From Thermodesulfovibrionia bacterium (lineage in GTDB: Bacteria > Nitrospirota > Thermodesulfovibrionia > UBA6902): a stretch of 50,450 nucleotides of DNA. Positions 1-50,450 of the stretch are shown here, piece after piece; within the stretch, counting starts at the first letter, position 1, and every line of letters begins with the position of its first letter. The position numbers were made by a program, and so were the translations under genes. A model generated the notes under the pieces. The model saw only the letters and a program-made list of their open reading frames with translations, was not told the DNA's origin and searched no databases. The stretch spans positions 1 through 50,450 of the forward strand of contig CAMYND010000025.1 of NCBI GenBank assembly GCA_947259645.1. Direction: 5' to 3'.

Positions 1-457
1 TCCTGGGCTCAGGTTTGAGAACCTCATATTTCCTGATAAGCGTGAGGTTGCTCAGTTTTCCGGGGAAGCCTGTAGTAAAAACCCTGCCGCTTTCCCGCTC
101 AATCATTCCTCCGTGATGGGTGGTTGCACCCTTTTCACAATAGTCCGCAAGGATGCTCTCTGCAATCCCTGATGAATCTTTTTGCAAAAGAGAACTCTCT
201 GCCCGAATCTTCTCTGACAAAGCCGTCCATGCCCCGGGACGCTGCAGTTCCTGGAACACAAGATGCCTGAAGGCTGCTCTTCCGGTATCACTGCCCTCAA
301 TATTAAATATTGTTCCAACATCAAAGACAGATCCGCCAGCCGTTGTTTCGCTCACAAGAAGGTCTGGGTATTCTGGAAGATCATACAGTTTTTGGACAGA
401 ACCCGTATACCAGGGGTTGTCGAGCTTTAAATCTATTTTCTCCGGGAACAGAGTCAT
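1..457 (-). CDS. SAICAR synthase-like (PurC family) protein, N-terminal 152 residues, cut by window edge
   Basis: An open frame runs from ATG at 455-457 off the left end without a stop. An AGGAGG-like site about 5 nt upstream (GGAGG at 463-467) supports this start. The first 70 residues follow the PurC pattern: a glycine strand (YTGSVQKLYD), an acidic-hydrophobic stretch (YPDLLVSE), then GGSVFDVG in place of the usual SAFD or AGDG loop, and a helix (RAAFRHLVFQEL) matching the segment that follows in PurC. PurC joins CAIR and aspartate using ATP in purine synthesis. The ATP-loop resemblance is visible. The exact subfamily is not certain because the C-terminal half is missing, and a PurC-like paralogue is possible. 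Confidence 0.6.
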   Translation of the reverse strand, partial: MTLFPEKIDLKLDNPWYTGSVQKLYDLPEYPDLLVSETTAGGSVFDVGTIFNIEGSDTGRAAFRHLVFQELQRPGAWTALSEKIRAESSLLQKDSSGIAESILADYCEKGATTHHGGMIERESGRVFTTGFPGKLSNLTLIRKYEVLKPEPR

Positions 458-655
458 CTTTTCCTCCGAATTACGATATAGGTTTCACAACTGATTCTCC
501 GGCATACGCCCAAGAATAGAAAAATAGAGCTTTTTACCGTAACGTTTCAACTGTTTATTAGTCAACAGGATATAATATAAGGTCTCATATCGAAGCACAG
601 CCTCAATAGAATAAGGGATTACTGCGGCATCTTAACTGCCAGAAAAGGAGTGATT

Positions 656-677
656 TTTTATCATTTATGTGATAAAA
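656..677. promoter_or_regulatory. Palindromic operator candidate upstream of the superoxide reductase gene
   Basis: A perfect 8-bp inverted repeat, TTTTATCA-N6-TGATAAAA, lies 35 bp upstream of the start at 712. Its size and position suit a dimeric regulator acting on the promoter of a redox-stress gene. It does not match the Fur or FNR consensus well, so the regulator is unknown. A possible -10 (TATAAT, 571-576) lies further upstream without a good -35. Confidence 0.4.
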
Positions 678-711
678 TTTTAAGACTACAAAGAGGAAAG
701 GCTCTTGAATT

Positions 712-1167
712 ATGCTGAAAACTTTTACCTGTCAGATCTGTGGTCATATCGCCTTTAATGAAGCACCGGTAGAATGTCCCGTCTGCAGAATGGCTATTGA
801 AAATTTTGAACATGATCCTGATGCCTTAAAATCGCCTGCTGACCCCGACAACGTAACAGAGCTTGAAAAAACCCATATCCCGCTCATTGAACTGGGGAAA
901 ACATGCAGCCTCACAGCCAGCGGGACCTGCACTGATGTACATATAAGAGTGGGAGAGATGGAGCATGTCATGGAATCAGAAAATTTTATTGATTACATAG
1001 ATAGTTATATTGATAAAAAGTATATCGGCAGGACTGTTTTTACGTACAAACATCTCTATCCCTCGGTTCACCTTCAATTAAACGCGGAGTCAGGTGTCTT
1101 TTCTGTCATCAGCAGCTGCAATGTTCACGGTAAATGGCGAAGCAAAGTTAAACTCGGCGATTCGTGA
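712..1167 (+). CDS. Superoxide reductase-like protein with N-terminal rubredoxin-type knuckle (divergent desulfoferrodoxin)
   Basis: 151 residues. The N-terminus carries two CxxC knuckles (C7, C10, C22, C25) like a rubrerythrin or rubredoxin metal site. Residues 50-150 follow the neelaredoxin/superoxide reductase fold: EKTHIP (H55), VGEMEHVMESEN (H85) and the C-terminal SSCNVHGKW (C136, H139). Superoxide reductases reduce superoxide to peroxide at an Fe(His4Cys) centre in the cytoplasm of anaerobes. Two departures are visible: one residue is inserted in the EKHxP motif, and the second histidine of the HPxxxxH pair is N91. The centre may therefore have altered ligation or activity. It appears monocistronic, with GAGGAAAGG 15-23 nt upstream of the start. 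Confidence 0.8.
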   Translation: MLKTFTCQICGHIAFNEAPVECPVCRMAIENFEHDPDALKSPADPDNVTELEKTHIPLIELGKTCSLTASGTCTDVHIRVGEMEHVMESENFIDYIDSYIDKKYIGRTVFTYKHLYPSVHLQLNAESGVFSVISSCNVHGKWRSKVKLGDS

Positions 1168-1205
1168 GCTATCAGCTATCAGCTATCAGCTATCAGCTAT
1201 CAGCT
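1167..1205. repeat. Heptanucleotide tandem repeat (ATCAGCT, five full units)
   Basis: Five head-to-tail copies of ATCAGCT (1171-1205) are preceded by a partial unit and begin right at the stop codon of the upstream gene. Related degenerate units (AGCTTTC, AGCAATC, AGCTGAT) surround the tRNA-Ser genes at 19.8-20.3 kb, so this is one dispersed family. Confidence 0.9.
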
Positions 1206-1339
1206 AACGAATTAAATACTACTTCAAAGACAATAGCAAGACATTATTAAAGACAGCGGGCTGGAGACACAATACTCGCCTTTTCCCTTGTCTGTTTACA
1301 CTGCTCATTTCTTATTTTCCCTATGATATAATGATGCCT

Positions 1340-2674
1340 ATGCGAGTTATTATAGTCGGTGCCGGAGAAGTCGGTCTCCAGTTGGCGAGGTCCCTGTCCG
1401 CGGAGGACATTGAAGTTGTAGTCATTGATAAAAGCAAAGCAAAGCTTAAGAAAGTATCCGATGAACTTGATGTTGCCCTCATTGAAGGAAAAGGCGGATC
1501 TCCCTCTGTCTTGAAAGATGCCGGTGCTGACAAAGCAGACATTCTCCTTGCTGTCACTGACATGGATGAAACCAATATGGTGGCCTGCCTCGTTGCAAAA
1601 GTAATGTTTCAGGTGCCGAGAAACGTTGCCAGGATACGAAACCTCGAATACTCCTCCAATGCTGTTCTCCTGGAAAGCGTGGGCATTAATCCTGCCATCA
1701 GCCCTGAAATAGAGGCGGCGAAGGCGGTTATACGGCTGGTTGAAGTTCCTTTTGCGGCAGATGTGGAAGACTTTGTTGATGGCAGGACCAAGGTTATCGG
1801 CTTCAGGATTCCGCCTGATTCAAAACTGATTGGCAAGGTGTTTAAAGACCTTGACCTGCGAAAGCCTAAAGTACTCATAGGAGCAATAAAGCGCAAATAC
1901 AAGGTCATCATTCCGACCGGTAATGACACGCTCAAGAAAGACGATGTTATTTATCTTCCTGTCCAGCGGGAAAACATTGATGAGGTCTGCCGCCGGGTAG
2001 GAGGGGTTACCATGCCGGTGAAACGGATGATGATAGCCGGCGGCGGGAGAATAGGGTTTTATGTGGCAAAAACAATGGAAGAGAGAGGAATAAGCGTAAA
2101 GGTCATTGAAAAGGATGTTGAACGGTGCAAATTCCTGCTTAAGTCCCTGAAAAAATCAGTCATTCTCCATGGTGACGGTTCTGACCGGAAGCTGCTGGAA
2201 GAGGAGAATATCAATGACATGGATATATTTGCAGCAATTTCAAACAACGAAGAGCTGAATATCATGGCTTCGATGCTTGCCAAAAGCCTCGGCGCGAAAA
2301 AGGTCATTACCATCGTCAACAGAACAGATTATCTGCCGCTTGCCAGCAACCTTGGCGTAGAGTCAGTTCTAAGCCCCCGGCTGATCACGGCCGCGACAAT
2401 CTTAAAATATGTCAGAGGCGGCAATATCTTGTCTCTGACCACGATTGCTGAGGGCAAAGCAGAGATAATGGAAGCGGAAGTAAAGGAAGGATCCAAACTC
2501 ATTGGCAAGACCCTCCGTGAAGTTGAGCTTCCGAAAAAAACCCTCATCGGGGCGATTATACGTGACAATAACGTGATCATCCCTTCAGGGGAAGATCAAA
2601 TTATCAACAATGACAGACTCATCATTTTTACTCTCCAGGAATCAATTAAGCAGGTAGCCAGACTTCTGCAATGA
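1340..2674 (+). CDS. trkA: Trk potassium uptake protein TrkA (peripheral NAD-binding subunit)
   Basis: 444 residues from the ATG at 1340 (MRVIIVGAGEVG); two in-frame ATGs lie just upstream at 1331 and 1334. Two tandem RCK units are visible. Each has a Rossmann glycine motif (VGAGEVG near residue 6; AGGGRIG near residue 234) followed by a TrkA-C domain with the phrase IGA at the end of a conserved strand. TrkA is cytoplasmic and gates the TrkH channel according to nucleotide binding. The 3' end overlaps trkH by 4 nt (ATGA), so the two are co-translated. No Shine-Dalgarno precedes the start. Instead TATAAT at 1327-1332 sits 7 nt upstream of ATG 1340, which would suit a leaderless message. Confidence 0.95.
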   Translation: MRVIIVGAGEVGLQLARSLSAEDIEVVVIDKSKAKLKKVSDELDVALIEGKGGSPSVLKDAGADKADILLAVTDMDETNMVACLVAKVMFQVPRNVARIRNLEYSSNAVLLESVGINPAISPEIEAAKAVIRLVEVPFAADVEDFVDGRTKVIGFRIPPDSKLIGKVFKDLDLRKPKVLIGAIKRKYKVIIPTGNDTLKKDDVIYLPVQRENIDEVCRRVGGVTMPVKRMMIAGGGRIGFYVAKTMEERGISVKVIEKDVERCKFLLKSLKKSVILHGDGSDRKLLEEENINDMDIFAAISNNEELNIMASMLAKSLGAKKVITIVNRTDYLPLASNLGVESVLSPRLITAATILKYVRGGNILSLTTIAEGKAEIMEAEVKEGSKLIGKTLREVELPKKTLIGAIIRDNNVIIPSGEDQIINNDRLIIFTLQESIKQVARLLQ

Positions 2675-4116
2675 ACAGGTCCCTTGTTTTCAATCTTGTC
2701 GGAGTTATTCTTCTCTTCTGTTCCCTGTTTATGGTTATCCCCTTTGTAACAGCAATGATATTCAAAGGGAATGACCTCCAGGCCCTCGGTATATCTGTAG
2801 CCATAACATTTGTTTCAGGCCTCCTTCTCTATTATCTGACCAGAAGCCAAAGCAAGGTAGAGCTGAGGCACAGAGACGGTTTCGCTGTTGTAACATTCAG
2901 CTGGGTTGCCATGTCTCTGTTCGGCTCTCTTCCTTACCTTCTTTCCGGTGTGGCACATTCGTTCACTGATGCCTACTTTGAGTCCATTGCCGGATTTACA
3001 ACAACGGGGGCCTCAATCCTGAGCAACCTGGAATCAATTCCAGAGGGCATACTCCTTTGGAGGAGCCTCACTCAGTGGATGGGAGGAATGGGAATTATCG
3101 TCTTTTCCCTTGCTATCCTTCCAATGCTGGGAGCGGGTGGAATGCAGCTGTTCAAGGCGGAAGTCCCGGAGATAGGAGTCGAGAAACTCAAACCCCGGAT
3201 TATCGATATGGCAAAGTCTCTCTGGTACATCTATGCGGGCCTCACCGGTATCCTGGCCGCTTTACTTTTTGCTGCGGGGATGAATCTCTTTGATGCCCTG
3301 TGTCATGCCTTCACTACAATGGCAACAGGAGGGTTCTCCACAAAAAGCGCAAGTGTCGGGCACTTTCAAAACAGCTCAATTGATATCATCATTACCGTTT
3401 TCATGTTTCTGGCCGGCATTAATTTCTCTCTTCATTTTTATGCGTTACGGGGCAAGCTGTCAAAATTCACCAGGAGCAGTGAATTTAAGTTTTACCTCTC
3501 TGTTACGCTGGTTTCAATCGCAGTTCTTGTTATCAACACCCGTGCGGTCCATTCCTCCCTGGCTGAAACTATCCGCTATGCCTCTTTTCAGGTCGTGTCA
3601 ATTATGACAACTACGGGCTTTGCCACTGCTGACTATGAAGCATGGCCAGTATTCTCTCAGATGCTCCTGCTGTCTCTCATGTTTTTTGGCGGCATGGTAG
3701 GCTCAACAGCAGGCGGGATGAAGCAGGTGCGAATACTGCTCATGTTAAAGCAGGCCTACCGTGAGCTCTACCACCTGATTCACCCCCGCGCGCTGACAGC
3801 CCTGAAACTGGATGAAAAAAACGTTCCCAAGGAAACCCTGGGCGGCATATGGGGGTTTCTGTTTCTCTTTATTTTGATTTCTGTTATTGCGACCCTTGGC
3901 ATGACCGCGCTGGGATCTGACATTATCACCGCGGCAAGTACTGTGATATCATCCATGGCAAATGTAGGCCCGGCCCTTGGCGACGCAGGCCCGGCTGAAA
4001 ATTATTCGACTATCCACTGGATGGGGAAATGGATTCTATCCTTTTGCATGTTAATCGGACGCCTTGAAATTTATACGGTCATACTGCTCTTCATTCCGAT
4101 TTTCTGGGAAAAATAA
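2671..4116 (+). CDS. trkH: Trk potassium uptake protein TrkH (membrane channel subunit)
   Basis: 481 residues, strongly hydrophobic, with the fourfold membrane-pore-membrane arrangement of TrkH/KtrB channels. The four filter-type loops can be seen around GFTTTGAS (near 110), TMATGGFS (near 217), MTTTGFAT (near 312) and SSMANVGPALG (near 430). The protein forms the K+ conducting pore in the inner membrane and works with TrkA, whose gene overlaps its start by 4 nt. Length is usual for the family. No terminator hairpin is obvious downstream. Confidence 0.95.
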   Translation: MNRSLVFNLVGVILLFCSLFMVIPFVTAMIFKGNDLQALGISVAITFVSGLLLYYLTRSQSKVELRHRDGFAVVTFSWVAMSLFGSLPYLLSGVAHSFTDAYFESIAGFTTTGASILSNLESIPEGILLWRSLTQWMGGMGIIVFSLAILPMLGAGGMQLFKAEVPEIGVEKLKPRIIDMAKSLWYIYAGLTGILAALLFAAGMNLFDALCHAFTTMATGGFSTKSASVGHFQNSSIDIIITVFMFLAGINFSLHFYALRGKLSKFTRSSEFKFYLSVTLVSIAVLVINTRAVHSSLAETIRYASFQVVSIMTTTGFATADYEAWPVFSQMLLLSLMFFGGMVGSTAGGMKQVRILLMLKQAYRELYHLIHPRALTALKLDEKNVPKETLGGIWGFLFLFILISVIATLGMTALGSDIITAASTVISSMANVGPALGDAGPAENYSTIHWMGKWILSFCMLIGRLEIYTVILLFIPIFWEK

Positions 4117-4146
4117 TATCAACGCATACATGGGTCAACAAAAAGA

Positions 4147-4175
4147 TTCACCATTATTTTCAGTTGTGATATAAT
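4147..4175 (+). promoter_or_regulatory. Candidate promoter for the pilMNOPQ operon
   Basis: TTCACC (4147-4152), a 17-bp spacer and a perfect TATAAT (4170-4175), preceded by TGTGA. Transcription would begin near 4182, giving a leader of about 225 nt before pilM that holds the stem-loop at 4340-4379. The -35 matches TTGACA at 4 of 6 positions. Confidence 0.5.
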
Positions 4176-4330
4176 CTCAATGAAATAGACCCGTATCACT
4201 TTAACACAAGTGCCAAGATTACTATTATACGAGTAAAAAAAATGTGATCTTAAGTGTACTATTATTTTTTTATCTGTGTTAGTATAAATCCGATGCACCA
4301 AAGACTTGTACAGATGAGACATTATCATCG

Positions 4331-4379
4331 GAGACTTTTGAGACGGTCCAGGCGAACGTCACATTAGTCTCTTTTTTTT
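4331..4379 (+). promoter_or_regulatory. Structured leader with terminator-like element upstream of pilM
   Basis: GAGAC (4340-4344) can pair with GTCTC (4367-4371), and an inner GACG can pair with CGTC. Eight T residues follow (4372-4379), so it resembles a leader terminator. A second GAGAC copy at 4331-4335 could compete for the same partner. A short CCGT/ACGG hairpin (4382-4391) comes next, then GGGAG and the pilM start. Attenuation is inference from the layout. No known riboswitch consensus was recognised. Confidence 0.35.
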
Positions 4380-4408
4380 ACCCGTAGACGGGAGAACGGT
4401 TTTTAGAT

Positions 4409-5461
4409 ATGCTGTTCAGAAAAAAAGATATAGTCGGCATTGATATTGGTTCCAAACATATCAAGGTCATCCAGCTAAAAAAAGTTAAAGAGGCCTATCA
4501 TCTGGAAAGGCTTGGAATAACTACTATTGAGCCTGAGCTCATTGTTGAAGGCTCGATCCTTGACTCCTCTCGTGTTGTTCAATCTGTTAAAGAACTCATC
4601 TCAAGCACAGACATCAAGGCGAAGAACGTTACCCTTTCTGTATCAGGCCATTCTTCTGTTATCATCAAACGGGTATCTCTGCCCCAGATGTCAGAAGAGG
4701 TACTGGAAGAATCCATCAAATTTGAAGCTGAACAGTACATCCCTTTTGATATTGAGGATGTAAATCTGGACTTTCAGATACTCGGGGCAGCTGAAGAAGA
4801 GAACATGATGGATGTGCTTATCGTTGCGGTAAAAAGGGACAAGGTCAATGAATATGTATCCGTTATCAAAGAGGCCGGTCTGGATCCGACAATAGTTGAT
4901 GTCGATGCCTTTGCTCTGGAAAACATGTATGAGCTCAACTATGAGGTCAAGGAAGAAGAAAATGTCGCACTGGTGAATATCGGCGCCAGCATGATTAACA
5001 TAAATATAATCAAGGGCGGTGTCTCTGTTTTTACCCGTGACAGCTCAGTAGGCGGCAATGTGCTGACAGAAGCCCTTCAGCGGGAGTTTACGATCTCTTA
5101 TGAAAACGCTGAAAAGCTGAAGCAGGGAGAGTCTATCGAAGGAATAGCCCCTGAAAATGTGGCCTATGCAATGGCATCGGCCTCCGATGAAATAATGTCT
5201 GAGATATCACGCTCTTTTGATTACTTCAGGGACACGACAAACTACGAATCCATTGATGAGATTATCCTGAGCGGCGGTGTTTCGCTGACCCCGGATTTTG
5301 ACGCTTTGCTGTCTGAAAGAGTGGGCATACCAGTCAGTATGGCTGAACCATTCAGGAATATTGTGATACCTGAAGTCTTTGATAAAGATTACCTGGACAA
5401 GGTTAAAAGCCTGTTGACCGTTGCTGTTGGCCTGGCAATACGAAGAGAGGGCGATAAATGA
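4409..5461 (+). CDS. pilM: Type IV pilus assembly protein PilM (actin-like)
   Basis: 350 residues with the FtsA/actin-like ATPase fold. The phosphate-1 loop GIDIGSKHIKV is at residues 10-20, and a second loop (VALVNIGAS) is near residue 190. The segment SVSGHSSVIIKRVSLP is characteristic of PilM. PilM is cytoplasmic and binds the N-terminal tail of PilN, linking the cytosolic motor to the PilN/PilO/PilP alignment complex. The gene overlaps pilN by 4 nt and is first in pilMNOPQ. GGGAG lies about 14 nt upstream of the ATG, a long spacing. Confidence 0.95.
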   Translation: MLFRKKDIVGIDIGSKHIKVIQLKKVKEAYHLERLGITTIEPELIVEGSILDSSRVVQSVKELISSTDIKAKNVTLSVSGHSSVIIKRVSLPQMSEEVLEESIKFEAEQYIPFDIEDVNLDFQILGAAEEENMMDVLIVAVKRDKVNEYVSVIKEAGLDPTIVDVDAFALENMYELNYEVKEEENVALVNIGASMININIIKGGVSVFTRDSSVGGNVLTEALQREFTISYENAEKLKQGESIEGIAPENVAYAMASASDEIMSEISRSFDYFRDTTNYESIDEIILSGGVSLTPDFDALLSERVGIPVSMAEPFRNIVIPEVFDKDYLDKVKSLLTVAVGLAIRREGDK

Positions 5462-5994
5462 TCAGGATTAACCTGCTTCCGTCGGGCAAGAAAAAGACCA
5501 TGGCCATCCCGCCATCATTAATATATGGTGCAATAGCAATGGTTCTTTTCATCCTTATCATTTTCGGTCTTGTTTATTACCTGAACAGGCAGACCTCTTC
5601 TTTGCAGGCTGAAATCGCGATAAAAGAGCAAAGACTGAAACAGCTTGAGGTCACATTGAAAAGAGTTCTGAACTATGAAAAGGACAATGAGGAGTTCAGG
5701 CAAAAAACCCTTATTATTGAGCAGCTGAAAAAGAATCAGATTATTCCCCTGAGACTGCTTGATGAGCTCAGCGAAAAGCTCCCGCGTGGAGTATGGTTGA
5801 CCCGGCTTTTTGACTCGGGAGGCGTTGTTACGCTTGATGGATACGCATTTTCCAACAGTGACCTTGTTGGATATGTTCAGAACCTGAAAAGCTCGAAGTA
5901 CCTGAGTGAGGTCATGCTTGTTGAGTCCAGGCAGAAAAGCATCGACAAGACTCTGGTGTATCAATTTAAATTGACAGTAAGGATAACCCTGTAA
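5458..5994 (+). CDS. pilN: Type IV pilus assembly protein PilN
   Basis: 178 residues. The start MIRINLLPSGKKK is the conserved PilN N-terminal tail (INLLP) that docks on PilM. One membrane segment follows (residues 20-45), then a periplasmic coiled coil (45-90) and a small ferredoxin-like domain with the typical sequence LPRGVWLTRL. It pairs with PilO in the inner-membrane alignment complex. It overlaps pilM by 4 nt and pilO by 1 nt (TAATG), indicating coupled translation. Confidence 0.93.
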   Translation: MIRINLLPSGKKKTMAIPPSLIYGAIAMVLFILIIFGLVYYLNRQTSSLQAEIAIKEQRLKQLEVTLKRVLNYEKDNEEFRQKTLIIEQLKKNQIIPLRLLDELSEKLPRGVWLTRLFDSGGVVTLDGYAFSNSDLVGYVQNLKSSKYLSEVMLVESRQKSIDKTLVYQFKLTVRITL

Positions 5995-6596
5995 TGCAAA
6001 AGTTTTTTAATCAGATAAAAAGTCTTCCACTTTACGGGCAGATTCTGGTAGCAGCGTTACCATCACTCATCCTGGTAGGGCTCTTTGTATACTTTATTTT
6101 GCTGCCAAAGAACAAAGAGATATCAGACCTTAAAGTAAAGTCAGCCCAGTTGGATACCGATATTATAAAAGCTGAAGCAAAAGTAAAAAGACTTGATGCA
6201 CTGATCGCTGAAAATGAAATACTCAAGAAAAAGCTCTCCAGGCTCAAGGAACAGCTGCCTGAGGAAAAAGAGGTCTCTGTCTTGTTAAGAGAAGTCTCAG
6301 AGCTTGGACGCGGGTCCGGGCTGGAAATACTTCTGTGGAAGCCCCAGCCAAAAAAGACAAACCCCGATGGCCTCTATGTTGAAATCCCTGTTAAGGTTGA
6401 AGTTATGGCCAAGTATCATAATTTTGGGGATTTCCTGAGCCGTGTAAGCCGCCTGCCGCGACTCGTCAATATTTCTGATATTGAGACTACTTCATCTCAA
6501 AAACCAGAAGATGCTGAATCGGGCATTGTCAATATAAAATTTACGGCACGAACATTTGCATCGGTTGCGCAGAATGATATACCCCAGAAAAAATAA
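5994..6596 (+). CDS. pilO: Type IV pilus assembly protein PilO
   Basis: 200 residues: a short cytoplasmic tail, one membrane helix (about 16-36), a periplasmic coiled coil rich in Lys and Glu (40-90) and a C-terminal ferredoxin-like domain with PVKVEVMAKYHNFGDFLSRV, which is typical of PilO. It heterodimerises with PilN and binds PilP. The start codon overlaps the pilN stop. The gene is followed one base later by pilP. Confidence 0.93.
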   Translation: MQKFFNQIKSLPLYGQILVAALPSLILVGLFVYFILLPKNKEISDLKVKSAQLDTDIIKAEAKVKRLDALIAENEILKKKLSRLKEQLPEEKEVSVLLREVSELGRGSGLEILLWKPQPKKTNPDGLYVEIPVKVEVMAKYHNFGDFLSRVSRLPRLVNISDIETTSSQKPEDAESGIVNIKFTARTFASVAQNDIPQKK

Positions 6597-6597
6597 T

Positions 6598-7146
6598 ATG
6601 CTAAGAGGCAGATACATAAATTGTAATATTTTTCTCATAAGCGGACTGCTTGCAGCGGCCATTCTCCTTTCTGGCTGCGGGGACAAGAAAGTTCCCCGTC
6701 CTGCCCCGAAGGCAGCAGCACCGAAGAGTGTCCCGGCAGCGCCGCCTCCTCAGCCGACAGCAACAGCCATAATAGCAGAGGACGCCCCTGTTCAGCAGGG
6801 CTATATATATGAACGGAATAACCGCCGTGACCCATTTGTTCCTCTTGTTATTCCAAAAAAATTGGTAATAAAAAAGCCTTCAGTAAAAGAAGGAACCCTT
6901 GAAAGCTACGAATTAAAAGACTTTGCCCTTGCCGCAATCGCTCATAAGGGTGCGCAGCATTACGCCCTTCTCGTTACACCGGACAACCGGTCATTTACCG
7001 TGTTTGAAGGGACCAGATTAGGTACAAATAACGGCAAGGTCAAAAAGATCACAGGGGGAAAGGTCTTTTTAGTTGAATACACAAAGGACCACAAAGGAAA
7101 ATCAATACCGAGAGAAATAATTTTAGAGTTTTATAAAGGAGAGTGA
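6598..7146 (+). CDS. pilP: Type IV pilus assembly lipoprotein PilP
   Basis: 182 residues from the ATG at 6598, one nucleotide after the pilO stop. A longer frame from 6556 would overlap pilO by 41 nt and bury the signal peptide, so 6598 is preferred. The N-terminus is a lipoprotein signal (IFLISGLLAAAILLSGC), then a Pro/Ala-rich linker and the PilP domain beginning at YIYERNNRRDPFVPL. PilP is an inner-membrane lipoprotein whose linker binds PilN/PilO and whose domain contacts the PilQ secretin. It sits directly before pilQ. Confidence 0.93.
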   Translation: MLRGRYINCNIFLISGLLAAAILLSGCGDKKVPRPAPKAAAPKSVPAAPPPQPTATAIIAEDAPVQQGYIYERNNRRDPFVPLVIPKKLVIKKPSVKEGTLESYELKDFALAAIAHKGAQHYALLVTPDNRSFTVFEGTRLGTNNGKVKKITGGKVFLVEYTKDHKGKSIPREIILEFYKGE

Positions 7147-7151
7147 ACATA

Positions 7152-8921
7152 ATGATAACCGGGAGACGTTTATTTATATCCATGTTTCTGGCGCTGCTGT
7201 CAGTCCCTGCATTTATTATTAGCTCTGAAGTCCAGTCAGCAACTCAGTCAGAGATCATTTATATCGGGGTGAACACGACAAACGGGACTACAGAGATAGA
7301 GATTCAAAGCAATGCGTCTTTTACGTATACACTCTACAAACCGGAAGATCCCTATCAGGTTATTGTCGATCTTCAGTCTATGGATCTCGGGAACTTTCAG
7401 GAAAAAATGATCATCAACAGGGCCGGTGTTTCCGAAATAGTTCCGGTAACTGTGGAGAGTGCGCCCGGTGTAGCACGATTAACCCTTTCTCTGACAGTTC
7501 CTGCGGATATCGAACCTGTCTATAATAACAATACATTAATCCTCGCGTTTGATAACCCTGAACTCGAAGAAGCCGGCTACGAAGAAGAGATGACCACTGA
7601 AGAAGAAGAAGACACCAGGGAGGTCACTGCAGATCCTGTTCAGGAAGAGGTAATGGTTGAGGTCACGGAAGCAGAAGAAGCCCCTCCTGAGAATAAATAT
7701 GTGGGAGAGCCGATATCGATCGACTTCCAGGATGCCGAATTACTCCATGTTTTCAGGCTTATTGCCGATATCAGCGGATATAACATCGTGGTCAGCCCTG
7801 ATGTAAAGGGGAAATTCTCGATGCGCCTTACAGATGTGCCATGGGACCAGGCCCTTGATACCATACTGCGAAATTATGGCCTCTCAAAGACCCTGCAGGG
7901 CAACATCCTCCGCATAGCGCCCACTTCCGTACTTGCCAAAGAAGAAGAAGAGATCGCCCGTGCCAAGGAGTCTCAGGAAAAGTCCGGAAATCTTGTAACA
8001 AAAATTTATCCCATTAATTATGCGTCTGTTTCTGATATAAAACAGGCGCTTGATGACGCTAAAATACTTACCAAGAGGGGGTTTATCAGCGTCGATGAAA
8101 GAACAACCTCCGTACTGATAAAAGATGTGGAGAAAAAACATGCTGAGTATGAAACCCTTATCAGGGCCCTTGACCAGGCAACACCCCAGGTAAGCATCGA
8201 TGCCCGGATCGTTGAGGTAACGACAAACTTTACGAAGGACCTCGGTATTCAATGGGGTGCCCTCTACAAGCCCACACCCCAGACTCAGATCGGAGGAACA
8301 TCCCTGACCGGTGGATCCGGCGCCTTTTCATTGAATCCATTACTGGTCAACCTGCCCGCCGCAGTTGCCCAGGGTGCCGGTGGTGCCGTTGGAATCGGCT
8401 ATGTCAGCGCTAATGACCTCAGGGCCCTTGACCTTCAGATCTCGGCGCTGGAAAGTTCCGGTAAGGGTAAAATCGTCTCCAACCCCAAGATCATGACCAT
8501 GGATAATATGGAAGCAAGAATTATACAGGGCAAGAAAATTCCCTATACAACGATCTCTGATGAAGGGACAAAGACAGAATTCGTCGATGCCGCGCTTGAG
8601 CTTATTGTTACACCTCATATCACACCGCACGGGACGATCCTGATGAACGTACAGGCAAAGAAAAATGAGGCCAACTTTTCTCAGACATCAGGGGGCGGTG
8701 TACCGACAATCGACACCAATGAGATTGCGTCACAGGTCTTAATCAAAGATGGTGACACTCTGGCACTTGGCGGTATATTCAAGACCACCTATTCAAAGGA
8801 TTTATCCAGCGTGCCGGGACTCGGGGATGTTCCCTACCTCGGATGGCTTTTTAAAAACAGGCAAAACAGAGATGACACAACGGAAATACTGATATTTATA
8901 ACACCGAGGATTGTCAAGTAA
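7152..8921 (+). CDS. pilQ: Type IV pilus secretin PilQ
   Basis: 589 residues from the ATG at 7152. AGGAG ends about 10 nt upstream of this ATG but abuts the alternative GTG at 7143. A signal peptide (residues 1-30) leads into one AMIN domain (about 35-125), an acidic Glu-rich linker, an STN/N0 domain (about 190-245), an N1 domain (about 280-345) and the secretin core ending in EILIFITPRIVK. PilQ forms the outer-membrane ring through which the pilus passes. It is somewhat short because only one AMIN domain is present. It is the last pil gene of the operon. Confidence 0.95.
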   Translation: MITGRRLFISMFLALLSVPAFIISSEVQSATQSEIIYIGVNTTNGTTEIEIQSNASFTYTLYKPEDPYQVIVDLQSMDLGNFQEKMIINRAGVSEIVPVTVESAPGVARLTLSLTVPADIEPVYNNNTLILAFDNPELEEAGYEEEMTTEEEEDTREVTADPVQEEVMVEVTEAEEAPPENKYVGEPISIDFQDAELLHVFRLIADISGYNIVVSPDVKGKFSMRLTDVPWDQALDTILRNYGLSKTLQGNILRIAPTSVLAKEEEEIARAKESQEKSGNLVTKIYPINYASVSDIKQALDDAKILTKRGFISVDERTTSVLIKDVEKKHAEYETLIRALDQATPQVSIDARIVEVTTNFTKDLGIQWGALYKPTPQTQIGGTSLTGGSGAFSLNPLLVNLPAAVAQGAGGAVGIGYVSANDLRALDLQISALESSGKGKIVSNPKIMTMDNMEARIIQGKKIPYTTISDEGTKTEFVDAALELIVTPHITPHGTILMNVQAKKNEANFSQTSGGGVPTIDTNEIASQVLIKDGDTLALGGIFKTTYSKDLSSVPGLGDVPYLGWLFKNRQNRDDTTEILIFITPRIVK

Positions 8922-9072
8922 TGAGATAATGGTTCCGTGCTTACAGAGCGGGGAGCATGACAATAATACGTAACAATGGCTGCAAAGACGCTCGATATGG
9001 AAGCAGCTACAGATATATTAAAGAAGATAGAAAAAAGACCGTATACAACATATATGTTACTGAGGAGGCACA

Positions 9073-9519
9073 ATGTTTAAAAAATATATACCGGGAGTCT
9101 TAATTTTACTATCCGTCTTCCTCTTATCCGCCTGCGGCGGTGGAACAGATGCTCCTGCAACAGCAACAATGACAATTAGTCCTTCATCATTCACATTCAC
9201 CGACTCTACTACCACACAGTCAGAAACGACACAGACCTTCAGCATCGTTGTAAAAAATGCACAAGGCATCCCTCTCAATGATGTTGACATCTGGATTTCC
9301 TCTCTCTTAGCTGCACCAAATGCTTTTGATGTTATCCAGCTCCATGATGGAAACAATGAAGAAGGCTCCCCGATGAAGGTGAAAACCGATGACAACGGAG
9401 TATATATTCTCCGCGTTGACTTTAAACATGGCAATAGCCTTTCGTATTCTAGTCCTATACAGGTTGTTTCAGCATCTATTTCAGCGTCTGCAGACTTTGA
9501 TGTTGACGCAGGAGGTTAA
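9073..9519 (+). CDS. Small lipoprotein with Ig-like features, downstream of pilQ
   Basis: 148 residues. A clear lipobox signal (VFLLSACGGG, Cys near residue 21) is followed by a Thr/Ser-rich stretch and one beta-rich domain resembling bacterial Ig-like modules (TMTISPSSFTF...FSIVVKNAQGIPL...TDDNGVYILRVDF). The start has a strong GAGGAGG about 7 nt upstream. It follows pilQ by about 150 bp and lies 6 bp before a second lipoprotein of similar style, with no terminator between pilQ and it, so it may belong to the pilus operon. Function is unknown; outer-membrane or surface location is inferred. Confidence 0.75.
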   Translation: MFKKYIPGVLILLSVFLLSACGGGTDAPATATMTISPSSFTFTDSTTTQSETTQTFSIVVKNAQGIPLNDVDIWISSLLAAPNAFDVIQLHDGNNEEGSPMKVKTDDNGVYILRVDFKHGNSLSYSSPIQVVSASISASADFDVDAGG

Positions 9520-9525
9520 TATATA

Positions 9526-11307
9526 ATGAAATTCTGTCAATACATATTTGCAGCACTTATTCTTCTCCTCTATTCCTGCGGAGGGGGCACAAGCGTCCCC
9601 AGCAGCACCAGCGGGACAACGACTACGTCTACTACAACTGCTGCAACAATCACGCTTACCGCGACTCCATCTACTGTAACGGTTAACGGCACATCGAGCA
9701 TATCCGCAACCGTTCTCGACACTCTTGGTGCCAATGTCCCTGACGGAACAACCGTTGCCTTTACGTTAGCTGGTTCAAACGGAACATTGTCATCTGCATC
9801 GGATACAACTTCATCGGGCGTTGCATCTGTCTCGTTCACCGGCACAGCCGCTGGTTCAGAGACCGTGACAGCAACGTCTGGCACCGCCACTAATACGGCA
9901 ACGATCACCATTCAATCGCCTGCTGTCGGAACCATCGAGTTTACCTCAGCCACACCTTCCGCAATCGGTATTATCGGCTCGGGAAAAACCCTGACATCTA
10001 ATATAATTTTTACTATCAAGGACAATCAGGGAAATGCAATGCCTGACGGTACCTCTGTCAGCTTTGTCATGAGCGGGCCCAGCGGAGGTCAGCTTCCTGA
10101 TGACGGCGGAGAATACATCGGAACACGCGATGCAACACCCACAACAGCTGCAGCCTCCATTTCCGGCGGCGCTGGTCAGGTAACCATTGAGCTGAACAGC
10201 GGTAATGTCCCGGGTCCTGTTCTCATAACAGCAACTGTCACTGTCGGGGCAGTCACACTGACAACTGCCTCAACACCTATTTCAATAGGCGGCGGGACAC
10301 CGACCGACTCCGCCTTGACCCTAGCTGCAGCAACGCATAACCTGGAAGGGTTGAGCTTTGTAAATATTCAGACTGAAATCTCGGTCTTCCTTGCTGACAG
10401 GTTCGGTAATGTTGATATCCTCGAAGGTACATCCGTATCTTTTGAAACTGAGTCAGGTGCGATCGTAAGAAGCGCTGCGGTGGATTCCACCGGTGCGGCC
10501 AGTGTCACGTTCAGAACTCAAAATCCTATTCCACGGAATGTTGCTCCTATAGGCACAGCACCCTGTTCCGGGGCGCCGACCTCAGTGGCCAACGCTATTG
10601 TAGGTTTCCCCACAGAATGGGAAGTCTGCCTGCAGGCATATGTGCTCGCAGCCTATGGGATCAGCACAACCACCCATCCACGGGACGGCTGGGCAACCAT
10701 TACGGCCCGAACCTTAGGGGAGGAGAGTTTTGATGATACCAATGCAAACGGCTCACTTGATGCCGGAGAATTTATTGCTGCAACTCACGACACACTCCAT
10801 GAAGCGTTTCTTGATATTAATGATAACGAAACCCACGATGACGGGACCGGCACAGACCCCTTTGAGAAATATTCTGACAAGGATTTTGACGGTGTCTATG
10901 ACGGGGCAAACGGCTCGTGGGATTCTGATAAAGAGATATTTGAACACATACCGCTGATAATATCAGGGGGCCCAACGTACATCGCGACAAACCCTGCTGC
11001 TAGTGCGACCTTTAACGTAGCACCTGGAGGCTCGCAGACTTTTACTCTCCTCGTTGGTGATAGAAACCTGAACTATCTCGTTGGAGGATCAACCATAAGT
11101 ATTTCAGCCAGTAAAGGAACATTGACCGGCACCTCATCCTTTACGTTTCCAACCACGTTCACCACAGGGCCCTATGAAGCGTCATTTACTTTAACTGATT
11201 CAGATCCGGCAACTACCCAAGCTGAGCCGGTAACAGTTAACATTGATGTTACCTGGAAAGGGCTAACCACAACATTGCTTATTTCGGGAAACATGGATAC
11301 GCCGTAA
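9526..11307 (+). CDS. Large lipoprotein with Big_1-like (invasin-type) domains and Asp-rich segment
   Basis: 593 residues. A lipoprotein signal (ALILLLYSCGGG) leads into a Thr-rich linker and at least two Ig-like repeats of the Big_1 style (ATPSTVTVNGTSSISATV...GVASVSFTGTAAGSETV, about 45-130; a second about 140-250). Residues 400-470 are rich in Asp and Asn (DTNANGSLDAGE, DINDNETHDDGTG, DKDFDGVYDG), like dockerin or thrombospondin calcium loops. The last part is another beta domain. It lies 6 bp after the smaller lipoprotein and ends 17 bp before a strong terminator, so it closes the pil transcription unit. A surface or adhesin role connected to the pilus is inference. Confidence 0.8.
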   Translation: MKFCQYIFAALILLLYSCGGGTSVPSSTSGTTTTSTTTAATITLTATPSTVTVNGTSSISATVLDTLGANVPDGTTVAFTLAGSNGTLSSASDTTSSGVASVSFTGTAAGSETVTATSGTATNTATITIQSPAVGTIEFTSATPSAIGIIGSGKTLTSNIIFTIKDNQGNAMPDGTSVSFVMSGPSGGQLPDDGGEYIGTRDATPTTAAASISGGAGQVTIELNSGNVPGPVLITATVTVGAVTLTTASTPISIGGGTPTDSALTLAAATHNLEGLSFVNIQTEISVFLADRFGNVDILEGTSVSFETESGAIVRSAAVDSTGAASVTFRTQNPIPRNVAPIGTAPCSGAPTSVANAIVGFPTEWEVCLQAYVLAAYGISTTTHPRDGWATITARTLGEESFDDTNANGSLDAGEFIAATHDTLHEAFLDINDNETHDDGTGTDPFEKYSDKDFDGVYDGANGSWDSDKEIFEHIPLIISGGPTYIATNPAASATFNVAPGGSQTFTLLVGDRNLNYLVGGSTISISASKGTLTGTSSFTFPTTFTTGPYEASFTLTDSDPATTQAEPVTVNIDVTWKGLTTTLLISGNMDTP

Positions 11308-11324
11308 TATAACGTTTGAGAAAA

Positions 11325-11352
11325 CCCCCCGCTGAAAAGCGGGGGGTTTTTT
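11325..11352 (+). terminator. Strong intrinsic terminator after the pil/lipoprotein operon
   Basis: Stem CCCCCCGC (11325-11332), loop TGAAAA, stem GCGGGGGG (11339-11346) and six T residues. An A4 tract before the stem can pair with the T tract, so it may work on both strands. Confidence 0.93.
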
Positions 11353-11438
11353 GTGTGCTCCAACTTTCTGATCGTGCATCCCCCTTCGTTCCTTTACTTT
11401 AAGCTTTTTATTTAATACCATAGTGGGGTAAAATCTCA

Positions 11439-11468
11439 TTGACAGTACGAAATAGGATTGTGTATTTA
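11439..11468 (+). promoter_or_regulatory. Candidate aroC promoter
   Basis: A perfect TTGACA at 11439-11444 is followed by 18 bp and a weak -10 (TATTTA, 11463-11468). It sits between the terminator and aroC, the only place a promoter for aroC-aroKB is expected. Confidence 0.45.
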
Positions 11469-11498
11469 ATAGACTCAGGAGAGGAATAAAATATCAGA

Positions 11499-12734
11499 AT
11501 GAGCAGATTCAGATATCTCACATCAGGTGAGTCTCATGGACAGGTGTTGACCTGCACTATTGACGGGCTTCCGTCAAACATGTCCCTTACCGTGCAGGAT
11601 ATTGACCGGGACCTGGCACGGCGGCAGAAAGGATACGGCAGGGGTGGACGCATGAAAATAGAAACTGACCGTGCGCAGATCCTCTCCGGCGTCAGAAAGG
11701 GCAGAACCCTTGGCTCACCTCTTACCCTGGTTATTGAGAATAAGGACTGGGAAAACTGGAAAGATGTTATGAGCCCTGGTCCGCTCTCTGTGGCACGACG
11801 TGATATGCCTGCAGATAAGTCCAGGACAGTTACACGTCCTCGGCCGGGACATGCAGACCTGGCAGGGGCCTTAAAGTATGGTCACAGGGATTTACGGAAT
11901 GTGCTTGAGCGTTCCAGTGCCCGGGAGACTGCGGCACGGGTTGCGGCGGGCGCTGTGGCAAAGACATTTCTCTCAGCATTCGATATTACAATTATGAGCT
12001 ATGTACGGGAAATAGGTGGTGCCGGCCTGAAGGCCTCAGAACTGGCTATGGATAGTATGAGCTTCAAGTCTCTCCAGTCGAAATTTAAAAAGGCTGAGCT
12101 GTCTGAAGTCCGGTGCCCCGATGAAAAGGCAGAGGCAAAGATCATCCGGAAGATTAAAGGTGCAATGAATAAGGGCGATACCCTCGGCGGAATCTTCGAG
12201 GTTGTGGCCTTCGGGATACCTGTCGGCCTTGGAAGCTACAGCCAGTGGGACCGTAAGCTCGAGGCAAAGCTTGCGTACGGAATCATGGGTATTCAGGCAA
12301 TTAAGGGTGTGGAAATAGGTCTCGGTTTTGAGATGGCGAGAAAACCGGGCTCAGAAGTGATGGATGAAATATATTATCGCAAAGACCTGGCACAGCGCGC
12401 CCCTTCATCAGGCGGTTTCTACAGGAAAACCAATAATGCAGGCGGAATAGAGGGCGGTATGAGCAACGGCGCGCCCATTGTATTGCGGGCTGCCATGAAG
12501 CCGATCCCGACACTCAGGAGCCCCCTTGCGTCTGTTGATATTGATACAAAGAAAAAATTCAAAGCTGCCTATGAACGGTCTGATGCGTGCGCTGTCCCGG
12601 CAGCGTCAATCATTGGAGAGGCGGTCACCGCGATTACATTGGCGGACAGTTTCCTTGAAAAATTCGGCGGTGACAGCATGGAAGAGATCACGAGAAATTA
12701 CAGAGGATATTTGGAGCAGATTCAAAATTTTTAA
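11499..12734 (+). CDS. aroC: Chorismate synthase
   Basis: 411 residues. The N-terminus [12 protein letters not shown] and the downstream [32 protein letters not shown] and [15 protein letters not shown] are chorismate synthase signatures, covering the FMN and EPSP binding residues. The enzyme converts EPSP to chorismate using reduced FMN in the last shikimate-pathway step. At 411 residues it is slightly longer than many bacterial forms. GGAGAGG lies upstream with a rather long spacing. It is followed 93 bp later by the fused aroK-aroB, so most of the late shikimate pathway is encoded together. Confidence 0.97.
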
Positions 12735-12827
12735 TAACAATAGCTAAGAGACAGTATATAGTAGTTAGGAGCTGTATCGCCCTTATTACTAACTACTGAC
12801 TACGAACTACTTCATCATTATGCCATT

Positions 12828-14414
12828 ATGAAAATCGTACTTACAGGCTTTATGGGAACAGGCAAGACCTCTGTGGGCCGAGAGCTCAGCAGGATCCTTG
12901 GATATGAGTTCATTGATACGGACGTGCTGATTGAAGAACGGGAAGGAATGCCCGTATCAATGATATTCAAGAGAAAAGGTGAGGACTATTTCCGGCAGGT
13001 CGAGAGGGAAACAATAGCTGAAATCGCGCTGAAAGAGACCGCGGTGATCGCAACGGGCGGCGGCGTTATCAAAAACCGTGAGAATGTGAAGGACCTCGGA
13101 AAAGGAGGAGTTCTTGTGTGGCTCACAGCTGAACCCGAGATCGTACTGAAGCGCGTTATGTCAGAGGGCGGGAAACGGCCCCTTCTGGAGGTTGAGGAAC
13201 CTCTACAGGAGATTAACCGGTTAATGGAAGAGCGCTGTTCCCTCTACCAGCAGGCAGATGTTTCTGTTGACACCAACTATATTACTCCTGAGGAAACCGC
13301 CCGGGAAATTATTGACCGCCTCTCCCTTAATACAGAAAATGTCTTTGTTGACCTTCAGGAGAGAAGCTATAATATTCTTGTCGGCAACAGCATACTTTCC
13401 CGTCTCGGGCTCCGCCTGAAAGAGTTCAGGCCGTCACGGGTCGCGATTATAAGCAACAAGACGGTCTACCCTCTCTTCCGGGATACGGTGCTTAAGTCAC
13501 TGAGGGAATACAACATCGATGCTGAAGTCATCCTCCTTCCGGACGGGGAGGAGCACAAGGACCTCCTCTGGACATATTATATTCACGGCAGACTGCTCAA
13601 GGCCCGCTTTGACCGAAACTCGGTGCTCATTGCGCTGGGAGGGGGTGTTGTCGGTGACATCACGGGGTTTGTGGCAGCGACCTACATGAGAGGAATCAGG
13701 TTTATTCAGGTACCAACTACCCTGCTTGCGCAGGTCGATAGTTCTGTGGGCGGAAAGACCGGGGTTAACCACCCGCTCGGTAAAAATATGATCGGCAGCT
13801 TTTATCAGCCCGCACTCGTCTTTATTGACATTGACACCCTAAAGACCCTTCCTGAGCGGGAGTTCCGCGCCGGAATGGCTGAAATTATCAAATACGGTGT
13901 TATCGCAGATAACTCCCTCTTTGACTACCTGAAAAACAACCGGGAGAACATACTCAGCCTCGGGGAGAGTATCATTCATATCATTAAGCGCTCATGTGAG
14001 ATAAAAGCGGATGTTGTTTCTCAAGATGAGAAAGAGGCCGGGTTAAGGGCGATCCTGAATTTTGGCCACACTATAGGCCACGCAATTGAGACTGTAACAG
14101 AATACCGTCAATTTCTCCATGGTGAAGCGATCGCAATTGGAATGTGTGCTGCTGCCCGTATGGCTGTTAACCTCGAAATCCTGTCTTCGGAGGAGGAGAA
14201 AAAGATTCATGAGCTCACTGAAATGTATGATCTTCCTGTTGATATACCGGCCGGGTTATCACCCGAAAATATGCTGAATGCCATAGAACTCGACAAAAAG
14301 GCGGTGTCCGGCAAGATCACCTTCATCCTGCCCGAGGCTATCGGAAAAGTGAAGATCGTCAAAGAGGTGAGCAGGGACCAGATAAAGGGAGTCCTTGAAT
14401 CGTACCGCCAATAA
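12828..14414 (+). CDS. aroKB: Bifunctional shikimate kinase / 3-dehydroquinate synthase (AroK-AroB fusion)
   Basis: 528 residues. Residues 1-165 are shikimate kinase: P-loop GFMGTGKTS (7-15), the D-T-D shikimate-binding stretch FIDTDVLIE, ATGGGVI and the lid KRPLLE. Residues about 172-528 are 3-dehydroquinate synthase: GGGVVGDITGFVAATYMRG, PTTLLAQVDSSVGGKTGVN, and the metal ligands in FGHTIGHAIE and FLHGEAIAIG. The reading frame is continuous and both domains look complete. The enzymes catalyse non-consecutive steps of the shikimate pathway. Separate aroK-aroB genes behind pilQ are common in Proteobacteria; here they are fused and preceded by aroC. An imperfect hairpin of TAGTAGTTAG type lies in the aroC-aroKB gap. 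Confidence 0.95.
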   Translation: MKIVLTGFMGTGKTSVGRELSRILGYEFIDTDVLIEEREGMPVSMIFKRKGEDYFRQVERETIAEIALKETAVIATGGGVIKNRENVKDLGKGGVLVWLTAEPEIVLKRVMSEGGKRPLLEVEEPLQEINRLMEERCSLYQQADVSVDTNYITPEETAREIIDRLSLNTENVFVDLQERSYNILVGNSILSRLGLRLKEFRPSRVAIISNKTVYPLFRDTVLKSLREYNIDAEVILLPDGEEHKDLLWTYYIHGRLLKARFDRNSVLIALGGGVVGDITGFVAATYMRGIRFIQVPTTLLAQVDSSVGGKTGVNHPLGKNMIGSFYQPALVFIDIDTLKTLPEREFRAGMAEIIKYGVIADNSLFDYLKNNRENILSLGESIIHIIKRSCEIKADVVSQDEKEAGLRAILNFGHTIGHAIETVTEYRQFLHGEAIAIGMCAAARMAVNLEILSSEEEKKIHELTEMYDLPVDIPAGLSPENMLNAIELDKKAVSGKITFILPEAIGKVKIVKEVSRDQIKGVLESYRQ

Positions 14415-14492
14415 ACTGATCACGAGAAACAGATATAAAACCTTCCTGAGAGTATTTGTAAACAACAACCAGCAGATTTAATAGTCCGGTCA

Positions 14493-14522
14493 TTGACAGA
14501 AAAAAACTGTTTCCTATATAAT
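14493..14522 (+). promoter_or_regulatory. Consensus promoter of the porin-cytochrome unit
   Basis: Perfect TTGACA (14493-14498), an 18-bp spacer and perfect TATAAT (14517-14522). This is the best sigma-70 type promoter in the window, and the Fur box begins directly after its -10. Confidence 0.85.
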
Positions 14523-14541
14523 GATAATGATTGTCATAATC
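14523..14541 (+). promoter_or_regulatory. Fur box
   Basis: GATAATGATTGTCATAATC matches the classic 19-bp Fur consensus at about 16 of 19 positions. It abuts the -10 and covers the expected transcription start, where bound iron-Fur would block initiation. Iron-repressed expression of the downstream genes is therefore predicted. Confidence 0.8.
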
Positions 14542-14618
14542 GCTATTATGTCACATTGAGCCATAACACATGACATCATCAGTTAGCGTTGTAACTATAC
14601 ATCTCAAAAGGAGAACAA

Positions 14619-15944
14619 ATGAGAGGCACCCGGATTATATTGTTTTTCGCAGTAGTGACAGTTGGAGTTTTGTTTATAACCGCGGGCTCCTACGCTTCTG
14701 AGGCTGAGATATTGCTGAAAATACTTATGAAGAAGGGCATTGTAACACAGGCAGAGTATGATGAGGTAATGGAGGAACTGAAGTCAGCACATAGTCTTGA
14801 GAGCAGGGTCCAGGCCATAGAAAATAAGGCAGGCCAGGTCTCCAGGGATCATGAGGATTTTGCAACTCATGTTGATAAACATATTACACATGCTGAAGGT
14901 CCGGCGGTTATTGGCGGTATTAATGTTGCCGCGGGCATCACAATCGTGGGGCAGGGTACAAGCGGCAATGATGAGAACACTCCTCCGGGAGATGATGCAG
15001 TTGATGGAAACATTTCAGCGGACATTGAGTTATCAGGCAAGTTGGGCCAGCAGGGTGAGGCCTTTATCGCGCTGGAAACAGGAGACGGAACAGGACTTGC
15101 CGAGGAGATTGATGCGTTCTGGGGTTTTAACGCAGACGCCGGCCCGTCATCAACAGTAGAAATAACAGAAGTATGGTATGAGCATCAGTTTTCTGAAGGA
15201 CTGGTCACATTGACCATTGGCAAGTTAGACCTGACAAACTATTTTGATGTCAATGAAGTCGCAAATGATGAGACAACGCAGTTCCTTGCAGATGGCTTTG
15301 TCAATGATGTTACTGTTGAGTTTGTTGATGGGCCTGCCCTTCGCCTGACCGTAAGCCCTTCCGCACTTATTGATATCAGCGTTGCTGCCCAGTCTGACGG
15401 GTGGGATGATCTTGATGAGAAGAACTTTCTCATCGCTGGAGCTGATATAAAGCCGAAATTTGGTGAACTTCAGGGCAATTACCGCTTATATGTCTGGACA
15501 AATGGCAGCGACCATACTGATGTGAATGATGCAACAAAAACCGGGGAGAGAGGAACAGGATACGGGGTCAGTGCTGATCAGCAGATTATGGAGAATTTGA
15601 TGCTCTTTGCCCGTCTCGGCTTTCGTGACGATGACCTGACAGAATATGAGTTTGATACTGCATGGAGCGGGGGGCTCGCACTGATGGGCAGTGCCTGGGG
15701 CAGGGACAATGACGTCCTTGGCCTTGCCTATGGAGAGGCAATCCTTGCAAACCACAGAGAAGACGCATTGAGAGCAGCCGGTACAACACCAGGAAATGAA
15801 GGACACTTTGAAGTATATTACAGCCTCGCGCTGAATGAACATGTTGTCATTTCCCCTGATATACAGATCATTACAAACGCGAAGGGAGACGACAATTTCA
15901 AGACCGTCGTGGCTGGCGCCCTGAGAGGTCAGTTCACGTTCTAA
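14619..15944 (+). CDS. Outer-membrane porin-like beta-barrel protein with N-terminal coiled coil
   Basis: 441 residues. A signal peptide (about 1-27, ending SYAS) is followed by a helical segment (28-90: ILLKILMKKGIVTQAEYDEVMEEL, then SLESRVQAIENKA) of the type seen before trimeric porin barrels. The remainder alternates short amphipathic strands and ends in aromatic Phe (RGQFTF), the usual barrel insertion signal. It is probably a general or substrate-selective porin; no substrate can be read from sequence. AAGGAG lies 7 nt before the start. It is preceded by a Fur box and followed by a cytochrome gene 51 bp later, suggesting an iron-responsive unit. Confidence 0.8.
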   Translation: MRGTRIILFFAVVTVGVLFITAGSYASEAEILLKILMKKGIVTQAEYDEVMEELKSAHSLESRVQAIENKAGQVSRDHEDFATHVDKHITHAEGPAVIGGINVAAGITIVGQGTSGNDENTPPGDDAVDGNISADIELSGKLGQQGEAFIALETGDGTGLAEEIDAFWGFNADAGPSSTVEITEVWYEHQFSEGLVTLTIGKLDLTNYFDVNEVANDETTQFLADGFVNDVTVEFVDGPALRLTVSPSALIDISVAAQSDGWDDLDEKNFLIAGADIKPKFGELQGNYRLYVWTNGSDHTDVNDATKTGERGTGYGVSADQQIMENLMLFARLGFRDDDLTEYEFDTAWSGGLALMGSAWGRDNDVLGLAYGEAILANHREDALRAAGTTPGNEGHFEVYYSLALNEHVVISPDIQIITNAKGDDNFKTVVAGALRGQFTF

Positions 15945-15995
15945 CAGTAATGCATCATGAACAAAAACATTTATAACAGAAAAGGAGCGTACGAA

Positions 15996-16745
15996 ATGAA
16001 AAATCTAAAACCATATTGGATCACAGTAATTCTGCTATCAGCAAGTCTGGTCTTTGCCTATGGCTTAACTGCTGATGCGGGGAACACAATGAACATGTCT
16101 GTCAAGGATTATGAAAAAATCTCCTACGGAGGTCTTTTATACGACAAGTGGTACTCCATGCTGGGAGCTGACCCGCAGGGTACCCATCCATCATATCCGG
16201 CTGCAGGACAAAGTAAGGGCGGCAGCACCTGGCGCTGCAAGGAGTGTCATGGGTGGGATTATAAGGGAAAGGACGGCGCATATGCATCAGGAAGCCACTT
16301 CTCAGGGATCAAAGGAATCATTGAGTATGCAGGAAAAAAACCGGAAGTTGTTCATGCCGTGTTAAAGAATGAAACGCACGCTTTTGGCAGTATGATCCCC
16401 GGTGATGCAATGGAAGCGCTGTCCATGTTTGTCGCATATGGCCAGATTAACATGGCGAACTATATTGACTCTTCAACAAAAAAAGTTAGCGGGAATATAC
16501 AAAATGGTGCGAAGATATATACAAGCACCTGCGCAAAGTGCCACGGAAAGGACGGAAAAATGCTCAACTTTAAGACAGCTGAAAAACCTGAGTACCTTGG
16601 TACTATTGCGAATAAAAATCCCTGGGAAACAATGCACAAATTACGCTATGGGCAGCCTAAATCACAAATGGTAAGTATGCTGTTTCTTGATATTCATGAC
16701 CAGGTTGATATCCTGTCATATTGTCAGACACTGCCCGTTAAGTGA
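15996..16745 (+). CDS. Secreted dihaem c-type cytochrome
   Basis: 249 residues from the ATG at 15996, which has AAAGGAGCG 6 nt upstream. The ATG at 15957 has no ribosome site and would extend the signal peptide. The signal peptide spans about residues 1-28. Two haem c motifs are present: CKECH (81-85) and CAKCH (179-183). The second lies in a normal cytochrome c domain (NGAKIYTSTCAKCHGKDG); the first is in a less typical domain with GW-D-Y-K. Methionines M144 and M229 are possible axial ligands. It is probably periplasmic or attached to the outer membrane. Partner and donor are unknown. It likely shares the Fur-controlled promoter of the porin. Confidence 0.85.
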   Translation: MKNLKPYWITVILLSASLVFAYGLTADAGNTMNMSVKDYEKISYGGLLYDKWYSMLGADPQGTHPSYPAAGQSKGGSTWRCKECHGWDYKGKDGAYASGSHFSGIKGIIEYAGKKPEVVHAVLKNETHAFGSMIPGDAMEALSMFVAYGQINMANYIDSSTKKVSGNIQNGAKIYTSTCAKCHGKDGKMLNFKTAEKPEYLGTIANKNPWETMHKLRYGQPKSQMVSMLFLDIHDQVDILSYCQTLPVK

Positions 16746-16757
16746 TTATAAATCATT

Positions 16758-16781
16758 GTAGGGGCGTAGCATGCTACGCCC
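16758..16781. repeat. REP-like palindrome between convergent cytochrome and recR genes
   Basis: GTAGG runs into the perfect 20-bp palindrome GGGCGTAGCATGCTACGCCC (16762-16781). The same GTAGGGGC head is found at 20131 and 20314, showing a dispersed palindromic family. It could end transcription from both sides but has no T tract. Confidence 0.8.
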
Positions 16782-16802
16782 TTGCTGGCGGGGACTGCCT
16801 GT

Positions 16803-17396
16803 CTACATCTCATTTCTTCCCTCAAGAGACTTGGCAAGAGTAACTTCATCAGCAAACTCAATGTCCCCCCCTATGGGGAGTCCGTAGGCAATGCGGGAGA
16901 CTTTTACCCCCAGGGGTTTCAATACCTGCAGAATGTACTGGGCTGTGGTCTCACCTTTTGTATTCGGGTTGGTCGCAATAATGACTTCAGCTACATTCCC
17001 GTCCGCAACTCTTTTCACCAGTTCACTAATCTTCAGCCTGTCAGGAGTGATTCCGTCAACAGGTGAAAGAGCCCCGAGAAGGACATGGTAGAGTCCGTTA
17101 AAGCTTTTCGTGTTCTCAATCACGATAAGATTGCTCGGCTCCTCGATAACGCAGATTTTTTCCCGGTTTCTCCGCGGATCACTGCATATTGAGCAGACCT
17201 CTTCATCGGTAATATTGAAACAGTGTCTGCAGAAACGGGCTTTTTCCTTGAGCGTTGTAATAGCGTTCGCAATGGCAAGAGCTTCAGATTCGGGCATCCC
17301 CATAATAAAGAAGGCCAGCCTCTGGGCGGACTTTCTCCCGATACCAGGAAGCTTTGTCAGCTCTATTATCAGACCTTCAACAACGTTATTGCTCAT
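16803..17396 (-). CDS. recR: Recombination mediator protein RecR
   Basis: 197 residues. A helix-hairpin-helix region (LTKLPGIGRKSAQRLAF, 13-29) is followed by the four-Cys zinc finger (CRHCFNITDEEVCSIC), a Toprim domain (ICVIEEPSNLIVIE...) and the C-terminal GLPIGGDIEFADEVTL. RecR works with RecF or RecO to load RecA at gaps. The start overlaps the ybaB stop by 4 nt (ATGA), and dnaX lies upstream, the conserved dnaX-ybaB-recR order. Confidence 0.97.
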   Translation of the reverse strand: MSNNVVEGLIIELTKLPGIGRKSAQRLAFFIMGMPESEALAIANAITTLKEKARFCRHCFNITDEEVCSICSDPRRNREKICVIEEPSNLIVIENTKSFNGLYHVLLGALSPVDGITPDRLKISELVKRVADGNVAEVIIATNPNTKGETTAQYILQVLKPLGVKVSRIAYGLPIGGDIEFADEVTLAKSLEGRNEM

Positions 17397-17725
17397 TGCC
17401 CGAACATATTACCCATGCCCGGGATATTCATTCCCCCGGTCAGCTTGCCCATATCATCATTCACCATCTGCTGTGCTCTGCGCAGCGCCTCATTAACAGC
17501 AGCAACGACCAGGTCCTGGAGCATTTCAGCATCATCAGGATTAATAACATCTTTTTCAATCTTTATTGAGACTATCTCCAGTGCGCCGCTTGCTGTTGCA
17601 ACGACCATCCCTCCGCCGGCAGCAGCCTCAACAGTTTTCTTTTTTGCTTCTTCCTGGATCTTTCCCATTTCCTGCTGCATCTTCTGAGCCTGCTTCATCA
17701 GGTCTCCAAGCATTTTTTTTGACAT
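17393..17725 (-). CDS. ybaB: Nucleoid-associated protein YbaB/EbfC
   Basis: 110 residues. MLGDLMKQAQKMQQEMGKIQEE, then an Ala/Gly loop (VEAAAGGGMVVATASG) and VVAAVNEALRRAQQM match the YbaB/EbfC family, a small dimeric DNA-binding protein. Good GGAGG site upstream. It overlaps recR by 4 nt and lies 179 bp after dnaX. Confidence 0.95.
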   Translation of the reverse strand: MSKKMLGDLMKQAQKMQQEMGKIQEEAKKKTVEAAAGGGMVVATASGALEIVSIKIEKDVINPDDAEMLQDLVVAAVNEALRRAQQMVNDDMGKLTGGMNIPGMGNMFGQ

Positions 17726-17904
17726 AATAACCTCCGGTTTATTTAACGTTGCTGGACTTGGTCAAACTCTTCGTCTTTTCGAACAAGGGGAGAACTCTCC
17801 GGCACTGCGCTCCTACAGGATTTCTCTCTTCACTCGAAATGACAAATGACCGCCTTCCATGACGGCCCTGCTCAACAGGAGATACCAACTATATGTTACC
17901 CTGA

Positions 17905-19518
17905 TTATTCCTCATCTTCAAGAGGTTTTACCTGCAACACAGAGCTGTTAAAGATTCTGACCGCATCCTGAACAATCTTTTCTGTGTACACTTCTTCCTT
18001 TATTTTTTTAATATCTTTTTTCCCTTTGCCCTTTGGCATGGTCACGATCTTCAGATCCAGGTCACGACTGCTCAGTCTGCGCAGCAGCGGCTTGATGACC
18101 GATAATTTACTCTTTATTGAGTCTGCCAGTACAGACATTCCGCCATTAAACCCGATAGACAGATCTGTATCAGTAAGGCTGACAACATTCGCAGAGGCAA
18201 GTTTGCACGACAGGAGATGGTCCTCCGCGTCAAGGGAATCAATCAATTTTTTCCACAATTCATCCTTGTCCGGAAGCTCGGACAGGCTAGTTGAATCAGC
18301 CGGAGGGCTGGTTAGAGTTTTTTTTTCCTCACCATGGTCTGCCGGCGCTTTTACAGCAGGAGATGAAGCCCTGCCCGCGGTTGATGGTTCTGAATCGTCA
18401 AGCATCTTCAGCACCTCATCAATGGATGTCATGCCCTTTACAAACGACATTCTGAGCAGACCAAGCTCAAGGGTATATCTCGGATTTATCGCGCTTCTCA
18501 CTTCCCCTTCAAGGCGGAGAAGTTCAGAAAGGAGCAGTGTGAGAGGTTCGATCCCCGTATCTTCCGTAAGAGACCGGAGCGCCTGCACTTCTTCCGGGGT
18601 AAACTCAAGGAGCTCTCCAGCATCCCCGGTTATCTTCACAATCGCGATGCTTCTGAATTGTTCTACAAGCTCCTTTGTCAGCTGGCGCAGGTCGCTTCCC
18701 CTGTCAGTCAGCTCTTTTATTGTGGACAGTGTTCTGGATATATCGCCTTTTATGATGCTCTCTGACAGACCCATGATAACTTCTGTTTCCGGCAGACCCA
18801 GCAGGGTCTGAAGCTGTGCGCCGTCAATCTCGTCACTGAATGAATATGCCTGGTCAAGAAGGGTAAGCGCGTCTCTCATGCTGCCATCGCCGGCCTTGGC
18901 GATCATTTCAAGGGCTTCTTCTTTTATATTGATCTGTTCTTTATCCGTGATTTTTTTCAGCTGCTCCCTGATCCTGTTTTTTGTTATCCTTCGAAATGCA
19001 TGGTGCTGACATCGGGAGAGAATCGTTGGGGGGATCTTTTTAGGCTCAGTTGTGGCAAATATAAAAATCACATGGGGAGGAGGTTCCTCAAGGGTCTTTA
19101 AAAGGGCATTAAATGCTGATGTGCTCAACATATGCACTTCGTCAATTATATAGATTTTATACTTGCCTCCTGCCGGCGCATACTTTACTGTCTCCCTGAG
19201 CTCTCTGACAGCATCAACACTGTTGTTGGATGCCCCGTCAATCTCAAATACATCAACAGAAGCCCCCTGTGTAATTCCTTCACAGCTCTGACAGGAGCCG
19301 CAGGGTTCGTTTTCTGACCGCTCTTCACAGTTCAGGGCCTTGGCAAGAATACGGGCCAATGAAGTTTTTCCAACTCCCCTCGGGCCGGAAAAGAGATATG
19401 CATGGACGATCTTATCGCCTGCCAGGGCATTTTTCAGCGTTGTAACAACAGGCTCCTGGCCAACAATATCATCAAAAACCCGGGGACGCCATTTTCTTGC
19501 GAGGACAATATAGCTCAT
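17905..19518 (-). CDS. dnaX: DNA polymerase III subunits tau and gamma (DnaX)
   Basis: 537 residues from the ATG at 19518 (MSYIVLARKWRPRVFDDIVGQ), the standard DnaX start. An ATG further upstream lies inside a repeat and is unlikely. Visible are the Walker A GPRGVGKTS (about 45-53), the zinc-binding Cys set (CEERSENEPCGSCQSC), Walker B (YIIDEVHML) and sensor 1 (FIFATTEPKKIP), followed by the clamp-loader collar domain and a shorter C-terminal tau-specific part. DnaX is the ATPase motor of the sliding-clamp loader. A nine-A run at codons 398-401 with a stem-loop behind it suggests that a shorter gamma form is also made. Confidence 0.97.
   Translation of the reverse strand: MSYIVLARKWRPRVFDDIVGQEPVVTTLKNALAGDKIVHAYLFSGPRGVGKTSLARILAKALNCEERSENEPCGSCQSCEGITQGASVDVFEIDGASNNSVDAVRELRETVKYAPAGGKYKIYIIDEVHMLSTSAFNALLKTLEEPPPHVIFIFATTEPKKIPPTILSRCQHHAFRRITKNRIREQLKKITDKEQINIKEEALEMIAKAGDGSMRDALTLLDQAYSFSDEIDGAQLQTLLGLPETEVIMGLSESIIKGDISRTLSTIKELTDRGSDLRQLTKELVEQFRSIAIVKITGDAGELLEFTPEEVQALRSLTEDTGIEPLTLLLSELLRLEGEVRSAINPRYTLELGLLRMSFVKGMTSIDEVLKMLDDSEPSTAGRASSPAVKAPADHGEEKKTLTSPPADSTSLSELPDKDELWKKLIDSLDAEDHLLSCKLASANVVSLTDTDLSIGFNGGMSVLADSIKSKLSVIKPLLRRLSSRDLDLKIVTMPKGKGKKDIKKIKEEVYTEKIVQDAVRIFNSSVLQVKPLEDEE
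18296..18326 (-). promoter_or_regulatory. Predicted slippage/frameshift site in dnaX
   Basis: On the coding strand, nine A residues (18326-18318) read GAA AAA AAA ACT. Seven nucleotides later comes a perfect 5-bp stem with a 4-nt loop (CAGCC-CTCC-GGCTG, 18310-18297). A -1 shift or one extra A gives seven new codons, then TGA at 18298-18296, about 407 residues in all. Loss of one A gives one new codon, then TAA. Both match the size of a gamma subunit. Upstream GGTGAGG is Shine-Dalgarno-like but very close. A-run slippage in dnaX is known from Thermus; use here is inferred. Confidence 0.65.
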
Positions 19519-19548
19519 AGAAATAAATTCAACTACTTGTATATTTGA

Positions 19549-19622
19549 CCACGGAGGCACAGAGACACGGAGAAAAGAATAAAAAATTATTTGTTTCTCT
19601 CTGTGTCTCTGTGCCTCCGTGG
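19549..19622. repeat. 74-bp imperfect-loop inverted repeat between dnaX and SRP RNA
   Basis: Arms of about 20 bp (CCACGGAGGCACAGAGACAC and its complement) enclose an AT-rich loop. It lies just upstream of dnaX and after the 3' end of the SRP RNA, so it could act as a processing or stop hairpin for the latter. The arm sequence looks like a dispersed intergenic repeat. Confidence 0.85.
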
Positions 19623-19634
19623 TTTATATGTTTA

Positions 19635-19748
19635 GCAGCCGGACCTTCAGGTAATCCTGCGGCACACAGAATAACTACTTACCGTTGCTTCCTTCCGGAC
19701 CTGGCGGAATTCACAGCATCCTGTTGCACAGGGCCCAAAGACCCGGCC
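19635..19748 (-). ncRNA. ffs: Signal recognition particle RNA (small bacterial 4.5S type)
   Basis: The minus strand carries the diagnostic apical core: CAGGTCCGGAAGGAAGCA near 19713-19696, then GTGTGCCGCAGGA. The 5' GGCCGGG (from 19748) can pair with the 3' CCGGC (19643-19639), closing a hairpin of about 114 nt. It binds Ffh for co-translational membrane targeting. Position next to dnaX and tRNA-Ser is common. The exact ends are estimated from pairing. Confidence 0.92.
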
Positions 19749-19869
19749 TTTTTTTTATTAGCTCTCAGCAATCAGCTTTCAGTAAACAGCTAAAGACCTA
19801 AAGGAGTAATATTGTATAATTATCCTCTTTCTAGCTGAAAGCTGACGGCTGATAGCTGATAGCTTTCTT

Positions 19870-19962
<93 letters not shown>

Positions 19963-20130
19963 ATATTAGCGGTCAGCTTTCAGCAATCAGCTTTCAGCTA
20001 ACATAAGATAAAAAAACATTAAATAATGTATTCATTTGCAAGTAAAGGGTTACGCATTCCCTGACAAAGCTTTACCGGACCTACTACTTTATAACTTTAT
20101 AGGCCCAAGTTTCAACTTTTCAGGCCTTTC

Positions 20131-20153
20131 GTAGGGGCGTGGCATGCCACGCC
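20131..20153. repeat. REP-like palindrome, second copy
   Basis: GTAGG followed by the perfect palindrome GGCGTGGCATGCCACGCC (20136-20153). It differs from the copy at 16758 by compensated changes on both arms, so the fold rather than the sequence is kept. Confidence 0.8.
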
Positions 20154-20188
20154 TTCATTGTCCCGCTGAAAGCTGATTGCTTTGCTTC

Positions 20189-20276
<88 letters not shown>

Positions 20277-20313
20277 GTATTAGCTGTCAGCTTTCAGCAA
20301 TCAGCTTTCAGCC

Positions 20314-20341
20314 GTAGGGGCAATTCATGAATTGCCCCTAC
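20314..20341. repeat. REP-like perfect 28-bp palindrome downstream of tadA
   Basis: The half-site GTAGGGGCAATTCA is followed directly by its reverse complement. It shares the GTAGGGGC head with the copies at 16758 and 20131. It begins 11 bp past the tadA stop, where it may protect or end the transcript. Confidence 0.85.
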
Positions 20342-20351
20342 AGATTAAAAC

Positions 20352-20804
20352 TCACCGGCGGGCCCTGAAAAACTCTTTCAAAATGGAGGCGCATTCATCT
20401 TCCAAAACTCCTGATAGAACCCTGACCTGATGATTCAACAGAGGGTCATGGAGCAGCTGGTAGCGACTGTTTACCGCGCCAAACCTTTCATCTGAGCACC
20501 CATAGACAAGCCTGCCCAGTCTTGCATTCAGCATTGCGCCGGCACACATTACACAGGGTTCTTTTGTCACATAGAGTGTTGCCTCTTCCAGGCGCCAGTC
20601 TCCTGTTTTTAGCCCTGCCTCCCTGATAACCATCAGCTCGGCATGTGCTGTCGGGTCTGTGGTCAACGCCTTGCTGTTATGTGCACGGGCAATTACCCCG
20701 CTGTTCTCAACAAGGAGAGCGCCAACAGGTACTTCTCCTTCATTATATGCCTGCTTCGCCTCCTCAATGGCGAGGCCCATATAGTGTCTGTCTCGTTCAT
20801 TCAT
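20352..20804 (-). CDS. tadA: tRNA-specific adenosine deaminase TadA
   Basis: 150 residues. The zinc and catalytic motif HAE (in TAHAELMVI, around 53-55) and PCVMCAGAML (PCxxC) are those of the tRNA A34 deaminase, and NSKALTTDPTAHAE fits TadA. It makes inosine at the tRNA-Arg(ACG) wobble position. The start overlaps the stop of a 50-residue Cys-rich gene by one base (TAATG), so the two are translationally coupled, downstream of gyrA. Confidence 0.95.
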   Translation of the reverse strand: MNERDRHYMGLAIEEAKQAYNEGEVPVGALLVENSGVIARAHNSKALTTDPTAHAELMVIREAGLKTGDWRLEEATLYVTKEPCVMCAGAMLNARLGRLVYGCSDERFGAVNSRYQLLHDPLLNHQVRVLSGVLEDECASILKEFFRARR

Positions 20805-20956
20805 TATGGAGCTGAATTCTTTCGCGGTTCAGGGAAGCATACAGGACAGTAGAGTTCACCGCGATCAAGACTGCAAACATGTCCGCATTCAGCACAGCAC
20901 TCACACTGGTCGAGGGGCTTTTCACAGACAAAGCAGTATTTGTCTTCTTCCGTCAT
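20804..20956 (-). CDS. Small Cys-rich zinc-ribbon-like protein (50 aa), coupled to tadA
   Basis: 50 residues from the ATG at 20956 to TAA at 20806-20804. Nine cysteines are present at 8, 11, 18, 20, 21, 24, 28, 37 and 40, in CxxC pairs (CFVC, CAEC, CPVC), with H26. This looks like one or two zinc ribbons. The gene begins 38 nt after the gyrA stop, and its stop codon overlaps the tadA start by 1 nt, a strong sign that it is real and translated. No clear ribosome site is seen. Function unknown. Confidence 0.75.
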   Translation of the reverse strand: MTEEDKYCFVCEKPLDQCECCAECGHVCSLDRGELYCPVCFPEPRKNSAP

Positions 20957-20994
20957 TACTATATTTAATGATCAACTGCCAGCGTTCTTACGCC

Positions 20995-23433
20995 CTATTC
21001 CTTGAATAACTGCCCGTTATCATCTTCATCTTTTTCAACAACACGTGCTACGCTGACGACTTTGTCTTTTTCAGCAAGGTCAATGAGACGGACTCCCTGG
21101 GTTGCCCTGCCGATAAGGGAAATATTTTTAGCTTTTGTACGGATCACCTTTCCGCTGCTGGCGATAATAATGATCTCATCATCATTTGTAACCTGAAGGA
21201 CCCCAACGACCTTGCCGTTTCTCTTGGTCACCTTGATAGTCATGACACCCTTGCCGCCCCTGCTCTGCAGTCTGTATTCCTCTGATTTTGTGCGTTTGCC
21301 ATACCCTTTCTCAGTTACGGTAAGGAGCATTTTTTCGTCATCGAGAATATCTACTGACACAACTTCATCCTCCTCCTTAAGGCGTATCCCTCTGACACCC
21401 TGCGCTACCCGTCCCATTGCCCTCACATTGCTTTCATTAAACCGGATTGAGGCACCGCTCCGTGTACTGAGATTAATGTCGTTGCTTCCGTCAGTGAGGC
21501 GCACGCCTATGAGTTCGTCGCCGTCTTCCAGCTTGATCGCATTAATGCCTGTAGAGCGGGGATGACTATATGCCGAGAGTGCTGTCTTCTTAACAACACC
21601 CCGCTTTGTGGCCATAATGAGAAAGGTGTCTTCGGTAAACTCTTTTATGGGAAAGACAGCGGTTATCCGTTCTCTCTGGGATATCTGCAGCAAATTAACG
21701 AGTGCCTTGCCCTTGGCAGCCCTCCCCATCTCCGGAATCTGATAGACCTTAAGCCAGTAAACCCGGCCCAGGTTAGAAAAGAAGAGGACATTGTCATGGG
21801 TCGAAGCGGTAAAAAGGGTCTCCACAAAGTCTTCTTCCCTTGTCTCCATTCCCATTGCGCCCTTGCCGCCCCTTCGCTGACTTCTGTATAGATCAAGGGA
21901 GTTTCTCTTGATAAACCCGTTGTGGGAAATAGTCACGACCATTTCTTCCTCAGTGATAAGGTCCTCAATCGTTATTTCGGCTGCGGCATCTGTTATTTCA
22001 GTACGCCTCTTGTCAGCATACTTTTTTCTTATTTCAAGGAGCTCATCTTTAATAATTCCATCAACAAGGGCGGGGTCCGCAAGAATTCCCGTAAGCCGTT
22101 TAATCTCTTTTTGAATGTCCTGGTAATCCTGTATAATCTTGTCTCTCTCCAGACCGGTCAGTCTCTGCAGTCTCATCTCAAGAATTGCCTTTGACTGAAT
22201 CTCTGTCAGCGGGAACTTGCTCATGAGGCCGTTCAGCGCTTCTTCCGGTGTTTTGGATGCACGAATCAGCTTGATAATGGCGTCCAGGTTATCAAGGGCG
22301 ACTTTTAATCCCTCAAGAATATGGGCCTTCTCTTCAGCTTTTCTCAACTCAAAGGCGGTCTTTCTCACCGTTACTTCCCGCCTGTGCGCGAGGAAAAGAG
22401 AAAGGATTTTTTGCAGGTTCAGGACTTTGGGCTGACCATTTACAATGGCAAGCGTGTTAATGCCAAAGGTAGACTCCATCGGTGTGTGCTTGTACAGCTG
22501 GTTCATAATGACCTGCGGTATCTCACCGCGCTTCACTTCCATAACAACCCGTATGCCGTGTCTGTCTGATTCGTCCCTGAGGTCTGACAGGCCTTCAATC
22601 TTCTTGTGACGAACAAGTTCAGCGATCTTTTCAATCAGCCGCGCCTTGTTGACCTGGTAGGGAAGCTCCGTTACAATTATGCTCTGCCCTCTTTTATTTT
22701 CCTCAATATCGACTTTTGCCCGCATCCTGACAAGACCCCTGCCGGTCATGTATGCATCGTGAATCCCCTTCTTCCCGTGAATGGTACTTCCTGTCGGGAA
22801 GTCAGGCCCCTTGATCTTTTTCATCAGCTCTTTCATCGTGACCTCGGAATTGTCGATCATCATCACCAGTCCATCAACAACCTCTCCCAGATTGTGAGGA
22901 GGGATGTTCGTTGCCATTCCTACAGCTATACCTGAGGAGCCGTTAATGAGAAGATTGGGAACTTTTGCAGGAAGGACAACCGGCTCAAGTGTAGTCTCAT
23001 CAAAGTTGGGGGTGAAATCGACTGTTTCCTTGTCAATGTCAACGAGCATCTCTTCCGCAACCCTTGTCATACGGGACTCTGTATACCGGTAGGCTGCTGC
23101 GCGGTCACCGTCAATAGACCCGAAGTTCCCCTGCCCGTCAACGAGCATATAGCGCATGTTAAAATCCTGTGCCAGTCTCACGAGAGTGTCATAAACAGCA
23201 GAGTCACCATGAGGATGATATTTCTTTAATACCTCACCGACAACACCGGCACATTTTGAGTACTTTTTGCCCGGAGTAAGCCCCTCCCTGAGCATTGCGT
23301 AGAGTATTCTGCGCTGGACCGGTTTCAGTCCATCCCTGACATCGGGAAGTGCCCTTCCCACGATTACGCTCATTGCGTAATCAAGGTAGGATGTCTTCAT
23401 TTCTTCTTCAATATTTATCGTCATTCGTGCCAT
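20995..23433 (-). CDS. gyrA: DNA gyrase subunit A
   Basis: 812 residues. The start has AAGGAG 6 nt upstream. The breakage-reunion domain contains [20 protein letters not shown], the quinolone-pocket sequence [11 protein letters not shown] (S78, D82, wild-type-like) and the active Tyr Y117 in YRYTES. The six-bladed C-terminal domain carries the gyrase box QRRGGKG (near 530), which separates GyrA from ParC. GyrA with GyrB introduces negative supercoils. It lies two genes away from gyrB, the HDOD gene being between. A weak -10 (TATAAT, minus strand, 23511-23506) is found upstream. Confidence 0.97.
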
Positions 23434-23736
23434 GGTAACTCCTTAAAACTAAACAGCTGTTCATATAGTTTATGTGCAGATAATGAAGTGATTTAATAAC
23501 CGTAAATTATAACATTTTTAAGCAGGTAATAGCATGAATTTTCTCGCTATGAACTGAGGCATTATGAAGTCTTGAAAACTGAAGAGAAAATACTTTTTAC
23601 TCCTCGGCGTTTCTGATTCACATTAGTCAGAACTTACCATGAATTAAGGGAAAATATCTCTTGATAATCAGATCATGCTCGGAGCGGGTAGTGCCCCCTG
23701 TCTTCTGGGGCCAGGGGTTCTTTTAAACGGGGAACG
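23434..23736. other. Intergenic region between HDOD gene and gyrA
   Basis: 303 bp without a supported gene. It holds the gyrA ribosome site and a possible -10 (23506-23511, minus strand). Near 23690-23720 a stem-loop pairs CCCCTG with CAGGGG; on the plus strand a TTCTTTT follows it, on the minus strand there is no T run. It may weakly end HDOD transcription. Confidence 0.5.
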
Positions 23737-24618
23737 CTAAAATAGGTCCTGCAAAACCTCTTCTTCCATTATCAGGCTTTTTAACTGCTTCAATTTATAT
23801 TCTTCAATATCAAAAATATCATAGCAGGCAGAATCAAGTACGTATGAGGATTCATTATCAACAGCTTTCATATTGCACTCATCAACGAGGCTGTCCGCCA
23901 GGTGGACAACAGCCGCGTAACTGACTCCATTCTCCAGCAATGAAGGAGCATGATGATACCTGGCAGTGAGCACAACACTTTCGGGTAAGCTCCACTCCTC
24001 TGCCATCCAGCTCCCGATATCACAATGATTAAATTCAAATACCCTTTCCTCAGCCGAGAGCATCGGCATTCCCCCATGGGCCAGTTCGAGCACCTCATTA
24101 AATTGTGGCGAGAAGAATCTGTTCATAATGAGATACCCGACGTCATGGAGTATCCCATTGATTATCAGTTCGTCAGATCTTAAACTTTGCAACCCCGTAA
24201 GCCACGGTTTCATTCTTTGCAGGAGAACCCTTGATGTGAGTCCGACCGCCATTGAATGCCGGTAAATTTTATCGTATATTGGGGCATCCTTTTTATTGAC
24301 GTCCCTGAATAGTGTCATGAATGAAACACCGAGAGCGATATTTTTTACATAATCAAATCCTATTCTTGAGACCGCTTCCGCAAGACTTGCAGAGGGTTGG
24401 CGAAATCCAAAAAAAACAGAATTGGAAACACTGATTATCCTCAGGGAAATTGCCGGATCAGTTTCAATTATATTCACGAGCCGTGATAAGGAAGTTGCGC
24501 TGTTATCAGCCAGCATAAGAATATCCTGGGCAATCACAGGAATCGTCGGCAGCATCGGTATTTTCTTTATTTGTGATTGTAATGCTTCGCGATTTTTTAC
24601 TCTGGTCGTTTCGGACAC
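23737..24618 (-). CDS. HDOD domain protein
   Basis: 293 residues from a GTG at 24618, with GGGAG 7 nt upstream. Residues 15-210 form an HDOD domain: IPMLPTIPVIAQDILML, DPAISLRIISVSNSVFFG, AVSRIGFDYVKNIALGVSF and ILHDVGYLI. HDOD proteins are catalytically uncertain relatives of HD hydrolases found in signalling and motility control. The HD pair is partly kept (H-D in ILHDVG), but other HD-domain ligands are not obvious. No extra signalling domain is attached. It sits between gyrB and gyrA; whether it takes part in replication control is unknown. Confidence 0.88.
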   Translation of the reverse strand: MSETTRVKNREALQSQIKKIPMLPTIPVIAQDILMLADNSATSLSRLVNIIETDPAISLRIISVSNSVFFGFRQPSASLAEAVSRIGFDYVKNIALGVSFMTLFRDVNKKDAPIYDKIYRHSMAVGLTSRVLLQRMKPWLTGLQSLRSDELIINGILHDVGYLIMNRFFSPQFNEVLELAHGGMPMLSAEERVFEFNHCDIGSWMAEEWSLPESVVLTARYHHAPSLLENGVSYAAVVHLADSLVDECNMKAVDNESSYVLDSACYDIFDIEEYKLKQLKSLIMEEEVLQDLF

Positions 24619-24809
24619 GTATCACTCCCAATGCAGTCTCTCTATATATTACGGTGCATTCCAGAAGATTCTTTAGTACAGCAGGGGCTCTTCGGATGGG
24701 TAATATACTTATGTTATTAAATAGTTGCAGATAACCTGTCTTAATGAGGCAGGCGGTGTGGGAGAGTCCACAATTCTCTCTGTTGACAGCATGTCGCGGC
24801 CAGGTGCAG

Positions 24810-27236
<2,427 letters not shown>

Positions 27237-27276
27237 TCATTGTGCCCTGGCTTTTCTTCCTGTCTTCTGTTGTATT

Positions 27277-28383
27277 CTAGGTCCTCATCGGCATAACCAC
27301 ACAGGTGTAGCCCTTGTTGTCGGGCTCACGCAAAAGGGTGGGGCTGAGGGGCTCCTGGAGTTCAAGCTGCACTGATTCTCCCTCCATTGCATTCAGTATA
27401 TCCATCACGTAACGAGCGTTGTAACCGATCGTCATTTCTTCTCCCTTATATTGAGCAGCAAGCTCTTCCCGCGCCTCACCGATATCCGGGTTCATTGATA
27501 TGAGTGTTATTTTGCCTCCCTCCAGATCGCACCGCACAGCGTTCGTCCGTTCCCTGCTCATGATGGACATCCGCTTCAGCGCCTTCAGCAGCGCGATTTT
27601 GTCAAGAATAACATGTTTATCATTGCCCTTCGGTATGACCTGGTCATAGTTGGGGTATGTTCCTTCTATCAGCCTGGATGTCAGCATAATATCATCTGTA
27701 CCGAAAAAAATATGGTTCTTGTCGATATGCATTGTAATAGTGTCAGTGCTGCTTTCGATCAGTTTCTTCAGCTCAATGGCCGCCTTTTTAGGTAGAATAA
27801 GCTTCCTCTCTTCAGGCAGGCTTCCCTCCAGTTTCTCCGTTATAACAGACAGTCGGTGTCCATCAGTGCCGACCATCTTAAAATCGATATCATTCTTTGT
27901 TGGTGTAAAGTGCATCAGGATCCCGTTCAGCGTATACCGTGTGTCACTTTCACCCGTTGCGTATATGGTCTTCTCGATCATTGTCTTCAGCGTTTCAGCC
28001 TTGATCTTCAGTTCATCAGACTTGCTGACTTCAGGCAGCGCCGGGAAATCTTCCTGGGGAAGTCCCATGAGCTTAAAGGTGCTCTTTCCTGATGTGACCT
28101 TGACCCAGTTGTTTTCCTGGGCCTCGAGGAGAATTTCACCCTCCACTTCTCTGGCTATCTCAAAAAGTTTTCGCGCCGGAATACAGAGCGCGCCCTGCTG
28201 CAGAATTTCCGCTTTAAGGGGACCTTTCAGAGCTATATCAAGATCAGTCGCCATAAGTGAGGCGGACTTGTTTACCTTCAGCAGAAAATGGCTGAGAATC
28301 GGCATCGTTGTTTTTTTGTCAACAATACCCTGGATATGCTGCAAAGCGTTCTGAATGTCTTCCTTCTGTATTTTCAGCTTCAT
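27277..28383 (-). CDS. dnaN: DNA polymerase III beta sliding clamp
   Basis: 368 residues from the ATG at 28383, which has GGGAGGAC about 5 nt upstream; a longer start adds eight residues with no ribosome site. The three clamp domains can be followed (MKLKIQKEDIQNALQHIQG; IYATGESDTRYTLNGI; VILDKIALLKALKRMSI), and the end YTCVVMPMRT matches the family terminus. It forms the ring that tethers the replicase to DNA. It lies directly after dnaA, 42 bp downstream. No recF is present between dnaN and gyrB. Confidence 0.97.
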   Translation of the reverse strand: MKLKIQKEDIQNALQHIQGIVDKKTTMPILSHFLLKVNKSASLMATDLDIALKGPLKAEILQQGALCIPARKLFEIAREVEGEILLEAQENNWVKVTSGKSTFKLMGLPQEDFPALPEVSKSDELKIKAETLKTMIEKTIYATGESDTRYTLNGILMHFTPTKNDIDFKMVGTDGHRLSVITEKLEGSLPEERKLILPKKAAIELKKLIESSTDTITMHIDKNHIFFGTDDIMLTSRLIEGTYPNYDQVIPKGNDKHVILDKIALLKALKRMSIMSRERTNAVRCDLEGGKITLISMNPDIGEAREELAAQYKGEEMTIGYNARYVMDILNAMEGESVQLELQEPLSPTLLREPDNKGYTCVVMPMRT

Positions 28384-28425
28384 TCTGTCCTCCCGGGGGT
28401 GTGGCATGGAGTTATCACAATATCA

Positions 28426-29763
28426 TTAATAGCTTCTTATTTTTTTTATCAGGTATTCGATTTTTTCATCAAATTCCTCGTCCTTTTTTCTTCTCTGATC
28501 AATCAGTTTACAGGCATGTATAACAGTTGAGTGGTCCTTCCCGCCAAAATTTTTCCCGATCTCACTCAGTGATGATTCTGTCAGAATCTTGCTTAAGTAC
28601 ATAGCAACCTGCCGGGGAAAGGCTATATCTCTCGTTCTCTTCCTTGCTTTAATATCCTGGATCTTCAGGTTAAAGTAGCCGCAGACGATTTTTTGTATAT
28701 ACTCAACGGTCATCGCCTTTTCGTCGTCGTGGATCAGGTCTTTCAGGACATTTTTTGCCATCTCAACCGTAATGGTCTGCCCGGTAAGGGAAGAATGCGC
28801 GCCAAGCCGTATCATGCAGGCCTCAAGGTCCCTGATGTTTGACCTGATTTTACTTGCCAGAAAATAGCTCACATCTTCAGGAAGCATGACCCCCTCAATT
28901 TCAGATTTCTTGCCCAGTATCGCCATCTTTGTCTCTACGTCCGGTATCTGGATATCAGCGATGAGTCCCATGCCAAAGCGGGACCTCAGCCGTTCTGTAA
29001 TGGGCGAGATGTCCTTTGGGGGCCGGTCACTTGAGAAAATAATCTGCTTTTGCGTGTCATAGAGTGCGTTAAATGTGTGAAACAGCTCTTCCTGGGTACC
29101 GCTCTTTCCGGCAATGAACTGAATATCATCAATGATCAGCACATCCATGTGTCTGTACTTGTTTTTGAACTCATCCATCTTGTCATTTCTCATTGAATAG
29201 ACGAACTCATTGGTAAACTGCTCCGCGGGAGCGTAGAGCATCTTGACCGTTGGTTTGTTGTCTATGATGTGGTTGCCGATCGCATTCATGAGGTGCGTTT
29301 TCCCCAGCCCTACTCCGCCGTAGATAAAGAGCGGGTTGTATGCCCTGCCCGGTGCATCCGCGACCGCCCTGGCCGCAGCATGGGCAAACTGGTTGCTCGC
29401 ACCGACAACAAAGGCATCGAATACAAATTTAGGGCTGAGGTATATCCCTCTGCTCGCAAGCTTTGCCCGCCGGTTCTGCTGTCGTGTCTCGATTTTCTTC
29501 AGGGCTGGAGCTTCTTTTTTTTGGAATACCTTGTACTCAACAGAAACGGGGGTCTCTATAAATTTCTCCATTATATCAGAGATGATTCCCGGGTAGTGGT
29601 CTTCAATCCACTCCTTAAAAAATTTATTCGGTACTTCCAGAACAATATGCTCGTCCTGCAGCTGAATGAACCGCAAGGGCTTGAACCAGAGGTCAAATGT
29701 CTGACTGCCAACTTTGGCCCCTATGGCATCAACGGTTTTTGTCCACGCTTCTTCTATATTCAT
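28426..29763 (-). CDS. dnaA: Chromosomal replication initiator DnaA
   Basis: 445 residues from the ATG at 29763 (MNIEEAWTKTVDAIG). An upstream extension of 19 residues enters the origin and is unlikely. Domain I spans about 1-85, a linker follows, and the AAA+ domain III holds the Walker A GGVGLGKTHLMNAIG, the Walker B VLIIDDIQFIAG and the box VII motif. Domain IV includes the DnaA-box recognition signature GGKDHSTVIHACK. DnaA unwinds oriC. No clear ribosome site precedes the start. The DnaA boxes just upstream would allow self-regulation. Confidence 0.97.
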   Translation of the reverse strand: MNIEEAWTKTVDAIGAKVGSQTFDLWFKPLRFIQLQDEHIVLEVPNKFFKEWIEDHYPGIISDIMEKFIETPVSVEYKVFQKKEAPALKKIETRQQNRRAKLASRGIYLSPKFVFDAFVVGASNQFAHAAARAVADAPGRAYNPLFIYGGVGLGKTHLMNAIGNHIIDNKPTVKMLYAPAEQFTNEFVYSMRNDKMDEFKNKYRHMDVLIIDDIQFIAGKSGTQEELFHTFNALYDTQKQIIFSSDRPPKDISPITERLRSRFGMGLIADIQIPDVETKMAILGKKSEIEGVMLPEDVSYFLASKIRSNIRDLEACMIRLGAHSSLTGQTITVEMAKNVLKDLIHDDEKAMTVEYIQKIVCGYFNLKIQDIKARKRTRDIAFPRQVAMYLSKILTESSLSEIGKNFGGKDHSTVIHACKLIDQRRKKDEEFDEKIEYLIKKIRSY

Positions 29764-30010
29764 ACAATTATCCAAACATTTATCAACGGATTGTGAGGCA
29801 GAAAATGCAGTTATTAACACCTGTGCGTATTTTGTTGATAACTCCCCCCTGGCGAGAAAGGTCAGCTATTATATCTTATCTTATTTACCATAGGCAAGCT
29901 TTTTTTGAGAATTAGATTAAGTTACTGAATAATAATACAAATTTCTGTGGATTAATTGAATTTCTGAGCAAACCCTGCTGCTTTATGCTTCTGTGGACAA
30001 CTAATATCTC
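29764..30010. other. Probable chromosomal replication origin (oriC)
   Basis: At least six sequences within one or two changes of the DnaA box TTATCCACA lie upstream of dnaA. Plus-oriented: 29768-29776 (TTATCCAAA), 29780-29788, 29811-29819. Minus-oriented: 29833-29841 (TTATCAACA), 29946-29954 (TAATCCACA), 29992-30000 (TTGTCCACA). Between the two groups is an AT-rich stretch (about 29875-29945) suited to duplex opening. The rest of this gap, to the pgi end at 30108, holds no gene. Confidence 0.8.
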
Positions 30011-30107
30011 AACTCTTCACGAAAGGAGCGGTTAAGCGCCGTATTATGTAAAACAAGGGCCTGCTTTACTCTGTCCGGGCATACTATGAATACGATCTCT
30101 CCCGCTC

Positions 30108-31787
<1,680 letters not shown>

Positions 31788-31878
31788 TCACAGGAAGCTG
31801 TCCCGCTGATTCATTACAACACGCTGCGGGCAGTTCTCATATTGTGCACTTATTTTTTATTTTTTTAAATCTTAATTT

Positions 31879-32259
31879 TCAGGGGTAGCTTTCTGTTGTT
31901 GCTGATTTTATTTCTTCCAGTAATCTGTCGATCTCTTTATTGATCTTTCGTATCTTCACAAGCGTCTCCTGAAACTTTCTGTACCGCCTGGATTTCGCTA
32001 TAACAACCGGTGCATCATTTTTTTTAACCATAACTATTTTTTGTTTTCCTTCTTTGTTTACTGATAAAGCAGGGTAGGGTCCATGCTCTTCTCCGTGCGC
32101 GCATTTACAGGCAGACTTCCCGCACTTTCGATAAACCTCATGCAATAATCCGTGCACCATTTGCTTACTCTGAATGAGGGTGGAGATATGTTTGGTTCGT
32201 TCCCTGTTTAGAGAGGAAATTTTTTTCTGAAATGATTTTCTATTAAATCGCTTTTTCAT
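31879..32259 (-). CDS. DUF6788-like small protein (usually transposon-associated), no transposase adjacent
   Basis: 126 residues. The centre has VYRKCGKSACKCAHGEEHGPYPALSVNKEGKQK split by a zinc-knuckle-like CGxxxCxC, a pattern I associate with DUF6788 proteins encoded just upstream of transposases. The basic N-terminus and a Lys/Glu-rich C-terminal coiled coil (about 93-120) flank it. Downstream (lower coordinates) is pgi, not a transposase, so this is probably a stranded remnant or a domesticated copy. The promoter and a perfect palindrome lie right at its start codon. Confidence 0.7.
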   Translation of the reverse strand: MKKRFNRKSFQKKISSLNRERTKHISTLIQSKQMVHGLLHEVYRKCGKSACKCAHGEEHGPYPALSVNKEGKQKIVMVKKNDAPVVIAKSRRYRKFQETLVKIRKINKEIDRLLEEIKSATTESYP

Positions 32260-32260
32260 T

Positions 32261-32299
32261 CTTATATATAATTTATATTATTATATATAAGATTGTAAA
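32261..32299 (-). promoter_or_regulatory. Promoter with overlapping palindrome for the DUF6788-like gene
   Basis: Minus strand: TTTACA (32299-32294), 16 bp, TATAAA (32277-32272). An 11-bp perfect inverted repeat, CTTATATATAA with a 9-nt centre (32261-32291), covers the -10 and reaches within one base of the ATG. The message would have almost no leader. The palindrome could be an operator for self-repression. Confidence 0.5.
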
Positions 32300-32590
32300 T
32301 GGTTTTTTACTTTTGCTGACCAGCGTTGACATTGAACTTAGCTTTAATTGTGTTAGGCGAGGGTACAGGGTAATCATGATTATCGTTCTCGCATCTGGTA
32401 ATATGCGGATATCTCTTTTTAGGGCACTCTTGGATTGTAGAGATATGCTGTGCATTCAGAAGAATCATGCGTAGGCGTATCGTTTTTATTTTTTACCTTA
32501 CAAAATGACAAAGAAAGGTAGGATCTGTGTATGATGTACCGCAAGCAGTCATTATTCCGCTGAATCAAAGAAAGAAATTGTTTTATTGAG

Positions 32591-33091
32591 ATGGGGCTCT
32601 GCCCCAAGCCCCGGTTCATTCTTTTTTTCGCCAAAAAGAACGAACCAAGAAAAGGCGCCCAACGTGATTGCTTAATTTCCGAAATATTCCGGCCCGGCCG
32701 CTAAATTAAAAAAACTCGCTTCGCTCAGACAGTTTTTAATTTTTAACGCGACCAATCCGGAATATCTCGGAAGCAATCAAGGGGGGAATAAAGACACAGA
32801 TAAAGAAGCAAAGACATTCTGCGACTCTCCTCAAAGAGGAGAGAGCAGAACTTACCCTTTAAGCGATTTCAGGTGATGAAGGAAGCTGGAGGGATTAGAA
32901 TTGATTTCTGTTTGAGGTCGAAACGACCGAGTTAAATCAATTCCCCGCAAGTTGACTGAAGAGCCGTTAAGAAATCTCTTCGGGTGCCCTTCTTTGGTTC
33001 GTTTCTTAGGCAAGTAAGAAATGAACTCCTCCCCGGAAGGGGTCGGGGCTTTCCTCCCCGGAAGGGGTCGGGGCTTGGGGCAGAGCCCCAT
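32591..33091. mobile_element. 501-bp MITE-like element with 23-bp perfect terminal inverted repeats
   Basis: The left end (32591-32613) begins ATGGGGCTCTGCCCC, and the right end (33069-33091) is its exact reverse complement over 23 bp. Inside are a hairpin (GGTTC...GAACC, 32613-32646), a GC-rich palindromic patch, and two tandem 24-bp copies beginning CCTCCCCGGAAGG (33028-33051 and 33053-33076). No transposase or convincing gene is inside, and no clear target duplication was seen. It may be a non-autonomous transposon or another dispersed intergenic repeat. Confidence 0.65.
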
Positions 33092-33212
33092 ATTTAATAA
33101 ATCATGGCTAATATTTGCCATTCTTCTAAAGGCTTTAATGTCTGGAACAATTAATATATAAGAAGAAACAGAAATAGATAAGAAGGCTCTTGAAATTATT
33201 GTATACTAACTC

Positions 33213-34943
33213 ATGCCTGAACAATCCAAGCTGAAAACCACTCTTTCCCATCTTCTTATCCCCTTAGTCGGGATACTCGTATTTATTATTCTCTACCTGT
33301 TCAGGCATCTTGACAACAACAGGCTGACAAGCTGGAATTGGGTATTTTCTGACTTGAACATGCTGTTCTTTATCCCGATTCTCATCGTTGGAATATTCAT
33401 CATATTCAGGGTATTCAGTCTTCCCTTTGCAAGACAAAGACCGGGACTGTTCCTTTTTCTCATATCATTCGCGGTATGTTCGGTCTTCTGGAAGGTGCCG
33501 GAAGTCATTATCGATGCTTCACGGTATTTTACTCAGGCAAAACATTTCAAGCTGTACGGTGTTCAGTATTTCATCTCTGAGTGGGGGAATGGCATTCATG
33601 CATGGACAGACCTGCCTCTTGTACCGTTTTTATATGGCATTGTATTTAAATTGTTCGGGGAATCAAGGGCTTTTATTCAGGTGCTGACTACCCTGTTCTT
33701 TTCATTTACGGTAGTCCTCACGTATCTGACAGGGAAGAGTCTCTGGGATGAGAGTACTGGTTTGTTCGCGGGAGCGCTGCTTCTGGGCATACCCTATATC
33801 TATTCGCAAGTCCCTCTTATGCTTGTGGATATACCGACAATGTTCTTCCTGACACTGGCCTGCTTTACATGTATCATGGCAATAAAAAAAGGGGGAGTGT
33901 GGATAGTCTGTTCTTCGCTGGCTATTTTTTGCGCAATATTTTCGAAGTACTCAACATGGATGATGCTGTCTGTCCTGGTTATTATTTTTGTGGTCTTCAT
34001 GGTTCAGGGAGAACAACCCGGAAGCGAGGTAAGGCAGGGACGAAGAACGATTGTTTTACGCGGTCTCATAACTGTGATTTGCGCCGCCCTCCTCGCCGGA
34101 ACTGTTGCCCTTTTCAAGCTGGATGTTATCACAGGGCAGATATCTTTTCTGAGAGAATACCAGGTCCCCGGACTGAGGCGGTGGGGAGAGAGTTTTATAT
34201 CCACCTTTTTGTACCAGGTTCATCCCTTTATTACCATTGCATCACTGTACGCTCTCTACAGGGCTCTGAAAGAAAAAGATTTGAAATTTTTGATTGTCAG
34301 CTGGCTTATCCTGCTTATCGTTGTGTTTCAAATACAACGATCACGCTATGTAATGGTTACATTCCCGATGCTGGCGCTTATGGCGTCGTATGGGCTGCAG
34401 GCCATCAGTTCTCTTAATATAAAAAAACATATTCTGGCCTGTGCAGTCGGGACCTCTCTTGTCGTCGCCATGTACGGGTATCTGCCTTTTCTGCAGACCA
34501 TGAGTTTAGGAAATCTTCAGGCTGCGGCAGAATATATGGACTCCCATGAATCAGAAGGCATAGCGGTTTTTACTGTCCAGTCTGAGGATACAGCGGTCAG
34601 TCAGGCGGTGACTGTGCCGATATTTGATCTATTCACTGACAAGGAAATCCGGCACTATTATGATGACTCTTATTCTCTGTCCCGGGAGGAAATAGATACG
34701 TCTCCCCTGAGGTTTACCTGGGAATATAAAGCGCCTCGCTATTACTCCGGGGAATTTACTGCCGTCTCTGCCAAGCTCGCTGCTGCTGTGATATCAAATG
34801 GGCCGATTAAGAAACTTCCTCCCTGGATTGAGGAGAAACTGGAAGGCTATTCAAAAATCAAGGAATTTTATGTTTCCACCGGAATATTTAAATACAGTCC
34901 TGGAATTACGCTCTACTCCATTAATCAGAGCGTTGAGCCATAG
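33213..34943 (+). CDS. Integral membrane glycosyltransferase, GT39/ArnT-like
   Basis: 576 residues with about eleven hydrophobic segments through residue 415, then a soluble C-terminal domain of about 150 residues. The first external loop has DASRYFTQAKHFKLYG, matching the acidic catalytic loop of the PMT/ArnT group, and LTYLTGKSLWDESTGLFAGALL matches a conserved family helix pair. Such enzymes transfer sugars from polyprenyl phosphates to lipid or protein on the outer face of the inner membrane. Substrate unknown. The gene stands alone, with no ribosome site; TATACT (33202-33207) is 5 nt before ATG, again compatible with a leaderless message. Confidence 0.8.
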   Translation: MPEQSKLKTTLSHLLIPLVGILVFIILYLFRHLDNNRLTSWNWVFSDLNMLFFIPILIVGIFIIFRVFSLPFARQRPGLFLFLISFAVCSVFWKVPEVIIDASRYFTQAKHFKLYGVQYFISEWGNGIHAWTDLPLVPFLYGIVFKLFGESRAFIQVLTTLFFSFTVVLTYLTGKSLWDESTGLFAGALLLGIPYIYSQVPLMLVDIPTMFFLTLACFTCIMAIKKGGVWIVCSSLAIFCAIFSKYSTWMMLSVLVIIFVVFMVQGEQPGSEVRQGRRTIVLRGLITVICAALLAGTVALFKLDVITGQISFLREYQVPGLRRWGESFISTFLYQVHPFITIASLYALYRALKEKDLKFLIVSWLILLIVVFQIQRSRYVMVTFPMLALMASYGLQAISSLNIKKHILACAVGTSLVVAMYGYLPFLQTMSLGNLQAAAEYMDSHESEGIAVFTVQSEDTAVSQAVTVPIFDLFTDKEIRHYYDDSYSLSREEIDTSPLRFTWEYKAPRYYSGEFTAVSAKLAAAVISNGPIKKLPPWIEEKLEGYSKIKEFYVSTGIFKYSPGITLYSINQSVEP

Positions 34944-34994
34944 CGAAGGTTCTGAGGCAAGGCACTATAGTGTAGAATTGCATATTGATGCGTG

Positions 34995-36581
34995 CTAAGA
35001 GGTGGAAGGTTTGTCAATAAAATCGGGATTTCCGGTCAGGCACTGATGAGGATCACTTTCCTGATGCATAACAGTTCTATTTTTCCCTTCCCTTTTAGCC
35101 TGATACATGGCGGTATCTGCTTGATGGATTAAATTTTCCATGCAATCATTGTTGTTTGGTGCATATTGGGCCAAACCGATACTGACACTTATTGTAAGGT
35201 CTTTAGGGAATACGGTAGTGAAGATTTCATTTCGTATTCTCTCAAGGATCGAAAAACATTCTTCTTTGTTATCGTTATGAATTATCCATGCAAACTCCTC
35301 ACCACCAAAACGGGCAATAATATCCGACTTTCTGGCTGCCTTCAGGAAAATCGCCCCCAGTATTCTCAGGACCTCGTCCCCAATGAGATGACCATGGGTA
35401 TCGTTGACTTTTTTGAAATCATCGATATCAAAAAAAGCAAGAAAAAAAGGACTGTCGCGCCGCACACTGAACTCCCGCTCTTTATCAAGAAATTCGAGAA
35501 ACATCTGTTTATTGTACAGACCTGTCAGGCCATCGATAAGTGCCATGCGAGTTGTTTTTTGATATAAATTAGCATTGAGGATATTGATTCCCATTAAATT
35601 TTGAATGAGCGATGCAGAATAGAGTACGACGTCCGTGCTTTCCATATTTTCGATCTTTCCAAGATTGAGAACACCTCTGATTTTCATTGCATTGCCAAGA
35701 ATATCACCAGTGGTATTTTCATCTGTGCCGATAGAAAAAGGAATGATAACACATGAATTACCCAGAGAATTTTTTCCCAGAAATGTATACGTGTCAGACT
35801 GTTTTATATCAGGCACCACGATTATTCGGTTTTCGCTCAGAGCTACCATCATAGGGGCTGTGCTTTGGGTTTCCATCGGGATCCTGTACCCTTCGTTCAA
35901 AAAGTTGCTTCTCGCCATATGCAGGTTGTTGTCTTCCTCATTCAGGAGAAAAAGTGAGGCATTTTTGGCGTTAAAAACATCGGGCAGTTTATTGACAATC
36001 AGCCCAAAGACTTCATCTAAGTTGAGATTTTTAAAGCCTTGAGCAAGATGGGTGATTTTTTCTGCCGCTTTATGCATTGCTTTTATTTTCTTATTACTCT
36101 CCTCAAGCTGCTGAATATACATCTTTGATTCCTCTTCAGCCTGTTTCTTTTCCATCCTGTCATGATAAGCGTTCAAGGCATTATTGATAAGAATTGCAAA
36201 ATTATCCGGATCATCTATCGGCTTAGTAATATATTGGTCAAGGAGGCTGTTATTTATGGCATATTTGGCGGAATCCAGTGAACCGTAGGCAGTGAGAAGA
36301 ATCTTAAACGTTTCGGGGATTAATGATCCTGTCTTCTCAAGCAATTCTATTCCCATCATATCCGGCATCTTCTGATCGCTGACAAGTACGGCAATCTTTT
36401 CATTATTATTAATTAGCTTGTTAACTAATTCTATTACCTCAAGTGCCTTGCTGAGGTAATGTAACTTCAGACAGTGACTATTCTTTTCTTGTAACGGGTA
36501 TGATGACATGGCCGCATTAATGAAAAGGAGAAAATCAGGGTCGTCATCCACGAATATGATGTGATAATCAATATCAGGCAT
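34995..36581 (-). CDS. Response regulator with GAF and GGDEF (diguanylate cyclase) domains
   Basis: 528 residues from the ATG at 36581; a GTG at 36599 directly abuts AAGGA and is less likely. The receiver domain (about 1-130) has DDD (12-14), phosphoacceptor D69 in VSDQKMPD, LTAYGS and YITKP. A coiled coil (about 140-175) leads to a GAF-like domain (about 180-345). The GGDEF domain (about 355-515) carries RFGGEEFAW, an active-type signature, and DIDDFKKVNDTHGH. It should make cyclic di-GMP in response to an unknown histidine kinase. No kinase is next to it. PilZ and pilus genes in the window are possible downstream partners. Confidence 0.93.
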   Translation of the reverse strand: MPDIDYHIIFVDDDPDFLLFINAAMSSYPLQEKNSHCLKLHYLSKALEVIELVNKLINNNEKIAVLVSDQKMPDMMGIELLEKTGSLIPETFKILLTAYGSLDSAKYAINNSLLDQYITKPIDDPDNFAILINNALNAYHDRMEKKQAEEESKMYIQQLEESNKKIKAMHKAAEKITHLAQGFKNLNLDEVFGLIVNKLPDVFNAKNASLFLLNEEDNNLHMARSNFLNEGYRIPMETQSTAPMMVALSENRIIVVPDIKQSDTYTFLGKNSLGNSCVIIPFSIGTDENTTGDILGNAMKIRGVLNLGKIENMESTDVVLYSASLIQNLMGINILNANLYQKTTRMALIDGLTGLYNKQMFLEFLDKEREFSVRRDSPFFLAFFDIDDFKKVNDTHGHLIGDEVLRILGAIFLKAARKSDIIARFGGEEFAWIIHNDNKEECFSILERIRNEIFTTVFPKDLTISVSIGLAQYAPNNNDCMENLIHQADTAMYQAKREGKNRTVMHQESDPHQCLTGNPDFIDKPSTS

Positions 36582-37003
36582 TCTGGTGTTCAGCTCCACT
36601 CCTTTATCTTAAGGAGAAATATAGTGATAATTTAATTAAGCTTCCTGTCTGTTATTTGTTTTTCGGTCATATGTATCAAGATCTTTAATAAGATGAAAAT
36701 ATTTCAAGGTAATCAGCAATAACAATAGTATTGAACTTTATTGACATTTTATAATCGCCAGGCTTAACTCCACGCTCAGTTATCGAGATTGTTATTGAAG
36801 GTTTGGCGTACCTGATTTCCATGAAGTTGCCTGTATTTCAGATTTTACTTTAAATACAATAGGTTAATTCAACAATTGTATGCCTGAGACTGCTGTTCAA
36901 AGGTTATTGATCAATTAAAGTGATTTCACTCACTTATTTATTCTCATAAAAAACAAATAATAATACTAATGTAGTAGCTTTGGAGTAAGTACGGAGGAAG
37001 TTT
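36582..37003. other. AT-rich intergenic region between response regulator and DUF6982-like gene
   Basis: 422 bp, clearly richer in A and T than its neighbours. It must hold both divergent promoters, though no strong -35/-10 pair was found. A 45-codon frame on the minus strand (36822-36685) has no ribosome site and is only a weak candidate. Confidence 0.4.
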
Positions 37004-37390
37004 ATGACAAAAAGTAAGGTAGTCGTTCGTTTGAAAGATAAAACATTGTTGAAAGGAAAAATCAGTAATTTCTCTCCATTTAATAGTTTTTTTCAGTTAG
37101 AACTGCTGAATGGAGATCCGGTACTGGTAAGCATCGATAAAATAAAGGCGATGTTTTTTGTTAAAAGTTTTGAGGGGGACAAGCAATATAAGTATAAATA
37201 TGAAGATAACCTCTTTTGGGTTGGCAATAAAATTACTCTTAAATTTCATGATGGCGAAAAAATGGTTGGATATTCGCAGCATTTTGATTTTACTCCCAAG
37301 GGCTATTTCATTACTCCCGCTGATGTGAATGGCAATAACACATATGTTTTTGCTTCAAAATCAGCCATCGACAGCATGTCATTTTACTGA
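37004..37390 (+). CDS. Small DUF6982-like protein with internal duplication
   Basis: 128 residues with a strong GGAGGAA site. Two repeated beta-rich halves are visible: KVVVRLKDKTLLKGKISNF, then IDKIKAMFFVKSF (1-56); and KITLKFHDGEKMVGYSQHF, then SAIDSMSFY (71-128). The arrangement matches small proteins of the DUF6982 type often found near PilZ, pilus and response-regulator genes. Here it is divergent from the GGDEF response regulator. No enzymatic motif is seen. Role unknown. Confidence 0.7.
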   Translation: MTKSKVVVRLKDKTLLKGKISNFSPFNSFFQLELLNGDPVLVSIDKIKAMFFVKSFEGDKQYKYKYEDNLFWVGNKITLKFHDGEKMVGYSQHFDFTPKGYFITPADVNGNNTYVFASKSAIDSMSFY

Positions 37391-37445
37391 TTATCCAGTC
37401 AAAACCGCTTGTATCATGAAAGCTGATGTATATCCGGTAAAATGA

Positions 37446-38627
37446 CTATTCCTGCATCGCCTCATCGATTACTTCAACAATATGCTTGATCTTGAATTGT
37501 GCGTTCTTTGCCTGTTTCATGGCCTCTAACTGGGTAATGCACCCGGGGCAGGATGTTACAACAGTATCAGCTGATGTATTGGTTATGCTGTTGATCTTCT
37601 GCATTCCGATCTCATCAGACATTTCTTTATAATTATACTTGAACAAGCCGGCAAACCCGCAGCAGGAATCAGGATGCTTCATTTCAACGAGTTTGACGCC
37701 TTTTATTTTTTTGAGAATTGCCCGTGGCTCATCTCTTATGCCAAGGCCATAACTGAGGTGACAGGGATCGTGATAGGTAATCGTTGATGGATAAAGCTCC
37801 AGATTCGACTTGATTCCGGACTCAGTAAAAAACTCATTTATGTCCACCAGGTTATTAATGGTGTTTCCTGTGAGTAAAGGATACTGCTCCTTTATGACCA
37901 TTGTGCAGGTAGGGCACATGCTGATTATTGCTTCGGCACGGACCCTGTTGAAATGTTCGATATTTTTATTGGCAAGGGTTACGGCCTCTTCCTGAAACCC
38001 CATTGATCGCAGGGGCGCCCCGCAGCATGACTCGCCCTTGAACACGACAACCTCATAACCCTGAGAGAGTAAAATGTTGGACAATGACTGGCCCAGGTCC
38101 GGATAAAGATAATTAATGCTGCATCCTGCGAATATGGCAACCCGTCCTATTTTTTTTCTGTTTTTGTAGATCTGTACAGTTTTGTTGAACGGTTTGGACG
38201 CAATATGAGGCATATAATCGACCATGCCCGCTTTCTGCAACGGTTTATAAAGCAGAAACTGATAAAGTCTTAAGGCCCGATGAACAGTATTCAGCCTTGA
38301 AATGGAACCTTTGGTTGCGGCCCTGAGGAAACGGCCTTTTTTATAGGAGTCTTTGAGTCCCTGCCTTCCCTGGTAAATAACTTCAGGGATATCGATTCCA
38401 ACAGGGCAGACATTCTTGCATGCTCCGCACAACATGCAGCTGAATATTTTGTCTGCAAGCGTCCCGGAAGGATTCAGATGCTTTGCCTCCAGTTCTCCAA
38501 GGATTGCTACACGGCCCCGTGCTCCCATTGCTTCGTTCAATGTTGAAAGGTAGGTGGGGCATGAGGTTTTGCATATTCCACACCGTACACACCGGGAAAG
38601 TTCCTGAAGATAGCCTGACTCGCTCAT
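37446..38627 (-). CDS. glcF: Glycolate/lactate oxidase-type iron-sulfur subunit (GlcF-like)
   Basis: 393 residues from the ATG at 38627. A TTG at 38696 would add 23 residues not seen in the family; neither start has a clear ribosome site. Two 4Fe-4S motifs, CVRCGICKTSCPTY and CMLCGACKNVCPVG, are followed by two CCG domains (GESCCGAPLRS; HPDSCCGFAG) that bind further iron-sulfur or handle electrons. It is the electron-transfer partner of a flavin 2-hydroxyacid dehydrogenase (GlcD/LutA/Dld type). No flavin subunit lies next to it. It follows larE on the same strand. Confidence 0.88.
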   Translation of the reverse strand: MSESGYLQELSRCVRCGICKTSCPTYLSTLNEAMGARGRVAILGELEAKHLNPSGTLADKIFSCMLCGACKNVCPVGIDIPEVIYQGRQGLKDSYKKGRFLRAATKGSISRLNTVHRALRLYQFLLYKPLQKAGMVDYMPHIASKPFNKTVQIYKNRKKIGRVAIFAGCSINYLYPDLGQSLSNILLSQGYEVVVFKGESCCGAPLRSMGFQEEAVTLANKNIEHFNRVRAEAIISMCPTCTMVIKEQYPLLTGNTINNLVDINEFFTESGIKSNLELYPSTITYHDPCHLSYGLGIRDEPRAILKKIKGVKLVEMKHPDSCCGFAGLFKYNYKEMSDEIGMQKINSITNTSADTVVTSCPGCITQLEAMKQAKNAQFKIKHIVEVIDEAMQE

Positions 38628-38781
38628 TGGGCAGACAAAGAGCGCAAATTGTTCGGCATAGTATACGAAGACCTTTCGGTCCGGGTGAAAAACCAAACAA
38701 TAAACCTATGGAGTTTTACTCTTATCATCGAATAATTCTATGGTAACAGTATGGGGACAATGAAAACAAAGGGGATGAACA

Positions 38782-39600
38782 TTACTTCTTTTTGTCCTGA
38801 AGCAGTTCATTCGCGCTCCCGCTTCTAAAGCCTTGAAGATCAAGGGTAACATGTCTGAATCCCAGGGTTTTGAGGTAATCAGCGATTTTTTTGCTGGTAG
38901 TCCTGTCTGTCAGCACTGGGAATTCATCGGGGAGAATTTCTATTCGTGCTGTCTCGCCTTCTTTTCTCACACGCAGTTCGCTCACTCCCAGCTTTCCTAT
39001 GAACAGCTCTGCGCTGTGTACCCTGTCAAGGGCCTGGGAAGTTATTTCCTGTCCATAGGGAAAACGCGATGAAAGGCAGGGAGTGGCCGGCTTGTCCCAT
39101 GTAGGAAGCCCCAGTTTCTGAGAAAGCTTCCTGATTTCTTTTTTGGTAAGTCCGGCTTCCAGAAGCGGACTTGTTACTCCTTCTTCGGCAGCAGCCTGCC
39201 TGCCGGGCCGCCAGTCATGGGCGTCATCAGCGTTTGTACCGTCAAGAATGTAGGGAAATTTCTCTTGCCGCGCGATTTCCTTTAATTTTCCAAAGAGCTC
39301 TTTTTTACAGTGATAGCATCTGTTCGGCGGATTGCTGGTATAACTGCTGTTTTTCATTTCCTCAGTAGCTACCTTTTCATGTCTGACATTCAGGGAGGCT
39401 GCGAGTTTTTCTGCAGAGCGGCACTCCTCTTCCGGCAGGCTGTCGGAAATTCCTGTAACCGCGAAAATCTCACTTAAACCTGAAAGGGTGGCTGCTTTTA
39501 ATAAGAAAGAGCTGTCAACTCCGCCGGAAAAGGCGATGACTATACGGTCCATCGCTTTTAACCTGTCTTTTAAGGTGTCAAATTTCTCTGCTAAATTCAC
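38782..39600 (-). CDS. larE: ATP-dependent sacrificial sulfur transferase LarE
   Basis: 272 residues. The PP-loop FSGGVDSSFLL (24-34) and the LarE signature NRCYHCKKELF (93-103) are followed by C175 in PATPCLSSRFPYG, the position of the cysteine that gives up its sulfur in single-Cys LarE. LarE thiolates the nicotinate-derived precursor of the nickel-pincer cofactor of lactate racemase. No larA, larB or larC is in the window. Neighbouring glcF may hint at 2-hydroxyacid use, which is inference. Confidence 0.9.
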   Translation of the reverse strand: MNLAEKFDTLKDRLKAMDRIVIAFSGGVDSSFLLKAATLSGLSEIFAVTGISDSLPEEECRSAEKLAASLNVRHEKVATEEMKNSSYTSNPPNRCYHCKKELFGKLKEIARQEKFPYILDGTNADDAHDWRPGRQAAAEEGVTSPLLEAGLTKKEIRKLSQKLGLPTWDKPATPCLSSRFPYGQEITSQALDRVHSAELFIGKLGVSELRVRKEGETARIEILPDEFPVLTDRTTSKKIADYLKTLGFRHVTLDLQGFRSGSANELLQDKKK

Positions 39601-39761
39601 TTTACATTACCTCTGTTTAAGAATTGATCAACGTCACTTCTCAGGAAGCTTCACTGTTTTAATCGAGATCCAGGACATCCGGTACAGCGAATTATTAAGC
39701 AAGGAAGATAAAAACTGATTCAAAACAGTCTGAACGATCGTTGAACTGGTCTTTACAACTG

Positions 39762-41243
39762 CTATAAGGTTACTACCTCAAAAAATTCCTGATGAAAACT
39801 TTTGTCAGCCTTGACTATAATTTTAAAGCTGTACTCCTTCTCAATTCTTTCGATGCCTTCACGCTCATCGTCGTAAATCAGGTCTGCTACCTGGGAGTTT
39901 GCAGTTATCATGATTTTGCAGTTCCTCTGTGCAGCACCGATCTTCCTGAGTTCCATGAATATCTCATAGGCAACGGTGGTCGGTGACTTAATGAACCCTT
40001 TTCCGTCACAATAGTTGCAGGATTCGCATAATACTCTTTCAAGACTTTCTCTTACCCTTTTTCTTGTCATCTGGATAAGGCCCAGTTCAGAAACCTCCAG
40101 GATAGTGCACTTGGCCCTGTCATTGATCATGGCTTCTGAAAAAACCGAAAACAGTTTATGTCTGTTCTCTTCCTTTTCCATGTCGATAAAATCTATGATT
40201 ATTATGCCGCCGAGGTTGCGAAGCCGTATCTGGTAGGCAATCTCCTTGACCGCCTCAATGTTGGTTTTGAAAATCGTATCTTCCAGGGAGGTTTTCCCGA
40301 CGTATTTACCTGTGTTTACATCTATTGATGTAAGGGCTTCGGTCTGGTCAATGATGATATATCCTCCAGACTTGAGCCATATTCTTTTGCCCAGCGCTTT
40401 CGGGATTTCAAGCTCAATACCATAGGCATCAAATATCGGTTCCGTACCCTCATAGCATGCAATTTTTGATACGAGCTTTGGAAAATAGGTGTTAACAAAA
40501 TCAACGAGCTTGTTGTACTCATCTTTTGAATCAACGATCAGTTTGTCAGTATCATGGCTCAGAAAGTCCCTGACGCTTCGCAATGTGATGTCCAGGTCAC
40601 TGTAGAGCAAGCTGATGGAGCTCACCTTTTCTTTTTTCTTCTGTATGTTTTCCCACAGCAGCATGAGATAATCAATATCTTTTTTCAGCTCCTCCTCAGT
40701 GCACCCCTCACTTGCTGTTCTGATGATAAAGCCGAAATTGTCCGGCTTTAAATTAGCAACGAGGTCTTTTACCCTGGCCCTTTCGTCTTCTTCCAGAATT
40801 TTTCTTGATACACCGATATGTTCAACACCGGGCATCAGGACCAGATACCTTCCGGGAAGAGTAATGTAGGAGGTGACCCGCGCTCCCTTGGTACCGATCG
40901 AGTCCTTGGATACCTGGACAAAGACATCTTCCCCTTCCTGAAGCATGTCCTCAATGGGCGGGGTTATTGGATCGGTCTCTTCAATCTCCTCACCGAAAAT
41001 TGAGTAATCAAAAGCTGAAAGCACATCAGCCGCGTGAAGAAATGCTGCTTTTTCCAGCCCGATGTCAACAAAGGCCGACTGCATTCCGGGCAGGATTTTA
41101 ACGACCTTGCCTTTATACACATTGCCCACAAGACTGGCCTCTTTTATCCGCTCAATATAGAGCTCGGAGAGCTGGTCATTGGAATCCAGTAACGCCACTC
41201 TTGTCTGCTCCGGAGTTAAATTAATGATTATTTTGCCTGGCAT
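39762..41243 (-). CDS. rng: Ribonuclease G/E family endoribonuclease
   Basis: 493 residues, RNase G size with no long C-terminal scaffold. An S1 domain (NVYKGKVVKILPGMQSAFVDIGLEKAAFLH, about 41-115) precedes the catalytic domain: GGYIIIDQTEALTSIDVNTGKY with Asp metal ligands, GGIIIIDFIDMEKEENR, and the zinc link CESCNYCDGKG (CxxCxxC). It matures rRNA and degrades mRNA. It overlaps the upstream radical SAM gene by 16 nt, the conserved pairing. The usual rplU-rpmA genes do not follow; larE does. Confidence 0.95.
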   Translation of the reverse strand: MPGKIIINLTPEQTRVALLDSNDQLSELYIERIKEASLVGNVYKGKVVKILPGMQSAFVDIGLEKAAFLHAADVLSAFDYSIFGEEIEETDPITPPIEDMLQEGEDVFVQVSKDSIGTKGARVTSYITLPGRYLVLMPGVEHIGVSRKILEEDERARVKDLVANLKPDNFGFIIRTASEGCTEEELKKDIDYLMLLWENIQKKKEKVSSISLLYSDLDITLRSVRDFLSHDTDKLIVDSKDEYNKLVDFVNTYFPKLVSKIACYEGTEPIFDAYGIELEIPKALGKRIWLKSGGYIIIDQTEALTSIDVNTGKYVGKTSLEDTIFKTNIEAVKEIAYQIRLRNLGGIIIIDFIDMEKEENRHKLFSVFSEAMINDRAKCTILEVSELGLIQMTRKRVRESLERVLCESCNYCDGKGFIKSPTTVAYEIFMELRKIGAAQRNCKIMITANSQVADLIYDDEREGIERIEKEYSFKIIVKADKSFHQEFFEVVTL

Positions 41244-43705
41244 AACTTCCCATCCTCTCTGGGGTTTTTCTTATTGTCATTATTATACCCATAAAGGCCT
41301 ACTCTTGTTATAGTTAATGCAGAGACATCTTCAGGAGAAAGCTGTAGAAGCTCCTTCAGGACTTCATTAAGCCGTGCATTCGCCTTTTCAGTATCTGCAA
41401 GAAAAAGCTTTAAAATATTACCTTCAACTTGGGCTCCTTCAACCGTTGGCCTGATGTCTACGGTCTTGTTTTTTCTCTGCACCTCCCATGAATCTCGAGA
41501 AAGGAATGAATTAATGCTATTTATCAGTGAGTTGTCAATGATGACCTCGTACGCGTAGCGCTTGAAAATATTGCCGAGGGAATTGTCTTTCTTTGAAATT
41601 ATCAATGCGCTGCTGAGTCTTATTCCCTCAGGCAGTACAGAATTCATTCGTTGTATCATGTCCTGAGGGTTGACTACAGCTGTCAACTCTATATCAAAAA
41701 ACTCATTGATGCCTGCAACGCCTGAGGGCAGGGCCGGACCGAATGATACCTTCGGGTGTGGATGAAATCCCGAGGAGTATGCAACAGGTATCCGGGACCT
41801 TCTCAGCGCTCGGAACAACACTGTCATCAGTTCACTATGGGACAGGTACCTCATCTCACCGGTCTTTGAAAACTTCACCCTTATTCGGGAGGGGACACTA
41901 AATTTTGAAGAGAACACAGCGGATTTATTCTTTTCCCCTGCCGCTACATCCTGTTGGCTCACCTGGTCTTTGTCTTTGCATTCAAGGCCGCATCCATGGC
42001 AGTTGTTTCTGCAATCTTCTGTAATCAGTTCCTCTGTAGCTTTTCGGCATTCAGAGAGCAAAAATGATTTGGTTACGCCCGTGTCAATAATATCCCATGG
42101 CAGTTCCTCTTCAGGGGTAAACGTGCGGCAGGCATAATGGCTCAGGTCAATCCCTGTCATATCCGCAGCCTGCGTCCATTTGTCAAAGTCAAAATGCTCT
42201 GACCAGGAATCAAAGCGGCAGCCCAGTTCCCATGCCTTTTCAAGCATTGGTGCGCACTCCCTGCCTCCCCGTGAGAAGACAGCTTCAAGCTGGCTGACTT
42301 CGACGTGGGCACCTTTGAAGTTGATGCCCTTTTTCCTGAAAACTTTTTTGATATAGTCCTGTTTTTCCCTCAGCTTTTGGACTGAGTCCTGCCCGATCCA
42401 TTGAAACGGTGTATGAGGTTTTGGGACGAAAGAAGAGACGCCCACATTAATTGTCACACGCCTGCCAGTAAGCTCCCGTCCTCTTTTGAGCGTCCTGATG
42501 GCCATATCAATCAGCCCGTTAATGTCATCCATGGTTTCAGTCGGGAGACCTGTCATGAAGTAGAGCTTTACCTGTGTCCATCCTTCCGAGAAGAGCCTTG
42601 TGAGGGTCTCATTGTATTCTTCATCAGTTATATCTTTGTTAATCACAGAGCGGAGCCGTGCTGTTCCGGCTTCCGGGGCAATGGTAAAACCTGTCTTTCT
42701 GACCCGCTTTATTTCCTTGAGGACATCACGTGAGAGTGATCCTACTCTCAGGGAAGGAAGTGATACCGCTACATGAGCCCCGGCGTATCGATTGTTTAAC
42801 GTCTGAATCAGGGGAAAGAGGCAGCTGTAATCTCCTGTACTCAGGGACAGAAAGGATATTTCTTCATAACCTGTGCTGGCGATCGACTTTTCCGAAAGTG
42901 CAAGCACAGTGGCAAGAGACCGTTCCCTCCGGGGTCTGTAGGTCATTCCGGCCTGACAGAAACGGCAGCCCCGTGTACATCCCCTGGCCACTTCTATTGC
43001 CACCCTGTCATGAACAGTTTTTGCATAGGGAACCAGAGGTTTATCAGGATAGGGCGCCTTGTCAAGGTCCGCCACAAGCCGCTTTCTCACTTTTTGCCCG
43101 GTCTTGTCATGTACGGAAGGAACATAAACACCTTCCAGTTCTGAAAGTGCATCCAGAAGGTCTGCTCTACCGCCTGAATCAGGCCTCTTTTTTGCCCGTG
43201 ATGTCACCTCTATAATTTCCTGAATAACATCTTCACCGTCTCCAATGACAAAGGCGTCTATGAACGGTGCAAGAGGCATTGGGTTCATGGCGCAGGGTCC
43301 ACCGGCAATTATAAGCGGATGACCGGCATCTCTTTTTCGGGAATCAAGAGGAATGTTTCCCAGATCAAGCATGTTCAGAATGTTTGTATACGAAAGCTCA
43401 TACTGAAGAGTAAATCCAACAATATCAAAGTCCTTCAGGGGCAGCCGGTTTTCCAATGATATAAGGGGCAGACTGTTGTTCCTGAGATACGCCTCAAGAT
43501 CGATCCAGGGAGCAAAGACCCGTTCCGCAGAGGCATCAGGGATACTGTTGATGATTTCATAGAGTATTTTCAGCCCGAGATGAGACATGCCGATCTCATA
43601 GGTATCGGGAAAACAGAGGGCCACTCTTATATCGCCATTTTTTCGTACGATATTGAGCTCATTGCCGATATATCTGCTCGGTTTTCTAAAAAGTGCGTAA
43701 TTCAT
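41228..43705 (-). CDS. B12-binding-like radical SAM protein with C-terminal DUF2344 (TIGR03960/TIGR03936 type)
   Basis: 825 residues from the ATG at 43705, with GAGG 7 nt upstream (a TTG at 43717 is the only earlier start). An N-terminal cobalamin-type Rossmann region (DIRVALCFPDTYEIGMSHLG) precedes the radical SAM core with CTRGCRFCQAG (CxxxCxxC), then IAPEAGTARLR. A late Cys cluster (CRNNCHGCGLEC) and the DUF2344 domain (VKFSKTGEMRYLSHSELM...SSGFHPHPKVSFG) complete the fused form. The reaction is not established; conserved linkage to RNase G suggests an RNA or ribosome role. A possible promoter is at 43746-43717 (minus strand). Confidence 0.92.
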   Translation of the reverse strand: MNYALFRKPSRYIGNELNIVRKNGDIRVALCFPDTYEIGMSHLGLKILYEIINSIPDASAERVFAPWIDLEAYLRNNSLPLISLENRLPLKDFDIVGFTLQYELSYTNILNMLDLGNIPLDSRKRDAGHPLIIAGGPCAMNPMPLAPFIDAFVIGDGEDVIQEIIEVTSRAKKRPDSGGRADLLDALSELEGVYVPSVHDKTGQKVRKRLVADLDKAPYPDKPLVPYAKTVHDRVAIEVARGCTRGCRFCQAGMTYRPRRERSLATVLALSEKSIASTGYEEISFLSLSTGDYSCLFPLIQTLNNRYAGAHVAVSLPSLRVGSLSRDVLKEIKRVRKTGFTIAPEAGTARLRSVINKDITDEEYNETLTRLFSEGWTQVKLYFMTGLPTETMDDINGLIDMAIRTLKRGRELTGRRVTINVGVSSFVPKPHTPFQWIGQDSVQKLREKQDYIKKVFRKKGINFKGAHVEVSQLEAVFSRGGRECAPMLEKAWELGCRFDSWSEHFDFDKWTQAADMTGIDLSHYACRTFTPEEELPWDIIDTGVTKSFLLSECRKATEELITEDCRNNCHGCGLECKDKDQVSQQDVAAGEKNKSAVFSSKFSVPSRIRVKFSKTGEMRYLSHSELMTVLFRALRRSRIPVAYSSGFHPHPKVSFGPALPSGVAGINEFFDIELTAVVNPQDMIQRMNSVLPEGIRLSSALIISKKDNSLGNIFKRYAYEVIIDNSLINSINSFLSRDSWEVQRKNKTVDIRPTVEGAQVEGNILKLFLADTEKANARLNEVLKELLQLSPEDVSALTITRVGLYGYNNDNKKNPREDGKLCQAK

Positions 43706-43825
43706 GGATAACCTCAATTATCCCACAGAAAATTGACTAAATGCAATTCATGCGGCGAGAGAGCAGGGAATTTGAGGCCCGGTAGAGGGTGAGCCGCCGC
43801 TATGAGCCTTTTTATAAAGGTGTTA

Positions 43826-44002
43826 TCAGGGATGGTCCTTTCCCTTGAACTGGAGGCATGGTTTACCTGATGACTCAAAAACAACGGTTGATGGCATCTT
43901 CCGGGACTTGAAATTTATGACCCTGCATCCCCTTGGAAACTTCTTGTCCCACGTTACAAAAAAGTGTATGCATTTATAGCAGTTAACTCTGTGCTTCTTC
44001 AT
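43826..44002 (-). CDS. Small Cys-rich protein (58 aa), zinc-knuckle type
   Basis: 58 residues from the ATG at 44002 to TGA at 43828-43826. Cysteines at 8, 11, 26 and 49 (CYKC, GCR, PCLQF) and the phrases FFVTWDKKFPRGCR and MPSTVVFESSGKPC match a small family that I recall from Desulfobacterota and Nitrospirota, often labelled uracil-DNA glycosylase without support. Four Cys suit one zinc site. The frame is clean and its composition is protein-like, but no good ribosome site is visible. It lies upstream of the radical SAM gene on the same strand, 120 bp away. Confidence 0.75.
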   Translation of the reverse strand: MKKHRVNCYKCIHFFVTWDKKFPRGCRVINFKSRKMPSTVVFESSGKPCLQFKGKDHP

Positions 44003-44070
44003 AAGTGCGTGCTGTTATTTAAAATTTAACCTATAGATCATTTTAGTGTATTTGGAGTAAAAATGTTCTA

Positions 44071-44112
44071 TGAACAGGGAGCGGGTAATCTGATATAATG
44101 AAGAATCAGATT
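44071..44112 (+). promoter_or_regulatory. Promoter and overlapping inverted repeat upstream of the selenoprotein
   Basis: TGAACA (44071-44076), a 17-bp spacer and TATAAT (44094-44099), preceded by TGA as an extended -10. A perfect 8-bp inverted repeat, AATCTGAT/ATCAGATT (44087-44094 and 44105-44112), spans the -10 and the start point and could bind a repressor. A strong AGGAGG follows at 44115-44120. Confidence 0.65.
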
Positions 44113-44127
44113 TCAGGAGGTGTGATT

Positions 44128-44340
44128 ATGGCGGACAAGGTTATCATCTATGGCAAGAGTGGCTGACCCTATACTGACAAGGCCCGGTCGGACCACAGCG
44201 GAGCAGTATATTTTGATGTGAAGGCAGATGGAGCAAAACTGGATGAGATGCTTAAACATTCCGATGGTCAGCGTAAAGTTCCAGTTATCGTGGAAGGCGA
44301 GAAGGTAACAGTCGGCTACGGTGGATCCTGAGGAGTGTAG
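44128..44340 (+). CDS. Glutaredoxin-like selenoprotein with two selenocysteines (Uxx-star type)
   Basis: 70 residues if both in-frame UGA codons are read as selenocysteine: U13 (44164-44166) and U68 (44329-44331), ending U-G-V then TAG. AGGAGG lies 7 nt upstream. The order VIIYGKSGUPYTDKAR is the beta-strand and redox motif of glutaredoxins, with U in place of the first Cys and Thr in place of the second. RKVPVIVEGEKVTVGYGG is the cis-Pro segment (VPVI). The C-terminal GSUGV places the second Sec two residues before the stop, the feature naming the Uxx-star family. Each UGA is followed by a hairpin. A thiol or selenol redox role is likely; the exact substrate is unknown. comF is convergent. 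Confidence 0.9.
44181..44194 (+). promoter_or_regulatory. Candidate bacterial SECIS element for Sec13
   Basis: GGCCC (44181-44185) pairs with GGACC (44190-44194) with one mismatch, with loop GGTC. The loop is 20 nt after the UGA, and its GGU fits the bacterial SECIS pattern read by SelB. The stem is short, so a longer alternative fold may apply. Confidence 0.5.
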
Positions 44341-44341
44341 C

Positions 44342-44362
44342 TTGCCGGCAGGTTGTCGGCAA
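44342..44362 (+). promoter_or_regulatory. Candidate bacterial SECIS element for Sec68
   Basis: A perfect stem TTGCCG/CGGCAA (44342-44347 with 44357-44362) encloses GCAGGTTGT. The apical GGTT lies 20-23 nt after the UGA at 44329, a good bacterial SECIS geometry. It lies past the TAG stop, so its sequence is free of coding constraint. Confidence 0.75.
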
Positions 44363-44405
44363 TGAATAACAGTCTCACAGCCGGAATTCTGGCGCATCCC
44401 TGATA

Positions 44406-45101
44406 TTAGTCTTGTGTCCCGTGGGCAAGTGCCATTACAAAAATCTTTTCAGCCCCCGCCTTTTTCAGGACACGGGAACACTCCCTGACGGTTGCTCCTG
44501 TAGTATAGACATCATCGAAGAGCAGAATGTCTTTCCCTGTAACACTGTTGCTGCTCACTTCAAACGCATTTCTTATGTTTTTTACTCTCTCTTTTAAGGA
44601 CAATCCAACCTGGGGAGCAGTATCTTCAGTTTTTATCAGGCAGTCAAGGAGCAATCTGCTCCGCCCCCTCTTTGCAATAATATGAGCAATAAGTGCCGAA
44701 TGGTTATATTCACGCTGCTTGAGCCGGTTAAGATGAAGGGGCACCGGGACAACAGCGTCAACCTCTGGAACTCCCCGCTCGGTCACGAATTCGGCAAGGG
44801 GTTTTGCCAGTCTTTTGATCCCATAGTACTTCAGGAGGTTGATCGCCTTTTTCAGTGCTCCCTCATATAAACCGTAACTGGCGGCGCTCGTGAATGCCGG
44901 CTCTTTTTTTGCACACTCTCCGCATGTCAGGGATGCGTCTGAAATCAGGGGTCGTGCGCATTTCTGGCACCGGGGCCCTTCATAGGGAGAGATCGATTCC
45001 CAGCAGGAACTGCAGAGGGGTGCTGTGCAATGGCTGTCTGATCGGCCTTCGCAGAGCGGACATATTTCAGGAAACAGGATGTTCAGGACGTTATTTAACA
45101 A
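44406..45101 (-). CDS. comF: ComF family phosphoribosyltransferase-like protein
   Basis: 231 residues. The N-terminal double zinc ribbon (CPLC, CSSC, CQKC, CGEC) and the C-terminal phosphoribosyltransferase fold with ILLFDDVYTTGATV define ComF/GntX proteins, and NRLKQREYNHS is also typical. ComF aids DNA uptake in competent bacteria, possibly in partnership with type IV pili such as the one encoded earlier in the window. It overlaps the gpmI stop by 11 nt and is convergent with the selenoprotein. Confidence 0.93.
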   Translation of the reverse strand: MLNNVLNILFPEICPLCEGRSDSHCTAPLCSSCWESISPYEGPRCQKCARPLISDASLTCGECAKKEPAFTSAASYGLYEGALKKAINLLKYYGIKRLAKPLAEFVTERGVPEVDAVVPVPLHLNRLKQREYNHSALIAHIIAKRGRSRLLLDCLIKTEDTAPQVGLSLKERVKNIRNAFEVSSNSVTGKDILLFDDVYTTGATVRECSRVLKKAGAEKIFVMALAHGTQD

Positions 45102-46614
45102 GAAGGCTCACACCTGTCATTTCAGCCGGTTGAGGAATCCCCATAACCTCCAGAACTGTCGGGGCTACATCAGCAAGAATGCCCTTTTCCCTCAGCCTTA
45201 TCCCTTTACGAAGAATAATGAATGGAACAGGATTCATGGTATGGGCCGTAAAAGGCACATCGCTTGAGGTCATGAGATCGCAATTACCATGGTCTGCTGT
45301 TATCATGGCAGTTCCCCCCAGGGAAAGCACGTTCTCGATCAGCATTTGAAGGCATCTGTCAATTGTTTCACAGGCCTTTACCGCCGCCTCCATTTTCCCG
45401 GTGTGCCCGACCATGTCAGGATTGGCATAGTTCAGGAGAATGAAATCATATTTATTCTGACCAAGCCTTTTTAGCACTTCATCGGTGACCTCATAGGCGC
45501 TCATTTCAGGCTTTAAATCGTACGTGGCAACGTCCTTCGGAGAGGGAATGAGGCATCGGTCTTCTCCCTCAAAGGGTTCTTCTGCACCGCCGTTAAAAAA
45601 ATATGTTACATGGGCATATTTCTCTGTCTCCGCGATACGCAGCTGCTTCAGCTTCTGACGGCTTACTATTTCACCAAGAATATTTGTCAGTTTGACCGGC
45701 GGGAATGCAACAGGGAAATCAAAGTCATCATCGTATGCTGTCATTGTTACGAAGGAGCTGAGTTTAGGGATGGATTGCCGTGGAAAACCCTCAAAATGCG
45801 GATCAGTAAGCGTTTTGGTAATCTCTCTCGCCCGGTCAGCCCTGAAGTTAATAAATATTACAGCGTCACCATCCTGAATAAGACCCACTGGGGAATCATC
45901 GTTATAGATAATCGAGGGTTCCATGAATTCGTCAGTTACATCGGAGCAATAGCTTTTCTCAACAGCTTCACGGGCTGAACTCACCTTTCTGCCTTCTCCA
46001 TTGACAAGAGCATTAAAAGCCCGCTCCACCCGCTCCCACCGTTCATCCCGGTCCAAAGCCCAGTATCTGCCCGTCACCGTGGCGATCTGAACTGATGGTT
46101 TATCACGGAGGTGCTGTTCAAGCATTTCTATGTAATTTATGCCTGATCTGGGCGGAGTATCCCGTCCATCCAGAAAGGGGTGGATAAATATTTTCTCAAC
46201 ACACGTTGATAGGCCCATTTCAATAAGCGCATAGAGATGTTCAATATGGCTATGGACACCTCCGTCTGAGAGCAGGCCGATTAAATGAAGCGAACCGCTG
46301 TTTGTTTTGGCTTCTTCCATTGCATGGATCAGCGCTTTGTTTGAGGCGAAACTGCCTTCCTTTATGGACGCATTAATTCTGGCATAATCCTGGTATACTA
46401 TCCGGCCGGCACCAAGGTTAAGATGCCCAACTTCAGAATTCCCCATCGTACCTTCGGGCAGGCCCACATTCTCACCTGTGCATTCAAGCAAAGTATGCGG
46501 GTAGTCCTTCAGAAGATTTGTATAGAAAGGGATAGTGGCGTTTGCCTGTGCAGCCTCTTCCGGACTGTCTGAAATACCCCATCCATCAAGAATAACAAGA
46601 ACAAGCGGTTTCAT
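45091..46614 (-). CDS. gpmI: 2,3-bisphosphoglycerate-independent phosphoglycerate mutase
   Basis: 507 residues. The metal-binding N-terminal DGWG (D10) and the phosphoserine site GTMGNSEVGHLNLGAGR (S60), the substrate loop HSHIEHLYALI, FIHPFLDGRDTPP, and the C-terminal manganese ligands in NYANPDMVGHTGK and TADHGNCD identify GpmI. It interconverts 3- and 2-phosphoglycerate. It overlaps comF, so the two may be co-transcribed. Confidence 0.97.
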   Translation of the reverse strand: MKPLVLVILDGWGISDSPEEAAQANATIPFYTNLLKDYPHTLLECTGENVGLPEGTMGNSEVGHLNLGAGRIVYQDYARINASIKEGSFASNKALIHAMEEAKTNSGSLHLIGLLSDGGVHSHIEHLYALIEMGLSTCVEKIFIHPFLDGRDTPPRSGINYIEMLEQHLRDKPSVQIATVTGRYWALDRDERWERVERAFNALVNGEGRKVSSAREAVEKSYCSDVTDEFMEPSIIYNDDSPVGLIQDGDAVIFINFRADRAREITKTLTDPHFEGFPRQSIPKLSSFVTMTAYDDDFDFPVAFPPVKLTNILGEIVSRQKLKQLRIAETEKYAHVTYFFNGGAEEPFEGEDRCLIPSPKDVATYDLKPEMSAYEVTDEVLKRLGQNKYDFILLNYANPDMVGHTGKMEAAVKACETIDRCLQMLIENVLSLGGTAMITADHGNCDLMTSSDVPFTAHTMNPVPFIILRKGIRLREKGILADVAPTVLEVMGIPQPAEMTGVSLLVK

Positions 46615-46827
46615 TCTGGAGTGCGTCCCTTTCTGATAGTATCTGAGAATATATGTAAGACAGAAAAAACTGTCCTTACAATGAGCTTACAAATGTATAG
46701 TGCAATTATATAAACTGCAATTCTATATTGCAAATTCACCGCAGCAGACCGGAGGCAAATGAACGTCAAAAGGAATGTCTGCTCAGGCAGCTCTCGGCTG
46801 TGTTATATCAGGGAGATTTTTTGCGGT

Positions 46828-47340
46828 TTACCTGTCCCTGACTGTTTTGGATGCCTTTTTAGCAGGTTTTTTCCTGGTCGTCTTTTTGGCGTTGGTTGAG
46901 GCAGATTTTTTTGGAGCGGCAGCTTTCTTTTTGGTTGTTTTTTTGGCTGCAGTTCCGGTGGTTTTCTTCTTGCCCGTTTTCTTGACGGATTTTTTGAGAG
47001 GTTTCTTTTTAGTCGTCTTTCCGGCTGAGGCAGGTTTCTTCCGTGCTGATTTCTTTGCTGTCCCTGCAGCGCGCTGTTGACCAGGAGCATTATCTGACCC
47101 TTCCTCTGGGTTAGTCGGCCACATATCCTGGCTTTTGAGAACTTTATCTACGTGATCCATGGTGATCTTCTCTTCCTGCACCAGTATTTCACCTATACGT
47201 TTATTCATGGGGTCAGCTTCCTGTTTTTTGAGAGCTTTTTTTAGTTCTGAGTCAGATACAAAACCCAGGCTTTTAGCCATTTCTCCAAATTTGATTTTTA
47301 TCTTTTTAAAGAAGCCAGCCTTTTTAGTATTTTTTGCCAT
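46828..47340 (-). CDS. MshEN-like N-terminal domain with histone-H1-like Lys/Ala-rich tail
   Basis: 170 residues with AGGAGAGG 4 nt upstream. Residues 1-75 contain LGFVSDSELKKALKKQE and RIGEILVQEEKITMDHVDKVL, the two-helix pattern of MshEN/GspE N-terminal domains, some of which bind cyclic di-GMP. Residues about 90-170 are almost all Lys, Ala, Thr, Ser and Pro (KKPLKKSVKKTGKKK, KKTTRKKPAKKA), like bacterial histone-H1-like proteins. The tail could bind DNA, RNA or polyphosphate. The combination is unusual. It lies 97 bp after the PilZ gene on the same strand. Confidence 0.8.
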   Translation of the reverse strand: MAKNTKKAGFFKKIKIKFGEMAKSLGFVSDSELKKALKKQEADPMNKRIGEILVQEEKITMDHVDKVLKSQDMWPTNPEEGSDNAPGQQRAAGTAKKSARKKPASAGKTTKKKPLKKSVKKTGKKKTTGTAAKKTTKKKAAAPKKSASTNAKKTTRKKPAKKASKTVRDR

Positions 47341-47437
47341 GAACCTCTCCTTTCAGGGTTATCTCTTTCTTGAAACCAGAAGACCTCTCAGATTAAATTT
47401 GGCATTTATGTCCCAGAGAACATGAGCTCCCTCTGCT

Positions 47438-49303
47438 TCAAGTTGAACTCTCTGCGCCTGTATTGTTCAGCTGATCAGTGGTTCCGCTTAGCAGCTGGAA
47501 ATTTCCTGCATCAGGGAGCTGCGCGATTTCTTCATTATCTCTGCTGCCGGCAGTTGTAACAGCAGTTCCAACGACCTGTTGAAACCCAGAATCAGCAGAG
47601 CCCTGTACATCAAGTGCGCCTTCATTCTCTTCTTCACCTGCGGCTAATGGTTTATCAATGTCAAGATCCCCGTTGTTTTCCGCAAGGGAAGAAAGAAGCG
47701 CTCCATCTCTGTTGTCAGCGTAATCTGTGCTATTCTGCGAGAGGGCCAGCGTTATTACAACAGCTAAGCTTACTACAGCCAGCGCAAAGAGCAATGCATG
47801 ACCTGTCCTGGTATTTTCTTTCTGGGTTGTATCGGAATAGGCACGTATTCGTCTTGATGAAACAGGTATTGTTTCTTCATTTGTTCTTTTATGAGATAGA
47901 CTCTCGTCTGTGGTAACGGTGTCCTCCCGGAAATCAGCAGGTTCTTCAGAGGCAGCATAGAGTGCCGCGATTTCGACCTTTTTCTCCTCGGCAACGTGAT
48001 CATCAGGACCGAGCTTGATGAATTCCCGCTCCAGAGAGTAATCATCTTCCGGGATATCATCAGATCTTTCTTCAATGAAATTATTCACTGTCATATGTTC
48101 AGGAACCTCTTCTGGTTCACGGTCTTCAGCTGTGAGCTCTGCAGGTATATTCTCGGCAACGTGATCATCAGGACCGAGCCTGATGAATTCCCTCTCCAAA
48201 GAGTAATCATCTTCCGGGATATCATCAGGTCTTTCTTCAATGAGATTATTCACCGTCAGGTGTTCAGGAACCTCTTCCGGTTCACGGTCTTCGGCTGCGA
48301 GTTTGACCGCTTTCTCCTCAGCAACGTGATCATCAGTACCGAGCTTGAAAAATTTCCGCTCAAGGGAGTAATCATCCTCCGGGATATCATCAGAACTGTC
48401 TTCAGTGAGATCATCTGCTGCCAGATGTTCAGAAAATTCTGTTGACAAGCCTTCCTCAGCTGCATGTAGCGCTGGTTTTTCATCAGCAGGATCTTCCGGC
48501 TCAAGGTCCTCTGTTAATATATCTCCAGGGTTGACTTCAGCAGAGACATCTTCCTTGCTGAGATCGACAAATTCGCTTATGGATATGTAATTAGCTGCTG
48601 TAACATTAACAAACTGATTTATAACGGGATGACTCTTTGTTTCATGATCAACAGGTTCTTCTGGTGCAGATTCTTTTGCAGTGATCTCAGAAGGCTCATC
48701 TTCAGAGGGTTGATCATCTGTGCTGCGGTAAATGAAGCCTTGTTCACCGGAATCCCATTCTTCATGATGGTCAGAAGCGCTATCGACTATGGGAGGGAAA
48801 ATTGCCCCGGTATCAGCCAGTTCTTCTTGAGCTGTTTCATTTACAATGACTTCGGGAAGCGCATCTTCAGAGGCGCGGTCATCTGCCATGTTTTTATCGT
48901 CAGGGGAATGGTCCAGTTCAGTCCCTTTCCCGGTTTTTGCGGCAGGCTGAAACAGCGTCACCGGTTCACCCTTGATTTCTGACATTATCTCCAGAAGTTT
49001 GCTTTCAGTGTAACTCGTCATTTCCCTGAACTTAATCCCTGTCAGGTAATCCAGCCTGCTCGTGTTTTTCTTCCAGACTATTTCACCGATTTCAGAAACA
49101 ACGCCCTCAAGTTGGGGATATTTGAACTTGAACTCAACTCTGTCGCCCGGATTAAGCTCTCTGTTTTGTGATTCAAAGATAAGTCCCCCGCTGGAGAAAT
49201 TATCTATTATGCCGAGAAATGGTTCTGCGGGTTTTTTGAAGGCTTTAAATTCACCAATTATATGAATGTTATATCGCTTTGATGTACGATGATCACTCAA
49301 CAT
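47438..49303 (-). CDS. PilZ domain protein with acidic tandem repeats and a C-terminal membrane segment
   Basis: 621 residues. The N-terminal PilZ domain (1-115) has RTSKR (6-10) and DNFSSGG (34-40), the arginine and NxSxxG cyclic di-GMP motifs. A long acidic, Pro/Glu-rich region (120-490) follows, including about three 55-residue repeats (ERPDDIPEDDYSLEREFI, LGPDDHVAE). A membrane helix (ALLFALAVVSLAVVITLAL, about 500-522) precedes a polar tail, so PilZ would be cytoplasmic and the tail outside. No function is known. It may sense cyclic di-GMP for pilus or surface control. No clear ribosome site. Confidence 0.85.
   Translation of the reverse strand: MLSDHRTSKRYNIHIIGEFKAFKKPAEPFLGIIDNFSSGGLIFESQNRELNPGDRVEFKFKYPQLEGVVSEIGEIVWKKNTSRLDYLTGIKFREMTSYTESKLLEIMSEIKGEPVTLFQPAAKTGKGTELDHSPDDKNMADDRASEDALPEVIVNETAQEELADTGAIFPPIVDSASDHHEEWDSGEQGFIYRSTDDQPSEDEPSEITAKESAPEEPVDHETKSHPVINQFVNVTAANYISISEFVDLSKEDVSAEVNPGDILTEDLEPEDPADEKPALHAAEEGLSTEFSEHLAADDLTEDSSDDIPEDDYSLERKFFKLGTDDHVAEEKAVKLAAEDREPEEVPEHLTVNNLIEERPDDIPEDDYSLEREFIRLGPDDHVAENIPAELTAEDREPEEVPEHMTVNNFIEERSDDIPEDDYSLEREFIKLGPDDHVAEEKKVEIAALYAASEEPADFREDTVTTDESLSHKRTNEETIPVSSRRIRAYSDTTQKENTRTGHALLFALAVVSLAVVITLALSQNSTDYADNRDGALLSSLAENNGDLDIDKPLAAGEEENEGALDVQGSADSGFQQVVGTAVTTAGSRDNEEIAQLPDAGNFQLLSGTTDQLNNTGAESST
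47940..48435. repeat. 165-bp in-frame tandem repeat inside the PilZ gene
   Basis: GCAACGTGATCATCAG recurs at 47991, 48156 and 48321, exactly 165 bp (55 codons) apart. Two nearly full units and a diverged third, with partial flanks, are present. The repeat encodes the DDIPEDDYSLE...DDHVAE unit. Confidence 0.9.
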
Positions 49304-49628
49304 TATTATTTCTCTTTTGTCCTTATCATCATGACGTAACAGGCATTATAGGAATGAATGGACTGCCTGTTGTCTGGCCTTTTATCTCCATCTATAATTA
49401 TGAAATGATCTCCCATTCCTGTTAACTCAATTGAGAGATTCACCTGCCAGCCCGCTCAAAAAATGCAGGCCTAGAGAAATATTAAAATATATTATACTGG
49501 GGACTGTTCATTAAATCTACAAAGAAATGCAGAAATTATTTTATAAGTGAAATGTGCAGTGTCTGCTGGTCAGGCAGATCAGGCTGGATGAGAAGGCTCT
49601 GACATCCTGTGACCGAAAAACACGTTAT
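49304..49628. other. Intergenic region between argF and PilZ gene
   Basis: 325 bp. On the minus strand, TATAAT (49496-49491) may be a -10 with a poor -35. A 36-codon frame (ATG 49416 to TAA 49306) ends 2 bp before the PilZ start and might couple its translation, but its ribosome site is weak. No terminator for argF was found. Confidence 0.4.
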
Positions 49629-50450
49629 TCATATAAGCATTTCCAGCAGTGCTTTCTGGGTGTGCAGCCTGTTTTCCGCCTGGTCAAAGACCACGCTCTG
49701 GGCTGAGTCAATAACTTCATCAGTGATCTCCTCTCCTCTGTGCGCGGGCAGGCAGTGCATAACAATCGCATCGGGCTTTGCATGAGACAGGAGAGCACGG
49801 TTTATCTGGTACTGTTCAAATTTTTTCTTTTTTCTTTCGACATCTTTTTCCTGCCCCATACTGATCCACACATCTGTATAGAGGGCGTCAGCATCTTTCA
49901 CCGCTTTAACGGGGTCTGTCACAATCGTGACACGTGCTCCCTCTGAGCGTACATTGTCAAATATTTTACTGTCCGGCTCATATCCGCGGGGGCATGATAG
50001 GGTAAGATCAATTCCGGTTAACAATGCTGCCTCCAGCAGAGAATTAGCCACATTATTGCCGTCTCCGATATAAGTGAGGCGCACGTCGCTGAGTTTCCCC
50101 TTTTTTTCCCTGATCGTCAGCATGTCCGCAAGGGCCTGGCAGGGGTGATGGAGATCAGTCAGGCCGTTCACTATCGGAATTGTGGCATTTTCTGCCAGTT
50201 TTTCTACAGAACTGTGGGCAAATGTTCTGATTACGATGCCATGGAGATATCTGGAGATGACTTTTGCTGTGTCTTCAAAGGTCTCCCCTCTCCCTACCTG
50301 CAGTTCCTTCGTGTTGATGTAAATCGGCTGGGCACCGAGCTGGTAAATGCCGGTTTGAAAAGATATCCTTGTTCTGGTAGATGTTTTGTCAAAGAGCAGG
50401 CCGATGCTCTTTCCGATAAGCGGGCAGGCGGTCCTGTCCCTGCCTGATTT
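49629..50450 (-). CDS. argF: Ornithine carbamoyltransferase, C-terminal 273 residues, cut by window edge
   Basis: The frame is open to the right edge and no start lies within the window. The carbamoyl-phosphate motif DKTSTRTRISF is near the truncated N-terminus, then RTFAHSSVEKL, NGLTDLHHPCQALADMLTI (HPCQ), the ornithine loop DVWISMGQE and the terminal MHCLPAHRGEEIT. The HCLP motif marks ornithine rather than aspartate as substrate. The enzyme forms citrulline in arginine synthesis. An internal GTG at 50171 is not the true start. Confidence 0.96.
   Translation of the reverse strand, partial: KSGRDRTACPLIGKSIGLLFDKTSTRTRISFQTGIYQLGAQPIYINTKELQVGRGETFEDTAKVISRYLHGIVIRTFAHSSVEKLAENATIPIVNGLTDLHHPCQALADMLTIREKKGKLSDVRLTYIGDGNNVANSLLEAALLTGIDLTLSCPRGYEPDSKIFDNVRSEGARVTIVTDPVKAVKDADALYTDVWISMGQEKDVERKKKKFEQYQINRALLSHAKPDAIVMHCLPAHRGEEITDEVIDSAQSVVFDQAENRLHTQKALLEMLI

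Follow-up and report, generated by a model that had tools for sequence, protein, structure and literature searches.

The question raised by this locus is whether a short frame twice interrupted by UGA, at positions 44128-44340 of the window (the whole 50,450-nt stretch of DNA that was analysed), encodes a protein carrying two selenocysteines (Sec). Read with UGA as Sec, the frame translates as MADKVIIYGKSGUPYT...GYGGSUGV*, with two in-frame TGA codons, and the 70-codon frame and ribosome site that had originally been predicted here were both confirmed. The features of the coding region and its upstream sequence are as follows.

44128..44340, plus strand: gene very probably encoding a UXX-star family 1 selenoprotein (70 amino acids, TAG stop; NF041114 match)
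44164..44166, plus strand: Sec13 UGA codon, in G-U-P-Y-T at the glutaredoxin active-site position
44329..44331, plus strand: Sec68 UGA codon, in U-G-V-stop, two residues ahead of the stop
44115..44121, plus strand: Shine-Dalgarno AGGAGGT, 6 nt 5' of the ATG, read in the sequence
44071..44099, plus strand: candidate extended -10 promoter, TGAACA-17 nt-TATAAT with TGn, matching the consensus at 10/12 positions

A GGAGG motif stands at similar spacing in most relatives. The extended -10 motif of the original prediction is indeed present upstream (TGaTATAAT at 44091-44099, with a -35-like TGAACA 17 nt upstream), but promoter-like sites upstream of 44128 were no more numerous than chance would provide (2 found against 1.5 expected in shuffles), and 44071-44099 is therefore only suggestive as a promoter for the selenoprotein gene. 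It had likewise been argued that a frame resuming sensibly after each UGA is hard to explain by chance. On openness alone this does not hold, since the whole 50,450-nt window contains 42 ATG-to-TAA/TAG frames of at least 60 codons with exactly two TGA codons; two-TGA open frames are thus common by chance, and the case for the 44128-44340 gene rests on homology, which does extend across both UGAs. An 860-codon two-UGA frame on the minus strand (24813-27392) was also considered as a selenoprotein and rejected, being a gyrase-B-like gene with its UGAs upstream of the likely start.

Profile searches, in which Sec was entered as Cys, matched the protein to NF041114 (UXX-star selenoprotein family 1) at 110.2 bits against a curated cut-off of 72 bits, covering profile positions 1-70 of 70 (E = 5.8e-27 in a search of its own genome), so that the predicted UXX-star type was borne out over the full model. 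The alignment spans both UGAs and reaches the final residue of the protein, which shows the NF041114 pattern of Sec, two residues and a stop (UGV-TAG). The broader Uxx-star model NF041212 was also exceeded (78.5 bits, cut-off 66), and Pfam Glutaredoxin (PF00462) matched as well. By comparison, the other UXX-star families, for which PMC13188914 cites Haft and Tolstoy 2025, share the same glutaredoxin core and yet fell far short of their cut-offs: family 2 (NF041211) scored 45.5 bits against 100, family 3 (NF047338) 44.6 against 97 and the HUGP/GUXX-star fusion (NF045501) 52.4 against 325. In Table 1 of PMC13188914, a 2026 review, Distant Grx-like protein 1 is equated with UXX-star selenoprotein family 1 and given a UxxT motif and 2 Sec, both of which are found here (U13-P-Y-T16 and U68). 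With a full-length match, UxxT, two Sec and a C-terminal U-x-x-stop, nothing of substance separates the protein from the NF041114 family, and we hold it to be, with high confidence, a two-Sec UXX-star selenoprotein family 1 protein.

The locus is accordingly a good annotation of an already catalogued kind, for which two Sec are normal; since the PMC13188914 table gives 2 Sec for the family, the two-Sec state was already known. The original view of two Sec in 70 residues as something exceptional was not sustained, two being both the listed number and the commonest state among homologues. The gene had further been described as unannotated and missed by gene callers. Ordinary callers do truncate or miss it, and its annotation is corrected here, but an NCBI curated model exists for exactly such a protein, so that callers equipped with Sec rules can find it.

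NF041114 members above the cut-off were detected in 31 of 101 related genomes and in 46 of 296 genomes from a phylum sample, adding Nitrospirota members to this double-selenoprotein family, and homologues occurred in records titled Nitrospirae, Deltaproteobacteria, Desulfobacteraceae, Syntrophus, Spirochaetota and Bacillota. Among 56 distinct homologues, position 13 was Sec in 49 and Cys in 7, and position 68 was Sec in all 56, within the motif G-x-G-x-U-x-V-stop, in agreement with the assignment of U13 and U68 as Sec in the original prediction. Cys was found at position 68 in none of the 56, although the reading pattern permitted it; these members were gathered with the family's own model or the window protein, a procedure that strongly divergent Cys forms could escape. 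After Sec68 and x-V, the frame closed with TAA (25), TAG (19) or TGA (11), or with one extra codon and then TAA (1). The original prediction would have been undermined by homologues ending at the first UGA, and none did so, all 56 reading on through position 13 as far as the C-terminal Sec. Relatives that seemed to lack one UGA, where inspected, either gave a match that ended short of the C terminus or had Cys at position 13. Between the two UGAs, pN/pS was 0.16-0.36 for the 44128-44340 gene against 29 relatives, a low ratio which indicates that translation past UGA 13 is under selection.

The machinery on which such decoding depends, and without which the original prediction would have failed, was found in full in the source genome: selA and selB adjoin on contig C11, selC is present as a tRNA-Sec with anticodon TCA, and selD (L103:946-2040) itself has a UGA in frame within AGGU, the active-site position where one is usual. 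The selD frame holds another UGA, upstream of its likely start. In a further genome (G091, 99% complete), which encodes a two-UGA member (L098) and a good tRNA-Sec (L104), neither selA nor a full or over-cut-off selB was found; the good tRNA-Sec makes it likelier that the selAB locus fell into a gap in the assembly, and this genome is probably not a counter-example. That the 44128-44340 frame represents a Cys glutaredoxin turned pseudogene by two nonsense mutations, as its two stops would suggest in any scan without Sec rules, is a reading to which we attach almost no weight, given that both UGAs occupy identical positions across several phyla, that the gene is under purifying selection and that the genome encodes the full Sec machinery.

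We infer that Sec is incorporated at both UGAs. Under the proposed mechanism, ribosomes would read UGA 44164 and UGA 44329 as selenocysteine via SelB and tRNA-Sec, with one hairpin serving each codon and the second acting from beyond the stop codon. The two hairpins are as follows.

44181..44194, plus strand: putative SECIS 1 hairpin, GGCC-CGGUC-GGaCC, with one bulged A and its loop 18 nt after the UGA
44342..44362, plus strand: SECIS 2 hairpin, in the 3' untranslated region, with a 9-bp stem and a GGU loop, 19 nt after the UGA

A hairpin with a GGU loop had been claimed after each UGA; it is clear after the second, but the first is weak in this copy. The SECIS 2 hairpin, past the TAG, has a folding energy of -12.6 kcal/mol (z -3.3), with 0 of 200 shuffles as stable, and its stem, loop, spacing and energy agree with the bSECIS rules of PMC13188914, which place the loop 16-37 nt from the UGA. 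Across 16 relatives, both partners had changed in 4 of 6 pairs, and none of the 500 shuffles or of the slid controls reached the observed covariation score, in an alignment that was anchored on the hairpin and thereby favours it. From an unadjusted MAFFT alignment around UGA 2, RNAalifold predicted no structure, whereas the loop-anchored comparison found the hairpin, a discrepancy attributable to variable spacing, which misaligned the hairpins in the raw alignment. In L022, L045, L046 and L048 the distance from the start of the UGA to the beginning of hairpin 2 is 18-24 nt, against 10-16 nt in most other members, so the spacing of SECIS 2 appears flexible. For the putative SECIS 1, loop and spacing also fit the bSECIS rules; the 45-nt fold in the 44128-44340 copy gave z +1.6 and the 24-nt core is weak at -3.5 kcal/mol, a stability equalled by only 4.5% of synonymous recodings. 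Family-wide, the region was more stable than synonymous recodings, with a mean z of -1.34 for the 49 Sec13 members and -0.51 for the 7 Cys13 members, which supports SECIS 1 and falls short of proof because the sequences are related. A search of 43700-44700 against Rfam returned no match.

These data also bear on whether the second UGA might be the true stop, the protein ending at residue 67 and the GV-stop tail having arisen by chance. UGA is usually a stop, and just two codons follow it here, yet x-V is kept in 56 distinct sequences, 55 of which stop at once (TAA, TAG or TGA), the NF041114 alignment runs through position 70 and a covarying hairpin of SECIS type lies downstream; termination at UGA 68 is consequently very improbable. 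In 11 of 56 relatives (L028, L029, L031, L047, L062, L063, L070, L083, L089, L098 and L099) the stop codon is itself UGA, 9 nt after the Sec68 UGA, so that one triplet should there specify Sec and, three codons later, termination. We give even odds to the proposition that Sec68, and not Sec13, is the indispensable residue, and that its SECIS, placed wholly in the 3' untranslated region, has a spacing tight enough to specify a Sec-UGA followed by a stop-UGA in these relatives. If this is true, UXX-star genes would provide a compact system in nature for testing how the spacing of a SECIS decides between two UGAs that lie close together.

The AlphaFold model of the protein (mean pLDDT 84.8) has the order beta-alpha-beta-alpha-beta-beta, and the chain stops just past the last strand and a Gly-Gly loop, with no third helix. 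Foldseek returned glutaredoxins as its top matches, led by 7c10 (cGrx1, which we take to be the Clostridium selenoprotein glutaredoxin), with TM-scores of 0.64-0.76 for the closest five and E-values of only about 1e-3, none below 0.001. As modelled, the protein adopts a minimal glutaredoxin fold without the last helix of ordinary glutaredoxins. It shares its fold and active-site position with glutaredoxin 3 and selenoprotein glutaredoxin (PF00462; cGrx1, 7c10); those proteins, however, have C/U-P-Y-C and a C-terminal helix, whereas the present one has UPYT, ends past the Gly-Gly loop and carries an extra C-terminal Sec. A classical dithiol glutaredoxin was rejected on the same grounds, the motif being UPYT rather than of the CPYC type, the third helix missing from the model and the score against the glutaredoxin 3 (GRX_bact) model only 28.2 bits for a cut-off of 90.

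The Gly-Gly loop contacts glutathione in ordinary glutaredoxins, and as Sec68 comes after it, the two Sec are plausibly neighbours in the fold. Sec13, in GKSGUPYT, stands at the catalytic position. We give about even odds to a scheme in which the target attacked by Sec13 would be a disulfide, a metal(loid)-thiol adduct or a compound of selenium, and its partner Sec68 would resolve the intermediate or share the ligand. As an alternative, the two selenols may serve as ligands in a protein that carries or scavenges a metal or metalloid (Hg, As or Cu, for instance) rather than in a redox catalyst. PMC13188914 suggests in general terms that UXX-star Sec may coordinate metals or bind unknown substrates, and this would be in keeping with a C-terminal Sec that is never Cys in 56 sequences and with a UPYT motif without the second Cys of CxxC; that Cys, however, is absent from monothiol glutaredoxins too, and no metal-resistance gene was recognised, among neighbours annotated in part, beside the gene in this genome or common to the loci of relatives. 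We regard metal carriage or scavenging as possible but rather unlikely. A paired selenol site exchanging with a substrate ranks first, as most likely, with pure metal or metalloid ligation next. No test of the biochemical role of UXX-star family 1 was found in the literature, and the invariance of Sec68, set against the Sec/Cys exchange at position 13, indicates which residue to study first.

Across the family loci, no conserved functional neighbour was found and neighbours differed by lineage, so that genomic context provides no substrate, no functional link is claimed and any substrate for the protein would be a guess. The 44128-44340 gene stands by itself, flanked by two genes named from motifs in their translations: one divergent, of radical-SAM type, and one convergent, of ComF type. 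The largest cluster of neighbourhood ORFs, spanning 30 loci, apparently consists of the gene region itself, read in antisense or in an overlapping frame.
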